Below, piece by piece: positions 1-64,000 of a DNA stretch of 64,000 nt. Within the stretch, counting starts at the first letter, position 1. Each line of letters starts with the position of its first letter. The notes beneath the pieces are model-generated. The model had not been told where the DNA came from. It made no database searches and saw only the letters and a list, made by a program, of their open reading frames with translations. Made by a program: the position numbers and the translations under genes. This DNA is from Candidatus Thorarchaeota archaeon (lineage in GTDB: Archaea; Asgardarchaeota; Thorarchaeia; Thorarchaeales; Thorarchaeaceae), in the NCBI GenBank assembly GCA_003345545.1, contig PRDH01000019.1:1-64000 (forward strand). The letters run 5' to 3'.

Positions 1-232
1 CTATAGCAGATCCGATGAGCACTGCCCAGACGCCGAAGAACGGTCCCAACAAGAATCCCATAATGGGTGCCGATACGAGTCCAAATGAGATTGTGGCTCC
101 TCCCCCGACACTGATAGAGAAAGGGATAAGCGTAATCACGAGATGTACAGCAGCGAAGATGCCTAGGAGTGCCATTTCACGTACTCCAAAACGCAGTCTC
201 ATCGACCTGAAAGATACGTACACTCTAAACAT
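1..232 (-). CDS. Partial integral membrane protein, ECF-transporter S-component-like (N-terminal part)
   Basis: The minus strand has an open frame starting at ATG 232 and running off the window edge, so only about 77 N-terminal residues are visible. The ORF track shows only an opposite-strand shadow here. The translation has a basic N-terminus (MFRVYVSFRSMRLRFG) and then hydrophobic helices with a glycine-rich segment, ISVGGGATISFG, and LLGPFFG. This resembles the first helices of S-components of ECF vitamin transporters or related small membrane permeases. That family call is inference from a fragment; the substrate cannot be guessed. ATGs at residues 11 and 20 are alternative starts. Confidence 0.5.
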   Translation of the reverse strand, partial: MFRVYVSFRSMRLRFGVREMALLGIFAAVHLVITLIPFSISVGGGATISFGLVSAPIMGFLLGPFFGVWAVLIGSAI

Positions 233-543
233 GATTATTCTCGCTCCTTCTTCTAGCGCTGTTCAGCAGACCATATCGGCACTATGGGCATTGATTCGCC
301 ATTGTAAACGGATATTTGAAGATGTTCGGACCGTTGAAACGAAGCCAACTGCTCATCTTTGAGCATATTCACTCACTTCTCACTGGAAGGAAGCCTAGAG
401 ATGAATCCGTCCGGGCAATACTCGCATCACAAATCGCTCGTAGTGTGCTTTCGAGCATTCATGAGGATGATTGTCGAAGGCTCGACTACTAGAGGCATCT
501 ATGAATGCCAAGTCAAATTTGAGGGGAGTCACAATGGTAGGAC
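233..543. other. Intergenic stretch without a supported gene
   Basis: About 310 bases lie between the DUF92 gene stop and the start of the partial membrane gene, both on minus. ORFs listed here on plus have no family resemblance and are treated as chance. The stretch probably holds the promoter of the partial gene, but I see no clear TATA box or terminator hairpin. Confidence 0.4.
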
Positions 544-1470
544 TTAGCTACTTGAGGATGCCGCAATCCAGAAGAACAAACCGCCCAAGATCCAAACGAA
601 AAGACCTGCACCTAGTAGAACTCCAAGCGTAGCTCCCATGCCGGATGAGCCAAAATTCACATGCATGTTTGTGAAGCTCTTGAAGCCTCCGACATATTTC
701 GTTTCATAGTCGCAGTGAAATTCCTTGTCAGTAACTGCTCCGCATATCTCACAGACATATCTATTCTGAAAGACTGCTCCGAGAACGCTGTCAACATTGC
801 AGCCTATGAAGCCAGTCAATACAGTCAGAGGTATGAGAAAGTAGACTTGGTCAACTGCTGTGACTGCTGGTACCCAGCCAGGGGCAAAGACTGAGAAGAG
901 AACTGCAATTACTCCAATCGTAAGACCTGCCAGAATGGCAACAGCCTCACCAAGCAAGGAAACTCCGCCAATCGTACCAGTCGGTACCTTCCTTCGAAGA
1001 TTAGTGATCAATCTCGGCTTGCTCCTGCTGAAGACTCCTAATTCGCTAGCTAGGGTATCCGCGGCTGTAGTTGATACTGCTCCGATATAACCACCGAAGA
1101 GAAAGAACGGCCAACCTGCAGCCGCCAAGTCTGGGACGAGACTGGCAAGGTACATAGCAACCGAGAACATCATAGGAATGAGTCCGCTTCCGAAGACGTT
1201 TTTCCATGATCTCTTGCCTTTTCCTTCTTGAGCACAGTTCCTCTGCATCTTTGCCTTGTACTTATATTTAGTAGCAATCCCTGCGCTCAGGAAATAGAAG
1301 AGCACAATTACGAACGCCGAAACGCCACCAGTGTACCAGATGGTGAATCCCACAATGAAGGCACTGATGAGTCCAGAAATATCGACAAAGTGGAGCTTAT
1401 AGGCCAAGGCCCCGAAAGCACCCATCACCAATAGTCCGGAAACGGCCGGATGCGCAAGTATCTCAAACAT
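544..1470 (-). CDS. DUF92 / VTE6-family membrane protein (putative polyprenyl- or phytyl-phosphate kinase)
   Basis: This 308-residue protein has about seven hydrophobic segments. It carries the features I associate with the DUF92/TMEM19 family, including KRSWKNVFGSGLIP near residue 90 and the conserved stretch STTAADTLASELG followed by TGTIGGVSLLGE. In plants the family member VTE6 phosphorylates phytyl phosphate using CTP; archaeal members are presumed to act on isoprenoid phosphates, but this is not shown here. The predicted location is the cytoplasmic membrane. It starts at ATG 1470 and has no close operon partner. The family call is fairly secure, the reaction is not. Confidence 0.75.
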   Translation of the reverse strand: MFEILAHPAVSGLLVMGAFGALAYKLHFVDISGLISAFIVGFTIWYTGGVSAFVIVLFYFLSAGIATKYKYKAKMQRNCAQEGKGKRSWKNVFGSGLIPMMFSVAMYLASLVPDLAAAGWPFFLFGGYIGAVSTTAADTLASELGVFSRSKPRLITNLRRKVPTGTIGGVSLLGEAVAILAGLTIGVIAVLFSVFAPGWVPAVTAVDQVYFLIPLTVLTGFIGCNVDSVLGAVFQNRYVCEICGAVTDKEFHCDYETKYVGGFKSFTNMHVNFGSSGMGATLGVLLGAGLFVWILGGLFFWIAASSSS

Positions 1471-1814
1471 TCATTTCACATCCATGAATCATCATTAGCT
1501 CAAGCTTTGGTAATGTCATTGCGGTCTAGTTCGAATGTTCTATGAGCATATATCATAACCTAATCTACACCAGATTAACACTCTGCCGTTCCGATTTTGC
1601 ATTTATAGCTTTGCCTTAGGTATTGCTCTCCTGCAGCTTATCTTCGTCAATATGATGCCTTTCATGAATAATTCGGCACTAGACGAATAATGAATTTTCG
1701 ATGTTTATATCGGCAACTGTCGAAATCACCCTTTTCCGGGCGTTGTTTTTTTGTGCTCACCCTCTGCCAAACAGAGGATTATGAATATCAATGGTCGTGA
1801 AATCATACGGCCAC
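1471..1814. other. Intergenic stretch, AT-rich, no gene seen
   Basis: Roughly 340 bases separate the DUF92 start from the stop of the GCS2-fusion gene. I see no tRNA-like fold, no long ORF of credible composition and no convincing hairpin. It should contain the promoter of the DUF92 gene and the 3' end of the upstream operon transcript. Confidence 0.4.
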
Positions 1815-4800
1815 CTAATAGACTGTGAACTGCTTCTTCACTATGTCTACCGCACGATTTGGAAGCGGACGACCGTGCTGCGAGATGACTGCATCTAGGT
1901 AGTACCCTGACACAACATCGATCGGTGGAGTCAGCCATCTCACAGTCATTGTGTTCTTCTCTCCGCTAGGTAGACGGATTTCAAACTCCTTGACAATCTC
2001 ACGTCTTGACATCACTCTGAGATTGACTCTCAGGTCCTCCAAATCCTCTCTCGCGCTCTCCACATCCACGACAATATCGACTGGAGTGAGTCTAGCAACA
2101 AGACCCGGAATCTCATCACCTGTTTCGCTCTTTATTGAAAAGCCGACCTTGAAGAATGGCTTTTCGATAGCCTTGACCTTAAATCGTTGGCTATTCTCAT
2201 TCGATTGTGTGCCACAAGTTAGGCTCGCCTTCAGGTGTGCCGTACTCATTTCCGCACCGAGAGGTACTCTGAACTGGACTGGAATCATTTTTGCCTTTTC
2301 AGGTTCTAGGTTGATGTTTCTCTCAATCAGGCTGAAGTTACCAGCAATTGATTCAAGGCTGACTGAAAGACTGCAATCTGTTGGTTCTATTGGGCCGCCC
2401 TGGATTTGTATTGTCATCTGAACCATTTGGTCAGGTAGAGTGTAACTGGGAAGCCCGATGAACTCGATCGCCGCAAAACCTGCTGAGGGACCACCAACGA
2501 TGTCTATTGTTGCCGAACGCCTATCCATCTCCATATCTGCATAGCTGAGGATTGCAACAAGCGAAACCGTCTTTGGGTTTGTGGATGACTCCGGAGCTGG
2601 AACTGTGATGGGACCGAAGGCCAATGATAGGTTCTTGCTCTGCTTTACAGGCTGTCGAAGGACCATGTGCTCCTCGCCATCAGGAAAGACGAATGATAAT
2701 GAGAGAACAGCAGGATCTCCCTGCTCCGTGTTCCTCCGGATTCGTAACCATCCTGACACTTTACCTCCGATGTGAGAACGTTGGGGAACTCGAAGTGAGT
2801 CTAGATTGATGCGAGTCGCAACCTCGTCTATGCTGAATCTGTCTGACTCGACCGATGCCATGATACCTCCCCTCTCAATTACACGAATGCGAATTACGCC
2901 AACTCTGTCCGACTGAGTCATTTTCTCCACATGAGGGACTCTCCACTGAAAAGTCGCTGTTGTGCCCATGAACTCCCCGAATTGCAGGCTCTCAATTTCA
3001 GTCGACTTCTCTGATTCTGAATAGAAGTCAACAATCATCGTTGCTGATGTCCCAATCACCTTGCTCCTATCACTTACGACTACACTCCCCGTCACGAATT
3101 CGCCGGGCACGTAGCTGCTTTTCAAATCTGACTCTAGGACGGCTTGCGGCCCCCTTCTCACAAATCCCACGTAGAAGGGCTTTGATGTTCCTTCAGCTAT
3201 TTCCATATTCTCTTCGTTGAGCAAGCGTATCTGGAGAACACATCTCTCAACACCTTCAGCCGCATCAGGTGGAATCATCAGAGGCGGGAGGTGTGAACTC
3301 TCAAGGACTGTGGTTTCTCCTCCCTCAATCTCAAGCATCTCTCTAGTTCCGACAATGACGCGCTCGAGATTGGGGGCAAGTACATTGACTTGACAGCTGA
3401 CGAGTGATTTTGAAGGATAGTTGGTTTCGATCTCTCCGACAAAGAGAACAGGCGTCTTGCCATCTGCAAACTGAGTTGTCGTGCCTGGTTTGATTGATGC
3501 ACTCATCCAATATGTGTTGATGGTGCTAGTAAAACTGATCTGACGACCTGCAAAACCCACATCTGCAATCACGTTATAGGCAGTCGTGTCCTTTCGAGTT
3601 CTGAAGACAACCTGAGAAACATGTATTTCTCCAGCTTCAATGCTGTCGATTGTCAGAACATTACCATCCACAGTATTCCTGTGAGAGTCTTCTATTGAGT
3701 ATTTCACAGTCAGGTTCTCGAGACTTCTACCAGTACTGTTGCGAACGAGGATATTGAATTGTGCGTCTTGCCCCGCGAATGCTCTATCGGCGTCTATGAC
3801 GATCTCAGGTTCAAGGCCCTTCCACCAACACAGCCACGTAGGAAGATGTGGAGTTCCTTCAATCGGATCATAGAGCCAGTTGGTGCAACACTCCCTCGTG
3901 ACCTCTGCCAGACGTTTTAAAAGTGCAACCATATTGAAATCGGACTTTGCATAGACATCAAGCTGAAAGTCTGCCTCAGTTGTCCTCGGGTTTACATACT
4001 CACTTCCAAATATCGAAACAAGCAATGCCTGAATGAATGGATTCTCAATAACCTTGAGGTCGTCCAGCTCATCGCGGATCAGGTAGAGCATCGAGACAAT
4101 TGCATCTCCAATGTATCTGTTCCGTCGTGTTTCGTCAATAATTCCTGAGTCAGACACTTGGTGATTGTAGATTGTAAGGAATTCACCTCCACCCTCTCCC
4201 GGCTTGAATGGACCCCATAGTCCGGCAGCCACTGCGGATGCTCTATTCGCGCTAAGTGATTTTGCGCCAACATCTGGGACTATCTTGCCTTGATTGACCA
4301 TGCGCTTAGCTTTCAGAGCAAGAGCCTGAAGGATTAGTGCGAGTCCCATCCTTCTGGGAATACTCAACTGAGTATCGAACACTCGGAGTTCAATCGTTCC
4401 GTAATCCGTGTAGGGATAACAGTCCACCATCCTTGCATAGCTTCTGTTTACATGCTTAGCAAATGCTTCCTTATCAGCTGCCTTGACGTATGGAATCATT
4501 TCGAATTCGTTTGTTGGACCCATTTGTGTTGTGTTCTTGAAGAGTCTAATCGACCTCTTGCAACGAGGTGCACGGACCACGCCCTTATCATCCATTGTTA
4601 TTTCGTCACTCGTTTTCTTGTTTTCGAATGGCGAGTTCACTGATAGTGCTATGAGATGTGGAATGAAGTTCCGTATCATGTTATAGACAGCGATTTTGGT
4701 GGTTTCATCAACTTCCGGGCTGAGAATGTGATGATGCTCACCAAATGACAGATTGCGCAGGTACTCCTGTGTGGGATTCAGGCCAGTTGATATGAGAATC

Positions 4801-5240
4801 GCTTGGGAGTCCTTGGGTAGTGACTCATATGAGATAGCTATCAGTGTCTGTACCCACCATGCGAGCTCTTCGAGTGTCGTGCATGGAGGCGTTGCGACTT
4901 CGAGAATCCAGGTCAAGCTGACAACGTTCGGGTCATGTCCTAGGAGAGTGTATTCTCTTAGTTGTCCTGCGGGATCCTTATACGTGGCAACTATTCGTGA
5001 ACCTCGTTCTCCTTCTTCTGTCTGCGCCGAATGATCGTATTTCTGTCTGACAGTTTCCACTGATGAAGACCTGATTTTCTTGTCAAGAAGCCCCTTTGCG
5101 CTCGCGACTATCTTGTCGAACAAATCTAAGATGTCTTCTCCACGAATCCAAGTACCATCTTTGCGAATGACTTGGAGCTCGACCTCTATGCCATGAGGAA
5201 AGGGCAACTGCATCTCTGAATCATTTGAGGTCGGGATCAT
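1815..5240 (-). CDS. GCS2-type carboxylate-amine ligase fused to a long Ig-like repeat region
   Basis: The protein has about 1141 residues. Residues 15-430 look like the glutamate-cysteine ligase 2 (YbdK) family: HGIEVELQV near the start, ILEVATPPCTTLEEL, FGEHHHI, NSPFENKK and YGTIELRVFDTQ. The remaining 650-700 residues are a run of beta-rich segments with CARDB/Ig-like character, for example AGQDAQFNILVRN. No signal peptide or membrane helix is visible, so it is probably cytosolic. I chose ATG 5240 because AGGTGG lies just upstream; the GTG at 5249 sits inside that site. It directly follows the 236-aa gene, as the last gene of a three-gene operon. Normal family length is about 370 residues, so the fusion is unusual. 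The amine substrate is unknown. Confidence 0.7.
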   Translation of the reverse strand: MIPTSNDSEMQLPFPHGIEVELQVIRKDGTWIRGEDILDLFDKIVASAKGLLDKKIRSSSVETVRQKYDHSAQTEEGERGSRIVATYKDPAGQLREYTLLGHDPNVVSLTWILEVATPPCTTLEELAWWVQTLIAISYESLPKDSQAILISTGLNPTQEYLRNLSFGEHHHILSPEVDETTKIAVYNMIRNFIPHLIALSVNSPFENKKTSDEITMDDKGVVRAPRCKRSIRLFKNTTQMGPTNEFEMIPYVKAADKEAFAKHVNRSYARMVDCYPYTDYGTIELRVFDTQLSIPRRMGLALILQALALKAKRMVNQGKIVPDVGAKSLSANRASAVAAGLWGPFKPGEGGGEFLTIYNHQVSDSGIIDETRRNRYIGDAIVSMLYLIRDELDDLKVIENPFIQALLVSIFGSEYVNPRTTEADFQLDVYAKSDFNMVALLKRLAEVTRECCTNWLYDPIEGTPHLPTWLCWWKGLEPEIVIDADRAFAGQDAQFNILVRNSTGRSLENLTVKYSIEDSHRNTVDGNVLTIDSIEAGEIHVSQVVFRTRKDTTAYNVIADVGFAGRQISFTSTINTYWMSASIKPGTTTQFADGKTPVLFVGEIETNYPSKSLVSCQVNVLAPNLERVIVGTREMLEIEGGETTVLESSHLPPLMIPPDAAEGVERCVLQIRLLNEENMEIAEGTSKPFYVGFVRRGPQAVLESDLKSSYVPGEFVTGSVVVSDRSKVIGTSATMIVDFYSESEKSTEIESLQFGEFMGTTATFQWRVPHVEKMTQSDRVGVIRIRVIERGGIMASVESDRFSIDEVATRINLDSLRVPQRSHIGGKVSGWLRIRRNTEQGDPAVLSLSFVFPDGEEHMVLRQPVKQSKNLSLAFGPITVPAPESSTNPKTVSLVAILSYADMEMDRRSATIDIVGGPSAGFAAIEFIGLPSYTLPDQMVQMTIQIQGGPIEPTDCSLSVSLESIAGNFSLIERNINLEPEKAKMIPVQFRVPLGAEMSTAHLKASLTCGTQSNENSQRFKVKAIEKPFFKVGFSIKSETGDEIPGLVARLTPVDIVVDVESAREDLEDLRVNLRVMSRREIVKEFEIRLPSGEKNTMTVRWLTPPIDVVSGYYLDAVISQHGRPLPNRAVDIVKKQFTVY

Positions 5241-5249
5241 TCCTACCAC

Positions 5250-5960
5250 CTAGAGGGTCGTGATGGTTTCGAGAATTTCGGCAATCTTTGGTACATTCCC
5301 TGCAAGTGTTGAGGAGAGTGTCATTTCTAGGACCACCACATTTTCAGCCTCCCTTGCCAATTCAGTCAGCTTGTATGTGAGCAATCCTCCCCCGAATTCA
5401 CCATCATCATCAAGCACTTGGAGGTTCAGCTCTCTGAGCTTCTCCTTGAAAGTCGATATCTCTCTCGGACTACCATGTTTGTATCTTGTTCCTAGGATTA
5501 CTGCTCTGTTGCTATCTATGACGGTAGGTAATGGCGACCACCTCAGATTGATTATTAGTTGGGATGTCTTGAGTTTGAGTTGTGCTCTGATGATTCTCAT
5601 GATGGAATCACACGTAGCCTGTGATTCGCTTCGGTCTGAGCCTTTTATGATGACTGGCAGTCTGAATCCTCTTCCTCTGAGGCTTTCAAACGCGTCGTGA
5701 ATTGGGTCTCCCTTGATGTCGGCGGTCAACGCACATACAATGCCAGTCGTTGAACCTTGGACGATGAGGACAGTCGTAGAGAAGTCATCCACTCGCAGGT
5801 TGCTTTCAATGGATTCCAAACTAGTGTGGAGATTGGATAGTCGCTGCAAGAGACTCCCAAGAATCTGCTCTGCTCTTTCTAGTTCTTGGAGAAGGACTGC
5901 TCCTTCACTAGCACTGGTCATTGATAGGTTACCACTCTCTGAGTATTGCTCAACAAGCAA
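5250..5960 (-). CDS. Conserved hypothetical protein upstream of the GCS2 fusion
   Basis: This 236-residue soluble protein has an N-terminal coiled-coil-prone stretch (residues 20-55) and an alpha/beta C-terminal part with hydrophobic strands such as TTVLIVQGS and ENVVVLEMTLSS. I do not recognise the family. Its stop codon abuts the ribosome binding site of the GCS2-type gene, so the two are almost certainly co-translated. A second possible start is the ATG at residue 14. A hydrolase acting on the product of the ligase would be a natural partner, but nothing in the sequence demonstrates this. Confidence 0.6.
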   Translation of the reverse strand: MLVEQYSESGNLSMTSASEGAVLLQELERAEQILGSLLQRLSNLHTSLESIESNLRVDDFSTTVLIVQGSTTGIVCALTADIKGDPIHDAFESLRGRGFRLPVIIKGSDRSESQATCDSIMRIIRAQLKLKTSQLIINLRWSPLPTVIDSNRAVILGTRYKHGSPREISTFKEKLRELNLQVLDDDGEFGGGLLTYKLTELAREAENVVVLEMTLSSTLAGNVPKIAEILETITTL

Positions 5961-6014
5961 CAGTTCCGCTCATTCGTTATTATCTTTCCTAGTTCAATGC
6001 AGTTCCAAGAAGGA

Positions 6015-6452
6015 CTAGGCATCTGCAATCAAACTCATCAACTCATCAATCTTTGCCCTAAGCTCCTTCAGACGATACCAAGTTGATTCTCGCCCACTTT
6101 GGTCTGCAAGTTTTCTCACAATGATATTGTAATCCACCCCAGCAAGATCACCCAACAATACGAGCGCACTCTTTGACTTGAAGTGAGACTCATTCACTCT
6201 ACCGTTTCTGAACCTAGTAATAAGAGGCTCAAGTGCTCGTTCTGCTGAATCAATCTCTATCAATGCACCGCGGTAGCTGCCCTTTGGATCCTTGATGGCA
6301 TACCCTCCGACCAATGGAGTCATTCCCATACCTAGTGAACCTTTCCCAATATCATCAAGTGTATCCATAGCATTCTGGAAGAACTGATCCCCGTCCCCTA
6401 GACACTTCTTGATTGCCCTCAAGATTCGAGGTCGTTCGATAGAGTCAATCAT
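6015..6452 (-). CDS. Small helical hypothetical protein, first gene of the GCS2 operon
   Basis: The 145-residue protein is predicted to be mostly helical, with a glycine-rich loop (GKGSLGMGMTPLVGG) near residue 40 and a basic helix at the C-terminus. I recognise no family. It starts at ATG 6452. It ends 55 bases before the 236-aa gene on the same strand, so it probably heads a three-gene transcript with the 236-aa protein and the ligase fusion. Confidence 0.6.
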   Translation of the reverse strand: MIDSIERPRILRAIKKCLGDGDQFFQNAMDTLDDIGKGSLGMGMTPLVGGYAIKDPKGSYRGALIEIDSAERALEPLITRFRNGRVNESHFKSKSALVLLGDLAGVDYNIIVRKLADQSGRESTWYRLKELRAKIDELMSLIADA

Positions 6453-6528
6453 GAAATCACCTTAGTGAGAAGTGCAGAAAAAGGAAGTGGATACGGGTGC
6501 TTCAAGGGTCACACCCGTGGTTCGGATT

Positions 6529-7590
6529 CTATAATTGGACTTCTGGCAGCTCACCGGCGAAATGGCATGCTACGATATGTGCATCGCTGATGTTTCTGTC
6601 TTCGGGTATCTCCCTTACACAGATTTCCTGTGCGTATGGACATCTAGGGTGGAACCGACAGCCGGATGGCACATTGATAGGACTTGGAGGCTCGCCCTTC
6701 AAAGACTCGATACGTCGTTTGATGGTGGGGTCTCCAGAGGGCACTGCTGAAATCAATGCTCGAGTGTACGGATGCAGTGGACTGAAAGCCACATCGTGTG
6801 CTGGCCCCAACTCCATGATTCTCCCAAGATACATGATTCCAATTCTATCAGCAATATATGTTGCAACAGCCAGGTCGTGGGTGATAAACAGATACGTGAG
6901 TCCGAGCTCTTCACGCAGAGTCAACAACAGGTTCAGGATTTCTGCACGTATGGACACGTCAAGCATTGAAACTGGCTCATCAGCCACCATGAACTCAGGA
7001 TGCAGAATAAGCGCCCTGGCAACAGAGATTCTCTGTCTCTGTCCTCCAGATAGCTCATGGGGATACCTGTCAATATAGTCTTCGGCCGGAGTCAGGGCAA
7101 CGCTCTCCAGTGCTTCGAGGACTCTTTGGCGTCTCTGACTTGGCATCAGCGGTATCTTGTGAACCATAAGCGGCTCTTGCACTATGCTGAAGATGCTCTG
7201 CTTCGGGTTAAGGGATTCGTAGGGGTCTTGGAATGTAATCTGCATGCGCTTCCTGAGGTTCTTGATTTCATTTCTGTCAAGGGTCGCCAAGTTCTGACCT
7301 GCATAGAATACCTCACCATCCGTAGGAACCTCCAGGTGGAGAATGCATCTGCCTGTTGTAGTCTTCCCACAACCAGATTCTCCTGCCAGAACAAGTATCT
7401 CTCCTTTCTTGATGTCGAAAGTCACTCCATCGACTGCTTTCACAAAGAGCTCCTGCCTATACAGCATTGACGATAGGAAACCCGTATTGACTGCAAACCA
7501 TTTTCGCATGTTCCTGACGGCAATCAGAGTATTGCCATCCTTGACTTCCTCGGAACCCTGTAGAACTCTCGATTCATCTGTTGTCATCAT
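6529..7590 (-). CDS. dppF: Peptide ABC transporter ATP-binding protein, OppF/DppF type
   Basis: The ABC ATPase has 353 residues. Walker A is GESGCGKTT (near residue 70), the signature is LSGGQRQR, Walker B ends in MVADEPVS, and the switch histidine is in FITHDLA. The C-terminal oligopeptide-transporter extension carries the cysteine motif [14 protein letters not shown], which in some family members binds an iron-sulfur cluster. It energises peptide import from the inner face of the membrane. It lies 3 bases downstream of the OppD-type gene and forms an operon with it. Substrate class (di- or oligopeptide) cannot be told from the ATPase. Confidence 0.92.
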   Translation of the reverse strand: MMTTDESRVLQGSEEVKDGNTLIAVRNMRKWFAVNTGFLSSMLYRQELFVKAVDGVTFDIKKGEILVLAGESGCGKTTTGRCILHLEVPTDGEVFYAGQNLATLDRNEIKNLRKRMQITFQDPYESLNPKQSIFSIVQEPLMVHKIPLMPSQRRQRVLEALESVALTPAEDYIDRYPHELSGGQRQRISVARALILHPEFMVADEPVSMLDVSIRAEILNLLLTLREELGLTYLFITHDLAVATYIADRIGIMYLGRIMELGPAHDVAFSPLHPYTRALISAVPSGDPTIKRRIESLKGEPPSPINVPSGCRFHPRCPYAQEICVREIPEDRNISDAHIVACHFAGELPEVQL

Positions 7591-7593
7591 CTA

Positions 7594-8583
7594 TCACTCC
7601 AAGTCTATTTCAATCTCGCCTCTAAGCTGCTCAGCAAAGTGACAGGAAACAAACCTACCCGGTTCAACCTCCTGAGCTACCGGGTCATCCTTCGTGCAAA
7701 TGTCTTGCGCATATGGGCATCTAGGATGGAACCTGCAGCCCGTTGGAGGTGAGATTAGGTCTGGTGGAGACCCTGGAATCGAAGTGAGTTTCTTCTTTTC
7801 TGCCTTCACCATACTCGGGATTGCACCCACTAGTCCAGTGGCATATGGATGAATTGGGTCCTTGAATACTGATACGACATCAGCCAGCTCAACGATTTTG
7901 CCAGCATACATGACTGCGGTCTTATCACAGGTTTCGGCAATGACACTCAGGTCGTGTGTGATGAGAATGAGCGACAAGCCAAGATCTTTCTGGAGCTTCT
8001 GCATCAGCCTCAGAATCTGTGCCTGGATTGTGACGTCAAGTGCAGTGGTCGGTTCGTCAGCTATGACGAGATCGGGATTACAGGCAAGAGCCATAGCAAT
8101 CATGGCTCTTTGACGCATTCCTCCCGAAAACTCATGGGGATAGTTGTGAATGCGACCGGGGTCAAGACCAACCATCTCGAAGAGCTTAGCACAACGGTCT
8201 AGTGCCTCTTCCTCGGTCACGTTCTCATGCATGAGGATTGCTTCTGCAATCTGTTCTCCGATTTCAAATACGGGGTTCAGCGCATTCATGGCGCCTTGGA
8301 AGACGATAGCTACGTTCCTCCAACGGATGTCACGCATCTCCTTGGCGGTCTTGCGAATTAAGTCTTCACCCTTGAAGTACACGCTTCCACCAATGATATT
8401 TGCTGCAGGCGGGAGAAGTTGCATAACTGAATATGCCAAGCTTGACTTTCCACAACCACTCTCCCCAGCAAGTCCGATGGACTCACCAGGTTCCAGCGCC
8501 AGGGAAACGTTGTCGACTGCTTTTACAAGACCCTTCTGTGTTTGGTAGTACATCCTAAGATTACGAATGTCCAGCAAGGGCAT
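7594..8583 (-). CDS. dppD: Peptide ABC transporter ATP-binding protein, OppD/DppD type
   Basis: This is the partner ATPase, about 330 residues. It has Walker [10 protein letters not shown], signature FSGGMRQR, Walker [13 protein letters not shown] and the C-terminal cysteine motif [14 protein letters not shown]. The ORF track extends it to 8733, but a TATA box on minus near 8670 lies inside that extension. Homology begins at MPLLDIRNL, so I place the start at ATG 8583, with ATG 8598 as the alternative. It heads the ATPase operon and is divergent from the small membrane protein and the permease genes. Confidence 0.92.
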
Positions 8584-8667
8584 GATTGTACACTCCATCG
8601 AGCCAATAGTGGCCCTGGGCAGGGCATCCGCCTCGCCCTTCTTGGGGTACGCCTGCCATGAGGTCGG

Positions 8668-8677
8668 CTTAAATATG
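8668..8677 (-). promoter_or_regulatory. TATA box for the ATPase operon
   Basis: Read on minus the sequence is CATATTTAAG, about 70-90 bases upstream of the two candidate ATG codons of the OppD-type gene. A transcription start about 26 bases downstream would exclude the longer ORF start at 8733. Confidence 0.5.
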
Positions 8678-8854
8678 TTGCTTTCAAAGACATTCTTCCG
8701 AGGGTCGTCCGACAGCAGCAAACGCAATGGCATTAGAATAGAATCACAATAGTGAAGCTATTCTGATATCTACTATTGCCTTAGTGTGAGTCCAATAATA
8801 CGCTCGTTTAGAAAGAGTAAAAGCACTTCGATACGTAGTTGCCTCTGAATCAAG

Positions 8855-9175
8855 ATGTCTAGAATGGCAGTCAGATCCTTTCCAAGGACACACAATAAAC
8901 CCCCAAAATGGATTCTCCTAGTCCCCTTCATTCTCATGGTAGGTGGCTGGGCTATGACATTCGTCTACTTCCTCCAGTTCCTCGGAAGCATCATTGCCCT
9001 CACAGGAGCCCTGACCATATTCCTAGTAGGGGCAGTATATGCAGATCTTTGGGCCTCATATCGAAGGACGCAACAGCTAATCAAAGGCCGTCAAGAGGAA
9101 GGTCGTGTTACTTCTGCTGCTGCGGACATACCTCCAGCCGAAGATCCTTTTGAAGAAACCTTTGGTGAAGAGTAG
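8855..9175 (+). CDS. Small membrane protein with two transmembrane helices
   Basis: The 106-residue protein has a basic N-terminus, two hydrophobic helices (residues about 19-38 and 41-65) joined by a short turn, and a charged tail ending in acidic residues (PFEETFGEE). I do not recognise a family. It lies between the divergent ATPase operon and the permease genes and is followed by a strong hairpin terminator, so it is likely a separate transcript. A role with the transporter is possible but unsupported. Confidence 0.6.
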   Translation: MSRMAVRSFPRTHNKPPKWILLVPFILMVGGWAMTFVYFLQFLGSIIALTGALTIFLVGAVYADLWASYRRTQQLIKGRQEEGRVTSAAADIPPAEDPFEETFGEE

Positions 9176-9214
9176 TCCCAGCGAGCTGCGATGTAAACGG
9201 CAATGGCTTTCAAG

Positions 9215-9249
9215 GGAATTAATCGGGTACCCGAACCAATTCCTTTTTT
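9215..9249 (+). terminator. Hairpin terminator after the small membrane protein
   Basis: An outer stem GGAATT/AATTCC encloses the perfect palindrome TCGGGTACCCGA, followed at once by six T residues. Confidence 0.6.
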
Positions 9250-9366
9250 AGGCAATCTTTCAGGGTCGTCATCACCTATACGAGACAAGAGGACTTCTCG
9301 GATTCATTGAACGAGTACAGATTCGCTCACTTGAATGCGATTCGTCCTACCAATGGAGGATGACAT

Positions 9367-10953
9367 TTGTCCGGGTCCCATAAGGGTTGGAAAGATCGTA
9401 ATTGGTACGTTAGTATCACTGGTTTCTGGAGAGAGTATCGCAAACATAAGATTGGATTAGTCGGCCTGGCTCTAATCATAATCTTCCTGGGCATGGCTGT
9501 ATTTGCTGATGGGATTATCACTCATAGTCCATCGCCAACCGCGAAGGTCGCTCCTGCCTATCTCATGCCATCATGGCTGTCAGTCTTTGATCCAAATGGT
9601 GTGATAACGGGCGAAGTCTTGCCAGATGCGGATCTCGATGAAACGCCAATTATCCAGGCAAATGGAACCAGTTCTGAATTCAGCGGACTGCATGTTCCCC
9701 GAGGCGAGAGTGTCAGTGACAGTTATGTGAACTTGACATGGACGCATACAGCTGGGACTCAGCTTGACTTTGGCATTGATCCAGACGGAATTCGAGCTGA
9801 CTATAGTGATTTCGTTTACTTTGAGCAGGATTTCACTTGGCTCTATAATAGCCCACCAAGTGATGTGAACATGTCTATCTTCTATAGCACGAGTCTAACT
9901 GGTGATTTTGTTCCAGGTGCTCAGGAAGGAAATAGTCTGATGTTGAGAGTCTATGTCTGGCTTATTGACTCCTCGGGCGAATGGACAAGAGTGTATGAAT
10001 CCCGAGATGCTGCGTATGTCGAAGAGCTGCAAATGCGACGCATCAGTATGAACCCTGTCAGTATCGAGTCTGTCTTTGATGGCATGGCTATGACGAATGG
10101 TACACAGGAAGATCCTACAGATGTTGTCCGACTTGTAGTCGGTCTTGCGCCTTATCGTTGGTTCGACAGTAGTTTCTACAGCTCTGGTAATTACACCTAT
10201 CCTTGGCAGTACTACAATGGCTCGGTAACGGTCAAGGTCACCAAACTGCAGATGGTTGCCTACGGGGAGTACTTTGGAGTCATGGGCACCACGAACTGGG
10301 GGGCCGATGCCTATTCGCAGTTGATATATGGTAGCAGAATCTCCCTCACTATTGGTGTTCTTGCCACTGGCCTCTCGACCCTAGTCGGTGTCATTGTTGG
10401 AATGGTTGCTGGCTATTTCGGTGGCAAGGTTGACGAAGTGTTGATGAGAGTCGTCGACTTCCTGCTAGTTATTCCAGGTTTGCCTCTGATGATGGTGCTG
10501 GCGGCGTTTCTGGGAGCAAGGATAGAAAACATCATCATCGTCATCGCAATATTGGGATGGACCGGAACGTCGCGGCTCATACGGTCTCAGGTCTTGGCCG
10601 AGAAGAATAAGGCCTATGTCGAGTCAGCCCGAGCGATTGGTGCCTCCGACACCTACATCATGTTCAGGCATATTTTGCCCAACGTGACACCAATCCTATT
10701 TGCCAATATCACTCTAGGTGTCGTCGGTGCAATTCTTTCAGAAGCAGGACTATCATTCCTTGGCCTGACCAATCCCGAAGACCCAAGCTGGGGCAGAATG
10801 CTTGCTGATGCTGTTGCCGGTGGAGCCTTTAGTGGTGGTGCATGGTGGGTGGTTCTCTTCCCTGGTCTCATGATTACTTTGCTCTCGCTTGCTTTCACAT
10901 TCGTGGGGCATACATTAGACCAAGTGCTCAATCCACGACTGAGGGAAAGGTAG
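9367..10953 (+). CDS. dppC: Peptide ABC transporter permease, OppC/DppC type, with a large extracytoplasmic insertion
   Basis: This 528-residue permease begins at TTG 9367, supported by GGAGGA six bases upstream; the ATG at 9360 is stopped after seven codons. The N-terminal OppC helix (LVGLALIIIFLGMAVFADG) is followed by about 250 residues of hydrophilic, beta-rich sequence. The usual permease core then starts near residue 315 (SQLIYGSRISLTIGVLATG), with the inner-loop motif ESARAIGASDTYIMFRHILPN that contacts the ATPase. Typical DppC proteins are about 300 residues, so the loop between the first and second helices is greatly enlarged and probably faces outside. A hairpin separates it from the DppB-type gene. 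Confidence 0.9.
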   Translation: MSGSHKGWKDRNWYVSITGFWREYRKHKIGLVGLALIIIFLGMAVFADGIITHSPSPTAKVAPAYLMPSWLSVFDPNGVITGEVLPDADLDETPIIQANGTSSEFSGLHVPRGESVSDSYVNLTWTHTAGTQLDFGIDPDGIRADYSDFVYFEQDFTWLYNSPPSDVNMSIFYSTSLTGDFVPGAQEGNSLMLRVYVWLIDSSGEWTRVYESRDAAYVEELQMRRISMNPVSIESVFDGMAMTNGTQEDPTDVVRLVVGLAPYRWFDSSFYSSGNYTYPWQYYNGSVTVKVTKLQMVAYGEYFGVMGTTNWGADAYSQLIYGSRISLTIGVLATGLSTLVGVIVGMVAGYFGGKVDEVLMRVVDFLLVIPGLPLMMVLAAFLGARIENIIIVIAILGWTGTSRLIRSQVLAEKNKAYVESARAIGASDTYIMFRHILPNVTPILFANITLGVVGAILSEAGLSFLGLTNPEDPSWGRMLADAVAGGAFSGGAWWVVLFPGLMITLLSLAFTFVGHTLDQVLNPRLRER

Positions 10954-10964
10954 GAGTAGGTGTC

Positions 10965-10994
10965 GAGATAGGAAGCAGTTCGCTTTCCTATCTC
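10965..10994 (+). terminator. Intercistronic hairpin between the two permease genes
   Basis: A 10-bp perfect stem (GAGATAGGAA / TTCCTATCTC) has a 10-base loop and is followed by a weak T-rich tract. It could be a terminator or an RNA-processing or stabilising hairpin inside the transporter transcript. Confidence 0.45.
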
Positions 10995-11124
10995 TATCCG
11001 CCCTTTTGTCAATCGTCACTTACGTCAGCCGAGAGCACTACGCTTATTAGGTAGTTGTTTGACATTTTACTTGTATCGGTACTTAGTATCTCTATGTAGC
11101 TCGAAAACTGGAGTGACTTTGATA

Positions 11125-12186
11125 ATGGGACTTCGAGAATATGTCATTCGACGATCAATCTACATGTTTCTACTCGTAGTAGCTGTCGTTTGTTTCAACT
11201 TCTTCCTCTTCAGACTCCCGACATTCATGTTCGGGGCCAATCCAATCAGCCTGATGCTCAGCGACGAGCTTCGCCAGAACCTGACACAGGAGCTCCTAGA
11301 GCAGATGTTCCAGAACTTTGGCCTTGTACCTGATCCTGATATTTTCGATTGGATCTACATGTTCTGGAGATACGTTGTCAGCATGTTCTCGGGCAATTTC
11401 GGAGTTTCTTTCTTGACCCAACGACCCGTGATGGATTCGATTGTGGAACGTCTGCCTAACACCTTGTTATTGATGGGCACATCCTCAATGGTTTCGATAC
11501 TCCTGGGAATCTGGACTGGTGTGAAGGTGGCTGCTGACCCTGGATCACGAAAGGATGTCAGTGCAGTCACTGTAGCTCTCTTCATTTATGCCTTGCCCGT
11601 TTTCTGGTTGGGGATGGTGCTCTTGCTGTTCTTCGGTTTCATGCTTCCAGAGTGGACACAAGCCGTGTGGGGAGTTCGTATCGGGTTTCCGCAGTATGGC
11701 ACTATCAGCTATGAGGTCTGGGAGGCCGCCAGAAACAACCCGCTGGGCGCCCTCATGGTCGCGGGCGACGTGCTTCACCATCTCTTCCTACCAATGATCA
11801 CTCTTGGGATAGGTGGATATGGGGGATACTTCCTCTTTATGCGGAACAACCTGATAGATGTAATGACAGAGGACTATATCTTGACAGCGCGTGCAAAGGG
11901 TCTAGACGAGAATCAAGTGCTCTACAAGCATGGTCTAAAGAATGCCATGCTTCCTATGGTCACTATCATTGCGATGAACTTTGGTTTTCTCATTAATGGA
12001 GCGACACTCACAGAAACAGTGTTTACGTGGCGGGGTCTAGGGCGTTTCATATTCGACAGCCTATTGCTTATGGACTACCCTGTCATCCAGACAATCTTCA
12101 TGATCATTGCAATCACCGCAATATTGGCAAACTTCGTCGCAGATTTACTCTACGGAGTACTAGATCCTCGAATCAAGTACGGGTAG
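11125..12186 (+). CDS. dppB: Peptide ABC transporter permease, OppB/DppB type
   Basis: The protein has about 353 residues from ATG 11125, preceded by GGAGTG; the ORF track's upstream TTG adds 22 non-homologous residues. It starts with the family's MGLREYVIRRSIYMFL helix and has six predicted membrane segments. The conserved inner loop is DYILTARAKGLDENQVLYKHGLKN, split here as TARAKGLDENQVLYKHGLK, and the C-terminus is LLYGVLDPRIKYG. It forms the translocation channel with the DppC-type subunit. The gene order permease-permease-binding protein on plus is reversed from the usual A-B-C-D-F order, with ATPases on the other strand. Confidence 0.92.
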   Translation: MGLREYVIRRSIYMFLLVVAVVCFNFFLFRLPTFMFGANPISLMLSDELRQNLTQELLEQMFQNFGLVPDPDIFDWIYMFWRYVVSMFSGNFGVSFLTQRPVMDSIVERLPNTLLLMGTSSMVSILLGIWTGVKVAADPGSRKDVSAVTVALFIYALPVFWLGMVLLLFFGFMLPEWTQAVWGVRIGFPQYGTISYEVWEAARNNPLGALMVAGDVLHHLFLPMITLGIGGYGGYFLFMRNNLIDVMTEDYILTARAKGLDENQVLYKHGLKNAMLPMVTIIAMNFGFLINGATLTETVFTWRGLGRFIFDSLLLMDYPVIQTIFMIIAITAILANFVADLLYGVLDPRIKYG

Positions 12187-12437
12187 TCGATGAACTGGGC
12201 GGGGTCGTGCTCTGACCGATCCCTCCCTTGCTTTTGCTGATATTCAGAGTACATTTAGCAGAACATCGACTACAATCATTTCGTTGTTCTACTTTTTTAT
12301 TCGACCGACATCTAACTATATTTCCACCATGTTCAGATAGACGCAGCGCTTACAGGATACGCAATGCTTTTATTGACCGCTGGCAAAAGCCATCCATCCG
12401 AATTCGACTCGGAACGGAAAGGAGATAGAGAGAAAAT

Positions 12438-14291
12438 ATGCTTTCAAAACGTAATACAAGGTTGGTGGCTATCACCTTTGCGGCAGCTTTTCTTCTCATG
12501 GTAGCATCCCCTGCTTATGTACAGGCAGTGGATCCTACTACAGAGAGTTTGAAGATTGGCCCGTATATAGACAAAATTGTATACCAGGTGATTACTACCC
12601 AAGATGCAAGGGTTCTGGCGATGCAGGCCGGGACGATTGACATGGACAACAGTTACTTCGACCCATCGTACTATACTACCCTTGCTGGAAGTCCAAACAT
12701 CGATATATACAGTGCCCGGCGACTAGGTTATGGTCATATCACGATCAACTGTCGTGATGCTCCGTTGAACGAGAGTGTGCTGAGAAGAGCCTTTGCCTTC
12801 GCGTTTGACAAGACCAGAGTCACTGATGAGGTAATGAATGGTTGGAACCAAGAACATGATTCCTTGGTACCTTTTGACAATCCTTACTGTATTGAGGATC
12901 AGCTGTTACCCCACTACTACACTGCTATGGTGACGGAGGGTAACGCACTGCTCAACGCATCTGGAAAATTCCCATATCTGGACCCAGCAGCCTCAAGTAG
13001 CGTGAGGACATACAAGGGTCAACCAATAGATCCTATCAAGATTGAGTACTCCTCAGTTGATGCTATTCCACGTGGTACCGCGCAGATCGGCGTTGATGCC
13101 CTACTCGCACTCGGCATCCCGGCTATTCCAGGACCTGCGAGCTTCAACGAGTACATCTCAAGACTGGACCAGCATGGCGATTATGACATGGTCTTCTACG
13201 CTCTCAACTACTTGTCCGACAGTGTCGACTGGCTCGCACGTACGTACCGGTCAGACTGGGCTGATGTTAACTACCAGAATCCATGCAATTTCAGGAACGC
13301 AACCTTCGACTCAATGATACCTCAGCTTCTCTACAGCACGACCACAGATGCAATTGCCAATGCTTCAGCTTGGATGCAGAAGATTCTCCATGAGCAGGTT
13401 CCAAGACTTGTCTGCTATGTTAACACCTATAACATGGCCTACAGGACTGACAAGTTCACTGGGTTTGTCGCTGACGCTGCCAGATACATCGTAGGTCCCT
13501 GGACCATGAGAAAGATCCACAACATTGGTGGCACTTTTGGTGGTACACTTACAGTCGCCCTCTCTCAGGAACCTGACAGCTTCAACATATTCGTCACAAA
13601 CTCTGCCTACGCAGCAGCCGTCCTGGAGAACCAGTGGCCACAGCTCTACATGCGTGGTCCCGACCTCAAGCCATTCGGAGATCTGGCTGAGAGTTGTACC
13701 ACAGAGACACATGCTGACAATCCTGACGTTCCCAGTGGTCATACTCGGTTCACTATCGACATAGTCCAGAATGCAACCTGGAGTGATGGCGTGAAATTGA
13801 CCGCTGATGACGTAGCATTCACGAACACCTATTACTTTGAAAGCTACCTCTATGGGAACCCGGCTGGAGCAACCATGGGTGACCTGGTTGCAGCCTATGC
13901 ACCGACCCCATACAGAGTCATCGTTGAGTTCAGCACCGTGTCATACTGGCACTTCCAGAACTTCGCCTATAACTCGATCATACCCAAGCATATCTTCAAA
14001 GAGGGTGCTGGAATAGGTTATGCAGGATGGAACATCTGGAACCCGGGATTTGACCCAGCCCAGCCCAACGTGAACTGTGGACCCTTCCACCTCACCAGCA
14101 TGGAGGCCGGTGAGTTCTATGAGGTCTCATATAACCCAACCTTCTACTACGCCCCTAGCCGCCCAACGACTACGACCACACTCCCAACTACAACACCTGG
14201 TCCAGATTGGACATTGGCCCTTGTAGCTGGAGCTGTAGGAGCCGCAGTTGTGATTCTCGTTGGTGGCTTTGTTCTGTTCAGGCAGAAGTAG
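12438..14291 (+). CDS. dppA: Peptide-binding lipid- or membrane-anchored protein (SBP family 5), circularly permuted
   Basis: This 617-residue extracellular peptide-binding protein has a signal peptide (residues 1-30, ending SPAYVQA) and a C-terminal threonine-rich linker plus membrane anchor (residues about 590-613, then FRQK). The two halves are in the wrong order. Residues 35-365 match the C-terminal half of DppA/OppA proteins (YIDKIVYQVI, RALAFAF-like RRAFAFAFDK). Residues 368-575 match the N-terminal half (GGTLTVALSQEPDSFN, WSDGVKLTADDVAF, GPFHLTSMEAGEFYEV). It follows both permease genes and ends at a strong terminator, so it is surely the receptor of this transporter. A TATA-like GCTTTTATTG lies near 12366. 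Confidence 0.9.
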   Translation: MLSKRNTRLVAITFAAAFLLMVASPAYVQAVDPTTESLKIGPYIDKIVYQVITTQDARVLAMQAGTIDMDNSYFDPSYYTTLAGSPNIDIYSARRLGYGHITINCRDAPLNESVLRRAFAFAFDKTRVTDEVMNGWNQEHDSLVPFDNPYCIEDQLLPHYYTAMVTEGNALLNASGKFPYLDPAASSSVRTYKGQPIDPIKIEYSSVDAIPRGTAQIGVDALLALGIPAIPGPASFNEYISRLDQHGDYDMVFYALNYLSDSVDWLARTYRSDWADVNYQNPCNFRNATFDSMIPQLLYSTTTDAIANASAWMQKILHEQVPRLVCYVNTYNMAYRTDKFTGFVADAARYIVGPWTMRKIHNIGGTFGGTLTVALSQEPDSFNIFVTNSAYAAAVLENQWPQLYMRGPDLKPFGDLAESCTTETHADNPDVPSGHTRFTIDIVQNATWSDGVKLTADDVAFTNTYYFESYLYGNPAGATMGDLVAAYAPTPYRVIVEFSTVSYWHFQNFAYNSIIPKHIFKEGAGIGYAGWNIWNPGFDPAQPNVNCGPFHLTSMEAGEFYEVSYNPTFYYAPSRPTTTTTLPTTTPGPDWTLALVAGAVGAAVVILVGGFVLFRQK

Positions 14292-14304
14292 GTTAGTCTA
14301 GCAT

Positions 14305-14339
14305 AAGGGGACAGCTGTCCCCTTCCCCTTTTCTTTTTG
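14305..14339 (+). terminator. Terminator after the binding-protein gene
   Basis: The perfect 20-base palindrome AAGGGGACAGCTGTCCCCTT is followed by CCCCTTTTCTTTTTG. It closes the transporter transcript. Confidence 0.7.
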
Positions 14340-14440
14340 TTCACCTCTCAGGTATCCTAATAGAATGAATGGATTCATTCATTGCGTTGAAGAGAGCCTC
14401 TTTAATGGTAAGAGCACAGGACCCATGAGGAATGAGAGTG

Positions 14441-15313
14441 ATGAATATCAACCGATCACGGCTGACGATACTAGTTGTTTCAGCACTTCCTTTGGCGATT
14501 GGCTCAGTCTTGGCGATTCTTGTTCTCGACGCTGCCACAATAGGGGACATACTGCTCATCAACACGCGACCAGTTACAATAGATGAACTTGTGATTCAGA
14601 CTGGAGTATCTGTTGGCCTTGGAACATTGATTGTCTTTTCATTATTCTATGCTATTGAGCGACAGGGACCTGGTGCAAGGAGAGCATTTGTAGCTCTTGT
14701 AGTTTCACCAATCTTGACTGCTGCATTTTTTCTCTTGGGGCAATCGCTGCTATTCGTCCTCTTCAGAGGAACATCAACCTCCATAATTCCGAGTATCCTC
14801 TCCTTTGCCTCTCTTGGTGTTTTGCTCATGTCATTCGTATTCATTATGATAGATTCCGTTCCACCAGTGATGAGGAACGTCTTCGTAGCGTTCTACGCGA
14901 GTGTCTTTGGGACATTTCTAGGAGTAATGTCGATAACGCCAAGCATGTTTGTCTTGGTTGTTGCGGTTGTCTTGGAAGACTTCCTTCTTACTCGCCATTC
15001 TCCTGCAGCCCACGCTGCAGCATTGACAGATACACCGGGAGATGATCCTTTTGACTACACAAGAATACAGACCAAGAGGGTCGCTGTCGGAGCTGGCGAT
15101 TTCATTGCCTTCTCACTTATCGCGGCTCACTCTTTCATCTTCTTTCCAATCTATGTCTGGGCTATGTCAGTCGTGCTGGCTCTCGTAGGCATCGCAATCA
15201 ATGCAGCAGTTCTGGCCGAGGAGGACAAGATTCTCCCGGGGATTCCACTTCCAGCAATCCTCTCCCTCTTCCCATGGATTGCCCACATTGTGAGCTACAC
15301 TCTCCTCATTTGA
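14441..15313 (+). CDS. Presenilin / signal-peptide-peptidase-like intramembrane aspartyl protease
   Basis: The protein has about 290 residues and eight or nine hydrophobic segments, the usual size of archaeal presenilin homologues. In ORF numbering (M at 14432) the GxGD motif is GAGD at residues 220-223, the PAL-like segment is IPLPAIL at 271-277, and the first catalytic aspartate is probably D183 in VVLEDFLLTRHS, where the family has YD. This pattern fits peptidase family A22 (archaeal PF06550-like). Such enzymes cut membrane-spanning segments of other proteins. I prefer the ATG at 14441 because GAGG lies about 10 bases upstream, against one base for the ATG at 14432. It stands alone on plus after the transporter. 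Confidence 0.65.
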   Translation: MNINRSRLTILVVSALPLAIGSVLAILVLDAATIGDILLINTRPVTIDELVIQTGVSVGLGTLIVFSLFYAIERQGPGARRAFVALVVSPILTAAFFLLGQSLLFVLFRGTSTSIIPSILSFASLGVLLMSFVFIMIDSVPPVMRNVFVAFYASVFGTFLGVMSITPSMFVLVVAVVLEDFLLTRHSPAAHAAALTDTPGDDPFDYTRIQTKRVAVGAGDFIAFSLIAAHSFIFFPIYVWAMSVVLALVGIAINAAVLAEEDKILPGIPLPAILSLFPWIAHIVSYTLLI

Positions 15314-15372
15314 TAGCTGCTTGAAGCGGAAGCCAAATATGTGCCACGCGAGAAACAGAGGCTTGAAGTAGC

Positions 15373-15909
15373 ATGATTGCCAGCGGACGATTCCAGAACA
15401 TCATTATTGTTCTTACCATAGCAGTTGCGATTATCAGCTCTGGATTCATAGTGACGAATGCCTCATATTATGGAGGTACCTACGTCTTAGCTGAGCGACT
15501 GGAGGTTAGTCTGGCAGAAATTCACGTGAGCAACGTTGACCCTGGTAATTCTTCGGTGAACCCTCTAATCTCTCTTGCTTTCAATATGAGAATAGATGTA
15601 CAGGCTGTAGGGAATGTAAGGGTGACTTTCCTTGGTGCAACATTATGGCTGAATAATGACCTTCTATCATACACTTCCTTTTCGCACAGTCCCACTCTTG
15701 TCGACCAATATCTCCATTCGGACTATGATAGTAATGTCACAATGAGTCAGAGTGTGACTGATGACCGACAGACAGTCTTGGATGCATATCTTTCCTCCAC
15801 TTGGGCATGGAATGTTACCCTGAGGTACTCCTTCATAGTCTTTGATGTACGTGACACAATCGCCTGGCGCTCTCTTGAATTCTACACCACCGAGTTTACC
15901 TTGACCTAG
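15373..15909 (+). CDS. Membrane-anchored extracellular hypothetical protein
   Basis: The 178-residue protein has one N-terminal hydrophobic helix (residues 9-30, IIIVLTIAVAIISSGFIV) that serves as anchor or uncleaved signal. The outside part is beta-rich with several N-x-S/T sequons. No cysteines, repeats or family motif were recognised. It lies 60 bases after the presenilin-like gene on the same strand and could be co-transcribed, which would make it a candidate substrate, but this is only context. It is convergent with the isomerase gene. Confidence 0.6.
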   Translation: MIASGRFQNIIIVLTIAVAIISSGFIVTNASYYGGTYVLAERLEVSLAEIHVSNVDPGNSSVNPLISLAFNMRIDVQAVGNVRVTFLGATLWLNNDLLSYTSFSHSPTLVDQYLHSDYDSNVTMSQSVTDDRQTVLDAYLSSTWAWNVTLRYSFIVFDVRDTIAWRSLEFYTTEFTLT

Positions 15910-15918
15910 TGGAAGCAA

Positions 15919-16944
15919 CTAGCTTCGCGTGGACAGCTTCTTCCTTAGTAGGCTAATCCTTTCTACGCTCAGAGCATCCACTCTCTGCATTTCTGCGAGC
16001 TCGACGGATAACATGTCGAGATAATGAGTCAATGTGAGCATCCTTTCGACAATCGATCTGCCAGATGCTTTCAGACTGATAGGATCTAGTTCCAGCTCAA
16101 TACAGAGATCCACGATAGCATCCAATTGCCTTCCCGCCTGAAGTGGTTCGTCTTCGTATCTCAGGAAAACGGGGAGAACGAAACCTTGATGTTTGCCCTG
16201 GAGTCCCTCGATTTCATTGTGCATCGCTTCAGGCACCTCTGAACTGAAAGCCATCATCTTTGAGTTTTCATTGACTTGACACTTTGCTCGATATGCAACA
16301 GGTTTCATGTATCGACCCCCAATGAACAGGGGAATTCTGCCATGAATTTTGCCAGCTGTCGCAGATGGTGAGGGAATCCAATCTCCCCATTTCTCTGCCG
16401 CAGTCGTCAGCCCCTTGGCAATATCGTCAAGATTGGTGGGATTCAATCCGGTAAGCGACTGTGAAATCTCCAATGTTCCAGAAAAGAGAAGTGGAAGTGC
16501 AGCTCTTGGCTGCAATCCTTTCTGAATAAGGAGTTGAGGATGGTGGCTGTACTCACTTTTCATCTGCCCCCCTGAGGTAATAGTGAGTATCTTTGCGCCT
16601 CTCTCATTTGCCTGTTTAAGAGCAGAGAGTGTTTCTTCAGTATTACCAGAATAACTGACTGCAACAATTGCCCAGTCCTTCGTCACATACTTCGGGAGAA
16701 TGTAGTCTCTTACAGTGCAAATCGGTATGAGTGCTTCGTGACACAGAACTTCTCTCACATAATCACCAACTATCGCGCTGCCACCCATGCCTACGAAACA
16801 GAGCCCCTCGATGCCCTGCTCGTTGAATTCTCTGGCTCTCTCAATATTCTCTAGGTCGATATCAGTAAGTGTCAGCAGCTGCGCGAAATGAGAAACCATA
16901 CTTCTCATGTCTGTCAAGTCTAGTGATTTTGGTAGCTTCCTCAT
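15919..16944 (-). CDS. pgi/pmi: Bifunctional phosphoglucose/phosphomannose isomerase (SIS family)
   Basis: This protein of about 341 residues interconverts glucose-6-phosphate, fructose-6-phosphate and mannose-6-phosphate. The SIS domain is clear: VGMGGSAIVGD, VSYSGNTEETL and the later NEIEGLQGK containing the family's glutamate, with a C-terminal PGI/PMI domain. The ORF track starts it at GTG 16995, but that GTG lies inside the AGGAGG site. ATG 16944 overlaps the stop of a short leader ORF in an ATGA arrangement, so I use that. It supplies hexose phosphates for gluconeogenesis or glycan precursors. Confidence 0.85.
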   Translation of the reverse strand: MRKLPKSLDLTDMRSMVSHFAQLLTLTDIDLENIERAREFNEQGIEGLCFVGMGGSAIVGDYVREVLCHEALIPICTVRDYILPKYVTKDWAIVAVSYSGNTEETLSALKQANERGAKILTITSGGQMKSEYSHHPQLLIQKGLQPRAALPLLFSGTLEISQSLTGLNPTNLDDIAKGLTTAAEKWGDWIPSPSATAGKIHGRIPLFIGGRYMKPVAYRAKCQVNENSKMMAFSSEVPEAMHNEIEGLQGKHQGFVLPVFLRYEDEPLQAGRQLDAIVDLCIELELDPISLKASGRSIVERMLTLTHYLDMLSVELAEMQRVDALSVERISLLRKKLSTRS

Positions 16945-16985
16945 AGCAATCTCAATAGGCTCTCTTTCCTTAAAGGTAATCGCAT
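16941..16985 (-). CDS. Possible 14-residue leader ORF coupled to the isomerase gene
   Basis: A perfect AGGAGG (minus, 17000-16995) sits nine bases before ATG 16985. The frame encodes MRLPLRKESLLRLL and stops at TGA overlapping the isomerase ATG. It may be a translated leader that couples initiation, or the isomerase N-terminus may use a rare start in the other frame. The ORF is too short for the track. Confidence 0.35.
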   Translation of the reverse strand: MRLPLRKESLLRLL

Positions 16986-17074
16986 CAGTACACACCTCCT
17001 TTCACCACAATAAACAGAAGACTAAAGTACGGGATTCATCTTCGTCGCGCTCTCAATAGCTTGGAGGATTCAAA

Positions 17075-17581
17075 ATGGGTTTCATGAAGACAGCAGCAGT
17101 AAAAGGCATTATCCCGGCTCGCAACAAGGTCGGAGAACTGCGGTCGAATATTGTTCGGCTGATAAACGAGACCTCAGGAGTTCTTGAGAAACGCTTTGGA
17201 GCGGCTGGCCTTGAAGCAGCTGAGGAGATCTTTGGAAGACTGGGCGAAGAAGATGCGAGGACCATGAAGACGCGCTTGGGTTTTGGAGATACACTGAGAG
17301 ACTCTCTTGATGCTTGGCTCGTAATTGCCAATATTATGGGTTCTAAGATGGTGCCAAATTGGGTTTCAGAGAATCGGGTAGAAGTGAGCCACAGCTATTG
17401 CCCACAGTATGAGGAATTCCTCAAGCACGGGAAGCTATACTGTACACACGCCTGTCTTCCCTATGTGGGCGCGGTAGCAGAGAATATTGGCAAGGGTGTA
17501 GAGATGGAAGTCGTACGAGCTTCTGATGAGAACGCACCGTGTGTCAAGGCCCTATTCGTTCCCGCGAAGGATGCTCACTGA
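17075..17581 (+). CDS. ATC-hydrolase-like / cysteine-containing conserved protein
   Basis: The 168-residue soluble protein has a helical N-terminal half and a C-terminal half with conserved-looking cysteines in SYCPQYEEF and LYCTHACLPYVGA. The layout resembles proteins annotated as L-2-amino-thiazoline-4-carboxylate hydrolase-like (PF14196), but I hold this loosely. GGAGG lies eight bases before ATG 17075. Its stop overlaps the start of the following alpha/beta hydrolase, so the two are translationally coupled. Confidence 0.5.
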   Translation: MGFMKTAAVKGIIPARNKVGELRSNIVRLINETSGVLEKRFGAAGLEAAEEIFGRLGEEDARTMKTRLGFGDTLRDSLDAWLVIANIMGSKMVPNWVSENRVEVSHSYCPQYEEFLKHGKLYCTHACLPYVGAVAENIGKGVEMEVVRASDENAPCVKALFVPAKDAH

Positions 17582-18233
17582 GTTGAAGCGAGAGAACATC
17601 AGACTTCCTGTCGCTGGTTCATCACTCGCTTGTGTTCTATCACGACCCGGCGAAGAGCCTACTAGGGCAGTCGTTCTGCTCCATCCTCACCCTCTATATG
17701 GAGGAAACAAGGACAATCAAGTAGTCAGAAACCTGGACAAGATCTTTCTGGAACTGGGCTACACGACATTGCGGTTTGATTTCAGAGGAGTTGACGGAGG
17801 ATATGCTGGGATTGCTGGGGCTGCCGACGATACTTATGGGGCGATTGAGCTGCTCGAGAGCTACGAACCTTTGACATTGGGATTAGCGGGCTATTCCTTT
17901 GGAGGTTCGACTGCAATACATGTAGCCTCGTCTAAATCAGTTGCTTTCTTGGTGTCCTTGAGCGCTTCATTTGACCTTTTTCTTGAAGGCGGTTATGATG
18001 CATCATCATTATCTGAAATACACTGTCCAACTCTTCTCTTCCATGGTCAATCGGACACATTTGTTCCTCATGCTGATTTGCAGTTGTTCGCCCGGATGAT
18101 TACAGGTGCTAGGGCGATTTCATTACAGAAAGAGAATCATTTCTATCAGACATCAATGCAGACCGTAGGTGATGAAATTCGTTCATTCGTATCTGGACTG
18201 TCAAGAAGGCTGCCTGCTGAAAGGTATCCTTAA
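17571..18233 (+). CDS. Alpha/beta hydrolase (dienelactone-hydrolase / YfhR-like)
   Basis: The hydrolase has 220 residues. After a short beta-strand region it has VVLLHPHPLYGG (oxyanion region), the nucleophile elbow GYSFGGST, the acid in LLFHGQSDTFVPH and the catalytic histidine in KENHFYQ. The architecture matches small cytosolic alpha/beta hydrolases with HPHPxxGG motifs. I start it at ATG 17571, which overlaps the upstream gene by 11 bases; the longer ORF start is not supported. The substrate is unknown. Confidence 0.75.
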   Translation: MLTELKRENIRLPVAGSSLACVLSRPGEEPTRAVVLLHPHPLYGGNKDNQVVRNLDKIFLELGYTTLRFDFRGVDGGYAGIAGAADDTYGAIELLESYEPLTLGLAGYSFGGSTAIHVASSKSVAFLVSLSASFDLFLEGGYDASSLSEIHCPTLLFHGQSDTFVPHADLQLFARMITGARAISLQKENHFYQTSMQTVGDEIRSFVSGLSRRLPAERYP

Positions 18234-18270
18234 GTAGCGATTTTTTTTGAAATCAAATGGGTGGCCCAAG

Positions 18271-18942
18271 TTGTTGAAGGCTTTGATTTTTGACTTGGAT
18301 GGTACAATAACTGAGCTATCCTTGCCGTTGGAGGCAATGAGGCAAGACACTAAGACCTACTTTGTCGAAAGAGGATTTCCGGCAGAATCGCTCGAACCCG
18401 CAGATGGAATCTCGAGTTCTACTGCCAAAGCGAAGGAGTATTTCCTTTCTCTAGGTTTATCGCAAAGGGAATGGGAGCAGATGGAGTCTGAAGTTGACGA
18501 GATGCTCAGTCGACATGAAGGATTTGCCGCTGTGAATGCGGCACTCATCGAAGGAGCTTTAGAGATAGTGCATAAGATCAGAAATCTGGGTGTTCGTACT
18601 GCGATTTACACTAATAATGGCAGACCGTCAGTCGATAGGATAATGCAGCACATCCCCCTTGCAGATTACTTTGACGTCATACAAACGAGACATGAATCGC
18701 CTCAACCAAAGCCATTTCCCGATGGACTATGGAAGCTAGTCTCTGTCTTGGGCGTCCATCCCGACGAAACTGCATATGTTGGTGACGCGCTTATAGATGC
18801 TACAGCTGCGAAGAGAGCAGGAATTGAATTCTGGGGCGTAGCGACAGGTGAAACTCCCTCGTGGGTTCTCAAAGATGCTGGTGCTTCTGTCGTCTTTGAG
18901 TCACTTGACGGCATTCTCGATGAAGTACTTTCGAGAAGATGA
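18271..18942 (+). CDS. HAD-superfamily phosphatase, phosphoglycolate-phosphatase-like
   Basis: This HAD hydrolase has about 223 residues. Motif I is FDLDGTIT, motif II is YTNNGR, the motif III lysine is in PQPKPFPDG and motif IV is VGDALIDATAA. A helical cap lies between motifs I and II. Family members hydrolyse small phosphate esters such as phosphoglycolate or act as 5'-nucleotidases. The ORF track uses TTG 18247, but GGGTGG precedes the TTG pair at 18271/18274, which also matches where homology begins. It probably shares a transcript with the upstream hydrolase. Confidence 0.75.
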   Translation: MLKALIFDLDGTITELSLPLEAMRQDTKTYFVERGFPAESLEPADGISSSTAKAKEYFLSLGLSQREWEQMESEVDEMLSRHEGFAAVNAALIEGALEIVHKIRNLGVRTAIYTNNGRPSVDRIMQHIPLADYFDVIQTRHESPQPKPFPDGLWKLVSVLGVHPDETAYVGDALIDATAAKRAGIEFWGVATGETPSWVLKDAGASVVFESLDGILDEVLSRR

Positions 18943-18957
18943 AGTCTGCTCCAGTCA

Positions 18958-18979
18958 ATTGGCCATTTGTTAAGTCCAC
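18958..18979 (+). repeat. 22-base intergenic repeat, copy 1
   Basis: The 22 bases beginning ATTGGCCATTTGTTAAGTCC recur identically at 54524-54545, also just downstream of a plus-strand gene. Both copies are followed about 25-30 bases later by ACTTCTAG. Confidence 0.6.
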
Positions 18980-19122
18980 TGTATGATTAGTGACTTGAAG
19001 CGATTTTGACTTCTAGTAAGAGTATTCGCATTCTAGAACAACTCATGATCGATTCCATCTCGCGCGCCAATTAGGCGTGCAGCTTTGTTTCAGAGCCTTT
19101 TTGCAGGGTCTGTTTTTCACAT

Positions 19123-19617
19123 GTGGTCGAACTGAAGGTTATATACGCTTTCGTTACTATCACTACTGTGACAGGCAGTATTACCGTACTTGAACATGCG
19201 GATCGCACGCCAGAGGTCACAGACCAAATGACTATAGATGAGGGAACATTCTTAGTGCTACGCTCAGCTTCAGGCGCGTTTACATGCAGATATCCGCCTG
19301 TCCCTCGTCACTGGAACTCACTCGATAGACCTCACGTTGCGCTACTACTGCCTGATGCAAATGGTATCTTCACTGTCTTTCTCTCTCAACCTGAAGAGAA
19401 AGAACCATTCAGCCCGCAGCGACTTCAGACTGTGGATCTCAATCGGCTTCCTGCAAAATCCATCATCGAGATACGACACAGTAACGCACATTATGCATAC
19501 TATCGCCGAGATGATGGCTCATGGACGAAGGTGGCCGAGGCGAATGATCCCTTTGTTGTTGAAGTATTCTCTCATGGCTATGCCCCTATTCTCATGGATA
19601 TGATTCCATCTGCCTAG
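19123..19617 (+). CDS. Hypothetical protein of about 164 residues
   Basis: The frame begins at GTG 19123 and encodes a mixed alpha/beta protein with strands such as GSITVLEHAD and HVALLLPD, ending in a hydrophobic YAPILMDMIPSA. No signal peptide, membrane helix or recognised motif is present. Codon composition is like that of its neighbours. It stands alone between two intergenic stretches, and a start further downstream is possible. I cannot assign a function. Confidence 0.45.
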   Translation: MVELKVIYAFVTITTVTGSITVLEHADRTPEVTDQMTIDEGTFLVLRSASGAFTCRYPPVPRHWNSLDRPHVALLLPDANGIFTVFLSQPEEKEPFSPQRLQTVDLNRLPAKSIIEIRHSNAHYAYYRRDDGSWTKVAEANDPFVVEVFSHGYAPILMDMIPSA

Positions 19618-20097
19618 GACGAGTCCCTTTGTTATGAATGATCATCCGGGTTGTTCTAATTTCAATGCGGAATGCAACTCAATGTTCCCAGAGATGCTCA
19701 GAATGAGTGAGAAAGAGGTCTGTGTGGCTACTCTATTGAGAGGCGCCCCCACGAGCTCAGGATGCAGCTGATGATAGCACAGAAAGCTAGTAAAGACATC
19801 CACTATGCGACATTTGCTTAAATGTATTCCAGACTAGTAGAGTCTAGGGGCCCGGGGCCATTCTCTCTCAAAAACAGTTTCTCTCCTCCTTCCATGTTCT
19901 CTTCGGCCCCCCCTCTCTCTTTTCTCAGACTTGATTTCCTTGATGAATCGAGTTGAGGAACGTAATGGAAATCACCACTGGCAGCCCGAAATCCTTGTTG
20001 TCAGCTGTCAACGAATACCAAACTACACGATCGCTGCAAGGCATTGCCTCGGCTGGTTCATTACAGGAATACTTATATGATAATATACTGTAATATA

Positions 20098-20230
20098 TCT
20101 TGGATAGGGGGTCCAACGCGACCTTCATGAGTCTGTTCAATCTCCTCTCTCTCCCTCCCAAATTTCCGACCCGAATGACGTACATCGTCTCTTTCTCGGA
20201 CCCCCTCCTCCCTCCTCTCATCGTTTTTGA
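20098..20230 (+). ncRNA. Candidate structured non-coding RNA
   Basis: A strongly AT-rich block (TTATATGATAATATAC...) lies about 25-30 bases before GGGGGTCC (20107-20114). This pairs perfectly with GGACCCCC (20198-20205). An internal hairpin GACG-TACAT-CGTC sits inside, and a T-run (CGTTTTTG) follows at about 20220. The arrangement of TATA, closed stem and T-run suggests a short RNA gene of 100-120 nt, but it fits no family I know. Confidence 0.25.
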
Positions 20231-20303
20231 AGAACACTTCTTCATGATATCGCTCTCTGTTTGGCTCATAATAGCCTGGTACATTGCTTGTTAAGCCAGC
20301 AAG

Positions 20304-20310
20304 TTTTAAA
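20304..20310 (+). promoter_or_regulatory. TATA box before the acidic-tail membrane protein
   Basis: TTTTAAA lies about 40 bases before ATG 20347 and 20 bases before ATG 20329, which favours the later start. Confidence 0.4.
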
Positions 20311-20346
20311 GGAGTAGACTCTGGAGCCATGCGAAGGCGAGCAAGC

Positions 20347-20847
20347 ATGTCCACAGCAAAGAGTGCAATTGACAGTACTTTTCGACGGATACTGAAATAC
20401 GCTGCTGAGATCATAATATCGGTCATCCTGCTTGTGATAATCTGCATACCCCTAGCATTCACCATACCAGGATGGTTCCAGCATGTGTTTCTAGGTACTC
20501 CAAGAACTGAATTGACACTCAATCTAGTGGAATGGTTCGGCTATGATGGAGCTCTCTGGGTGACACTCCTGCTTGGACTGATCAGCTTTTCTCTTGGTTA
20601 CTTATACATCTCAAGAATGAAGGCGGGCGTCATATCTGCTGCAGAAGAAGAAATCGTCGAGGAAGTGCCCGAAGTTTCTGAAGAAGAGCCTGAGATTACT
20701 AAGGCTGAAGATGTGGAGGAGGAGGAAGAGATAGCAGCTGAAGATCAAGAGGAAGATGAACATGAGGCAGAACTTGATCTTGAAGGAATAGAGGACGCTC
20801 TAGATGAATCAGTGAAAAACGACGAAGGGAACGCGAGAGACGATTAG
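20347..20847 (+). CDS. Two-helix membrane protein with a long acidic cytoplasmic tail
   Basis: The protein has about 166 residues. After a short basic N-terminus come one hydrophobic helix (IIISVILLVIICIPLAF) and a second (LWVTLLLGLISFSLGYLYIS). Then an 80-residue tail is extremely rich in glutamate and aspartate. The N-terminus and tail are predicted on the cytoplasmic side. No family is recognised. ATG 20347 is preferred on TATA spacing; ATG 20329, after GGAG, would add six residues. It is convergent with the Mrp ATPase gene. Confidence 0.6.
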   Translation: MSTAKSAIDSTFRRILKYAAEIIISVILLVIICIPLAFTIPGWFQHVFLGTPRTELTLNLVEWFGYDGALWVTLLLGLISFSLGYLYISRMKAGVISAAEEEIVEEVPEVSEEEPEITKAEDVEEEEEIAAEDQEEDEHEAELDLEGIEDALDESVKNDEGNARDD

Positions 20848-20872
20848 CTTATTCGTTCCTCACATCATCATG

Positions 20873-21682
20873 CTACATGAGTTTCGTTTTTGTTGCGAGC
20901 TTTTTCACGAGTACTGCAAATGCCCTAGACGCTTTTGAATCTGGATCTGCCAGAACAAATGGGGTGCCATTGTCACTTAGAGTAATCACTCTAGGGTCTA
21001 ATGGAAGAGTACCGAGATGTTCAATTCCATATTCCTTTGCGGCTTTTCTGGCTGCTCCTTCTCCAAAGATCTTGTAGGACTCGCCGCACTTCGGGCAAAC
21101 GAATTCTGCCATGTTCTCCACAATACCGAGGATACGTATGCCCATCTTCTCAACAAGCTGAATCGCTCTCCTAGCATCGAGCACTGCTACTTCTTGAGGC
21201 GTCACCACAATGACCACACCATCGATATCTGGGATTGATTGCAGGATGCTCAATATCTCATCTCCAGTTCCTGGCGGAAGGTCTACAACAAGAACATCAA
21301 GCGATCCCCAATTAACATTGGAGAGGAACTGACTGATTGCCTTTGCGACCATAGGCCCTCGCCACGCAACTGCATCATCATCGTTTCTGAGGAGGAAAGC
21401 CATACTCATGACCTTGACACCAAGTGGTCCAAGGATGGGATTAATGAAATTGCCCTCTGCAGTTGGATGTTTGCCTTCTAGGCCGAGCAGTTTCGGTATA
21501 TTTGGCCCATAGATGTCGACATCGAGGACTCCTGCTGCCTTACCTTCGTGTGCGAATGAAACTGCAAGGTTAGCAGCGACTGTTGTCTTTCCGACTCCTC
21601 CTTTTCCGGACAAAATGACAATCTTGTGCTTTATTCCTTTCATATTCTCTACGACTTCTGGAGGTACAGGTGATTTGGCCAT
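20873..21682 (-). CDS. Mrp/NBP35-family iron-sulfur cluster carrier ATPase
   Basis: This P-loop ATPase has about 269 residues. The deviant Walker A KGGVGKTT is near residue 30, then come DVDIYGPNIPKLLG, the Mrp signature VAWRGPMV and DLPPGTGDE, and the C-terminal CPKCGE motif that bridges an Fe-S cluster between subunits. It is a cytosolic homodimer that carries and transfers [4Fe-4S] clusters, here a likely supplier for AOR and ferredoxins. The start at ATG 21682 fits the family start (MAKSPVPPEV). It lies close downstream of the inositol-phosphatase-family gene and may be co-transcribed with it. Confidence 0.9.
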   Translation of the reverse strand: MAKSPVPPEVVENMKGIKHKIVILSGKGGVGKTTVAANLAVSFAHEGKAAGVLDVDIYGPNIPKLLGLEGKHPTAEGNFINPILGPLGVKVMSMAFLLRNDDDAVAWRGPMVAKAISQFLSNVNWGSLDVLVVDLPPGTGDEILSILQSIPDIDGVVIVVTPQEVAVLDARRAIQLVEKMGIRILGIVENMAEFVCPKCGESYKIFGEGAARKAAKEYGIEHLGTLPLDPRVITLSDNGTPFVLADPDSKASRAFAVLVKKLATKTKLM

Positions 21683-21739
21683 GACAATCACTATGGGGCG
21701 CCTTACTAGTTCTAAAAAGACTTTGCATACGTTTGAGAA

Positions 21740-22564
21740 CTAAGGGCGTTCTCGAAGACCCTTGAGTGTGTCTAGAATCAGGCGAGCGAGCTCTTCGTTC
21801 GAAGCAGCAACGAAATTCATCATGACACCTTGTTCCAGAGGGCAGCAGAATCTCTCTCCTCTTTGGTCAAGTACGAATCCTCCTGCTTCGAATACCATAT
21901 GTGTTCCGCAGATGTGGATGACTGGCAGTCTGTTCCTCATATCGACCATTCCATCAAGTAGGCCCGCTGCTGTCCAACAGAGGTCAAGTAGATTGCTTCC
22001 GGTTCTTCGTATATCATGCACTGCGCTCATTATTCTCACGGAGCTCTCAAGAAAATCAGATTCCCATGCTCTCTTGGTGTCATAGGATATGACAGCATCT
22101 GCCAGATTGACCGGAGCCGCTGTGGTTAGTTTCGTTCCATTTCGAGTAACCCCTTCGTTCTTTATCGCGACATAGGTTTCATTTGAAAACACTGATTCTA
22201 TGACACTGATTTCTGCATCATCTGAGGTCATTCTGGAGTCGAAAGGCACAATCGATATTCCAATAGACGCAAGAGGAATGCCTCTCCTCAGGTTTGCCGA
22301 ACCGTCAATAGGATCGACAATGGCAAGATACTCCGGTTGTCTGGCGGGCTTTAGAAATCCCTTCTCTTCAGTCAGAATGGCAAATTCCACGTTCGAGCTT
22401 TGAAGAACTGAAATTATCTCATCTTCTGCCCTCAAGTCCGAGACAAGTGTCCGGTCACCGTAGGGATTGATTGTGCCTGTGTACTCATTGGCACAATCCA
22501 CATTCTCGAGGGTATTCCTCTTTGCTGAATGGGTGGCGGCTTTGATGGTCTTGAGCAAGGTCAT
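21740..22564 (-). CDS. suhB-like: Inositol-monophosphatase-superfamily protein (IMPase/FBPase-like) with altered metal site
   Basis: The 274-residue protein shows LTEEKG (metal-binding glutamate, near residue 67) and DPIDGSANLRRGIPLAS, the family core motif. In archaea such proteins are inositol monophosphatases or fructose-1,6-bisphosphatases. The C-terminal WDxAA motif, whose aspartate binds a metal, is not seen; the equivalent place reads IHICGTHMVFEAGG. Activity may therefore be reduced or changed. It starts at ATG 22564 and is upstream of the Mrp gene on the same strand. Confidence 0.75.
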   Translation of the reverse strand: MTLLKTIKAATHSAKRNTLENVDCANEYTGTINPYGDRTLVSDLRAEDEIISVLQSSNVEFAILTEEKGFLKPARQPEYLAIVDPIDGSANLRRGIPLASIGISIVPFDSRMTSDDAEISVIESVFSNETYVAIKNEGVTRNGTKLTTAAPVNLADAVISYDTKRAWESDFLESSVRIMSAVHDIRRTGSNLLDLCWTAAGLLDGMVDMRNRLPVIHICGTHMVFEAGGFVLDQRGERFCCPLEQGVMMNFVAASNEELARLILDTLKGLRERP

Positions 22565-22758
22565 AGTATCTCATCGCGCACACTAGTCTTCTTTGTCTAT
22601 TTCACTTAAGCGGTAGGAATGCCATCACATACAATGCGACGGTGCTAACATGAGTTTTGACAGACCCAACATTCTTGTGATGGAATGTGTGAGTTAGACA
22701 ATACCTTAAATGGTTCAAGGCATGAAATAAAGACGTAAGGCACAACATGGTGGTTCTC

Positions 22759-23424
22759 ATGGGTTTCTTGAGCGGTAGAAAGAAAGTCGACACAGAACGT
22801 GGAATCCTAGAGATGAAGGGTACAATGAATGCATTGACCCTCAGAGTCAGAAGACTAGAGACCAGAATGGCTGAAGAACAACAGTCTGCAAAGGAGGCTA
22901 TGTCCAGAGGCAACCGGTCCATTGCTCGGTCTCATCTCAGTATTGTCGTGGACCTAGAGAATAGGAAAGCCCGATATCAACAGCAGTATCTAACACTAGA
23001 AACAGCGCTTCTCAACCTCGAGGAAGCAAAGACTCAATCAGAGGTTCTTAGGGCATTCAGTATTGCCAATGATGCCTTGACAGAGGCACGGACTCTCTTG
23101 AAACCCGAGGAAATCCAGGCACAGCTCGATAGGCTCTCTGAATCTTTCGAACACATTTCCATAGCGGGTGAACTGCTCTCGGAGGATCTTAGCGGGGCTG
23201 AGTCCACTGTTGAAATGGAGGAGCGAGTTGACCGCGAACTGGATGCTATGGAAGCAGAGGTTCTTCTTCAGAAAGAGGGAGTTCTTCCACCACTCGAGGT
23301 TGAAGGAGGAAAGAGGCCCAAGGAGGCGACTGCCGAAAAGGCAGGAGAGAAACGGATTGACGCCCTCCTTGCAGACTTGGAGAAAGAAGCTCGTGAAGAA
23401 AGAGAGCGAGAAGCTGAGGGATAG
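22759..23424 (+). CDS. ESCRT-III (Snf7-domain)-like protein
   Basis: The protein has about 221 residues and is almost entirely helical. The start MGFLSGRKK, the basic helices (residues 10-75), the stretch YLTLETALLNLEEAKTQSEV and the acidic C-terminal region (SESFEHISIAGELLSEDL, then DRELDAMEAEV) follow the layout of CHMP/Snf7 proteins. The last helix, EKRIDALLADLEKE, resembles a MIM1 motif that binds Vps4 MIT domains. Such proteins polymerise on membranes in scission and cell division. ATG 22759 is preceded by GGTGG, against a weaker site for ATG 22747. No Vps4 or other ESCRT gene is adjacent; a HAD phosphatase follows closely. Confidence 0.7.
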   Translation: MGFLSGRKKVDTERGILEMKGTMNALTLRVRRLETRMAEEQQSAKEAMSRGNRSIARSHLSIVVDLENRKARYQQQYLTLETALLNLEEAKTQSEVLRAFSIANDALTEARTLLKPEEIQAQLDRLSESFEHISIAGELLSEDLSGAESTVEMEERVDRELDAMEAEVLLQKEGVLPPLEVEGGKRPKEATAEKAGEKRIDALLADLEKEAREEREREAEG

Positions 23425-23456
23425 TCGAGTCCACAGAGTCTGAACTTATTCTACAG

Positions 23457-24116
23457 GTGCATGTGACGTTGAGAATAGAACTCGTAGTGTTTGATGTCGA
23501 TGGGACGCTCACCCAGCACAGTAGCGTATGGTGGAGACTTCACGAGCTTTTCGGTACAACCAAGGAGGGTCGAGTCTACTTCGACCAGTATTTCGCTGGA
23601 GAAATCAGTTATCAACAATGGGCTGACTATGATGTAGCTCTCTGGAAAGGACAAGCAGTCAGCCGTGTGTTGAAAGTCGTACAAGACACGCGGCTTGTTG
23701 AGGGCGCCAAAGAAACTATCCAGACCCTACAAGATCATGACATCCACACAGCAATTCTTTCTGGCGGACTCGACATAATGGCCGAGGACATCGCGCGCAG
23801 GGTAGGAATTGAATTCGTCCTGACGAACAGACTTGTCCATAAGAATGGTTACCTGACAGGTACTGTTGAGAACGTTATCGGATGGGCTGAGAAAGCAAGT
23901 CATATTCAGAAGGTTCTTGACCACTTTGGTGTCGAGCGCGAACAGACCGCCTTTGTTGGTGATGGTAGGAATGACATGAGCGTCTTTGCTGTGGTCGGCT
24001 TCTCAATCGCCTTCAATCCCGCAGATCAGGAGGTAGCAAATGCAGCAACGGTCGCTGTGAAAGAGAGCGATCTTCGAGCAATCCTCCCCCATATCATATC
24101 GGGGTACCAGCGATGA
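23457..24116 (+). CDS. HAD-superfamily phosphatase, phosphoserine-phosphatase (SerB)-like
   Basis: The 219-residue enzyme has motif I VFDVDGTLT, motif II AILSGGLD (the SGG form typical of phosphoserine phosphatases), a motif III lysine in WAEKASHI and motif IV FVGDGRNDMSVF. It is probably cytosolic. Whether serine phosphate is the true substrate is uncertain because the cap differs among HAD-IB members. Start candidates are GTG 23457 or nearby GTG/TTG codons. It follows the ESCRT-III-like gene by 32 bases, and its 3' end overlaps the convergent exchanger gene by 23 bases. Confidence 0.75.
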   Translation: MHVTLRIELVVFDVDGTLTQHSSVWWRLHELFGTTKEGRVYFDQYFAGEISYQQWADYDVALWKGQAVSRVLKVVQDTRLVEGAKETIQTLQDHDIHTAILSGGLDIMAEDIARRVGIEFVLTNRLVHKNGYLTGTVENVIGWAEKASHIQKVLDHFGVEREQTAFVGDGRNDMSVFAVVGFSIAFNPADQEVANAATVAVKESDLRAILPHIISGYQR

Positions 24117-25266
24117 GAAGAATGAACACATAGACCTGAAGCAGTATGATCATTGCACCCTCAAATAGGTCCAGCTTTTGGTCGTCGGTAATCGCCCGTT
24201 TTAGAAACCACAGACTTCCTGCTATGACAATGATTTGAAAGAGCACATACCTGTCCAAGGGGATGAGGACAAACATCCCAATTCCGCCCATGACCAGCAA
24301 GACAATCTGAAGAACACCTCCAATGAGGTTTCCAATTGCCAGACCTACTTTCCCTTTCGCCGCTGCAATTAATGCAATCCCATGTTCTGGCAATGCTCCA
24401 GCAGCGCCTAATATGAGGGCAGCAATTGCCACGTGATTGATTCCTAGAGCTGAAACGGACTCGCTGAAGCGATCAAGAAACAACTCGACAGAATCTGTCA
24501 GAATCTCGCCAGCAAGGAATATGCCTATGAATCCCATCAGTGCCAAGACCAGAGCACTCCTCTTCCTATGAGAAGGCTGTGCCTTCCCAGTGGTATCAGT
24601 CACACCACCCTTAGCTAATGCTCCCGTGTAAATGATGTATGATAGGAATAACGTAAACGAAGCGACCGCTGGGAATTTTGGATTCAGAGGAGAGTCTGGA
24701 CCGACCATGTCCAGGATTCCCAAGGCGAACATGCTGATTAGAGCAACGATAGTCCACCTGATTAGCACAGAGTCTTTCCTGATTGCCTCCTCTGGCACTT
24801 TCAAGGGCCCTGATTTTCGAGTGGATATGATTATTGTCACTCCTAGGAGCAGCATGTTGAATCCTGCTGCAATTAGAACAGACAAGACAGCAATATCCTG
24901 CAAATCGGGTTGATTGTTCGTCCAACCTGTATACGCAGCTATTCCGCTAATGACTGCCTCAGGCATGTTGCTTGCGAGGCTTGAAAGTATTCCTGCCATG
25001 TAGGCAGTGTAACCCAGATATCCTGCGGCACTCTCAATGCCCTCAACAGCCCATTCTGAGGGTCTGAACGCCAGCCAAATCCCAACAAGAAATCCAAGAG
25101 AGAGAACCAATACCGGTTCAATCCCTGCCAGTCTCAAGTAGAAGTAGACAACCAGTAGACCAATAACCACAGCAAATTCTTTCTTTCCTGCAACGAGCGA
25201 ATCTCTGACTCCATGCAGGTGAGGCTGATCGTTGTCTGCAGACTCGATGATTGATGGTTCCCCCAT
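24094..25266 (-). CDS. Cation/Ca2+ exchanger of the CaCA superfamily
   Basis: The integral membrane protein has about 390 residues and 10-11 hydrophobic helices in two inverted halves. The alpha-1 repeat shows SSLASNMPEAVISGIAAYTG and the alpha-2 repeat AAGALPEHGIALIAAAKG, each with the acidic ion-binding residue after proline. It likely exchanges Na+ or H+ for Ca2+. I start it at ATG 25266 because a TATA box on minus (CATTAAAAACC, about 25311-25318) lies too close to the ORF-track GTG at 25302. Confidence 0.8.
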   Translation of the reverse strand: MGEPSIIESADNDQPHLHGVRDSLVAGKKEFAVVIGLLVVYFYLRLAGIEPVLVLSLGFLVGIWLAFRPSEWAVEGIESAAGYLGYTAYMAGILSSLASNMPEAVISGIAAYTGWTNNQPDLQDIAVLSVLIAAGFNMLLLGVTIIISTRKSGPLKVPEEAIRKDSVLIRWTIVALISMFALGILDMVGPDSPLNPKFPAVASFTLFLSYIIYTGALAKGGVTDTTGKAQPSHRKRSALVLALMGFIGIFLAGEILTDSVELFLDRFSESVSALGINHVAIAALILGAAGALPEHGIALIAAAKGKVGLAIGNLIGGVLQIVLLVMGGIGMFVLIPLDRYVLFQIIVIAGSLWFLKRAITDDQKLDLFEGAMIILLQVYVFILLIAGTPI

Positions 25267-25338
25267 GAATCTTCGTTGAGGACTTTCTCTCCACAGATTC
25301 ACACGGGTTTTTAATGATGGCGATTATTCATAGCGCTC

Positions 25339-26496
25339 TCATTTGAGATTCGTATATCGGGCTCCGCTCCCAGTATTGAGAAGAATGACATCTTCGTCAA
25401 AATCAATCGTACCTGCATCGATGAGATTCCTCAGGCCTGCAATCCCGACTGCACTCTCAGGACAGATATCCAATCCCTCCAACCTCGCAACCATGCGTCG
25501 GATTGGTTCGATGTCATGTTCCGCTACTGCTACAGCTCCGCCGCCTGAGTTTCTTATGGCGTTGAGAATCTGCCTTCCAGCGAAAGGACTGGGCACACGA
25601 AGACCGAGTGCCATGGTCTTTCCGTTCACCCAGGGCTCCAGATTGTCTGTTCCCTTCTCTATCGCTCGCACAACGGGAGCACATCCACCACTCTGGGCAG
25701 CATATATTCTTGGACGTTCACTTCCTACAAGGCCCAGAGTTTCAAGCTCCTCAAATGCTTTCCAAATGCCGATGATTGCTGTTCCACCACCAGTAGGACA
25801 GACTATTGCATCGGGGACCGACCAACCCATCTGCTCAGAGATTTCAAAACCAAGAGTCTTTTTTCCTTCTACTCTGTAGGGCTCCTTTGTTGTTGAAAGG
25901 TCTGTCCAATCACCGTTTCTTTTCCTCATTTCTTGTCCTGCGTCTGATATTGTACCGCGCACTCGAACTGTTTCGGCACCGAACAGCTCGCACTGTGTAA
26001 AGAAAGGTTCAGGAGTATCATCCGGCATGAAGATGTGCGCTGACACTCCAGCAGCCGCGCTATATGCGCTCGCAGACACAGCGGCATTGCCAGCTGAAGG
26101 CAGGGCGAAGCTCTTCGCTCCGAGTTCAAGGCTCTTGGATATAGCTGCGCTGAGTCCCCTATCCTTGAAACTCCCTGTTGGATTTTGGGCTTCATCCTTG
26201 ATTCTCAGCATCCTGAGACCCAAGTGCTTTCCCAGCTGTCTTGATAGCAGAAGTGGTGTCCATCCTTCACCAAGACTAATGACGTAAGATGGGGACTTCA
26301 CAGGCAGAAGTTGTGAATATCTCCACATCGAGTTAAGGTCTGAAGGGAACTCTCCGGAATCAATCTCCTCTTGGACGCTGCCCGTGTCATATACTGCAAA
26401 CAGGGGTGATCCACAGACGCAATATGTGCTGAGGTGGTCAGCAGAGTGCTCTCTTCTGCATTGCGGACATTTAAGGTGCGATATATGAGAGATCAA
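25339..26496 (-). CDS. thrC: Threonine synthase
   Basis: This PLP enzyme has about 385 residues and converts O-phosphohomoserine to threonine. An N-terminal zinc ribbon (CPQCRRE ... CVCGSPLF) precedes GEGWTPLL, the PLP lysine motif NPTGSFKDRGLS and the phosphate-binding GGGTAIIGIW. It ends in NTGSGARYTNLK. TTG 26496 is preceded by AGGTGA at good spacing, while the GTG at 26505 lies within that site, so the TTG is preferred. It is a single-gene unit divergent from the ChlI-like gene. Confidence 0.88.
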   Translation of the reverse strand: MISHISHLKCPQCRREHSADHLSTYCVCGSPLFAVYDTGSVQEEIDSGEFPSDLNSMWRYSQLLPVKSPSYVISLGEGWTPLLLSRQLGKHLGLRMLRIKDEAQNPTGSFKDRGLSAAISKSLELGAKSFALPSAGNAAVSASAYSAAAGVSAHIFMPDDTPEPFFTQCELFGAETVRVRGTISDAGQEMRKRNGDWTDLSTTKEPYRVEGKKTLGFEISEQMGWSVPDAIVCPTGGGTAIIGIWKAFEELETLGLVGSERPRIYAAQSGGCAPVVRAIEKGTDNLEPWVNGKTMALGLRVPSPFAGRQILNAIRNSGGGAVAVAEHDIEPIRRMVARLEGLDICPESAVGIAGLRNLIDAGTIDFDEDVILLNTGSGARYTNLK

Positions 26497-26621
26497 TGAG
26501 TTCACCTGAACTTAGATTACATGATATTCCGTGCAGTTGTACATAAGCATGTAGGATTGATTGAATGAACACCCTTATTTGTTGTATAGGCGTTCTTCTG
26601 CTCTGAGAGTATTCGGACGGG

Positions 26622-27827
26622 ATGTATCTGGGCGAGCTCAAGCGGATAACGTTGCCCTTCACAGCCATCGTCGGCCTAGAAAAGCTAAAGCTAGCCCTAC
26701 TTCTAAACGGTGTGAATCCTTCTATCGGAGGCGTGCTCATCTCAGGTCCGAAAGGTACAGGGAAGACGACTGTTGTTCGAGCACTTGCTGATCTGCTCCC
26801 TGAAGTCGATGTGGTGAAAGACTGTCGTTTTGGCTGCAATCCGAGTACTCCGGATTTCTTCTGCGAAGAATGCAAGTCTCGTGTGTCAGGTGGTGCAGCG
26901 CTTGAATCTACCAGACGGAAGATGCGGGTTGTGAATCTGCCTCTATCGACCACTGAGGATCGCCTTATTGGTGCATTAGACATCGAGCAAGTCCTTCAGG
27001 AGGGGATTCGTGCACTCAAACCAGGGATACTTGCCGATGCGCATCGAAATGTTCTGTATGTTGATGAAGTGAACCTATTGCCAGATCACCTCGTTGATGA
27101 CTTCCTCGATGCCGCTGCGACAAAGGTCAACACGATTGAACGCGAAGGAATCTCTATTTCGCATCCCTCGGACTTTGTCCTTATAGGCACAATGAACCCA
27201 GAAGAAGGCGAGCTCCGACCGCAGCTATTAGATCGATTCGCTCTCCATGTTGCAATTGGCTCGAATCACTCAATCGAAGAACGGATGGAGCTTGTAAGAA
27301 GGAATCTTGAGTTTGAGAGAGACCCAGATGGATTTCGTGCACGCTGGTCGGATGCTCAGCAAGAGATGCGAGAAAGGGTCGTTCGTGCCAAAGAATCACT
27401 GGAAAGCGTAGAGCTAGACGATACGAACCTACGCGCCATAGCAATGGCCTGTGATGCATTAGAAGTCGATGGTGTTCGACCGGACATTGTGATTAGCAAG
27501 ACAGCAATTACACATGCCGCATTTCAAGGCCGCGCACAGGTCACTCTTGAAGACATGAAGCTTGCTTCGCAACTCGCCTTAAGTCATAGAACTCGTAGAG
27601 GTGGTCTCTTGGAGCCTCCCTCTTCTGACGATATTGATCGGGCAATAACAAAAGCGGTAGAAATTGCAAAGAAGAATGACCGCAGGAAATCACCCACTGA
27701 AGTTCCGAAGGAGGATGAAGAGCCCGCTGAGCAAGGAGAGCGGCGAAGCGGAGGTCGCTTTGGCCGGCAATCAAGCTTTGCTCAATTCGAAAGACAGGAG
27801 GGCAAAAAAAAACTCCCGGAAAAATAA
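26622..27827 (+). CDS. AAA+ ATPase, magnesium-chelatase subunit I (ChlI/BchI)-like
   Basis: The 401-residue AAA+ protein has Walker [10 protein letters not shown] near residue 45, a cysteine cluster [17 protein letters not shown], Walker [15 protein letters not shown] and the sensor [18 protein letters not shown]. The C-terminal 60 residues are charged and disordered. ChlI proteins pair with a VWA-domain ChlD to drive metal insertion by a third subunit, and such a VWA gene follows 41 bases on. No CobN/ChlH chelatase subunit is in the window, so the real target could be another complex. Confidence 0.85.
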
Positions 27828-27868
27828 GAAATCCAGAGGGGAATCCCATCAAGGGCACAATATGTGCG

Positions 27869-29302
27869 GTGATGATGGTCGTTGTCTTCAGCTATTTTCT
27901 CTGGATTTTTGTAAGTCCGTTGAATTGGCTGTTTGGTTCCTGGATTCTTGAGTTTCCTCCTCTCCATGTCATCATTATTGACACCATCGTCTATATCCCT
28001 CTTATCTGGCGACTCGTTAGGAAATGGCTTGAAGTCATGACCCGGCGAAAGGGCGGACCTACAGCTGGAATCGACACAGTGGAACCAGGTCGCGCCTTGC
28101 CTGAATCTGGTGATGAGTGGGGACTTGCGACAAGACCCTATGTTCCAGAAAAGCCGAGTCTGATTACAGGACCAAAATCCGACATTAGAGAGTCTCCTTT
28201 TGGGCTGAACGATGATTTCTTTGTCAAAATGCCCGATATCGACACGGGAGAGGAGATCTTCGATAATGAAAAGCTCCGGATGAGAGCCATGATTCGTTCT
28301 AGAGTCACAACTGGGAACTGGATCAACAAACGAGTAGGTTCACGAGCAATGGGGTCTTTGAAGTCCTCAGGTGCAGTGAAACACGGACGGCCTATCCGCT
28401 CCCGAATGCCTAACCGAGAAATCGAGAGCATACATGTTACTTCAACAGTACTTGCAGCAATTGCTAGAACCGGCGATGCACAGCATTTGCCAATTCGAAT
28501 CACGCGTGGTGACCTTCGTGAGAACATGTTCGCTGGCAGGTGCCCTCTAACGATTATTCTTGTCATCGACGTAAGCCTATCAATGAAGGGCAGCATGGAG
28601 GAAGTCAGGCAGCTTCTCGAACGCATTGAAGGCGAAACACGTGGTTCCAAGGACCGGACCGGAATCATAGCCTTCAAGGATAGCGGAGCCGTGGAAGTTC
28701 AGGCTCCTACAACCAATTGGAATAAGATCTACAGAGCTCTGGGCCGACTGAGGATATCTGGTCTGACACCGCTTGCAGACGCTCTCCGAAAGGCGTTTGA
28801 AACTATCCAGAGAGAGCGAATGAGGAATCCTGATATCGAGCCTTTTGTCATGATTATCTCAGATTTCTCACCAAATATCCCGCTAGCTCAGTCCGTCGGA
28901 CCCGGTGACAGTCAGTATACACCCGTGCAAGATCTCATCAGGACTTCTAGAATGATGCGCAAGGCGAAGATTCGCTTCGCCGCTATCAATGTTGACCCGG
29001 AGCAGAGTAGATGGCCAAGATTCCTTAAGCGTCCTTATCATGAAGCGCTCGAACTAGCAGCAATGCTTAGAGCCAGGAAGGACGGTCTTGATGATCCAAT
29101 CGAAGCAGTTCTTGCAGTGGACGAGTTTAGGAGGTCTTTCGGTGCCTATCTCGTAGCTAGGGCCGGTGGCGGTCGAGCACACCTTTCACGAGAGCTCATG
29201 AAGGAGAAATCGATACTTCGGACTCTCTTGCATACTGGTAGAACTAGAACACGACTTCGTGAGGAAGACCTGAGTGAGATTGAAGCATATCTTCCAAAAT
29301 GA
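27869..29302 (+). CDS. VWA-domain protein (ChlD-like) with N-terminal membrane segments
   Basis: The 477-residue protein begins with two hydrophobic segments (residues 3-25 and 30-50), followed by a charged linker. A ChlD-type VWA domain (from residue 225) carries the MIDAS motif DVSLSMKGS and a second metal residue in SGLTPLADAL. ChlD of chelatases is normally soluble, so the membrane anchor is odd. It is co-transcribed with the AAA+ gene. Together they may form a membrane-linked ATPase-integrin-type pair rather than, or besides, a chelatase. GTG 27869 or the ATGs at codons 2 and 3 could be the start. Confidence 0.8.
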   Translation: MMMVVVFSYFLWIFVSPLNWLFGSWILEFPPLHVIIIDTIVYIPLIWRLVRKWLEVMTRRKGGPTAGIDTVEPGRALPESGDEWGLATRPYVPEKPSLITGPKSDIRESPFGLNDDFFVKMPDIDTGEEIFDNEKLRMRAMIRSRVTTGNWINKRVGSRAMGSLKSSGAVKHGRPIRSRMPNREIESIHVTSTVLAAIARTGDAQHLPIRITRGDLRENMFAGRCPLTIILVIDVSLSMKGSMEEVRQLLERIEGETRGSKDRTGIIAFKDSGAVEVQAPTTNWNKIYRALGRLRISGLTPLADALRKAFETIQRERMRNPDIEPFVMIISDFSPNIPLAQSVGPGDSQYTPVQDLIRTSRMMRKAKIRFAAINVDPEQSRWPRFLKRPYHEALELAAMLRARKDGLDDPIEAVLAVDEFRRSFGAYLVARAGGGRAHLSRELMKEKSILRTLLHTGRTRTRLREEDLSEIEAYLPK

Positions 29303-29485
29303 TTGCACGGTTTTGCACTCGCGATTAGATTATTAACGGGGGCAGTGTTCTTGACATATGCGCATGGCTGATAGATGTCTTCTGTCATAGTGAGCGAGGA
29401 GAGCCCCGTACGGGTTTCTGTGAATTTGCTTTTCATGCACCAGACACAAGTCGTGCGCACCCTTCAAAACAGAGGAGTTCAATGA

Positions 29486-30496
29486 ATGCTTCCGGGTAAA
29501 GTTCCACCAGATATTCTCAAGAAGATAGTGTTCTCTCACCTCGGTGTTCTGGACCCCAGTGTTCTACTCGGGCCGCGTCTTGGAGAGGATGCATCTCTCA
29601 TTCAGATTGGGGACAAGGTGATTGTCGTGTCAACTGATCCTATCACTGGGTCAGTAGAGGATATTGGATGGCTGGTGGTTCATGTCAACGCGAATGATAT
29701 CGCCACCTTTGGCGTGGCTCCGAGATGGTTGTTGGTTTCAATCATGCTACCCAGCGGCTACAAACCGCTGGAGTTAGCGAAAATAATGAAGCAAATAGAT
29801 GAAGCCTCGAGGGAGCTAGGTATTGCCGTCGTAGGCGGTCACTCAGAAGTAACAGAGCGAATAGACCAGCCCATCATCGTTGGTTTCATGATGGGTGCCA
29901 CTGAGAAGGATAATTATGTCACAGCTAGTGGTGCGCGAACTGGGGATGCAATACTCCTGACCAAGACTGTGGCCATTGAAGGTACTGCTATTCTTGCAAC
30001 TGATGGATATGCAACACTCTCTAAGAGCATCAGCGTTGACGTCATAAGAAAAGGTCGCAAACTCAGAGAGCAAATCAGTGTAGTCAAAGATGGCGTTGTC
30101 GCTTTTGCGACTGGGCATGTTCATGCAATGCACGATCCCACTGAGGGGGGTCTCGCAGGCGGAATTCATGAACTGTGTGATGCCAGCCATGTTGGTTTCG
30201 AGATTAGAAGCGATGACATTCCCATCGGCAGTCCGACAAAACGAATCTGCGAAACTCTCGAGATCAATCCCCTTGAGTTGATAAGTAGTGGTTCCATGAT
30301 TGTGAGCTGTGCTGCTGAGAATGCGAATGAAGTAATACGTGCGCTTGAATCGGAAGGAATAGCAGCGACACGCATAGGAACAATAGTGAGCGACCCAGAT
30401 CATCGCAAGATTCTGATTAGTGGTTCATTAGTTGATATGCCTCGACCCAAGAGCGATGCGCTATGGACGGCGCTCAAGAAAGTTACTCCTTCATGA
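29486..30496 (+). CDS. AIR-synthase-related protein (HypE/ThiL/PurM superfamily)
   Basis: The 336-residue enzyme has the two-domain PurM fold signature. GEDASLIQIG near residue 32 is the ATP/Mg site, then come DPITGSVEDIGWLVVHVNANDIA, VVGGHSEVT and the C-terminal HDPTEGGLAGGIHELC. It most resembles archaeal HypE-like proteins, but lacks the C-terminal cysteine tail that HypE needs for cyanide transfer, so hydrogenase maturation is not assigned. GAGGAG precedes ATG 29486. Its last 14 bases overlap the convergent surE gene. Confidence 0.75.
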   Translation: MLPGKVPPDILKKIVFSHLGVLDPSVLLGPRLGEDASLIQIGDKVIVVSTDPITGSVEDIGWLVVHVNANDIATFGVAPRWLLVSIMLPSGYKPLELAKIMKQIDEASRELGIAVVGGHSEVTERIDQPIIVGFMMGATEKDNYVTASGARTGDAILLTKTVAIEGTAILATDGYATLSKSISVDVIRKGRKLREQISVVKDGVVAFATGHVHAMHDPTEGGLAGGIHELCDASHVGFEIRSDDIPIGSPTKRICETLEINPLELISSGSMIVSCAAENANEVIRALESEGIAATRIGTIVSDPDHRKILISGSLVDMPRPKSDALWTALKKVTPS

Positions 30497-31262
30497 ATCT
30501 CTTTAATCGGTCAATCTCCTCATCATGGATGAACTCAATTTTCACCGGCGAAAGTGCGATATTGTTGTTGACCGAAACTTCGTAGGCATCAGTTCCTCTA
30601 GGCGCCTCCTGTTCAATGCCTAGATACCAATAGTACGGCCGGCCATTTGGATCAAGCCTGCGTTCCACCTCGTTATGCATCCGAACCTTTGTCGGTTTTG
30701 TGATTACTACCTTGCTCTTTTCTGACAATTCGCCGGGAAAGTTCAGATTCAGAAGATCAACACCTTGGGGCATTCCTCTGTCCAATACTCTCATCACAAG
30801 GTCTCGCGTGATTTCGCAGATCTTGCTGCAGTCCTGCGTTGTCCCTGTTGAGTCAAACCACTCTTCGGGTATTGCTTGGCGTGATACTGCAATGGCTGGT
30901 ATTCCGCGCAGTGCAGCCTCGAAGGCGGCTCCCACCGTTCCACTTGTTAGCATACTCTGATACCCGACATTCGCGCCTGTGTTTATTCCTGATACAAGCA
31001 GACCTATGTCTTTGTAGAATGACGCTGCAAGTATGATGGAGTCTGCGGGCATTCCATCGTGAGTCACAAAACTGTATCCATTTATGGTATGCTGCTCGGT
31101 GATTCGAATCGGCCTTGTCAATGTGAGGGCCTTTCCAGAAGCACTCTTCTGGACATCCGGAACCATGACAAAGAGTTCGACCTCTCTACTCAGTACTTCA
31201 GCGAGTTTTAGTAGTCCCTCACTGCGGGGTCCATCATCGTTAGTCAGACACACTCTCGGCAA
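30483..31262 (-). CDS. surE: 5'-nucleotidase SurE
   Basis: This 259-residue metal-dependent nucleoside-monophosphatase has the N-terminal NDDG motif (TNDDGPRSEGL), PDVQKSASGKALTL, and the GINTGANVGYQSMLTSGTVGAA region split as SGINTGANVG and SGTVGAAFEAAL. All catalytic-site residues are present. It acts in the cytosol in nucleotide salvage, near a nucleoside phosphorylase and PRPP synthase. It starts at ATG 31262. Confidence 0.9.
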   Translation of the reverse strand: MPRVCLTNDDGPRSEGLLKLAEVLSREVELFVMVPDVQKSASGKALTLTRPIRITEQHTINGYSFVTHDGMPADSIILAASFYKDIGLLVSGINTGANVGYQSMLTSGTVGAAFEAALRGIPAIAVSRQAIPEEWFDSTGTTQDCSKICEITRDLVMRVLDRGMPQGVDLLNLNFPGELSEKSKVVITKPTKVRMHNEVERRLDPNGRPYYWYLGIEQEAPRGTDAYEVSVNNNIALSPVKIEFIHDEEIDRLKRFMKE

Positions 31263-31325
31263 TCAGCATTACTCCAGTTTTGGAATCAACTGATTGTACT
31301 ATGACTTCTTGATAAGAATAATGAT

Positions 31326-31364
31326 ATGAAAAAGAGAGGGCTGTGAGAGCACAACTGCTCTCAC
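31326..31364 (-). terminator. Terminator of the histone-fold gene
   Basis: On minus, a perfect 9-bp stem (GTGAGAGCA / TGCTCTCAC, loop GTTG) lies about 25 bases after the stop at 31388 and is followed by CTCTCTTTTTC. Confidence 0.6.
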
Positions 31365-31387
31365 TCCCGGCATCAGAGTGCTTCCCT

Positions 31388-31558
31388 CTACAAGTCGTAG
31401 GGCTTGAGCGTCTTACGCTTGTTTTCATTTGTTCTGACAGCGGCGGCACCAAGGATCTCACCGATTTTCTTATCGAGAGCCCCGTAGAAATCACCGCTCA
31501 CTTGAAGGTTCTTTTTCTTAGCAAAGTCTTGAATTGCTTTCTTAACGACAAAACTCAT
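31388..31558 (-). CDS. Very small histone-fold protein (DUF1931-like)
   Basis: The product has about 56 residues, MSFVVKKAIQDFAKKK at the start and NKRKTLKPYDL at the end. The last helix and the RKTLKPYDL ending match the C-terminal part of archaeal histone-fold proteins, and the order of short-long-short helices fits a single minimal histone fold. GGAGGT lies 10 bases before ATG 31558; the ORF-track extension to 31765 passes through the promoter. A DNA-binding or chromatin role is likely but unproven. It has its own promoter and terminator and is the best-defined transcription unit of the window. Confidence 0.65.
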   Translation of the reverse strand: MSFVVKKAIQDFAKKKNLQVSGDFYGALDKKIGEILGAAAVRTNENKRKTLKPYDL

Positions 31559-31600
31559 CTTCTGTGTTACCTCCGTAGAGTGCCCTAGATGGCCCCTAAG

Positions 31601-31614
31601 TCGTATATAAGGCT
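31601..31614 (-). promoter_or_regulatory. TATA box of the histone-fold gene
   Basis: On minus the block reads CCTTATATACGA, preceded by the purine-rich GTAAAG (BRE-like). It lies about 46 bases before ATG 31558, giving a leader of roughly 20 bases. Confidence 0.6.
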
Positions 31615-31905
31615 TTACAGAAAAGTCACTTCTTGGGCGCCTTTTGCCTGTTTTGATGGATTTGCGCATTTTCAGCAATTGGGTCGATGAATATACAGCG
31701 AGATGCTTCAGCATCACTCGCTCGGCCCCTAGGACAATGATAGCATCCCACTGATTCCTCCGCAATAATCTCTTTTGAAGACCGTTGAAATACAGTGGTT
31801 CGAGTTTCGCTTCTAAGAGAGCCTGATAATGGGTTTCTCAAAACATCTAAAAGACACAGTCGTCAAATCAACTCTAGAGCATTAATGTCAAGGTGAGATC
31901 GAAGC
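31615..31905. other. Intergenic region between divergent genes
   Basis: About 290 bases separate the histone-fold promoter from the next plus-strand gene. The minus ORFs listed here have no family resemblance. I see no RNA gene. Confidence 0.4.
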
Positions 31906-32688
31906 ATGAGGTATGCGCATGGAATCATCTTTGGTGCGATTATTCCGGGCATCATTTTCTTGGGAGCCGCCGTTATCAAAATCGCTGGCATCGGTGCTGA
32001 CGCACTCACTGTGGATGCTCTCTGGGATACCTATGTAGTGTGGTTCCTCATAAGCATCATTTTTCCGATTAGTCTCCTCCTTATGATACGCTTCGCAAGA
32101 AGAGATCTCTTCAGGGAGGTCCTGATCTTTATGGCCGGAGGCTTCTTCTTCTTCTCCCCTCTCTGGCTGTTTTTTGCTACAGAGATTTCAGGTGACTCTT
32201 GGACGGATCTATTGCTGAAAGGAGTCACTCGCGGACTGATAGGCCCCGGGCCGGGCACCACGATTATCGGGATTGATATTAGCAATGTGTTTCTAGTGCC
32301 CTTTCTGATTCTGTCGATGATTCTTGGAGTGGTCTTTCTTAATCCCTCCTTCGTTGCAAAGCACACTGGTCCTATGGAACTGCCAGAGCTTACTGCATTG
32401 AAAGAAACAGCCCTGGGATCGGAGGAGGACTCGTTTGAAGCCGAGATGCCAGATGTAACTCCCCCAACGACGACTGTCGACAGTGTAGCAGCCCTCAGAG
32501 ATGTCTTGATTGAGTTGGGCACGACGGATCCCGTGATCAATCTCATTCTCAACTCGGGGATTGGAACCATTACTGACCTTGTTGCTACAGGCCCGGACCA
32601 ACTCTCGAATATCTCTGGACTTGACAGACACGCAGCTGAGAACCTTCTGATCTCGGTGCAGAAGCGACTCTGGTTCAGTGATATTTAG
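31906..32688 (+). CDS. Four-helix membrane protein with C-terminal helix-hairpin-helix domain
   Basis: The 260-residue protein has four hydrophobic helices in residues 5-150 and a linker of about 50 residues. Its C-terminal segment (residues 200-255) resembles a helix-hairpin-helix/SAM-like fold: NSGIGTITDLVATGPDQLSN followed by ISGLDRHAAENLL. Such folds usually bind DNA or other proteins; a membrane-tethered copy is uncommon. It starts at ATG 31906, stands alone, and overlaps the convergent phosphorylase gene by 4 bases. Confidence 0.6.
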   Translation: MRYAHGIIFGAIIPGIIFLGAAVIKIAGIGADALTVDALWDTYVVWFLISIIFPISLLLMIRFARRDLFREVLIFMAGGFFFFSPLWLFFATEISGDSWTDLLLKGVTRGLIGPGPGTTIIGIDISNVFLVPFLILSMILGVVFLNPSFVAKHTGPMELPELTALKETALGSEEDSFEAEMPDVTPPTTTVDSVAALRDVLIELGTTDPVINLILNSGIGTITDLVATGPDQLSNISGLDRHAAENLLISVQKRLWFSDI

Positions 32689-33440
32689 TTACGCGATGGT
32701 TCCAGAGATACTAGCGCATCAAGCGCAATTATTACAAGGTCATCGATGGGCGGTTTTCCCACAATCTTCGCTTCCTTGGCTACATTCTCGCCGATTACAA
32801 CACAAGCACAGCCTACTCTGACTCCCCGAAGATGACCAATCACGAACAGGGCTGCTGACTCCATTTCTGTCGCCAAGACTCCGGCCTTTCTCAATGTAGA
32901 CCATCTCTGACGCATCTTATCATCTTCCGCGACATAAGATGGATGCTCGCTATAGAACGCGTCCTTGCTGTGTCCGATACCGACATGGTATCTCACATGT
33001 CTCTTCTCGGCTGCACGGTCGAGCGCTCTCACTACTTCTGGATGAGCAATTGCAGGGAATTCGATCGGTGCATATTGACGCGAGGTTCCGTCATCCCGGA
33101 CAGAGCCACTGAAGATGACTATGTCTCCTGTCGTGACTTTATTGCTGATTGCTCCGGAGGTACCAACTCGAATGAAGGTCTTGCAGCCGACTTTGACTAG
33201 CTCCTCAAGAGCTATGGCCGCAGAAGGACAGCCTATGCCCGTTGAGCAGACTCCAATAGGAATGCCTTTCCACGTTCCACTAAAACTCCAGTATTCACGT
33301 CGCTTGGCAATCTGAGATGGAGTATCAAGGAATTCTTCGGCTATCTTCTTTGCACGATCAGGGTCTCCAGGTAGCAAGACTAGTTCTGGAATCTCTCCTC
33401 GGGCAATCCCAATGTGATATTCCTTCTCAGATTCCATGAC
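32685..33440 (-). CDS. udp-like: Uridine/purine nucleoside phosphorylase family enzyme
   Basis: This enzyme has about 251 residues. It carries LLPGDPDRAKKIAEEF (phosphate site), GTSGAISNKVTTGD, and TEMESAALFVIGHLRG with the ribose-binding Met-Glu. It reversibly cleaves nucleosides with phosphate, giving ribose-1-phosphate; the motifs fit uridine phosphorylases best. The ORF track extends upstream to 33521 without homology, so I use ATG 33440. It lies downstream of the PRPP synthase gene on the same strand, so salvage functions are grouped. Confidence 0.85.
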   Translation of the reverse strand, partial: VMESEKEYHIGIARGEIPELVLLPGDPDRAKKIAEEFLDTPSQIAKRREYWSFSGTWKGIPIGVCSTGIGCPSAAIALEELVKVGCKTFIRVGTSGAISNKVTTGDIVIFSGSVRDDGTSRQYAPIEFPAIAHPEVVRALDRAAEKRHVRYHVGIGHSKDAFYSEHPSYVAEDDKMRQRWSTLRKAGVLATEMESAALFVIGHLRGVRVGCACVVIGENVAKEAKIVGKPPIDDLVIIALDALVSLEPSRN

Positions 33441-33554
33441 AAGACCACAAGCGAGGGATACTGAGCGTGAGAAAAGGATTTCGTAATATACCCCAAGTAC
33501 ATTGCACTCGAAAAGGGCCACTTCCGCGATTCCCGACGATATTGATGGGAATCA

Positions 33555-34541
33555 TCAGATTGAATGCACAAGTGTATCCACGATGTTATAGCAGAGGTTT
33601 GGATGCTCCTTGGAGAAGGCCTCTGTGAATACGGTGTTAGATGTTACGATTTTTCCGTTGCACATCTCAATCAGCCTCTCAAGGAGTTCCTCTCCCCTCT
33701 CCATGAGGGGAAGCACATGGGCGACTGCCAAGACCACCTCCTTTGCGCCCTGGTCAAGTAGGCGGTCTCTGGCCTTCAGAAGTGTGCTGCCGCTTTTTGT
33801 GAGATCATCTATGACAACGACGTTCAGACCCTTGACATCAAGGTCTCCATGCAATTCGACTCTGAAGGAGTTCGTTCTACTCTTTCCAAAACCCTCGATT
33901 TTGTATCGCTCTTGTGCTCCTTCATCAGGCGCGACAACGATGCATTTTCCAAGTTTGAACTCCTTCTCTGCAAACTTGACAAGGTCCGGTACTACGTCGA
34001 TTATTCTGTAGAGCCCCTTCTCCTTGAGACTCCGGACCCAATCCAGACTGTCTGGTGCATGAGGGCTCACGACATGAACCTTGTTGCATGCCTTTGCAAT
34101 CGTTTCGATGGCCCATCTCGCCGAGGAGATCTCGCCTGTTTCAAAGCACTTGTCCTGCAGTGCAAAGGGCTGGAAAGTGAGCACGACTTCGACTGTTTTC
34201 GGGGGTTCAACTGGTGTACAGAGATACTGCTTGTGGCCGCTCTTCTCCACTTCGAGAGGCCTTGAGAACATCTCCAGCAATAGAAGAACTTCAACAACGC
34301 GGTCTGATGTACTGTATTGCTCATTTTCAGCTGGACCTGAGCCGGTACAGCTCTGAATCACGATGACTCTCCTCCCGGAGAGCTGAGTGATTTTCCCTAT
34401 CTTGACATAGATGTCCGCATTCGGAAACATACGTTTGTTGTCGTAATTGAGGTCCGACGTATAGACTCGGTATCCCAGCTCTTCAAATCGGTTTCGAAGG
34501 TGCTCAGCTCCACTGGCTAGGACGACATCATAGTCTTTCAT
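33555..34541 (-). CDS. prs: Ribose-phosphate pyrophosphokinase (PRPP synthase), archaeal class
   Basis: The protein has about 328 residues and converts ribose-5-phosphate plus ATP to PRPP. It shows QSCTGSGPAENEQY in the N-terminal domain and VVAPDEGAQERYK. The PRPP-binding VVIDDLTKSGSTLLKA has the expected two aspartates and the STL motif, although KSG replaces the usual TGGT context. Because homology starts at MKDYDVVLASG, I place the start at ATG 34541 and not at 34793, which would run into the divergent gene. The protein is cytosolic. Confidence 0.8.
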   Translation of the reverse strand: MKDYDVVLASGAEHLRNRFEELGYRVYTSDLNYDNKRMFPNADIYVKIGKITQLSGRRVIVIQSCTGSGPAENEQYSTSDRVVEVLLLLEMFSRPLEVEKSGHKQYLCTPVEPPKTVEVVLTFQPFALQDKCFETGEISSARWAIETIAKACNKVHVVSPHAPDSLDWVRSLKEKGLYRIIDVVPDLVKFAEKEFKLGKCIVVAPDEGAQERYKIEGFGKSRTNSFRVELHGDLDVKGLNVVVIDDLTKSGSTLLKARDRLLDQGAKEVVLAVAHVLPLMERGEELLERLIEMCNGKIVTSNTVFTEAFSKEHPNLCYNIVDTLVHSI

Positions 34542-34720
34542 ACTGTCGACCACCGAATGTGGCCGAAGTTCACGCCCTAAAGAGGTTTGCCCCTTAGAGG
34601 GAAACAAGTGATTGGGCAGCCTGTATCCAGTTCGTCCGAATCTGTTCCGTGTACGATGAAGGAATAACCTAAAATGATGGTCTTGCAGAGTTATTCTGCC
34701 ACTACAGGTCTGTGCTTTGA

Positions 34721-35425
34721 TTGAGTCTGACTGCGAGAGAACTCCTACAGAGGCTTGCAGATGACACGGGTCTCCCTTATGATACCGTAGCAAAACGTGT
34801 CAATCGCAGGATGGAGAAAGGCAAGGGTTTCCTTGAGGCTGTCACAGAGATTGCAGAAGAGAACAGACTTGATCCTGGGAAGTACAGCATTGATCCTGTG
34901 AAGATAGTCGCCGAGGTTGAGAAGATACTTCGTGAGGATTATACTCAGACTCTGATGATATCCGCTGTTCTTGGGCAAATGGTTGAAGCCCGAGGAAAGA
35001 AGCGTTTTCCTCCTCCTGCATTCTTCGCCTTCATTGAGATGCTCTCGACGGTAGTCGATGCCCCACATGACACACGCTCCGAGACGTCAACAGAGATTGA
35101 AGAACAAGCAACTCGCATAATCGAACTGATGACAACTCTCGTATCTTTACTCTGTGAGTGGTCTGAACAGGGGATAATTGGAATCTCTGATGATTGCCCT
35201 GAGGCGCTTCGAGAGATTGCCCGTGCAGTCTTCAGAAAGACAAAACTTCTCCAGGGTGGGCTATGGACATGCATCTCGTGTGGCAATATCGTTGAGGCAA
35301 AAGAAACCCACGCTCTCATGTGTCTAGAATGCGATAAGAAAATATCCTCGGCCCATAGCATCGAAGCGCGGTTTGGAAGACTGGGTGAGAGAGACCGCAA
35401 CGGGTATGGATTCACATCTGAATAG
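34721..35425 (+). CDS. Hypothetical protein with N-terminal helical repeat and C-terminal zinc ribbon
   Basis: The protein has 234 residues. The helical N-terminal half (residues 1-65) looks like a small nucleic-acid-binding helical domain (LLQRLADDTGLPYDTVAKRV). The C-terminal zinc ribbon has CISCG ... CLECD at about residues 185-205. No enzyme motif is visible. It starts at TTG 34721, since no better-placed ATG exists, and is divergent from PRPP synthase. A regulatory or RNA-binding role is only a guess. Confidence 0.55.
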   Translation: MSLTARELLQRLADDTGLPYDTVAKRVNRRMEKGKGFLEAVTEIAEENRLDPGKYSIDPVKIVAEVEKILREDYTQTLMISAVLGQMVEARGKKRFPPPAFFAFIEMLSTVVDAPHDTRSETSTEIEEQATRIIELMTTLVSLLCEWSEQGIIGISDDCPEALREIARAVFRKTKLLQGGLWTCISCGNIVEAKETHALMCLECDKKISSAHSIEARFGRLGERDRNGYGFTSE

Positions 35426-35435
35426 CGTTTCTGTA

Positions 35436-36077
35436 CTAGAGAGATAGATTCAGATTGAGTCCTCTCTGAAGAAGTTCGAGAGCAACGTCAATCTCAGATT
35501 GGAAAACAGATACGTCATCTACTTGGAGTACTAGCTCTTGGTCACTCGACTCTTCCAAGAACAGAATGACTGGATCAAGACCAGCCACAGGACCTGCGCT
35601 AATCAGTGGTGCCGTGATTCCGTCATAGAAATCAGCTCGCCCGAGAGGAACATCCATTCTCTTCAACAACCGGTCCCCCTTGGAAGAGAGCACCTGTCCG
35701 CATGTAGGTCCATCATGAGTCATCACGGACACGACAAACCGTGTGGGAACATTGCCTCTAAGATAGAAGAGCATGTCCGTCATCCAATCGTATTCCTTGA
35801 AAACAACATCTCCAAAAACAATCATCAAGTCATCGGCTACCATTCCATGGACTGGTACGACCGGGGCTTTGACATCCACGGGGTATCGATTCCAGGGCGA
35901 GAACGCTGGGGAATTGAAAATTAACAAGGTATCAAAGCCATTCTTTTCGTACAGCTGCCTGCACAATGCTTGCCCCATCGGATTGAGACCCAAGATGACC
36001 GAGTACGTTTCAGTTATCTTCTGCTTCTTGTACACCTCAAGGACTGGTGAAATCCATTCCTGTTCGAATATTGGCAT
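35436..36077 (-). CDS. PAC2-like conserved protein
   Basis: The 213-residue alpha/beta protein has strands such as TYSVILGLNPMGQ, a segment THDGPTCGQVLSSKGDRLL, and ISAGPVAGLDPVILFLEE. The G-P-V-A-G-L region and overall layout recall PAC2-family proteins (proteasome-assembly chaperone-like), but I am not certain. It is cytosolic and has no membrane segment. It starts at ATG 36077 and is divergent from the glutamate dehydrogenase gene. Confidence 0.45.
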   Translation of the reverse strand: MPIFEQEWISPVLEVYKKQKITETYSVILGLNPMGQALCRQLYEKNGFDTLLIFNSPAFSPWNRYPVDVKAPVVPVHGMVADDLMIVFGDVVFKEYDWMTDMLFYLRGNVPTRFVVSVMTHDGPTCGQVLSSKGDRLLKRMDVPLGRADFYDGITAPLISAGPVAGLDPVILFLEESSDQELVLQVDDVSVFQSEIDVALELLQRGLNLNLSL

Positions 36078-36188
36078 AGCAGTTGCTCCGATCTCCTGAA
36101 TAGTGAGCTCTTTAATGACTGTTCGTGTTACGAACTCATTACAGTCATAGCATCGCTATTGGTTCATTAGAGGATTATCAATCGATTC

Positions 36189-36196
36189 ATTTATAC
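36189..36196 (+). promoter_or_regulatory. TATA box of glutamate dehydrogenase gene
   Basis: ATTTATAC lies 51 bases before ATG 36247, leaving a leader of about 27 bases that contains GGTGAG at 36234-36239. Confidence 0.55.
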
Positions 36197-36246
36197 GGGC
36201 ACCTCGTTTGAGGCGTTCTCGTCTAACATTACCGGTGAGTGCGAGT

Positions 36247-37593
36247 ATGAACAAATACATAGAGACTGTCTACAACAAGCTTGTCGAAAAAGACCCCGAT
36301 CAAAAGGTCTTTCATCAGGCTGCATTGGAAGTACTCGAATCCTTGGAGCCTGCTATCAAGAAGTATCCCAAGTACCAAGAATTCTCGATTCTTGAGAGGA
36401 TTACTGAACCAGAACGTTCTGTTCAGTTCCGCGTGCCTTGGAAGGATGACAAAGGCAAGATTCAGGTGAACCGAGGGTATAGAATACAATTCAACTCGGC
36501 GATTGGACCTTACAAGGGTGGTCTTCGACTTCATCCTACTGTCAATCTGGGAGTTCTCAAGTTCCTAGGATTTGAGCAGGTATTCAAGAATAGCCTGACA
36601 ACGCTGCCAATGGGTGGTGCCAAGGGAGGTTCCGATTTTGACCCAAAGGGTAAGTCGGATGCTGAAGTAGAGAGATTCTGCGAGAGTTTCATGTTCGAGC
36701 TCTACAGGCATATTGGTCAATTCATCGATATCCCTGCTGGAGACATCGGTGTTGGTGGACGCGAAATTGGCTATTTCTATGGAGCCTACAGAAAAATCAC
36801 TAACAATCATGGTACAGGCGTACTGACGGGCAAAGGCGGCGGATGGGGTGGCTCGCTGATTCGGCCTGAAGCTACAGGTTACGGTGTCGTCTATTTTGTC
36901 GAAGAGATGCTCAAGACCAAGAAACATGATATAAAGGGAAAAACAGTATGTATCTCTGGCTCCGGCAATGTAGCTCAATATGCAGCCGAGAAGTGTATCC
37001 AGCTTGGTGCCAAGGTCGTCACATTAAGTGACTCAAATGGATGGATCCATGATCCTACCGGCATTACAAAGGAAAAGCTTGCTTGGGTCATGGACCTTAA
37101 GAACAATCGCAGGGGGAGGATTGAGGAATACGGTGAGCAATTCAAAGTAGACTACTCAACGCAGGGTAGTCCCTGGAGTGTCAAGTGTGATATTGCCCTC
37201 CCATGTGCAACCCAAAACGAGGTCGATGGAAAAGAAGCAAAGACGCTTGTTGATAATGGCACAACTGCTGTTTGTGAGGGTGCAAACATGCCCACGGTGC
37301 CGGAGGGGGTCGAGATATTCATTGAGAACAAGATTCTTTATGGCCCCGGCAAAGCCGCGAATGCGGGAGGAGTTTCTGTGTCTGGCCTTGAAATGGCACA
37401 GAATAGTCAGCGCATCTTTTGGAATCGTGAAGAGGTGGATGCTAAGCTGCAAGAGATCATGAAGAGTATTCACGCTAACGCATACAAGACCTCAGAGCTC
37501 TTTGGGGCAAAGGGCAATTATGTCATTGGTGCAAACATTGCCGGATTCCTGAAAGTGGCTGATGCGATGATCGATCAAGGTCAATACGCTTGA
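36247..37593 (+). CDS. gdhA: Glutamate dehydrogenase, hexameric NADP-type
   Basis: The protein has about 448 residues, the usual length of the bacterial-type hexameric enzyme. It shows GPYKGGLRLHPTVNLG, the catalytic-lysine motif LPMGGAKGGSDFDPKGKSD, the dinucleotide fold SGSGNVAQYAAEK and a C-terminal NAGGVSVSGLEMAQNSQR. It interconverts glutamate with 2-oxoglutarate and ammonia, in either direction. The ORF track starts 13 codons early; ATG 36247 has GGTGAG seven bases upstream. A strong hairpin terminator follows. Confidence 0.93.
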   Translation: MNKYIETVYNKLVEKDPDQKVFHQAALEVLESLEPAIKKYPKYQEFSILERITEPERSVQFRVPWKDDKGKIQVNRGYRIQFNSAIGPYKGGLRLHPTVNLGVLKFLGFEQVFKNSLTTLPMGGAKGGSDFDPKGKSDAEVERFCESFMFELYRHIGQFIDIPAGDIGVGGREIGYFYGAYRKITNNHGTGVLTGKGGGWGGSLIRPEATGYGVVYFVEEMLKTKKHDIKGKTVCISGSGNVAQYAAEKCIQLGAKVVTLSDSNGWIHDPTGITKEKLAWVMDLKNNRRGRIEEYGEQFKVDYSTQGSPWSVKCDIALPCATQNEVDGKEAKTLVDNGTTAVCEGANMPTVPEGVEIFIENKILYGPGKAANAGGVSVSGLEMAQNSQRIFWNREEVDAKLQEIMKSIHANAYKTSELFGAKGNYVIGANIAGFLKVADAMIDQGQYA

Positions 37594-37606
37594 GCAATCA
37601 ATCCAC

Positions 37607-37650
37607 GCAGGACTTCCTCAGAGTCCTGCACTTTCCTTTTTCTTGTTTCA
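37607..37650 (+). terminator. Terminator of gdhA
   Basis: An 8-bp stem GCAGGACT / AGTCCTGC with a 7-base loop is followed by ACTTTCCTTTTTCTTGTTTC. Confidence 0.7.
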
Positions 37651-37661
37651 GGCTCAGAGAA

Positions 37662-38309
37662 TCAACTTCGTATGATTTCGAGTAGCTCCGCCAATCTACG
37701 TTTTATGTCAGATTCCACAGTGCGCAACTCCGCTAGCTGCCGAATCTGGTCAATCCTTCTCTTTCTGTATTCTGCTTCTGAGACCTTTCCACTTCTTCTC
37801 TCACGTTCTATTCTATCAGATTCTGCATTTATCTCGTTTCTTCTGGCTTCGGTCAACTCAAAACCTTGTTTCAGGCTCATCCATTCAATCATCGCATGGC
37901 TCCTTTCTTCTTCCATTCTCTCCCGGCGCTGTCTTTCAATCTCCATCTGTTTGAGTTGGTTGTTTGCTGCTCTGATCTCCTTTTGAATCTCGTAGAGTCG
38001 AGCTTCAACTTCTCTCTTCACCTGAATCATCTGAGTAGACATCGCCCACTTCTCGCGGTACTGCACGATGTGTTCTGATTCCGTAATTCTCCCGGCCTTG
38101 AGTTTCATGTCCAATTCGTTCAGTTCCCTCTGAACATCGCTGAGTTGTTGCTGCAGCTCGTCGTAGGACTTCTTGAGGGAAACCCATTCGACACTGTACT
38201 GGCTCAAAACCTCTCTCGGATCCATGAAAACAGAATCTTCAGGTGACGCGCCTTCACGATGGCTCATGCTGGAACTGACTCCATTCCTTCGTTGGAGTTT
38301 CAAGAACAA
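37662..38309 (-). CDS. Coiled-coil protein with two SHOCT-like motifs
   Basis: The 215-residue protein has long charged coiled coils. Two similar short motifs occur, LKAGRITESEHIVQYREKW (about residue 70) and RRSGKVSEAEYRKRRIDQI (about residue 175), each following a basic helix. They resemble the short GxIxxxEyxxxK helix seen in SHOCT-type modules. No enzyme domain or membrane segment is present. The protein probably oligomerises or acts as a scaffold. Possible starts are ATG 38309 or internal ATGs at residues 15 and 29. Confidence 0.6.
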   Translation of the reverse strand: MFLKLQRRNGVSSSMSHREGASPEDSVFMDPREVLSQYSVEWVSLKKSYDELQQQLSDVQRELNELDMKLKAGRITESEHIVQYREKWAMSTQMIQVKREVEARLYEIQKEIRAANNQLKQMEIERQRRERMEEERSHAMIEWMSLKQGFELTEARRNEINAESDRIERERRSGKVSEAEYRKRRIDQIRQLAELRTVESDIKRRLAELLEIIRS

Positions 38310-38418
38310 GTAGTCACTTAAGGCATTTCCTTGAGCCTCCTTCTACGAGTTTTTTCCCGATAATTGGAGGAGCGTTAACCCGTCATCTTAAGAGGCGGCG
38401 CTGTCCATCGAATTTGCT

Positions 38419-39498
38419 GTGAGCGGAATGGAGATTGAGATGGATCTTGCCCCTTCCGAGGAGATGAAAGAAAAACCATCTGACGTTCTGAAAGTGCCCT
38501 TTGGAACCGTGTTTACGGACCATATGTTTTCCATGCGATTCTCAGCGAAGAAGTGGCATGATGCTCGAATCCATCGCTATGCTCCACTGTCACTTAGTCC
38601 AGCAGCACTCTGTCTGCACTATGGGCAGGGCATTTTTGAAGGCATGAAAGCACACAGACGTGGGCAACGCATACTTCTGTTTCGTCCAGAGAAGAACTTC
38701 TCGCGACTGAATCAGTCTGCGATTCGAATGGTGATGCCAGAGGTGAATATTGATTTCGCCCTCGAAGTACTGAAAGAGCTGCTACGCGTTGAACGTTCTT
38801 GGATACCTGAAGTCTCAGGAAGCTCTCTCTATATTCGCCCAACAATGATAGGCACTCAGGAGAAGCTTGGTGTGAAACCCTCTGATGAGTACCTCTTCTA
38901 TATCATATTGAGCCCGGTCGGGCCGTACTTCAAAGAAGGATTCAGTCCGGTCCACATCTATCTGAGCACTGACTATGTACGTGCTGCTCGTGGTGGAACT
39001 GGTGCCGCCAAGACTATGGCCAACTATGCTGCTAGTCTGCTAGCCGGAACAAAAGCCGCAGAGCTAGGTTATTCTCAGGTCCTATGGCTGGATGCACTGG
39101 AGCGGAAGTATCTCGAGGAAGTAGGCACGATGAACATCTTCGTCAAATTCGATGACGAACTCGTTACCCCTCCTCTGACGGGCTCGATTCTTGCAGGAAT
39201 AACCCGTGATTCCGTTCTAACTCTCACAAAGGATATGGGGCTGAAAGTCAGTGAGCGCCAGATCTCTATTGGCGAGGTGATTGATGGAATCAATTCAGGA
39301 AAAGTGACTGAGATGTTTGGCTGTGGCACGGCAGCAATCATTGCTCCGGTCGGATCTCTCTGGTATAAGGGCAGACCGTACACAATAGCTGATGGCAAGA
39401 TTGGCAGATTGACTCGCCACCTCTTTGATGAGCTGACTGGTATTCAGTCCGGGGAACTAGAGGATCCCTATGGCTGGGTTGTGGAAGTAGAGCATTAG
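38419..39498 (+). CDS. ilvE: Branched-chain amino-acid aminotransferase
   Basis: The protein has 359 residues, fold-type IV PLP class. It shows HYGQGIFEGMKAHRRG, the PLP lysine in GTGAAKTMANYAAS and the signature LWLDALERKYLEEVGTMN, then MFGCGTAAIIAPVG. It swaps the amino group of Leu/Ile/Val with 2-oxoglutarate, working beside the glutamate dehydrogenase 1 kb upstream. It starts at GTG 38419, or ATG three codons on. It is convergent with the small acidic-protein gene. Confidence 0.9.
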   Translation: MSGMEIEMDLAPSEEMKEKPSDVLKVPFGTVFTDHMFSMRFSAKKWHDARIHRYAPLSLSPAALCLHYGQGIFEGMKAHRRGQRILLFRPEKNFSRLNQSAIRMVMPEVNIDFALEVLKELLRVERSWIPEVSGSSLYIRPTMIGTQEKLGVKPSDEYLFYIILSPVGPYFKEGFSPVHIYLSTDYVRAARGGTGAAKTMANYAASLLAGTKAAELGYSQVLWLDALERKYLEEVGTMNIFVKFDDELVTPPLTGSILAGITRDSVLTLTKDMGLKVSERQISIGEVIDGINSGKVTEMFGCGTAAIIAPVGSLWYKGRPYTIADGKIGRLTRHLFDELTGIQSGELEDPYGWVVEVEH

Positions 39499-39508
39499 CT
39501 ATCTGCAT

Positions 39509-39859
39509 CTATAGCTTTTTTCTCTCAGCGTCTGAAACCTCTGGCTCTTCTGACTCAAGCCTGTCCCAATCAGGAGGAGGCTCCAATGAAGTATCTACCT
39601 CTTCAGTAGGTCTTTTGTATTGCTCTACAATCTTGGGGGGCTGCTCCACTTCTTCTCCCCCCTCTTCCTCCTCTGGTTCTTCTAGCCTGAACTCCTTGAC
39701 GAGTTTGCCTTCTTCGATTCTCTCGAGGAGCAATCGAAAGAGTTTCTCAACAACCAAACTACGACCTTTGGCTTCGAACTCGATATTTCCTATTCCGAAT
39801 TCAACTTCAGCATAGTCCGATTTCTTGCCTTTCTTGTCCTTTGAATCGTCCTCCGACAT
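39509..39859 (-). CDS. Small acidic hypothetical protein
   Basis: The 116-residue protein has a lysine-rich start, then a short predicted ordered part (YAEVEFGIGNIEFEAKGRSL plus one helix), and a proline- and glutamate-rich tail without fixed structure. No family is recognised. A TATA-like ATTTATTAAGG lies about 35-45 bases upstream on minus, which supports ATG 39859. Confidence 0.5.
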   Translation of the reverse strand: MSEDDSKDKKGKKSDYAEVEFGIGNIEFEAKGRSLVVEKLFRLLLERIEEGKLVKEFRLEEPEEEEGGEEVEQPPKIVEQYKRPTEEVDTSLEPPPDWDRLESEEPEVSDAERKKL

Positions 39860-39975
39860 CTTTTCGACCCAAAATGCGTTATACCTTCAGCCTTAATAAA
39901 TCGTGTAGGCATCCTTGAAATATTGGACCTGCCGAAGCATTTTAGAGAGATTGACGCTCATCAACTACTCTCGAG

Positions 39976-40491
39976 GTGGTTCATCTGCCATCGCAACTGG
40001 TTGTCGATATGAATCGATGCACTGGGTGCCGTCTATGCGAGCTTGCCTGCTCTGCAAAGCATGAGGGCAAGTTTCAGCCTAATCTTGCTCGACTGAAGAT
40101 TGTGCGCTATGACGATTTGGGCCTAGATATTCCTAATGTCTGTGGTCCCTGTGAAACTGCGCCCTGCGTCGACATCTGTCCGGTGTATGCCATGCGTCGA
40201 GATCCTATCACCAAGATGACCTTTCTTGATGAGGATAAATGTATTCTATGTAAGTCATGTGTTGGCGCTTGTGTCAACGGGGTTATCCTGCTTGATACCG
40301 TCAGAATGAGAATAATCAAGTGCAACCACTGTGATGGCGCACCTGAGTGTGCAAAAATCTGCCCAACTGGTGCTATTACCTACAGCACTATAACATCTCT
40401 AGCTCCTGCTGATCGCCACGGTAAGATTGTGAGTTACTTGAAAGAGATTGATCGCGTGAGTGCCCCACAAGAAGCAAGTGGAGCTGATTGA
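39976..40491 (+). CDS. Poly-cluster ferredoxin-type protein, electron partner of AOR
   Basis: The 171-residue iron-sulfur protein has four cysteine groups: CTGCRLCELAC, CGPCETAPCVDIC, CILCKSCVGAC and CNHCDGAPECAKIC. This matches the DmsB/HycB-type four [4Fe-4S] layout. It probably takes electrons from the tungsten enzyme encoded next, with which it overlaps by four bases (ATGA). It starts at GTG 39976, preceded by GAGGTGG-like sequence. It is soluble, with no Tat signal. Confidence 0.88.
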   Translation: MVHLPSQLVVDMNRCTGCRLCELACSAKHEGKFQPNLARLKIVRYDDLGLDIPNVCGPCETAPCVDICPVYAMRRDPITKMTFLDEDKCILCKSCVGACVNGVILLDTVRMRIIKCNHCDGAPECAKICPTGAITYSTITSLAPADRHGKIVSYLKEIDRVSAPQEASGAD

Positions 40492-42383
40492 CGATGGCAA
40501 GTGGCCATATGGGAATGATACTACGTGTCAATCTGACGGAAGGAGAGTTCACCACAGATCCCTTACCCAAGCGGTGGAAGAAGGAGTTCATCGGAGGAGA
40601 CGGTTTCGGGGCAAAGATACTCTTCGAAGAAGTACCCGCACGAATCGATCCACTGAGTGAGAAGAACAAGCTCATTATCGCTACCGGGCCCATCACAGGG
40701 ACTCTATGGCCGATGAGCGGCAGAACCGTATTCATCTCGAAGTCACCGCTAACGGGAATCTGGGGCGAAAGTCATGTGGGGGGATTCCTAGGCCCCGAGC
40801 TCAAGTATGCGGGGTATGATGTGCTTGTCATAGAGGGAATGTCTGAAAAACCGGTCTACATCAGTATTGATGATTCAGACTTGCAGATCAAGGATGCACG
40901 ACAGCTTTGGGGACTGACGACGGACAGACTTACCAGCGCTATCAAAAAGGCACACAATGATCCTGATATTCAAGTTGCAGCAATAGGTCCTGCAGGGGAG
41001 CGACTTGTTCGGTATGCGTCAGTGTTGGTTAACCATGCACGAGCTGCTGGCAGAACAGGCATGGGTGCTGTTCTCGGCAGCAAGAAGGTCAAGGCAATCG
41101 CGATCAGGGGGCATGGTGCTGTCGAAGTCCACGACCATGCCGCATTTGTAGACCTAGCCAAGGAAGCTCACACTAGAGTACGAAGCAATCCTCAAGCCCG
41201 AGAAATGGGCAAGTATGGAACTTGGATACTGACTGCGGTGAAACAAGAGATTGGTGAGTTGCCAACCTATAACCATCAGACTGGGGTCTTTGATGGCTGG
41301 GAGAAGTTAAGCGGTGACTACATTCGCCCCAAGTACACCGTCAGAGACAGGGCCTGTTTCGGCTGCAGTCTTGGCTGCAAGAAGCTCAACTATGTCCGTG
41401 AGGGCCCATTCGCGGGAACTCTCGAGGAGGGTCCTGAATACGAAGGTCTCATGGCATTTGGAAGCTCTCTGGGCGTAGATGATTACGCCACGGCCCTGAG
41501 AGCCAATCAGATTTGCAATAGATATGGACTGGACATAATCTCTGCAGGCGCTTCGATAGGCTTCGCGATAGAGTCGTTTGTCAAGGGCGCAATCACAGCA
41601 AAGGACACAGGTGGTCTTACGCTTCAATGGGGTGACAGGGAACAGATAATCAAACTGCTTCAGATGATTGCTGACAGAGATGGCTTTGGAGACCTCCTTG
41701 CAGAAGGAAGTAAGAGGGCTGCAGAAACCATCGGCCGTGGTACGAATAAGTATGCTATTCATGTAAAAGGTATGGAAGTGTCCGGGCAAGACGGGCGTAC
41801 CCATCGGAGTATCGCCCTAGGACATGCAACGGGTGCCCGCGGTGCGGATCATCTAAGAAGTCTGGTTGTGGTTGATCAATTGGGCTACAAAGACGTAGCG
41901 GCAAGAAGATGGGGAGCTGATAAGCTTCCAGAGATTATCGATCCCTATAATGAGAAGTACAAGGCCAATGCCGTATTCGAATCTGAGAATGCGTACTGCA
42001 TTCGTGACACTTTGATAGTGTGCTGGTACTCAGTTTCATGGCCTCCAATCTTCTGGATGGAGGACTTTGCCAAGATGCTTCCTTTGGCAACTGGTGAGAC
42101 GTACCTCGGCCAAGTGAGAAACCTGACAACGATTGCGGAACGTCAGGTTACCCTAAAGCGCTTATTCAATGCCAGAGAAGGAATCACAAGAAAGGATGAC
42201 CGGCTTCCAGATAGGTTTACCAAAGAACCCATGCCAGATGGTCCCGGGAAGGGGCAGATAGTAAATCTCGATCCTATGCTTGATGACTACTACACTCTCA
42301 GAGGATGGGACGTGGAAACAGGTCTACCAACAGATGAAACGATAAGACGACTATCATTGGAGTGGACAAGAGCCCACTCCTAG
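40488..42383 (+). CDS. aor: Tungsten-dependent aldehyde:ferredoxin oxidoreductase
   Basis: The 631-residue enzyme oxidises aldehydes to carboxylic acids and reduces ferredoxin. It shows GGDGFGAKILFEE, RTVFISKSPLTGIWGESHVGG (quoted in part: SKSPLTGIWGESHVGG), the cluster motif CFGCSLGCKK and a C-terminal DTLIVCWYS, where a final cluster cysteine is expected. The tungstopterin-binding EVSGQDGRTHR-type region is present as MEVSGQDGRTHR. Length fits the family. It is co-transcribed with its ferredoxin partner. The closest subfamily (AOR, FOR, GOR or WOR5) cannot be fixed by eye. Confidence 0.9.
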   Translation: MTMASGHMGMILRVNLTEGEFTTDPLPKRWKKEFIGGDGFGAKILFEEVPARIDPLSEKNKLIIATGPITGTLWPMSGRTVFISKSPLTGIWGESHVGGFLGPELKYAGYDVLVIEGMSEKPVYISIDDSDLQIKDARQLWGLTTDRLTSAIKKAHNDPDIQVAAIGPAGERLVRYASVLVNHARAAGRTGMGAVLGSKKVKAIAIRGHGAVEVHDHAAFVDLAKEAHTRVRSNPQAREMGKYGTWILTAVKQEIGELPTYNHQTGVFDGWEKLSGDYIRPKYTVRDRACFGCSLGCKKLNYVREGPFAGTLEEGPEYEGLMAFGSSLGVDDYATALRANQICNRYGLDIISAGASIGFAIESFVKGAITAKDTGGLTLQWGDREQIIKLLQMIADRDGFGDLLAEGSKRAAETIGRGTNKYAIHVKGMEVSGQDGRTHRSIALGHATGARGADHLRSLVVVDQLGYKDVAARRWGADKLPEIIDPYNEKYKANAVFESENAYCIRDTLIVCWYSVSWPPIFWMEDFAKMLPLATGETYLGQVRNLTTIAERQVTLKRLFNAREGITRKDDRLPDRFTKEPMPDGPGKGQIVNLDPMLDDYYTLRGWDVETGLPTDETIRRLSLEWTRAHS

Positions 42384-42396
42384 TTGGCCCTCACGG

Positions 42397-43356
42397 TCAC
42401 ATTCTGACGTAGTCCACTCGATGTGTTGCTCCGCAGCTTGGACATGCGTATTGGTCTGGCCCCGTCCAATTAATCTTCTCCCAGGACATCGGAGCGTTGC
42501 AGTTCGTACAGTTGTCTTTGATTACAGGCCTAACAAAGACCGTATTAGCTGCTGCACTAGCCGAGCTCGCTTCCATTTCCTGAGTCGTTTCAGTCGCTGT
42601 GTAAGTGGGTCTGACACTGGCGGAGTCACTAGTTTCATACTGACTGAGTGGATGATGGGGCACTATGTAGCTGAAAGGTCTAATCAACCAGTCAAGCTTT
42701 TCCGCTGGAGTGTTACTCCACGCACGAGTCTGCCAAACTCTTACCATATGGTCTTGTCTTGGTACGCGCCCTCTCAATTCGAACTTGCCATTTGTGGCCT
42801 TTATCTTGATCTTGTCTCCTCTGGACTCAAAGGTTTCGACCATGTGGAGTGGGAAGATGAACAACTTCCTGCTCTTTGCATCACTCTGATAGAGTCTGTA
42901 AGTCGTGAGAATGAAGCCCCCCGGATAGTATGTGAACACCTCTTCGCCCTTCAGCCAAGCGAAGGTCTGGTAGAAATGCATCGAGAATGGCTCATGATAT
43001 CCAACGGATATCCATCGATTGTATGGATGGTCGGGATGTACGAAGGGCACACCGCTTACTTCGCATATCTTCCTCTGACCTCCCACATTGAGCCGCTCAA
43101 ACTCCCTTAGACCAAGGGCAGCCCGCATTTCCTCTTTCTTCGGCATAGCTCCAACAAGGTTTACAATTCCATTGGTTACCTTGAACATGGCTGAGTTTGG
43201 AGTGAGCTTGTACTCTTTGATAATATGAAGAGGAAGAGTGACGCATGTCTTTGAGCCGCGACAGAACTGAATCAGTCTATAGTTCGTCACGATATACTCC
43301 TGATGTTGAGCAAGAACTCGCTCATTCTCGACTGGGATGTAGGTCACAAGTGACAT
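42397..43356 (-). CDS. Tandem PH-like (GRAM/GLUE-like) protein with C-terminal zinc ribbon
   Basis: The 319-residue protein has two similar beta-rich modules. The first (residues 10-75) has YIVTNYRLIQF, LPLHIIKEYKL and FKVTNGIVNLVG; the second (140-215) has FILTTYRLYQS, FPLHMVETFES and IKATNGKFELRG. This TxxRL ... I/V ... KxTNG pattern is that of bacterial-PH/GRAM/GLUE folds. A linker then leads to a zinc ribbon, CTNCNAPM ... CPSCGATH. Membrane or protein binding is likely. It is convergent with AOR. The specific fold family is inference. Confidence 0.55.
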   Translation of the reverse strand: MSLVTYIPVENERVLAQHQEYIVTNYRLIQFCRGSKTCVTLPLHIIKEYKLTPNSAMFKVTNGIVNLVGAMPKKEEMRAALGLREFERLNVGGQRKICEVSGVPFVHPDHPYNRWISVGYHEPFSMHFYQTFAWLKGEEVFTYYPGGFILTTYRLYQSDAKSRKLFIFPLHMVETFESRGDKIKIKATNGKFELRGRVPRQDHMVRVWQTRAWSNTPAEKLDWLIRPFSYIVPHHPLSQYETSDSASVRPTYTATETTQEMEASSASAAANTVFVRPVIKDNCTNCNAPMSWEKINWTGPDQYACPSCGATHRVDYVRM

Positions 43357-43449
43357 TGTAGATTACACCTACTACATTGAACTATCTATGAAGGCCACTT
43401 ATCAGAATTAAAACATTGGTTGTACGTGGCCAGAACGTGCAAGGATGCT

Positions 43450-43671
43450 CTATTGTTGTGTTGCACTAGGTATTGATATGTACAAGACATCTTCGAAGCC
43501 CAAAATGCCATGCCCCATTGGGTTCACAAGTCTGACATAGTCATCGTAGACTTCCTCGACTCTTACATTTGGGATTTTTGCGAGCGTATCCTTCTGCATA
43601 TATCTCAAATAGACTGTAAAAGTCTGTCCGGTTGTCTTCAGATCTTGGAATATGCTATGCCAATCCGGCAA
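43450..43671 (-). CDS. Small hypothetical protein, end of the PP-loop/DUF123 operon
   Basis: This 73-residue beta-rich protein starts two bases after the stop of the DUF123 gene, so it is almost certainly part of that operon. It looks like a single small barrel-like domain (TVYLRYMQKD, VRVEEVYDDYVRLVN, DVLYISIPS), reminiscent of LSm/SH3-type strands. I do not recognise a family. Confidence 0.6.
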   Translation of the reverse strand: MPDWHSIFQDLKTTGQTFTVYLRYMQKDTLAKIPNVRVEEVYDDYVRLVNPMGHGILGFEDVLYISIPSATQQ

Positions 43672-43673
43672 GT

Positions 43674-44201
43674 TCAGATTTCCTCCTTATCTGCAACAAC
43701 ACAGTCTTTACCATTTAACACTTGCTGCTTAGGCGGTCGGAGTGGAATCGTACCATCGCATGTGATTTGTGGCTCGAATTCAAGTTCTTTTAAGACCTTC
43801 ATCAGTGTTTCTTGAGGCCTCTCGATTTTCGGACATTGGAAAACATGGGATATGCAATGGTTTGTGCAGTCACTTGAGCCAAAACCCTTAGGGCCTGGAA
43901 TGCACTCCATATTCTTTTCGAGAGCCTCTGCGATCTTGCACTCTGCTCGACTTGGGCTTTCAACGATGATGGCCGCCTGCAAGAACGCTGTTTCAGATAG
44001 CAGGTAATCAATGTGCCAGTGGATGTTCTTCCGCGATAGAAAGTGTCTTCTGACTCTTCTCTCCAGGCTTGTCGATCCGTTACCCATTGCCGAACCCACA
44101 TACAGCCATGTTCCCTTTGATAATACATGAGTTCCTAGCGACCCAATTGTGACTGATAGGTCAAGTGGGAGCTGCAGTATGAGAACGTATGCTCCCTTCA
44201 T
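43674..44201 (-). CDS. DUF123 / GIY-YIG-fold protein
   Basis: The protein has 175 residues. The N-terminal GAYVLILQL and TWLYVGSAMGNG match the GIY-YIG-like DUF123 fold, followed by LERRVRRHF, HWHIDYLL and the cysteine-containing SSDCTNHC. Such proteins occur alone or fused to endonuclease III in archaea; nuclease activity is presumed, not shown. It overlaps the PP-loop gene by four bases. The last 35 residues (KVLKELEFEPQITCDG) go beyond the family's core. Confidence 0.8.
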   Translation of the reverse strand: MKGAYVLILQLPLDLSVTIGSLGTHVLSKGTWLYVGSAMGNGSTSLERRVRRHFLSRKNIHWHIDYLLSETAFLQAAIIVESPSRAECKIAEALEKNMECIPGPKGFGSSDCTNHCISHVFQCPKIERPQETLMKVLKELEFEPQITCDGTIPLRPPKQQVLNGKDCVVADKEEI

Positions 44202-45244
44202 TCTTCTGAGTCACTCTCCATATCTGGGACACTTTTGACAATGGTCTTGATATACTCCAGAGCTTGACCTGTCGTCAGAATTCCTGCCTGCAACTCTCTG
44301 AGAACCCTATTGATTGACGGTCCCATATTCATCCATCCATTTGCGTTAGTGTCAGCAACAAGACGACATCCAAACTGCTTCCGAGAGATACTTCTTCCGT
44401 AGGTTTTCGAAATATGTTCTGTCCTGTGCTTCGTCAGTGACAGTGCTGCAGGAAGATGAATTGTCAATAATCTGCCATTCTCAACGATGGCCTGCCTTCC
44501 TGCGGGTAGCAATTCCCCAGTTACAAGGACTGAGTGATTGCTTTCTGTTGCGTATCTCAGGAAACAGGCAAGAATCAAAGCATGGCATTCTCCGCAGGGG
44601 TGAATCTTACATTCTCTTGCTCGCCGAACTACCTCTGAAGTGGCTTCGTCTTGGGGGATGCGTGTGAGCTTGACGTTAAGATGAGAACACCATTCAACCA
44701 TCTCAGCCATCTCTCTTTGGTCAAGGAATACATGCTGAAGATCAACGACAATCGCCTCCGGCTCGAAGCCACATTCCTTGAGAATGACCAGTGCTGCACT
44801 ACTGTCGATTCCGCCCGAGAATGCAACTGCCACTCTTTCTCCATGACCTATCGATTTTTCGAAGACACAACTCTCCTCTGGGAATTTGAGTTCTTGAGTA
44901 ATCAGTTTTCGGAGTCCCTGCAAAACTGACCAGTGTGCCTCGACACCAGTTGAAGATGTTAGTTCTTCGATACGACGGAGGGTCAATTCGAGTCTGTGCT
45001 TCTTTAGAAGAATTTCATCCGCTCCATAGATTGTGACAGGTTGCATGACACGTTTGGCCAACTCAGCTGCCACCCTTCCCCCGGGACCGAGCAGAAGGCT
45101 CTTTTCTGATCTATCCGACGTGACAATATGGAGACTGCCGTCAGGATGAGCAAACACCTGCCCGATTATTGGACTCACTCCGCGGTCCAATCCAAGCTCA
45201 TCTCTGATGTCTTGTACAAGGGCTAAAATCAGTTCTGGCTTCAT
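44198..45244 (-). CDS. PP-loop ATPase (tRNA-thiolation / asparagine-synthase-like)
   Basis: The protein has about 348 residues. Residues 15-115 look KH-like (LLLGPGGRVAAELAKRV, with the glycine loop GPGG). The PP-loop AFSGGIDSSAAL is near residue 155, and HPCGECHAL and FGCRL supply cysteines often seen in sulfur-transfer tRNA enzymes. It could modify tRNA or another substrate through adenylation. I start it at ATG 45244 (MKPELILALVQ), after GAGTGA. It leads the operon with DUF123 and the small protein and is divergent from the MBL gene. Confidence 0.7.
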   Translation of the reverse strand: MKPELILALVQDIRDELGLDRGVSPIIGQVFAHPDGSLHIVTSDRSEKSLLLGPGGRVAAELAKRVMQPVTIYGADEILLKKHRLELTLRRIEELTSSTGVEAHWSVLQGLRKLITQELKFPEESCVFEKSIGHGERVAVAFSGGIDSSAALVILKECGFEPEAIVVDLQHVFLDQREMAEMVEWCSHLNVKLTRIPQDEATSEVVRRARECKIHPCGECHALILACFLRYATESNHSVLVTGELLPAGRQAIVENGRLLTIHLPAALSLTKHRTEHISKTYGRSISRKQFGCRLVADTNANGWMNMGPSINRVLRELQAGILTTGQALEYIKTIVKSVPDMESDSEE

Positions 45245-45329
45245 TGATTCACTCTTAGATATGTTCCTCATAAGCATCACCCATTGTCGATACGGTCATA
45301 AGGGCAAGAATGTTCACTCATGTGGGAAT

Positions 45330-46277
45330 ATGACTGCCGCAGAGATTATCCCTGGTGTTCATGCTATTCGAGGCAAGTTCGCTGGAGAGTTCGGATTCAT
45401 CGCTAGTTATCTGATAGTTGATGAAGGGGAAGCTCTCGTCATTGATCCAGGCACAGCCGGAGACCCGGGCGAACGAATAGAGAAGGCTCTGAAATCGTTC
45501 GGTCTGAACCATAGAAGTGACCTTATCGGAATAGTCTGCACGCATGGGCATCCTGACCATGTTGGGGGTGCGAACAGACTGAGAAGAGCAACTGGTGCGC
45601 CGATTATGATTCATGAAAAGGATGCTGAGCTGCTTAGAAATCCCCAATCATTTTTCGAGGAGCGTTTGCTGATGGATCGTGCAACACGCCTTTCGATGAA
45701 GCTCGACAAGGGCCCTCTTCGTGTCAATTATCGAGGGTGCGAACCTGACAGTCTACTCTCTGATGGTCAGAATATACAGATAGGGAGCACATCACTTCAA
45801 GTCATACTGACTGGAGGCCACTCAGCTGGACACTGCGTTTTGCATGATGGCAATAGAAAACTCCTCTTTGCAGGCGATGAGGTAAACAACTTCCCTAATG
45901 ACCCCCGAAAATTCTACGTTGACTTGACTGGAAGTCTCGTTTCCAGAATGGCTGCTCTTGAGAGGCTTTCAAAGATGGGCATAGAGCATCTCTTACCCTC
46001 TCATGATGTTCCGTACCTATTCGGTGAAGCTCGTCTGCAATTCGGAGCTGCCAAGGACGGCATTATGCATCTTCAGGATACAGTCCTAACGCACCTTGGA
46101 GATAGGGGTGAGGCAGATGTTGAGCAACTTGTTTTTGATGTGAGGCAGTCCAGAAGTGTGCCTATTCCAGAGAGCCTTGATTCACTAATACAGACAACGA
46201 TTCAAGTGACTCTCCAAGGGCTCGCAGAGGCTGGGCTGGTCAAGTCCCTTGGCAAGGGTGTTTGGACCAAGGTATAG
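45330..46277 (+). CDS. Metallo-beta-lactamase-fold hydrolase (glyoxalase-II/LACTB2-like)
   Basis: The protein has about 315 residues. The MBL metal motif CTHGHPDHVGG is near residue 75, further ligands are in TGGHSAGHCVLH and FAGDEVNNFP, and the last histidine is in LLPSHDVPY. A C-terminal winged-helix-like segment (QVTLQGLAEAGLVKSLGKGV) resembles LACTB2. The substrate may be a thioester or RNA. ATG 45330 marks the start of homology; the ORF-track start at 45207 is unsupported. Confidence 0.82.
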   Translation: MTAAEIIPGVHAIRGKFAGEFGFIASYLIVDEGEALVIDPGTAGDPGERIEKALKSFGLNHRSDLIGIVCTHGHPDHVGGANRLRRATGAPIMIHEKDAELLRNPQSFFEERLLMDRATRLSMKLDKGPLRVNYRGCEPDSLLSDGQNIQIGSTSLQVILTGGHSAGHCVLHDGNRKLLFAGDEVNNFPNDPRKFYVDLTGSLVSRMAALERLSKMGIEHLLPSHDVPYLFGEARLQFGAAKDGIMHLQDTVLTHLGDRGEADVEQLVFDVRQSRSVPIPESLDSLIQTTIQVTLQGLAEAGLVKSLGKGVWTKV

Positions 46278-46328
46278 CCGAGGAGCTACGCGCAAGCTAG
46301 ATTCAAATGAAAGAACACCGGTTCTCAT

Positions 46329-49019
46329 ATGACAGCTAATCCTCAAGATTGTCCATACCTTGGCAGTATTCGGGAGATGGCAAATGTGAGCAGGAAGAGC
46401 AGAAAAGATGTACAAGCGCAGAGTACTGTTGAAGCCATAAGAATGGCCTCTGCTTCAGTGTTGAGCACGACGACTGGCTTAGGCTATCCAGTTGGAAGTG
46501 CAAGAGGCGCTGGAAGCATGCTTGAACAGCATTCCGAAACAGTGTCCATGAGTATTGCACCTCTAATCTTCAACGTGCGTGATACCTTGAACTCGTCTGA
46601 AGGGTTGGAACTGCTCTCTATTGAGTGGAATCTCGAGAGAACTCCCGGCCCCGGAGTCTTGCCGGAACAGCTCATTGTTGTAGGCGGTTCTGAAGGTGGC
46701 GTCGGTTCTCACGTCTGTGTCCTGTGCTGGGAAAGGGGTGTCGTAGACCCGTTCAGGATAGATCAGTATGTGAAGGTCATCGCCAAGAAACTTGGCGATA
46801 TAGAGGCCGCTGTCATCAACAATGATCTCAACTACGACCTCGATGGCCTATCCGTTATCCGACGTTTTGCTGACCGCCTAAACAGCGTCTTGTTCGTAGA
46901 CATGCTTGACAGGCGTTTTCAGGGTACATGGGATTCACTTCAAGTCAAAGATGAACAGATGGCTGTCGAAGCCATCGCGAAAATGTCAACGTATGATGAT
47001 TTTACGCTTGTTCCTCCAGGCCTAAAGATCGCTCGGCGCAATAGCCTTGAATTCAGGCTGCCGTCGTCGTCTAAGGAAGATTTCTTGGATCAGTTTCAAC
47101 ATCGAGTATTGACTCCCAGCGCAATAGAGATGCTGACAAAGACAGTCCCTGAAACAGGACAAGCAATACTTAACGAGTTGAATACCTATGCATATGCGAG
47201 GGAGGAGGCTGATGTTGCCGAGGGGACAATCTCAGTTCTGAAAGAATACCTCAAGAGAGACACCGTGAAGCTGTCAGACCTCCAGTCCATTAAGAAAGCA
47301 ACAGGTGAGTTTGTCGGTCATCTCAATGATACCGTCGACTCGCTTGAGTCAATTGTTGATCAACACTCGAACTCTGGGAAGGCTTTGACTATTGCAGGAC
47401 ATAGAGACGCTCTTCTTTCAGATATTGATGCAAACCACGAACGATTCGATGGTATCAATGGCACACTTGCTCACATGCTAATTGTTCAAATCATGAAGTC
47501 TATTGGGCGCGAATCATTTGGAGTGGAGGATATTCGTGCATGGCAACTACGAAGCGCTCTAAGCTATGCCATTGCATATGCAAAGAGAGTTGCACAGTAC
47601 TTTGCTGAGGAACTCGATCACTACCTGATTGCTTCTGCCGCAAGAAAGGCATTCTTTGTCGCGCTCCGTGATTTTCGTCAAGAAACCGTACAGGTTGGAA
47701 TGGATTCAACTGACCTGATGCTTTTCGAGAAGTTCTATGCTGAGGTTCAATCTCAGCTCAATGCATCCTTCTCGAGAAAATCGTACCAAGGTGTGCAGTA
47801 TCATGATTTCATTCAGCTAATGGACACGATTACGCGGGAAATAATCGAAACCTTCAGGCATATCGATGTATGGAATCTAATCAATTTCTCCGACGTTGCG
47901 GATATTGCTCGTTCTGAGATACAAAAGAGACATGCAGGCCAGTCAAGTGACGGAGCTCTAATGTCGGATGGCAATGCGCTCATGAGCCTACTGAACGCGT
48001 TTCAGAACACTGTTTCTGATATTATCCCTGATGTGGCCGACACTATTCTATCAAAATCTCTTATTCGAAAGATGATTGAGAAGATTAGGTCTGATGGCAC
48101 AGGTCTGGGTAATGAATTGGCATCTGCGATTGAAAGTGTCGGCGAGAAGTCCCAGGAGTGGAAAAGAGAGGCTGTGGCCTGGGTAGAAGGCTTTCGAGAT
48201 AGTGTAGACCCCACACAATCCACCCCCGTGAGTCTGCTTGCGCTGTTGCAGTATATCCATGAGCTATTGGACCAAGTGGTATCACCAAGTGCAATGGCTG
48301 ATCGAGTAAAGGCAGAGGCTGACGCGAAAGAAGCTGTCTACCAAGCCAAAGTCAATGATTGGCAATTCGCCTGTAAAGAAATCGAAAAGGAGAATGTGTC
48401 AATTCGACAACGAAACAACAGACGTGAGGAGCTCATTGCAGAAGCCACAAGGCAGTTTGAAATGGAGATGTCTGCATTTGAGCAGCAAGTCCGTGATTAT
48501 CAAGAAAAGGTTGAGCAGAGAGAGTCTCTGGCAGCAAGTGCAGCTGGAGCGCAGGTTACATTACCAGCATTACCTCTGGAACCAGTTCGTCCTTCTCCTC
48601 TAGGGCCGCGAGTTGACAAAATAAGAGGAAACAATCCAACTGAGCTTGAGAAATCCTTCCCGCCTGAACCGCAACCTGAACCAACACTTCGTTACTACAC
48701 TGAGTTGCGAGACCTTCTATACGATAAGCTGAGTGAGATGAAAGAACGTGAAAAGAGCATGGAAGAGACATTTGCTCGGAGAGTCTTACGGCTTCAGGCA
48801 GAAGGCATGGGCGCCATTGGAGAGATTGACATCAATATCGGTGATGATTTTCTGCAGCATCTGATGGACTCGCGAATTCGTACTCTGGGCAGGCTACTTC
48901 CTCGTATCTCTCGCGTTTTCTTGAGGAATCCGAAGATACCAGGCCTCCTCTATCTTGTATCATATGCGTACTATAAAGAGGGTTTGACTATGTCGATTGG
49001 GAGCACGTTTCTGAGGTGA
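46329..49019 (+). CDS. Very large helical protein of unknown function (pair A)
   Basis: The 896-residue protein has no recognisable domain. Residues 1-60 are polar. Residues 90-240 are alpha/beta (LIVVGGSEGGVGSHVCVLCW; NSVLFVDMLDR). The middle 300 residues are long helices, then comes a charged coiled coil (residues 665-735). A proline-rich linker (PALPLEPVRPSPLG, PEPQPEPT) follows, and the last 100 residues are basic and aromatic with an amphipathic end. No membrane helix or signal is clear. It ends five bases before the next gene's ATG, whose GAGGTGA site overlaps its stop, so both are made together. Confidence 0.75.
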   Translation: MTANPQDCPYLGSIREMANVSRKSRKDVQAQSTVEAIRMASASVLSTTTGLGYPVGSARGAGSMLEQHSETVSMSIAPLIFNVRDTLNSSEGLELLSIEWNLERTPGPGVLPEQLIVVGGSEGGVGSHVCVLCWERGVVDPFRIDQYVKVIAKKLGDIEAAVINNDLNYDLDGLSVIRRFADRLNSVLFVDMLDRRFQGTWDSLQVKDEQMAVEAIAKMSTYDDFTLVPPGLKIARRNSLEFRLPSSSKEDFLDQFQHRVLTPSAIEMLTKTVPETGQAILNELNTYAYAREEADVAEGTISVLKEYLKRDTVKLSDLQSIKKATGEFVGHLNDTVDSLESIVDQHSNSGKALTIAGHRDALLSDIDANHERFDGINGTLAHMLIVQIMKSIGRESFGVEDIRAWQLRSALSYAIAYAKRVAQYFAEELDHYLIASAARKAFFVALRDFRQETVQVGMDSTDLMLFEKFYAEVQSQLNASFSRKSYQGVQYHDFIQLMDTITREIIETFRHIDVWNLINFSDVADIARSEIQKRHAGQSSDGALMSDGNALMSLLNAFQNTVSDIIPDVADTILSKSLIRKMIEKIRSDGTGLGNELASAIESVGEKSQEWKREAVAWVEGFRDSVDPTQSTPVSLLALLQYIHELLDQVVSPSAMADRVKAEADAKEAVYQAKVNDWQFACKEIEKENVSIRQRNNRREELIAEATRQFEMEMSAFEQQVRDYQEKVEQRESLAASAAGAQVTLPALPLEPVRPSPLGPRVDKIRGNNPTELEKSFPPEPQPEPTLRYYTELRDLLYDKLSEMKEREKSMEETFARRVLRLQAEGMGAIGEIDINIGDDFLQHLMDSRIRTLGRLLPRISRVFLRNPKIPGLLYLVSYAYYKEGLTMSIGSTFLR

Positions 49020-49023
49020 TTTG

Positions 49024-51468
49024 ATGGCAAGTTCTTGGGTACTTAAGACACGACAGGCAAGCGAGGCTGGCAAAGAGATCCTGCTGCGGGAGGCTCTTGT
49101 TGCTCATATGCGAAGTACGAGAGACAGGCAGCTCTTCACTGGGATATTGACTGAAACTCGGCCGCTAAAGGACGTCTTTTCGTTTTTTGCATCTTTCTAT
49201 CTGCACAGCTATCAGGGAATAAGATTGCTAGAGGCCGCAGAATCTCCTGAACTTACTGCTGATGGTAAAGATGACCTTGGTCAAGAGGAACGCCATCAAT
49301 TGGAGCTAGAAGTGCGTAAGCTCTTTGGCGATAAGCAACGTGAGGAGATTCACACAACGCGTATCATGAGTGAACTCGCGATACGTTTCTGTGATGAATT
49401 GGGAGGCAAGCTGTCTTCCTCCCCAGATCTGCGCGAGAAGGTGCTCTCTCTCCTAAATGAGTATCTTCAGAGAATTCCATCAGAGTACTCTCCTAATCAC
49501 GACATTGACTTCGTTGTTGAAGTCACTGGCTGGGGTACACAATGGCGTGATGAGCTCTACACGAAGGCGTCAGGATTGAAAGAGAGTGCGCTCTCGTTGA
49601 GAGAGGAGTTATTGAGAGACCATCCTTCAGAAGTGCCTGAAACAACCGTCCTAAGAATGGGTCTTGAACGCATCCATGGTCGAGCTGAGTTTGCAAGGGG
49701 TCGGCTATCTGATGCTATTATTCCTTCTCGCAATTGGGATGGTATTGCAGATGCCATCATTGGACGTTTCTGCAGGGATGCGGACGAAGTCAAGTGTCTG
49801 AAGCAAGCACATGAAATCCGACTCGCCCTGCTGAAGGCAGTTGAAGAGAAGTACGATACGCCTACTACGATCGAGGACTATGAGCAAAGGCTAGGATCTG
49901 TTGTCGCCGGTCCAATCGCTGACATCCTGTCCTCTGATTCATCTCTGGTACTAGGCATATTATCCAGTCTTCTTGCTATTGATTCAGATGAACTGAAGGC
50001 GCAGCTTCGTCGGAAGGGTATTGACGATTTGTCCATCATTGGAGAAGGCCTAAGAGCGCTCGCAGATGTTGTTGAAGACGCCCCATCAGGTCCACAGATC
50101 AGCAAGCAAGAGATGGAGCTCCTTGAGCGTTCTCTGAAGACTCTAGAGAAGCTTGAGCACACTCTCGAACATCCGGTGAAAGGACTGTTGAAGGCTCGGG
50201 GCCTTCGAGCCTCAGAACTTGACAAGATTTCCGTGGATCTCCTTGTTAAGGATCGGAAAAGCTTGGTGGGGATTGAAGTTGAGGTTCTTGATGAGTTGGC
50301 TAAGAAGATGCGAGTTCCGCCTCCGGAAGAGGTCAAGAGGCTTGTTGAAATACGGGGCCAAGTAAAAAGTGGCGCCTTAAGTACGCTGGGCATATCTTCA
50401 GCCCGTGATTTTAGCAGACAACGCGTCGAGGAAGAAACAGTCAGGTCAATCAAACTTGACATAATCTGGCACCTCACGACTAGCATTCTAACAAACCTCA
50501 CTAGGATAGTTGAGTCCTATATTCGGTCGAAGCAAGACCTGCTTCGTGTCAAGGCACTATTGAAGAGTATATACGAAGACACAGACCCAAGTCTGCAGTT
50601 TCTAAGAGAAGAGATTCTGGTTGATTTGGCTGCCATGCGTATCCATGAGTTTAAGGTAGTACACCCTGAACTTGATACAGCAAATATCTGCACATGGATG
50701 CATGCACGTCTCTCGAGTAAGGATATGACGGCTGCACGAAAGGATCTTGATGCTACTCCGAGTCCTGCTTTCGAGGGTATTATCGACAAGCCGCTTGAGA
50801 TGAGTGGTCTAGAGTATGATAACTATGCTATTGCCTTTGATATAATGCAGCGTTTCTTGAAACAGGAGCGCCTCGAAAAGCTTGCCAAAGATGAGTACGC
50901 GTTTGAAACCAAGCAAAAAGAGCAAATCCTCCTCGAGTCAAAACGGGAGTCTCTCGATGTTCTGACGTACTTGCATAACAAGGCTCAGACCGTGTTTCGT
51001 GCCATAGGCCGTGTAGGAACCAAGGGTCTGGAATGGTCTCAGAGCGATACCTCAAAGTGTTCTAACCTACTGGCATACTACATCAAAACTGGTCGTGGAA
51101 GGCTCATCTGTTCTGCATGTGGCACTGTTTCAAAGGAGAAGAAATGCCCACAACATGGCACATCCTTCATCAAGGAAGCAAATGACATGGATAATCTAGC
51201 GATATTCATGATGAGAGCGAACTATGAAATTAAAGATGGTCTTGTTGGGAGGAGTGCTGAACAGATGCCTTGGGACAAGGCAAAATCGAGCATCGAGCGC
51301 GAAATAGGCATCCTGAAGCGAAAGGGCAAATTGACCTCAAAGGCCAATCTAAAGGAACTTCTCCCTGGAGAGATCAACTATGTGATTGGTCCTGTTATTT
51401 GCGAAATCATTGGCAAGTACTTCAACGAGTCACTAGTCTATGCAGCTCGTAGAGCCGAAGTGGCTTAA
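49024..51468 (+). CDS. Very large helical protein with C-terminal zinc ribbon (pair B)
   Basis: The protein has 814 residues from ATG 49024 (GAGGTGA upstream). It is nearly all helical, with no family match. Features seen are a coiled-coil stretch around residues 360-400 (KQEMELLERSLKTLEKLEHT), a helix-loop region with LLKARGLRASELDK, and one zinc ribbon near residue 700 (CSACGTVSKEKKCPQHG). The C-terminus continues as helices. It is coupled to pair A and probably forms a complex with it. Cellular role unknown; scaffold, transport or stress assembly are all open. Confidence 0.75.
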   Translation: MASSWVLKTRQASEAGKEILLREALVAHMRSTRDRQLFTGILTETRPLKDVFSFFASFYLHSYQGIRLLEAAESPELTADGKDDLGQEERHQLELEVRKLFGDKQREEIHTTRIMSELAIRFCDELGGKLSSSPDLREKVLSLLNEYLQRIPSEYSPNHDIDFVVEVTGWGTQWRDELYTKASGLKESALSLREELLRDHPSEVPETTVLRMGLERIHGRAEFARGRLSDAIIPSRNWDGIADAIIGRFCRDADEVKCLKQAHEIRLALLKAVEEKYDTPTTIEDYEQRLGSVVAGPIADILSSDSSLVLGILSSLLAIDSDELKAQLRRKGIDDLSIIGEGLRALADVVEDAPSGPQISKQEMELLERSLKTLEKLEHTLEHPVKGLLKARGLRASELDKISVDLLVKDRKSLVGIEVEVLDELAKKMRVPPPEEVKRLVEIRGQVKSGALSTLGISSARDFSRQRVEEETVRSIKLDIIWHLTTSILTNLTRIVESYIRSKQDLLRVKALLKSIYEDTDPSLQFLREEILVDLAAMRIHEFKVVHPELDTANICTWMHARLSSKDMTAARKDLDATPSPAFEGIIDKPLEMSGLEYDNYAIAFDIMQRFLKQERLEKLAKDEYAFETKQKEQILLESKRESLDVLTYLHNKAQTVFRAIGRVGTKGLEWSQSDTSKCSNLLAYYIKTGRGRLICSACGTVSKEKKCPQHGTSFIKEANDMDNLAIFMMRANYEIKDGLVGRSAEQMPWDKAKSSIEREIGILKRKGKLTSKANLKELLPGEINYVIGPVICEIIGKYFNESLVYAARRAEVA

Positions 51469-51536
51469 ATCTTGGCTCTGTACACAAGATTCTGAGTGCA
51501 TCATGTCCCAGGCAAAATAGTGCAGTAGCGAAGCCC

Positions 51537-51545
51537 ATTTATACC
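51537..51545 (+). promoter_or_regulatory. TATA box of the aldolase-Fae operon
   Basis: ATTTATACC lies about 30-38 bases before ATG 51575, giving a nearly leaderless transcript, preceded by the BRE-like CGAAGCC. Confidence 0.6.
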
Positions 51546-51574
51546 AACCTGCTCGGACTGGCATTGGTGATTTC

Positions 51575-52972
51575 ATGAGTAGATTCGTCCCAAAAGGAGT
51601 CATGCCGGCCCTCGTAACACCATTCACCAGAGATGGCGACATCAACGAAGAAGGCTTCAGACAGGTTATCGACTACACTATCAGTAAAGGTGCAACTGGA
51701 GTCGTACCAGCTGGAACGACCGGGGAATTCTCGTATATGCGTACTGAGGAGCGTAAGAAACTACTGAAGCTCACTGTGGAGTATGTTGACGGTCGCGTTC
51801 CCATTATTGCTGGCACCGGCCAAAACAGCACCAGAGCGACTGTACTCTTGACCAAGTACGCTGCAGACATCGGATGCGATGCAGCCCTCGTGATTTCACC
51901 CTACTATCTCCGGCCTGGTGACAAGGGATACTATGAGCACTATGCAACAGTGGCACGTCAAGCTGACCTGCCAGTGATTCTGTACAATCTCCCCCAATGC
52001 ACTCTCGGAGTTCTCAATTCCAATGTAGTAGAAGATCTCTCTGAGATAGACAATGTTGTTGGCATAAAGGATAGCAGCGGTAATATGCCATATCTTCTAG
52101 AATTGCTCGAGAAAGTGCACGGCAGGATAGAAGTCATAATCGGAGCTGACGAGTGCTTCCTTTCTGCAGTAGCTGCTGGAGTGAAGGCGGCGATTCTTGC
52201 TACAGCAAATCTCATTCCCCATATTTGGCTTGAAATCATGCACAAGGTCCAGAAGGGAAAGATCGAAGAGGCTGCGAAGCTGCAGAACTCTGTGCAGACA
52301 TTAGCACGTCTTATACTGAAGAACGGTGCTGCGCCTCCTATTAAGGCAGGTCTACGCATGCTGGGCATCAATGCAGGCAAGAGTAGGATGCCACTTGATA
52401 CTGGAGGCACGCTCACTCCTGAAACCAAAGAAGAAATCCGGCTTGAGCTCCAGAAACTTGGAGTCCTAGAAGAACTCAAGCATCCTTCAATCCAGCGAAG
52501 CATCCAGATATTTGAGGCATTGCTGCAGCAAGGTTTCACTATAGATGAGACGTCGAATGTCAAACAGAGCTCCGGTTCGAATAATACTGTTTCTGTGGCC
52601 ATCGCCACAGGAAGCAAGAATAGCCCTCTGGGCGGAACCTTCGTCAAGCTTCTCACAATGCCAAAAATAGGTCACGAAGCCCTCATGGTTATTCTGGAGC
52701 CCAACCTGGCTGTCCGTCCCAGTAGCATCATGTTTCCAATGAGGAGAATCGAATCGATGCGACAGGCATCCCTATTCTATGGTCCAGTTCAGTCTGGAGC
52801 TGCGCGAGCTATTGCTTCCTATCTTGAGAAAGGCAAGATTCCAAATCAGTCAATAGAAGATGATGTGATGGTCATGGCATTGGACGTTGATTTGAATTCG
52901 AAGGACCGCCGACAAGTCGTTGCAGCGACACAAGAGGCTGTTGAAAAGGCCCTAGCTGGCATATGGAGGTAG
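51575..52972 (+). CDS. DHDPS/KDG-aldolase-family domain fused to a Fae-like domain (copy 1)
   Basis: The protein has 465 residues. Residues 8-300 form a class I aldolase of the DapA/NanA family: AGTTGEFSYM, VISPYYLRP, the tyrosine in LYNLPQCTLG and the Schiff-base lysine in GIKDSSGN. The arginine that dihydrodipicolinate synthases have in this tyrosine loop (YNVPSRTG) is absent. Residues 336-465 match formaldehyde-activating enzyme: GHEALMVILEPNLAVRPSSI, FYGPVQSGAARAIASYLE and KIPNQSIEDD. The first Fae strand lacks the catalytic histidine (NNTVSVAIATG instead of EVAHIDL). GGTGA precedes ATG 51575. It is the first gene of a two-gene operon. Confidence 0.85.
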   Translation: MSRFVPKGVMPALVTPFTRDGDINEEGFRQVIDYTISKGATGVVPAGTTGEFSYMRTEERKKLLKLTVEYVDGRVPIIAGTGQNSTRATVLLTKYAADIGCDAALVISPYYLRPGDKGYYEHYATVARQADLPVILYNLPQCTLGVLNSNVVEDLSEIDNVVGIKDSSGNMPYLLELLEKVHGRIEVIIGADECFLSAVAAGVKAAILATANLIPHIWLEIMHKVQKGKIEEAAKLQNSVQTLARLILKNGAAPPIKAGLRMLGINAGKSRMPLDTGGTLTPETKEEIRLELQKLGVLEELKHPSIQRSIQIFEALLQQGFTIDETSNVKQSSGSNNTVSVAIATGSKNSPLGGTFVKLLTMPKIGHEALMVILEPNLAVRPSSIMFPMRRIESMRQASLFYGPVQSGAARAIASYLEKGKIPNQSIEDDVMVMALDVDLNSKDRRQVVAATQEAVEKALAGIWR

Positions 52973-52977
52973 GCATC

Positions 52978-54456
52978 ATGTACAGTGGTAGCTATCGTTT
53001 TCAAGGCGTCTATCCAGCGTTAGTCACACCGTTTGACGAGAACGGTGTAAATGAAAAGCAGTACAGAAACCTCATTGAGTATACGATCAAGGCCGGCGCC
53101 ACGGGTATTGTTCCCTGCGGGACAACCGGAGAATTCACCAGCATGAGGTTTGATGAAAAAGTTGAAGCCATCAGAATTGCCTGTGAAGTGGCAAAGGACC
53201 GTGTTCCCGTTCTTGCAGGGACTGGGGCTGCCTACACAGGCGATGCAATCAAGCTGACACGACGAGCTTCCGAGCTAGGAGCTTCAGGAGCTCTGGTGGT
53301 TTCTCCATACTTCTTGAGACCTTCAGACAAGGAGATATTCGAGCATTTTGAGAAGATTGCGAATAACAGCGACATTCCCATCTTCATTTATAATATCCCT
53401 CAGGTAACTGGTGTTCCCATCCATTGGACGCTTGTCGATGGTCTGCGGGAGATTGATGGAATTGCAGGACTGAAGGATTCAAGTGGTGACCTGATTAATC
53501 TGACGACAATCCTTGTTCGCAAACCCGAGAGCTTCCAAGTAGTTGTCGGTCACGATGAGGTAGCACTTCCTGCTCTCGCATCAGGTTGTGATGGGGCTAT
53601 ACTCGCAAGTGCCAACGTTTTTCCCGATAGGTACATCAAGATGCAGACTGCCTTGGCGAGTGGCTATCTCAAGGAAGCCATGATTATCCAGCGAAGCATC
53701 CAGAAGACAGTCCGCATCTTTGTGAACAGTGGTGGAGGAATGGCAATAAAGGCGGCCCTGAATATGATGGGTATCCCTGTCGGAAAGGCGAGGCCCCCTC
53801 TCCAGATTGGTGATTCTCTCAGCTATGCTGACCTTGATGAACTGAGGGCTTGCCTTGAGGATCTGCAAATGATTCCAAGAGGGCCAGTCACATTCAAGAT
53901 GAGGGGCAACTCAGTAGTTGCAGAGAACTACCCCAAGGCAGTGGGGCAAGTACCCGACACTGTGGCAGACTTGACTCTCCTTCATGGAGAGTCGTTATTC
54001 GGTTCAAATACTGAAGTGGCTCATGTCGACCTTCTCCTTGGAATAAGAGATGGCCCAATAAAGGAGGCTCTTGCCAATGCAGGAAAGATTGCTGATGACC
54101 GGCATCCGTCCAATGTGATAAAGGATCTTGAGCTCACAACTGTATTTGCTCCGACAGTGACCATCACATCTGAGAAGCACAAGAAGCTGGTCTACGATGT
54201 CGCCCAGAAGGCGGTCAAAGATGCAGTCAAGCGTACCATTACAGATATGATTATCCCAGAAGAGCTAATCCCTGACCTTGTGATTGCTGTGAATGTCTTT
54301 GTTCACCCGAGCGCAGCGAATCCAAGGCGAGTGCACATCAATAATTTCATTGCTGTTCGCCATGCCATCCGACGTGCAATTGAAGGTCGTCAGAGTGTTG
54401 ATGAGATAATCGCGCGTAAGGATTCTGCCAGGCATCCATTTGCCTATAACCCATAA
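52978..54456 (+). CDS. DHDPS/KDG-aldolase-family domain fused to a Fae domain (copy 2)
   Basis: The protein has 492 residues from ATG 52978, with GGAGG eight bases upstream; the ORF-track ATG 52963 lies before that site. The aldolase part has CGTTGEFTSM, VVSPYFLRP, IYNIPQVTG and the lysine in GLKDSSGD. The Fae part (last 160 residues) has HGESLFG, the histidine in NTEVAHVDLLLG, FAPTVTITSEKHKKLV, VNVFVHPSAANPRR and the family end EIIARKDSARHPF. It looks catalytically complete on both sides. It is five bases downstream of copy 1, so the products may form mixed complexes. Confidence 0.87.
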   Translation: MYSGSYRFQGVYPALVTPFDENGVNEKQYRNLIEYTIKAGATGIVPCGTTGEFTSMRFDEKVEAIRIACEVAKDRVPVLAGTGAAYTGDAIKLTRRASELGASGALVVSPYFLRPSDKEIFEHFEKIANNSDIPIFIYNIPQVTGVPIHWTLVDGLREIDGIAGLKDSSGDLINLTTILVRKPESFQVVVGHDEVALPALASGCDGAILASANVFPDRYIKMQTALASGYLKEAMIIQRSIQKTVRIFVNSGGGMAIKAALNMMGIPVGKARPPLQIGDSLSYADLDELRACLEDLQMIPRGPVTFKMRGNSVVAENYPKAVGQVPDTVADLTLLHGESLFGSNTEVAHVDLLLGIRDGPIKEALANAGKIADDRHPSNVIKDLELTTVFAPTVTITSEKHKKLVYDVAQKAVKDAVKRTITDMIIPEELIPDLVIAVNVFVHPSAANPRRVHINNFIAVRHAIRRAIEGRQSVDEIIARKDSARHPFAYNP

Positions 54457-54466
54457 GCCTGCTCTC

Positions 54467-54563
54467 AGTGTAATGTGAGGTGGTCATACGCTTGACCGTA
54501 GCATCAGTCTCTGCCAAAACATCATTGGCCATTTGTTAAGTCCACAAAAACTGGCATTACACT
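54467..54563 (+). other. Inverted repeat enclosing the second copy of the 22-base repeat
   Basis: AGTGTAATG (54467-54475) pairs with CATTACACT (54555-54563), a perfect 9-bp stem about 80 bases apart, just after the aldolase-Fae operon. It could be the folded 3' end of the transcript or a small RNA. No T-run follows directly. Confidence 0.35.
54524..54545 (+). repeat. 22-base intergenic repeat, copy 2
   Basis: This is identical to 18958-18979 and lies within the inverted repeat after the aldolase-Fae operon. An identity of 22 bases by chance within 64 kb is unlikely. Confidence 0.6.
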
Positions 54564-54671
54564 AATCAGAACTTCTAGGTACATCCTAGGAGTTCCAAGA
54601 AGAGTGCGCCTTCAGAATAGCCCCTACCCCCTGTTTGGGCGCATTCCACGGTGCATTTCTGTCTGGTTCCT

Positions 54672-54681
54672 CTATATATAC
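54672..54681 (+). promoter_or_regulatory. TATA box before the 61-residue gene
   Basis: CTATATATAC lies about 85 bases before ATG 54763. Confidence 0.5.
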
Positions 54682-54762
54682 TTCAGTGTACATGTGTTGT
54701 ACAAGTCTTGCATCCCTCTTAGACTGCCGCGTCATCACCACATCCGTCGGAGTAAAACAGGA

Positions 54763-54948
54763 ATGGCTGAGAACTACATCATTCGCATTGGCGATATTCC
54801 TTCTCGGAAAATCCGCAAGAGTGTTCGCGGATTCTTGGAGGATGAAGATGTCGCTGTTGTGGTCAATGATGGACAGATATTCGACGTAGTGCTCGAAAAG
54901 AATCGGCTTGTCATGAAGTCTGACGAACTCTGGTCAGTTCAGAAATAG
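54763..54948 (+). CDS. Small conserved-looking protein of 61 residues
   Basis: The product starts MAENYIIRIGDIPSRKI and ends DELWSVQK, with a basic helix followed by beta strands (DVAVVVNDGQIFDVVLEK). The ORF-track version begins 53 codons earlier, in sequence that contains the TATA box, so the short form is preferred. It resembles small archaeal nucleic-acid-binding or toxin-like beta proteins in size only; no family is recognised. Confidence 0.5.
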   Translation: MAENYIIRIGDIPSRKIRKSVRGFLEDEDVAVVVNDGQIFDVVLEKNRLVMKSDELWSVQK

Positions 54949-55213
54949 TCGCGATTTGCTCTCGAATCTCTCCCCTAAATATCTGTCCAGTCGTTGAAGT
55001 GTGGATCTCAGCCCAATTCCTACCTCATTCTTTCAAAGAAAAAGTGGCAAATCTCAGCCTGCTCTTGGCTCGTCATCGCTAATGCTCAGACAGGGGTAAC
55101 TGCCTCATCGATTGCCATCTCTACTAGCAACATCTAGCCTTATGAAAGTGTTCAAAGCTGAATCAGAATCTTCTTAGCGATAAAGCTACTCAGCCCATCT
55201 CGGTGTTGAATCC
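54949..55213. other. Intergenic stretch, nothing recognised
   Basis: About 265 bases lie between the 61-residue gene and the M20 peptidase gene. No hairpin terminator, RNA fold or further ORF was convincing. Confidence 0.35.
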
Positions 55214-56341
55214 GTGCTAGAGTCTAGAGTGCTCTCACTTCTGAGGGATTTGGTGGCAACGAGCTCAGAAAATCCTCCTGGCCGTGAAGACAAAGTCGCC
55301 AAGGTGCTTCGCGAGCATATGGAATCGCATGGAATCGGCTGTGTGTCAGTTGGTCCAAGCAGGCGCCCAAATCTGATATTCTCAAGTCATGATGGTCGCC
55401 ACGCCGACTTGGTCATGCATGGTCATATGGATACTGTGCCTGTTGGCAGGCCAGAGAGTTGGTCTCACGATCCCTTCGGGTCGGAGATTGTTGATGGGGC
55501 GTTCTATGGAAGAGGAGCCTGTGATATGAAAGGTCCACTCGCGGCACTCGCAGAGACCCTTATCATCTATGCTGAGGAACATCATCATCAGCCTCTTCTT
55601 GTGCTCAACACGTCAGATGAGGAGAGAGTCTTTTCAGGCGCAGAAAATGTGGTCAAGAGTGGGGAACTTGCTGGGGTACGATACGGAGTCTGTGCAGAAC
55701 CCACCAATTTGCAGGTCCTTGCTGGGGAGAAGGGCCTATTCTGGTCAAGGATTGTGGCGACTGGAAAATCCGCCCATGGTTCGCGTCCGGAGCTGGGAGT
55801 GAATGCAATCAGCGCCTGCATTGACGCAATTGATGTTCTACTTTCTGATGAATACCCATATGAAAAAGACCGACTGCTAGGCAAACCCACAGTAAACGTT
55901 GGATTAATCCGAGGCGGTATCATGGTCAATGTTGTTCCAGATAGCTGCGAAGCGCAGCTGGATTTTCGGACTGCCAAAGGGCAGAGTCCCGAATCTCTCA
56001 TGAAGTTGATGAACGAACGGCTGAACTCAGCAGGCCTATCTAATCGAGTAAAAGTTGAGTATATGCATGGAAAGCCAGCGGTCTTGACACCCCATGATTC
56101 AGTCATAGTCCAAGTCGCAGTTGAGGAAGTAGAGAGAGCGACCGGAGTTCATTCCGCACTGGGAGCTGCAACATATGGCACAGACTGCTCCGTCCTGCAG
56201 ACGAAGGCTGGAATCCTCAATGTCATCTGTGGCCCCGGGATGATAGAGCATGCTCACCAGCCTGATGAGCATATCAGTCTGAATCAGTTGTACAAGGCTG
56301 TTGACGTCTTTCTAGGAATAGCTCGGAGATTCGATCAATGA
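55214..56341 (+). CDS. M20-family metallopeptidase (ArgE/DapE-like deacylase)
   Basis: The 375-residue protein has the M20 zinc-site motifs: VMHGHMDTVPVG, YGRGACDMKGPLAAL, NTSDEERVFSGA with the catalytic glutamates, CAEPTNLQV and a final ICGPGMIEHAHQPDEHI. It removes acyl groups from amino acids, as acetylornithine deacetylase or succinyl-diaminopimelate desuccinylase do, or trims peptides. It starts at GTG 55214. No arginine or lysine biosynthesis genes adjoin it, so the exact substrate stays open. Confidence 0.85.
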   Translation: MLESRVLSLLRDLVATSSENPPGREDKVAKVLREHMESHGIGCVSVGPSRRPNLIFSSHDGRHADLVMHGHMDTVPVGRPESWSHDPFGSEIVDGAFYGRGACDMKGPLAALAETLIIYAEEHHHQPLLVLNTSDEERVFSGAENVVKSGELAGVRYGVCAEPTNLQVLAGEKGLFWSRIVATGKSAHGSRPELGVNAISACIDAIDVLLSDEYPYEKDRLLGKPTVNVGLIRGGIMVNVVPDSCEAQLDFRTAKGQSPESLMKLMNERLNSAGLSNRVKVEYMHGKPAVLTPHDSVIVQVAVEEVERATGVHSALGAATYGTDCSVLQTKAGILNVICGPGMIEHAHQPDEHISLNQLYKAVDVFLGIARRFDQ

Positions 56342-56575
56342 ATTAATTCCCTACGCAATTCATCTTGGCGATAAGCAGACTATCGATGTAGCTCCGAGTC
56401 CATAAATGGCACTCACGACATCTCCCCATAGTCAGTATTCCTATTGGTTCCTTTATATCCGTCAAGAAACGTCGTAGCTATGAAACCGCAGTCTCCATCA
56501 GGGGAAGCTTTAAAGTTGGCGTTGTGTTGAAGGAGCCTGCTGCGTTGTTGTAACAGAGCAGTGGGGCAACCTTTG
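56342..56575. other. Intergenic region with TATA-like elements
   Basis: About 230 bases hold CCTTTATATCC near 56450 and GCTTTAAAG near 56506. Either could be the promoter of the next gene. No terminator or RNA gene was seen. Confidence 0.35.
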
Positions 56576-57091
56576 ATGCAAATCACCGTACTCTTTACAG
56601 ATCCGCTATTCCTGATTGTTTTGGTTTGGATACTCGCAGCTATTGCTGCAGCAATCTGGGCGCGCCGACCAAGAACCAAAGTGGCCAAGGTCAAAGGGCC
56701 TCTGATGAAACAGATCGGGAAGATGATAGGTGAAACAGAGAAGGGTGGCAAATTATCCGTGCCTGCTGTGAGAACGAGGCAAGAGATAATCACACGCATG
56801 TTTGAATCAAAGATGGATGCAATCGGTCTAGAACCATCCAAGGATGGCGGCTATATTCCTGTATCCACAACACCTCTAGCAAGATTCCTGAAGGACCGCG
56901 GTGTGCCAGATGATACTATCGATGCGATTCTCGCCGGTCTAATGGAAGAGAAACAAGAAACCGAAGTGCGAGCCATCATTGACGCCGCAGCCGATTCGCC
57001 AGAGATTAATCTCGTTGGTAATGAATTGGACAAGGCAAAGGATCTTGCTGTGGAAGAATGGAAGAATCTCCGTGCGTCTGGGAAAGCCTAG
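56576..57091 (+). CDS. Single-pass membrane-anchored hypothetical protein
   Basis: The protein has about 171 residues, with one N-terminal helix (LFLIVLVWILAAIAAAIWA) followed by a basic stop-transfer RRPRTK and a soluble, mostly helical cytoplasmic domain (residues 60-165). That domain contains RFLKDRGVPDDTIDAILAGLMEE-type helices. No family is recognised. ATG 56576 is preceded by GTGGGG; GTG 56561 is the alternative. It lies 15 bases before the AlaX gene and probably shares its transcript. Confidence 0.55.
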   Translation: MQITVLFTDPLFLIVLVWILAAIAAAIWARRPRTKVAKVKGPLMKQIGKMIGETEKGGKLSVPAVRTRQEIITRMFESKMDAIGLEPSKDGGYIPVSTTPLARFLKDRGVPDDTIDAILAGLMEEKQETEVRAIIDAAADSPEINLVGNELDKAKDLAVEEWKNLRASGKA

Positions 57092-57106
57092 GAGGGCAAT
57101 CGCAGA

Positions 57107-57832
57107 TTGACTGAGCTTTTGCATATGAGAGACAATTATCAAAAATCATTTGATGCTAAAGTAGTTGCATCGGGGGCAGACTATGTCACTCTCGATCGTA
57201 CTGCATTCTATCCGGAGGGTGGCGGTCAGTCCAGCGATGTTGGTGAACTCTCGGATGGTTCGCGTACCGTTCACGTAAAAGAAGTACGGAAAGTTGAGGG
57301 GGAAGTCCTCCATAAAATAGACGGACCTCCCTTTGCAAAAGGCACATCCTTGCATGGCGAAATCGACTGGAACGCTCGATACAAGTGTATGCGTTTTCAC
57401 ACTGCTCAACATATTCTCTCTCGCTATCTTCAACTGAATTACGGAGTCGAAACGGTCGGTAACAGTATCTCGTCTAACGAGAGTAGAGCCGACTATTCGC
57501 CCCTAGATTCATTTGAAGACGAGATGAAGAGAAACGTTGAAGCTGGTGTGAACGGCCTCATTCGGCGGAATATGGATGTCGAGGTTAGGTTCATGCCACG
57601 CAGTGAAGCTATCTCCTACTTGGAGCAGAGAGGATATCAAGCCCGATATCTGGAAATGGTGCCCAAGTCCGTGAAAGAGTTTCGTATACTACTCATTGGG
57701 GACTATGATGCCGCATCATGTGCTGGGACTCATGTTGCCAATACAAAAGAGATTGGCGGAATCCAAATTGGCAAGTCCAAGAATGTGGGAGCCGGCAAGC
57801 GACGCATATATTTCCAGTTGCATTCTCCCTAA
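57107..57832 (+). CDS. alaX: Alanyl-tRNA editing protein AlaX
   Basis: The 241-residue trans-editing enzyme hydrolyses Ser- or Gly-tRNA(Ala). It shows FYPEGGGQSSD, the zinc motif HTAQHILSR near residue 100 and the second zinc motif SCAGTHVANTKEIGGIQI. The editing domain has full length and an N-terminal AlaX-M-type barrel. It starts at TTG 57107, with GGAGGG about ten bases upstream; ATG 57125 is an alternative. Confidence 0.9.
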   Translation: MTELLHMRDNYQKSFDAKVVASGADYVTLDRTAFYPEGGGQSSDVGELSDGSRTVHVKEVRKVEGEVLHKIDGPPFAKGTSLHGEIDWNARYKCMRFHTAQHILSRYLQLNYGVETVGNSISSNESRADYSPLDSFEDEMKRNVEAGVNGLIRRNMDVEVRFMPRSEAISYLEQRGYQARYLEMVPKSVKEFRILLIGDYDAASCAGTHVANTKEIGGIQIGKSKNVGAGKRRIYFQLHSP

Positions 57833-57902
57833 TTGGTACAAATTCATTACAGGACTAACAGTTTTATGCATCAAAAGACTGAGCATAAGTAGTGTGAGCA
57901 TA

Positions 57903-59198
57903 ATGAAGGCGCTCGTGCTTACTGCCGGAGAAGGACAACGGTTGAGACCCCTAACATCCAACCGTTCAAAATCAATGTTGATGATCGCAGGAAGACCGGT
58001 CCTGCAATACATCATTGACAGTCTTGTCGCAAATGACATCCATGATATTGTCATGGTTGTTGGACACGGACGTGAGGAATTAATCGACCATTTCCAAATG
58101 GGTGACGGTGAAGATATCAGGATTTCATATGTCATTCAGCATAAACAGGAAGGCGCTGAGAACGCCATTCTGACTGCAAAGGAAGAACTCAAGTCCGAAG
58201 AGGAATTCTTGCTGATAAATGGTGATGTTCTCGTTGAGCCCGAAATGGTAACTAGAACTCTCTCCAATCACGAAACGACAGGCTCGAATGTGACAATGTT
58301 GGTCACACTAGTATCTAATCCTGAGCAATTCGGGACAGTCAAGATAGGCTCCGATGGTATTGTTCAGAAATTGGTTGAGAAGGGCGGTCCAGATCGCTAC
58401 CTCAGTAATTACGCAGTAGCAGGAGTATCTGTCTTCAGCAAGGAGATCCTCGGGCTTCTAGAGAAACATGGCAAGATGGAAACGGCCTTTGAAGAGCTGA
58501 TTGGCAAGGGGGAGAAGGTCTCTGCTGCGGTGTGGGAAAAGGAATGGGCTGAATTCACGTGGCCTTGGGACATACTGAATGCAAACAGAGTCGTAATGGA
58601 CCGCCAACTTCGAGGGAAGGGGAGCTTCATCGCAGAGTCAGCAGAGATTCATCCGAGTGTTGTGATTGAAGGCTCGGTCTTTATTGATGAGGGTGTAATC
58701 GTCAGGCCTAACACAACTCTGGTTGGTCCCATTTATTTGGGGAAGAGAGTCTATATTGGAAACAACTCATTGATTCGTGACTATTGTAGCCTCTGTGATG
58801 GCGTACGAATCGGCTATGCTGTCGAGGTGCGAAATAGCATGGTCTTTGAGCGCGTCAATGTTGGCCGGATGACCTATCTTGCAGATTCAATAGTCGGTGC
58901 TGACACCTGCATCGAGGCTGGAGCGCAACTCTGGAATTGGAGACCCGGAGGCGAACCGCTCTTCCTAGAGAGCGGAGACGAGCGCGTTCAAGTGCCTTCA
59001 AGGAAGTTCGGAGCGATTATTGGCGACAATGTTGTCATCGGAGTAAATGCATCTATATATCCTGCCACTCGAATTGGTGAGAATAGCATTATCTCTGCTG
59101 GATGTGTAATCGAAGATGATATTCCCCCCAACAGCGAAGTCACGATGCAACAGAAGTTGAAAATCTCAGGCCGTAAGAATGTCAAAGGTTGCGATTAG
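57903..59198 (+). CDS. glmU-like: Bifunctional sugar-1-phosphate nucleotidylyltransferase / acetyltransferase (GlmU-like)
   Basis: The protein has 432 residues. The nucleotidyltransferase domain (1-225) begins VLTAGEGQRLRPLT and has LINGDVLVEPEM and WPWDILNAN. The left-handed beta-helix (230-420) shows hexapeptide repeats such as GSVFIDEGVIVRPNTTLVG and YIGNNSLIRDY, as in archaeal ST0452-type enzymes. It makes UDP-GlcNAc or a dNDP-sugar for glycans. One change from the usual is RSKSML in place of the common PKPML lysine context. The ORF-track start at 57696 overlaps alaX and is rejected; ATG 57903 starts the homology. Confidence 0.88.
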   Translation: MKALVLTAGEGQRLRPLTSNRSKSMLMIAGRPVLQYIIDSLVANDIHDIVMVVGHGREELIDHFQMGDGEDIRISYVIQHKQEGAENAILTAKEELKSEEEFLLINGDVLVEPEMVTRTLSNHETTGSNVTMLVTLVSNPEQFGTVKIGSDGIVQKLVEKGGPDRYLSNYAVAGVSVFSKEILGLLEKHGKMETAFEELIGKGEKVSAAVWEKEWAEFTWPWDILNANRVVMDRQLRGKGSFIAESAEIHPSVVIEGSVFIDEGVIVRPNTTLVGPIYLGKRVYIGNNSLIRDYCSLCDGVRIGYAVEVRNSMVFERVNVGRMTYLADSIVGADTCIEAGAQLWNWRPGGEPLFLESGDERVQVPSRKFGAIIGDNVVIGVNASIYPATRIGENSIISAGCVIEDDIPPNSEVTMQQKLKISGRKNVKGCD

Positions 59199-59860
59199 AT
59201 CTTCGAGTTGCTGTAGCTTCCGATTTCCTGACCATCTGCGTAAACACGGGTGATTCCTTCTCGAGCAATCAGCTCTATCTTGGAATCTTTGGTATCACCA
59301 GTCACAGTGAAGACGTTTCCATCGACAGCTATGTCGATTTGCTTGTTTGAATGGCGAATGCTTACCTCATGACTCAGCAGTTCACGCCCTCCCTTCTTGC
59401 TAGGGACAAGTTGCATCTCACGTAGGAGTGCATCCAACTGGGTCAATTCAAGTCCAAGGAGATGCCCCCGAATCGTCCTATAGCCTAGATACCTATCCCT
59501 TCCGCGACTGATGATGTAGTCCTCATATTTCCCAGTAGTCGCGCGTTCAGCAGCAAGGTAAGGTCCTAGACCTCGTTCAATGACATCGATATCCGTGCTT
59601 CTCTCTGTCGTGGAATGATTATCTTGCGCTGGATGGCTAAGTTCATGAGAAAGCAATCCTAGAAGAGCTGCTTCATGCCACTTCTTGGTCTGAGTATTGC
59701 ATGTGATTCTAATACTCCCCGGAAGTGAAGTCCAGCTCACTGTGCCGAAGAATGATGTTCTCTTCCATCCGACATCAATATCACTAGGTCTTAGTTCTGG
59801 GTACGCTTCTTCTACAAGCAGGCGGATTAGCTCCTGCAAATCTCGATGTCTGTCCACCAT
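59195..59860 (-). CDS. Zincin-like putative metalloprotease (HExxH)
   Basis: The 221-residue soluble protein has the zinc-peptidase motif LLSHELSHPAQ near residue 72 and an acidic STDIDVIERGLG about 20 residues later that could hold the third ligand. The last 60 residues form a separate beta-rich domain (VDGNVFTVTGDTKDSKIEL). The N-terminus is helical. I do not place it in a named family. It starts at ATG 59860, shares the TATA region with the S25e gene and is convergent with the GlmU-like gene. Confidence 0.6.
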   Translation of the reverse strand: MVDRHRDLQELIRLLVEEAYPELRPSDIDVGWKRTSFFGTVSWTSLPGSIRITCNTQTKKWHEAALLGLLSHELSHPAQDNHSTTERSTDIDVIERGLGPYLAAERATTGKYEDYIISRGRDRYLGYRTIRGHLLGLELTQLDALLREMQLVPSKKGGRELLSHEVSIRHSNKQIDIAVDGNVFTVTGDTKDSKIELIAREGITRVYADGQEIGSYSNSKI

Positions 59861-59898
59861 ATCTTCGTCATTCTGATGCTGAAAGACTGACTAATGAG

Positions 59899-59909
59899 CA
59901 TATTTAAAA
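59899..59909. promoter_or_regulatory. Shared TATA element between S25e and the zincin gene
   Basis: CATATTTAAAAG can be read as TATA-like on both strands. It lies about 55 bases before the S25e start and about 40 before the minus-strand ATG 59860. Confidence 0.45.
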
Positions 59910-59960
59910 GTCAGACTCCGGTTTTTCGCGCCGACCTAGTCAGCGTTATCTAGGAGAGTA

Positions 59961-60800
59961 ATCATCATTAGCAGAAAGAAGTGGGGCAAATCAACCGTCA
60001 AGACTGAGAAGACAATACGTGATGCAATTCCTAGGCCCGAGGCTCTAACTGGAATCAACGAGTACTTGGCCAAGGCTAGGTCTGTCACCCCCTACGATCT
60101 TGCCAATCGTTTCAACATCAGGATGAGTGTCGCTCGGCGAATCCTCAGAGAGAAGGAGGCTAAGGGCGATGTCATTCCTTATGTGCGGGAGAGCGGTTTT
60201 GTTGTTTACACGACGCCGGCGGAAATCCAGAAGAGAGAGGGCGGCGTCCCGATCATGATTTCTGATGCACTCGCAGAAGTTGCATCTTCAGTGAGTGCAG
60301 AACCAGTGATTACTGAGGAAATGGAACTGGCTCTCTTGGCTGCAGGTACTCCTGGAGCTGTCAAACCTAGTATGCTAGCCAGAAAAAGAAGAGAGGCTGG
60401 CGAGAAGAAAGCTCGCAAAGACACCAGACCTGAAGTGATTGTAGAACCTCTCGATATTGCTCTTGTGCGCGGCCCTGAACATGCATTCGAGGCCACCAAG
60501 AGTACTGCGGCAGGCGAAGCGGCTCCTGTAGAGGAAGTTCCAAAGAAGGCTGCTGAGAAGAAGGAAGAGAGGCCCAAGAAGGAAGTTCCGAAGAAGGCAG
60601 TTGCAAAGAAGGAAGAGAGGCCCAAGAAGGAAGTTCCAAAGAAGGCAGCTGCAAAGAAGGAAGAGAGGCCCAAGAAGGAAGTTCCAAAGAAGGCAGCTGC
60701 AAAGAAGGAAGAGAAGCCCAAGAAGGAAGTTCCAAAGAAGGCAGCTGCAAAGAAGGAAGAGAAGCCCAAGAAGGCTACATCAAAGAAGAAGTCTGAGTAA
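59961..60800 (+). CDS. rps25e: Ribosomal protein S25e with non-standard start and repeated lysine-rich tail
   Basis: The protein has about 280 residues. The first 90 match S25e: RKKWGKSTVKTEKTIRDA, then VTPYDLANRFNIRMSVARRI and KGDVIPYVRESGFVVYTT, a winged-helix fold of the small subunit. The ORF track begins at TTG 60066, which would delete 35 conserved residues. In frame back to a TAG at about 59938 there is no ATG, GTG or TTG, so initiation is probably at ATC 59961/59964 or ATT 59967, after AGGAGA. Residues from about 190 form five copies of a 16-residue unit, VPKKAAAKKEERPKKE. Confidence 0.85.
   Translation: MIISRKKWGKSTVKTEKTIRDAIPRPEALTGINEYLAKARSVTPYDLANRFNIRMSVARRILREKEAKGDVIPYVRESGFVVYTTPAEIQKREGGVPIMISDALAEVASSVSAEPVITEEMELALLAAGTPGAVKPSMLARKRREAGEKKARKDTRPEVIVEPLDIALVRGPEHAFEATKSTAAGEAAPVEEVPKKAAEKKEERPKKEVPKKAVAKKEERPKKEVPKKAAAKKEERPKKEVPKKAAAKKEEKPKKEVPKKAAAKKEEKPKKATSKKKSE
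60537..60776 (+). repeat. Five 48-base tandem repeats inside the S25e gene
   Basis: Units start at 60537, 60585, 60633, 60681 and 60729, in frame and with few substitutions. Each codes for VPKKAxAKKEE(R/K)PKKE. It is a coding minisatellite, not a CRISPR: there are no spacers. Confidence 0.9.
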
Positions 60801-60960
60801 TCACAGTGCACTAGTGCACTCATAGTGACACTGGATGCTCATCTATCTACATGGCGCTGCAAAAGATAGTCTGTGGCTCATGCCTTAATTTCTGGATATG
60901 ACCAGGAATGTGCCAAGTATGAGCCGTTACTTCGGTCTTTGCCTAACACAACAGCTTCAA

Positions 60961-61551
60961 CTACTTGAGCGCAGTGATTTGCTTATCCAGGCCTTCGAGT
61001 TGAGCATCAAGATCTGCTTCTTTTGACTTGTACTCGTCCTCTGGAATGTACCCACGCATGTAGTCGAATCGAAGGTCCGTCAATTGAGCCTTAAGGCGGT
61101 CCTTCTGTTGGAGGAGAAAATCAAGTTGGTCGCTGCCTTCTGCGGCTGGAGCTAATTCCACTTCTGGTTCGTAGGCTGGCTCGGGTTTTGGAGCCGCTTT
61201 TGGTGTTGGTTTCTGAACAGCTTGAGGCGCTGGTTGAGGCTTAGGAGCTGGAGTTGGCTTAACCTCCGGCGCAGGTTCCGGTCTGGATCTAGGTGCCGGA
61301 GTTTCAAGTTTTGGGGCTTCTGTCTTGACACTCTCCATCTTTTCCATATTCTGCCTCAGAGCTTCAATCTGATCGGCTATCTCTGCGAAGCTATCATTAA
61401 TCGTCTGATTAATGTTCATCTTCATCCTTGCGAAGTTCTCAGCCAACGTATCCGCGAGCTTCTTTGTTTCAGCCACGTTCTCGGCAAAGTCTTCGATTTC
61501 CTTCAACTTCTCCATGATGGCGGATAAGTCAAATGACATTTTCTTGCTCAC
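60961..61551 (-). CDS. Coiled-coil protein with proline/lysine-rich linker and SHOCT-like end
   Basis: The 196-residue protein has an N-terminal coiled coil (residues 5-75), a long linker rich in PAP and KPTP motifs (77-140), and a C-terminal helical hairpin. The hairpin (QLDFLLQQKDRLKAQL, then RGYIPEDEYKSKEADLDAQL) is SHOCT-like. No enzyme motif or membrane segment is present. The C-terminal motif resembles those in the coiled-coil gene at 37.7-38.3 kb. Possible scaffold. Confidence 0.6.
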   Translation of the reverse strand: MSKKMSFDLSAIMEKLKEIEDFAENVAETKKLADTLAENFARMKMNINQTINDSFAEIADQIEALRQNMEKMESVKTEAPKLETPAPRSRPEPAPEVKPTPAPKPQPAPQAVQKPTPKAAPKPEPAYEPEVELAPAAEGSDQLDFLLQQKDRLKAQLTDLRFDYMRGYIPEDEYKSKEADLDAQLEGLDKQITALK

Positions 61552-61639
61552 CTATGGTCGCCTGTTATCGATAATTCGTTTGTTTGATTCTTAACCTTTG
61601 CCTTGATGCATCTATACCGAAAAACGGGCAGTCTACCTG

Positions 61640-62389
61640 TCATTCATACCCCCATGTAGTAATTGTTTTTTCTACGGGAGTTTCTCTCCGTGAGATGAAG
61701 TACACAAAAACCACTACATACATCAGGATATGTACGAGACCAACAGCGGGCCAAATGTATACGGATGCCACAGTCACACCAGAGGCAATATAGAGTGCTC
61801 CTGCTGCAATAGCTCCATTCTCGATTCCTGTACGACCTATTTCAACAAGAATTGATAGGCCTGCAGCCAACATGAAAAGAGAATACACTAGATGTGTCGT
61901 CGAAAAGTAGTTCGTAAAGTCCTTGGGATAGAGAACTTCCTCAATCATTACGAATGGTCCATTTACAATGATGTCCATCACTGAGACGATCTGCAATAAA
62001 GCTGTTACAAGACCGACAACGGCCACCTCAATTCCGAGGTTCCTGTTGATTGGCCTGTTTATTGCATAGAATCCGAGCGATTGGAGAATCACTGCGATTG
62101 AAAGACCGGCAAAGTACATTGGCAATGGAGGAATGTACGAGGGCAGGAGTACCTGACGATGCATCAGGTCATAGAGCATATTGAACTCAACTGTCATCAG
62201 GCCAACAATGCACCCAATACTCGCCAGGAGAAAGAAAGGTCTTGCTGCTTGACTGGGAATCTGCCTTTGAGAACGGGCACACTCCCTGCATGATATTACC
62301 CCGCGATATCGAACAATTTCCTCTCTGCTCAACTTCCTATTACAGAAGACACACCTAATCTCACTTTTCTCTTCAGTATGTGTCGCCAA
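61640..62389 (-). CDS. Six-helix membrane protein with N-terminal zinc ribbon
   Basis: The protein has 249 residues. The zinc ribbon is at residues 12-40 (CVFCNRKL ... CRECAR), followed by six hydrophobic helices (residues 48-235) and a short cytoplasmic tail. It resembles archaeal membrane proteins with a short cytosolic zinc finger; no transport motif is visible. It starts at ATG 62389 and lies downstream of the longin-Arf GTPase gene on the same strand, with a gap of 111 bases. Confidence 0.6.
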   Translation of the reverse strand: MATHTEEKSEIRCVFCNRKLSREEIVRYRGVISCRECARSQRQIPSQAARPFFLLASIGCIVGLMTVEFNMLYDLMHRQVLLPSYIPPLPMYFAGLSIAVILQSLGFYAINRPINRNLGIEVAVVGLVTALLQIVSVMDIIVNGPFVMIEEVLYPKDFTNYFSTTHLVYSLFMLAAGLSILVEIGRTGIENGAIAAGALYIASGVTVASVYIWPAVGLVHILMYVVVFVYFISRRETPVEKTITTWGYE

Positions 62390-62500
62390 ACTTATCCCCC
62401 GATTTCACTACCTGCAGGGGCACTCTCTGAAGATTTACATGCCCTAGGGGCAGATAAAGATTGGCACCCAGATTGTATCAAACATCGAGTCGGGAATGCA

Positions 62501-63352
62501 CTATGCATTCTTGACCTCTGCTTTACCTTCGAGAATTGCCCTCCTGATAATCTGAATCAGGCGGTCTCTGTATGAGATATCGATGGCCACGAGTTCATAT
62601 GTTGCTACGCCAAGTATCTGTCCCACTCGTTCAGGGGTCAGAGCAGTTGGAAGGTCTTGCTTATTGGCTATGCCAATTACCTTGGCATCAGGAACCTCAT
62701 CTTTTACGAGAGACACGAGTTTCTTGCTTCTAAGCACATTTTCCAAGGTGCTATCTGTGACTATCACAACAACCTGTGCGTTCGCAATCATCTTTGCCCA
62801 TAGGATACTGAATCTTGACTGTCCTGCGAGATCCCAGAGTACGATGTTTGCATTGCTAATCTCTTCCGGCAGTTTCTTGATGCTAACACCAATAGTCGGA
62901 TCATGGACTAGGGGTAGTGTTTCACCTCTCAAGAGATGAAGTGTCGTGGTCTTTCCAACCCCTGCAAATCCCAAGATTGCGACCTTCACCATCGTGACAG
63001 CGATTTCATCAACTTTCTCATCGAATCCTGCTAATGACTGATTCGCTAGGGCCAGATTCGAATAGTCTCTCAGGAATGAATCGACAAGTTGCCCCATCTT
63101 TTCCTCTATCTGTGTAGCATCATCGGCCTTGTCAGCCACGAATATGAAGGTGAAGGGTTCTCTCTGGGAGTAGAAAATTCTTGAGCCTGCAACGTTCATG
63201 AATTCCGTCTTGCTCTCCAGTTCCATAGTCTTTAGAAAATGTGTTAGATTGACTAAGAACTCAACAAGATCCGCTCTTGTTTCGCTCTTTGTGTACTCCT
63301 TTGAGTAAATCATGTTCTCCTGTTCGCCAAGTACATAGACACCGCGGATCAT
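62501..63352 (-). CDS. Longin-like domain fused to an Arf-family small GTPase
   Basis: The protein has 283 residues. Residues 1-115 have the layout of a longin/roadblock-type fold: MIRGVYVLGEQENMIYSKEY, then FTFIFVADKADDATQIEEKM, then a long helix. Residues 120-275 are an Arf/Sar-like GTPase with G1 GFAGVGKTT, G2 threonine in HDPTIGVS, G3 WDLAGQSR and G4 NKQDLPTAL; the G5 loop is weak. In eukaryotes longin and Arf proteins act separately in membrane traffic. Its ATG overlaps the stop of the upstream winged-helix gene, so both are co-translated. No myristoylation site is seen. Confidence 0.8.
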   Translation of the reverse strand: MIRGVYVLGEQENMIYSKEYTKSETRADLVEFLVNLTHFLKTMELESKTEFMNVAGSRIFYSQREPFTFIFVADKADDATQIEEKMGQLVDSFLRDYSNLALANQSLAGFDEKVDEIAVTMVKVAILGFAGVGKTTTLHLLRGETLPLVHDPTIGVSIKKLPEEISNANIVLWDLAGQSRFSILWAKMIANAQVVVIVTDSTLENVLRSKKLVSLVKDEVPDAKVIGIANKQDLPTALTPERVGQILGVATYELVAIDISYRDRLIQIIRRAILEGKAEVKNA

Positions 63353-64000
63353 TTCGCTTCACCCCAAGTCTTCATGAGGAGTTCGAGATGCCTGCGTGCG
63401 GCCTCGGGAGTTATCTCTTTCGTTGATAGCTTCTTATCGATGATGGGCAGCACATATTCCGGCATGAATGGTTGAATTTTGGGATTCGTCAATAATGCCC
63501 ACAAATCGTCTTGGTCAAAGTGCAGGGCAACTTTGTCTGTTTCTAAGGCCCGTAGAACCTTCGTCACGACAGATAGTGGAAGAGCAGTATTTCGGGCAAT
63601 ATCTGCAGGAGAGAGTACTTGGTTTCTCAGTGAGGCAAGTACTCTATACTGAAGCCTCTCTGACAGTATTTTGGAGATCTTCTCTCTGTCTTCAAGTATA
63701 GGTGAGTTAGGATCATCTTCAGGCAACGTTGGATTGTAGCCCTTGCTGGGTGGGGCTGGCGAAAAGAACTCTGATACATATTCCATGTATCTCTGTGCTA
63801 TCTGTGGCGTCGTTTCCTTCGCCTTCTTGATTGCATCCATTGGTGGCTCCCGATAACCAACGACGTCCTTCACAAGAAAGACAATTTCGGAAGTCTTGCC
63901 AAGAAGTTCCACTGTCACAACACCCGACTGGATGAGGGGTGCCATTGCCTCCCGCAAGTCTACTTCATCTTGAATCTCGTTCTTTAGCCAGAGCGACAGT
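63349..64000 (-). CDS. Winged-helix protein upstream of the longin-Arf GTPase (5' end beyond window)
   Basis: The frame is open from the window edge (position 64000) to the stop at 63349, so the ORF-track start at 63957 is probably internal. At least 216 residues are visible. The visible N-terminal part (ELLGKTSEIVFLVKDVVGYR) looks like the end of one domain. Residues from about 110 onward resemble a winged helix (RVLASLRNQVLSPADIARNT, LPLSVVTKVLRALE). It is coupled to the GTPase gene by a four-base overlap and may regulate or bind it. The family is not identified. Confidence 0.65.
   Translation of the reverse strand, partial: LSLWLKNEIQDEVDLREAMAPLIQSGVVTVELLGKTSEIVFLVKDVVGYREPPMDAIKKAKETTPQIAQRYMEYVSEFFSPAPPSKGYNPTLPEDDPNSPILEDREKISKILSERLQYRVLASLRNQVLSPADIARNTALPLSVVTKVLRALETDKVALHFDQDDLWALLTNPKIQPFMPEYVLPIIDKKLSTKEITPEAARRHLELLMKTWGEAK

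What the first reader, a model, noticed from the sequence alone, without database searches (positions are those of the whole stretch)
62501..64000. Longin-like domain fused to an Arf-like GTPase, coupled to a winged-helix gene
Seen: one ORF has a roughly 115-residue longin/roadblock-like N-terminus and an Arf-like GTPase with GFAGVGKTT, WDLAGQ and NKQD, sharing an ATGA overlap with a winged-helix protein. Known: longin domains and Arf GTPases act in eukaryotic vesicle traffic, and Asgard archaea encode many of both. Inferred: a self-regulated GTPase whose longin part could act like a built-in effector or GAP, with the winged-helix protein as a partner.
Basis: partly seen in the sequence, partly recalled or inferred. 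Interest (0 to 1): 0.7.

Follow-up and report, generated by a model that had tools for sequence, protein, structure and literature searches.

The report
Archaeal switch GTPase and longin partner
In an Asgard archaeon, a gene for an Arf-type molecular switch carries a built-in longin domain like those of our vesicle-coat adaptors, and it is inherited together with a second longin protein laid out like a human nutrient-signalling regulator; relatives of that second protein sit next to, or are fused to, giant cell-surface proteins, which suggests an ancient outside-to-inside GTPase switch.

Summary
Window 63352..62501 (-) encodes a 283-aa Arf-like GTPase with an N-terminal longin domain (AlphaFold topology b-b-a-b-b-b-a-a; family profile matches AP-2 sigma, E=8e-5). 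It overlaps its upstream gene by ATGA. That neighbour, 369 aa and complete beyond the window, is longin + two winged helices; the only PDB fold hits with E<1e-3 are chains of the GATOR1-KICSTOR complex, of NPRL2 length. The fusion is not an assembly accident. In 36 of 36 named Thor-, Jord-/Frey- and Sigynarchaeal loci found by searching with the GTPase, the partner lies directly upstream. Two further paralogous pairs occur in Thorarchaeia, and partner and GTPase trees share 20 of 31 splits (chance mean 0.2, maximum 4). In other Asgard lineages the partner is fused to, or next to, large single-pass surface proteins; two lineages have surface protein, partner and GTPase in one gene cluster. Best reading: a two-longin GTPase switch, attached in many lineages to a surface protein. 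Longin-GTPase fusions and an "NPRL2-like longin" label were already published for Asgard archaea. I found no report of the conserved pairing, its co-inheritance or the surface-protein link in the papers I could search. GAP/GEF activity and longin dimerisation are inferred.

The parts
62501..63352 (-). Longin-Arf GTPase gene (283 aa)
63002..63352 (-). N-terminal longin domain (about residues 1-117), sigma-adaptin-like
   Evidence: AF2 strands/helices E2-8 E14-19 H26-41 E49-54 E57-64 E67-74 H79-96 H98-102 H110-117, block pLDDT mostly 81-94 (71 in one block); family profile to AP-2 sigma E=8e-5
62528..62992 (-). Arf-like GTPase domain (residues 121-275), catalytic motifs intact
   Evidence: PF00025; G133, K134, T153, D174, Q178, N230, K231, D233 in 51-53 of 53 relatives; Foldseek Arf/Rab hits
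63349..63352 (-). ATGA stop/start overlap between partner and GTPase genes
   Evidence: sequence; kept in most Thorarchaeial loci
63349..64000 (-). Partner gene: longin + tandem winged helix protein, 369 aa; only the C-terminal 216-217 residues are in the window, the gene starts at contig position 64458
   Evidence: L031 8459..7350; AF2 model of the 76%-identical orthologue, pLDDT 87; Foldseek GATOR1
63463..63654 (-). Second winged helix of the partner
   Evidence: AF2 model; sub-threshold ArsR/SmtB-type matches
60961..61551 (-). Conserved downstream coiled-coil gene (196 aa), follows the pair in nearly all Thorarchaeial type-A loci

Best explanation
The two genes encode one GTPase switch. The longin-Arf protein is the switch; the longin-winged-helix protein is its dedicated regulator/scaffold. 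The most likely assembly is a pairing of the two longin domains that holds the Arf domain against the partner and controls its GTP cycle (GAP or GEF), as longin heterodimers do in GATOR1 and Mon1-Ccz1. In many Asgard lineages the partner family is attached to the cytoplasmic side of large single-pass surface proteins (by gene order or by fusion), so the general function is probably to couple an outside or membrane cue to an Arf-type switch. Shown: both folds (models), the gene pairing, joint inheritance of the pair, partner fusion to membrane proteins. Inferred: direct binding, longin-longin dimer, GAP/GEF activity, signalling direction, and that the window's own pair (no surface gene beside it) uses a surface protein.
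For: Same gene order in 36/36 named loci. Paralogous pairs B and C in Thorarchaeia; partner and GTPase trees share 20/31 splits, random mean 0.23, maximum 4, and paralogues A, B, C separate alike in both trees. Partner model is longin + two winged helices, pLDDT 87; Foldseek top hits are GATOR1-KICSTOR chains, E 5.8e-4 and 8.5e-4. GTPase N-terminus matches AP-2 sigma E=8e-5, delta-COP 4e-4, MON1 0.014. Of 55 partner genes chosen from partner hits, 31 lie by a TM surface-protein gene, 4 are fused to one, 3 have both surface and GTPase neighbours, 10 the GTPase only, 7 neither. Clusters with all three: L047 (giant-partner-GTPase), L160, L161, L163 (partner-giant-GTPase). The fused and linked giants share a basic stretch just after the TM.
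Against: Foldseek TM-scores to GATOR1 are low (~0.2), so the domain layout matches but not the domain arrangement. No NPR2 Pfam hit over cut-off and no conserved arginine finger in the partner longin. The window pair has no surface-protein gene beside it. Seven partner genes have neither neighbour.
Confidence: 0.6

Rival explanations
1. Self-contained switch: the longin folds back on its own Arf domain and acts in cis as effector, GAP or GDI-like lid, replacing the amphipathic helix of ordinary Arfs.
For: The longin sits where Arf has its N-terminal helix; longin-Arf relatives exist with no partner neighbour, e.g. G026 and Hermodarchaeal loci.
Against: Conserved coupling and co-inheritance with a partner that has its own longin; the Arf part of the model is too uncertain (pLDDT 38-56 in the switch region) to judge a cis interface.
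Confidence: 0.2
2. The partner is a transcription factor that controls the operon, with the longin as dimerisation or sensing domain.
For: Sub-threshold ArsR/SmtB-type winged-helix matches in the second winged helix.
Against: The same family is fused to the cytoplasmic end of 2,650-aa single-pass surface proteins; NPRL2-like architecture.
Confidence: 0.08
3. A coat- or adaptor-like membrane-remodelling unit: the sigma-adaptin-like longin and Arf assemble with adaptin-like partners on membranes rather than relaying a signal.
For: Sequence match of the longin to AP sigma/mu and delta-COP; PMC10307638 reports sparse clathrin-adaptor small-chain domains in Asgard genomes, not fused to other adaptin domains.
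Against: No adaptin or HEAT-repeat gene in the conserved neighbourhood; the neighbour is longin + winged helix.
Confidence: 0.12

Closest known systems
Longin- and roadblock-fused small GTPases of Asgard archaeon MK-D1 (PMC10933270)
   Same: Longin domain fused to an Arf/Rag-like GTPase; that paper found 26 of 74 GTPases combined with roadblock or longin domains.
   Different: It says MK-D1 GTPase genes are generally not in operons with roadblock/longin genes; here a longin-winged-helix partner is conserved next to the GTPase and inherited with it.
NPRL2/NPRL3 of GATOR1
   Same: N-terminal longin followed by winged helices (Foldseek top hits); works with a small GTPase; NPRL2/NPRL3 longins heterodimerise (PMC8534245). 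An asCOG label 'NPRL2-like longin domain' already exists for Asgard (PMC9834061).
   Different: No PF06218 hit over cut-off, no conserved Arg finger, GTPase is Arf-like with its own longin rather than Rag, and many copies are tied to surface proteins.
Eukaryotic Arf with AP/COPI sigma, zeta, mu and delta longins
   Same: Same two folds in partnership; the archaeal longin is nearest to AP sigma at sequence level.
   Different: Here longin and Arf are one polypeptide; no large adaptin chains beside it.
Asgard ArfR GTPases (Gerdarchaeal GerdArfR1, PDB 8oum)
   Same: Arf fold.
   Different: ArfRs are described as having an N-terminal amphipathic helix (PMC12554972); here a longin stands in its place.
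MglA-MglB of Myxococcus
   Same: Small GTPase with a roadblock-class regulator (PMC9481161).
   Different: Regulator is a roadblock homodimer without winged helices; GTPase is not fused to it.

Membership tests
Longin domain | Topology b-b-a-b-b-b-a-a with no helix before strand 1 | tested here: met
   AF2 models of both proteins
Longin domain | Sequence similarity to known longins | tested here: met
   GTPase N-terminal profile: AP-2 sigma 8e-5, mu 2.8e-4, delta-COP 4e-4; PF01217 in 7/18 relatives, best 1.8e-4, window member only 0.062. Partner longin profile: none
Roadblock domain | N-terminal helix before the first strand | tested here: not met
Arf family GTPase | G motifs and PF00025 over cut-off | tested here: met
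Arf family GTPase | N-terminal amphipathic helix, Gly2 myristoylation in eukaryotic Arfs | tested here: not met
   GTPase domain starts at residue 121 behind the longin; residue 2 is Ile
Arf family GTPase | Interswitch toggle and GTP-dependent membrane binding | not testable with these tools
   -
NPRL2/NPR2 (GATOR1) | Longin followed by winged helices | tested here: met
   the tool names the complex, not the chain, and chain lengths 363-370 fit NPRL2 (my inference)
NPRL2/NPR2 (GATOR1) | PF06218 profile match | tested here: not met
   0 of 39 Asgard genomes over cut-off, none at all in G000
NPRL2/NPR2 (GATOR1) | Arginine finger in the longin loop | tested here: not met
   No longin Arg above 64% in 75 partner sequences; the best, R93, lies in the long helix after strand 5, not a loop
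NPRL2/NPR2 (GATOR1) | Complex with NPRL3 and DEPDC5 | not tested
   -
Longin-GTPase fusions of Asgard archaea (PMC10933270) | Longin fused to a small GTPase in an Asgard genome | tested here: met

The most novel reading that the evidence does not exclude
Asgard archaea have a family of outside-in signalling systems in which giant single-pass surface proteins carry or recruit an NPRL2-like longin-winged-helix adaptor that controls a longin-Arf GTPase through a longin heterodimer: a simple relative of both GATOR1-Rag and adaptin-Arf modules.
Probability: 0.35. Interest if true: 0.9.

Novelty: new variant of a known kind. Interest (0 to 1): 0.7.

Why it matters
Asgard archaea have dozens of small GTPases, and published gene order gave few clues to their regulators. 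A conserved, co-inherited GTPase-regulator pair is one of the few places where a cognate GAP or GEF can be named and tested. It also puts in one operon the two longin types (sigma-adaptin-like and NPRL2-like) that in eukaryotes serve Arf-adaptor traffic and Rag/TORC1 signalling, so the question of how those systems arose becomes testable. The link to giant surface proteins would make it a receptor-coupled G-protein system in a prokaryote.

Tried and rejected
Roadblock fold for the N-terminus: rejected on topology. Fusion as assembly artefact: rejected, 36/36 loci. Partner as a true NPR2 family member: PF06218 not met, so filed only as architecture-like. Partner profile against PDB sequences: only ArsR/SmtB winged helices. 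Partner longin alone against PDB and Pfam: no longin hit. Alignment A1 was too divergent for a pattern scan. Liu 2021 and Zhu 2025 not held in the library; Vargova 2025 known only as cited in PMC12554972. The 580-aa gene before the third longin-Arf paralogue (L033) is not detectably homologous to the partner family.

Full report
OBSERVATION. The ORF 63352..62501 on the minus strand (283 aa, ATG) is real. Residues 121-269 match the Arf family (PF00025, 70.2 bits against a cut-off of 22.3), and the nucleotide-binding motifs GFAGVGKTT, PTIG, WDLAGQ and NKQD are near-invariant in 53 diverse relatives. The upstream gene ends in ATGA, whose ATG starts the GTPase (63349-63352). The window lies in contig C19, which runs on for another 24 kb; there the upstream gene is complete, 369 aa.

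FOLD OF THE N-TERMINUS. The AF2 model (34-row alignment) gives strands and helices in the order b b a b b b a a, mostly at pLDDT 81-94 in blocks of ten (one block 71) over residues 1-117. That is the longin order; a roadblock would start with a helix (PMC10933270). The GTPase half of the model is less certain (blocks down to 38-56 around the switches). Sequence agrees: a profile of 18 N-termini hits AP-2 sigma from residue 1 (E=8e-5), AP mu, delta-COP, AP-3 and AP-4 sigma, MON1 and VAMP7, nearly all of them longins. One non-longin, HTP-2, appears at 0.0015. Single members hit Clat_adaptor_s in 7 of 18 cases, best 1.8e-4, and the MON1/FUZ longin model is hit by 2 of 18, best 5.9e-7. The window protein alone reaches only 0.062.

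THE PARTNER. Its AF2 model (of the 76%-identical orthologue L102, since part of the window's gene lies outside) has mean pLDDT 87: longin (residues 4-115), winged helix 1 (135-205), linker helices, winged helix 2 (269-332). The only PDB fold matches with E<1e-3 are chains of two GATOR1-KICSTOR entries, 370 and 363 residues, aligned over about their whole length; then come another GATOR1 chain, CopZ1, AP sigma, BLOC-3, Fuzzy-Inturned and Ykt6, mixed with ArsR/MarR winged helices. TM-scores are ~0.2, so the domain series matches but not the overall shape. By sequence no NPR2 match over cut-off was found. The longins of GTPase and partner align end to end in a profile comparison, E=3.6e-4 but probability only 37%.

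CONSERVATION. The genome belongs to a Thorarchaeial group: close relatives are named Ca. Thorarchaeota. Relatives of the GTPase were found in 39 of 39 Asgard genomes at E<=0.001, though many of these hits cover the Arf domain only; full-length relatives run from 93% to about 30% identity. The partner family is in 113 of 148 Asgard genomes, 37 of 45 good ones, with up to 13-14 hits per genome, partial ones included. In all 36 named loci L076-L111 (Thor-, Jord-/Frey- and Sigynarchaeia) the partner lies directly upstream of the GTPase on the same strand, in most Thorarchaeial loci with a short overlap. These loci were selected by the GTPase, not by the partner. The pair has paralogues in Thorarchaeia: type B (L032, L074, L175) and type C (L160-L163). 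Trees of 34 partner and 34 GTPase sequences share 20 of 31 splits; random relabelling gives a mean of 0.23 and a maximum of 4. Shared splits include those uniting type C with family f5, and type B with f9, apart from the type A genes of the same genomes, so the agreement is not just the species tree.

SURFACE PROTEINS. Among 55 partner genes fetched from partner hits (a hand-picked spread over families, not a random sample), 31 lie within 300 bp, most within a few bp, of a same-strand gene for a large protein with a C-terminal TM; 4 are fused to such a protein; 3 have both a surface gene and the GTPase beside them; 10 have the GTPase only; 7 neither. TMs were called by hydropathy alone, and several of the genes run off the fetched stretch. 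The proteins reach 2,400 aa (2,650 when fused) and carry Laminin_G_3, DUF2341 or FG-GAP repeats in some cases. After the TM a basic stretch resembling RIPxxIKKI recurs. In L047 the order is giant-partner-GTPase; in L160, L161 and L163 partner-giant(s)-GTPase. In Jordarchaeal L165 a TM protein, an Arf-then-longin protein and a distant partner relative form a cluster. The window pair itself has no surface gene beside it; in Thorarchaeia it sits between a small cysteine-rich (zinc-finger-like) gene upstream and a coiled-coil gene downstream.

MECHANISM. I take partner and GTPase to be one complex (confidence about 0.85, inference from gene order and co-inheritance). The likely contact is longin to longin, with control of the GTP cycle, as in NPRL2/NPRL3 and Mon1-Ccz1 (PMC8534245); no complex was modelled, so this is about 0.5. 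Whether it is GAP or GEF cannot be told: the NPRL2-type arginine finger is not conserved. Coupling to a surface protein is well supported for the family in Loki-type lineages and for type C, and only extrapolated to the window pair.

KNOWN AND NEW. PMC10933270 already reports longin-GTPase fusions in MK-D1, and PMC9834061 uses an asCOG label 'NPRL2-like longin domain'. PMC10307638 reports adaptor small-chain domains in Asgard genomes; some of these may be the N-termini of such GTPases (inference). I found no report of the conserved pair, its co-duplication or the surface-protein link, but the library lacks most subscription papers and some key ones. Hence: new variant of a known kind.

Noticed in passing
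L037 2689-10635 and L038 3374-11326 (G106 C9): Tandem ~2,650-aa surface proteins (Laminin_G_3, DUF2341) with TM and the partner family fused as cytoplasmic C-terminus; four copies in a row, two seen complete.
   Followed up: partly
L165 1887-5358 (Jordarchaeal G036): TM protein, Arf GTPase with longin-like part placed after instead of before it, and a distant partner relative in one cluster.
   Followed up: partly
L158 1498-2415 (G000 C3): 305-aa protein with a partner-type N-terminal longin and Cys-rich zinc-ribbon-like repeats.
   Followed up: no
L031 8546-8908: 120-aa Cys-rich (zinc-finger-like) gene upstream of the partner, conserved in most Thorarchaeial loci; no Pfam hit.
   Followed up: partly
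window 61640-62389: Zinc-ribbon-like + multi-TM gene inserted between GTPase and coiled-coil gene only in some genomes of the genus.
   Followed up: partly
L033 649-4424 (G000 C17): 580-aa gene followed by a 649-aa longin-Arf protein with a second partial hit to the longin model in its C-terminal part.
   Followed up: no
window 60066-60800: Winged-helix-like (S25e-like by eye) N-terminus with a long Lys/Ala/Pro repeat tail.
   Followed up: no
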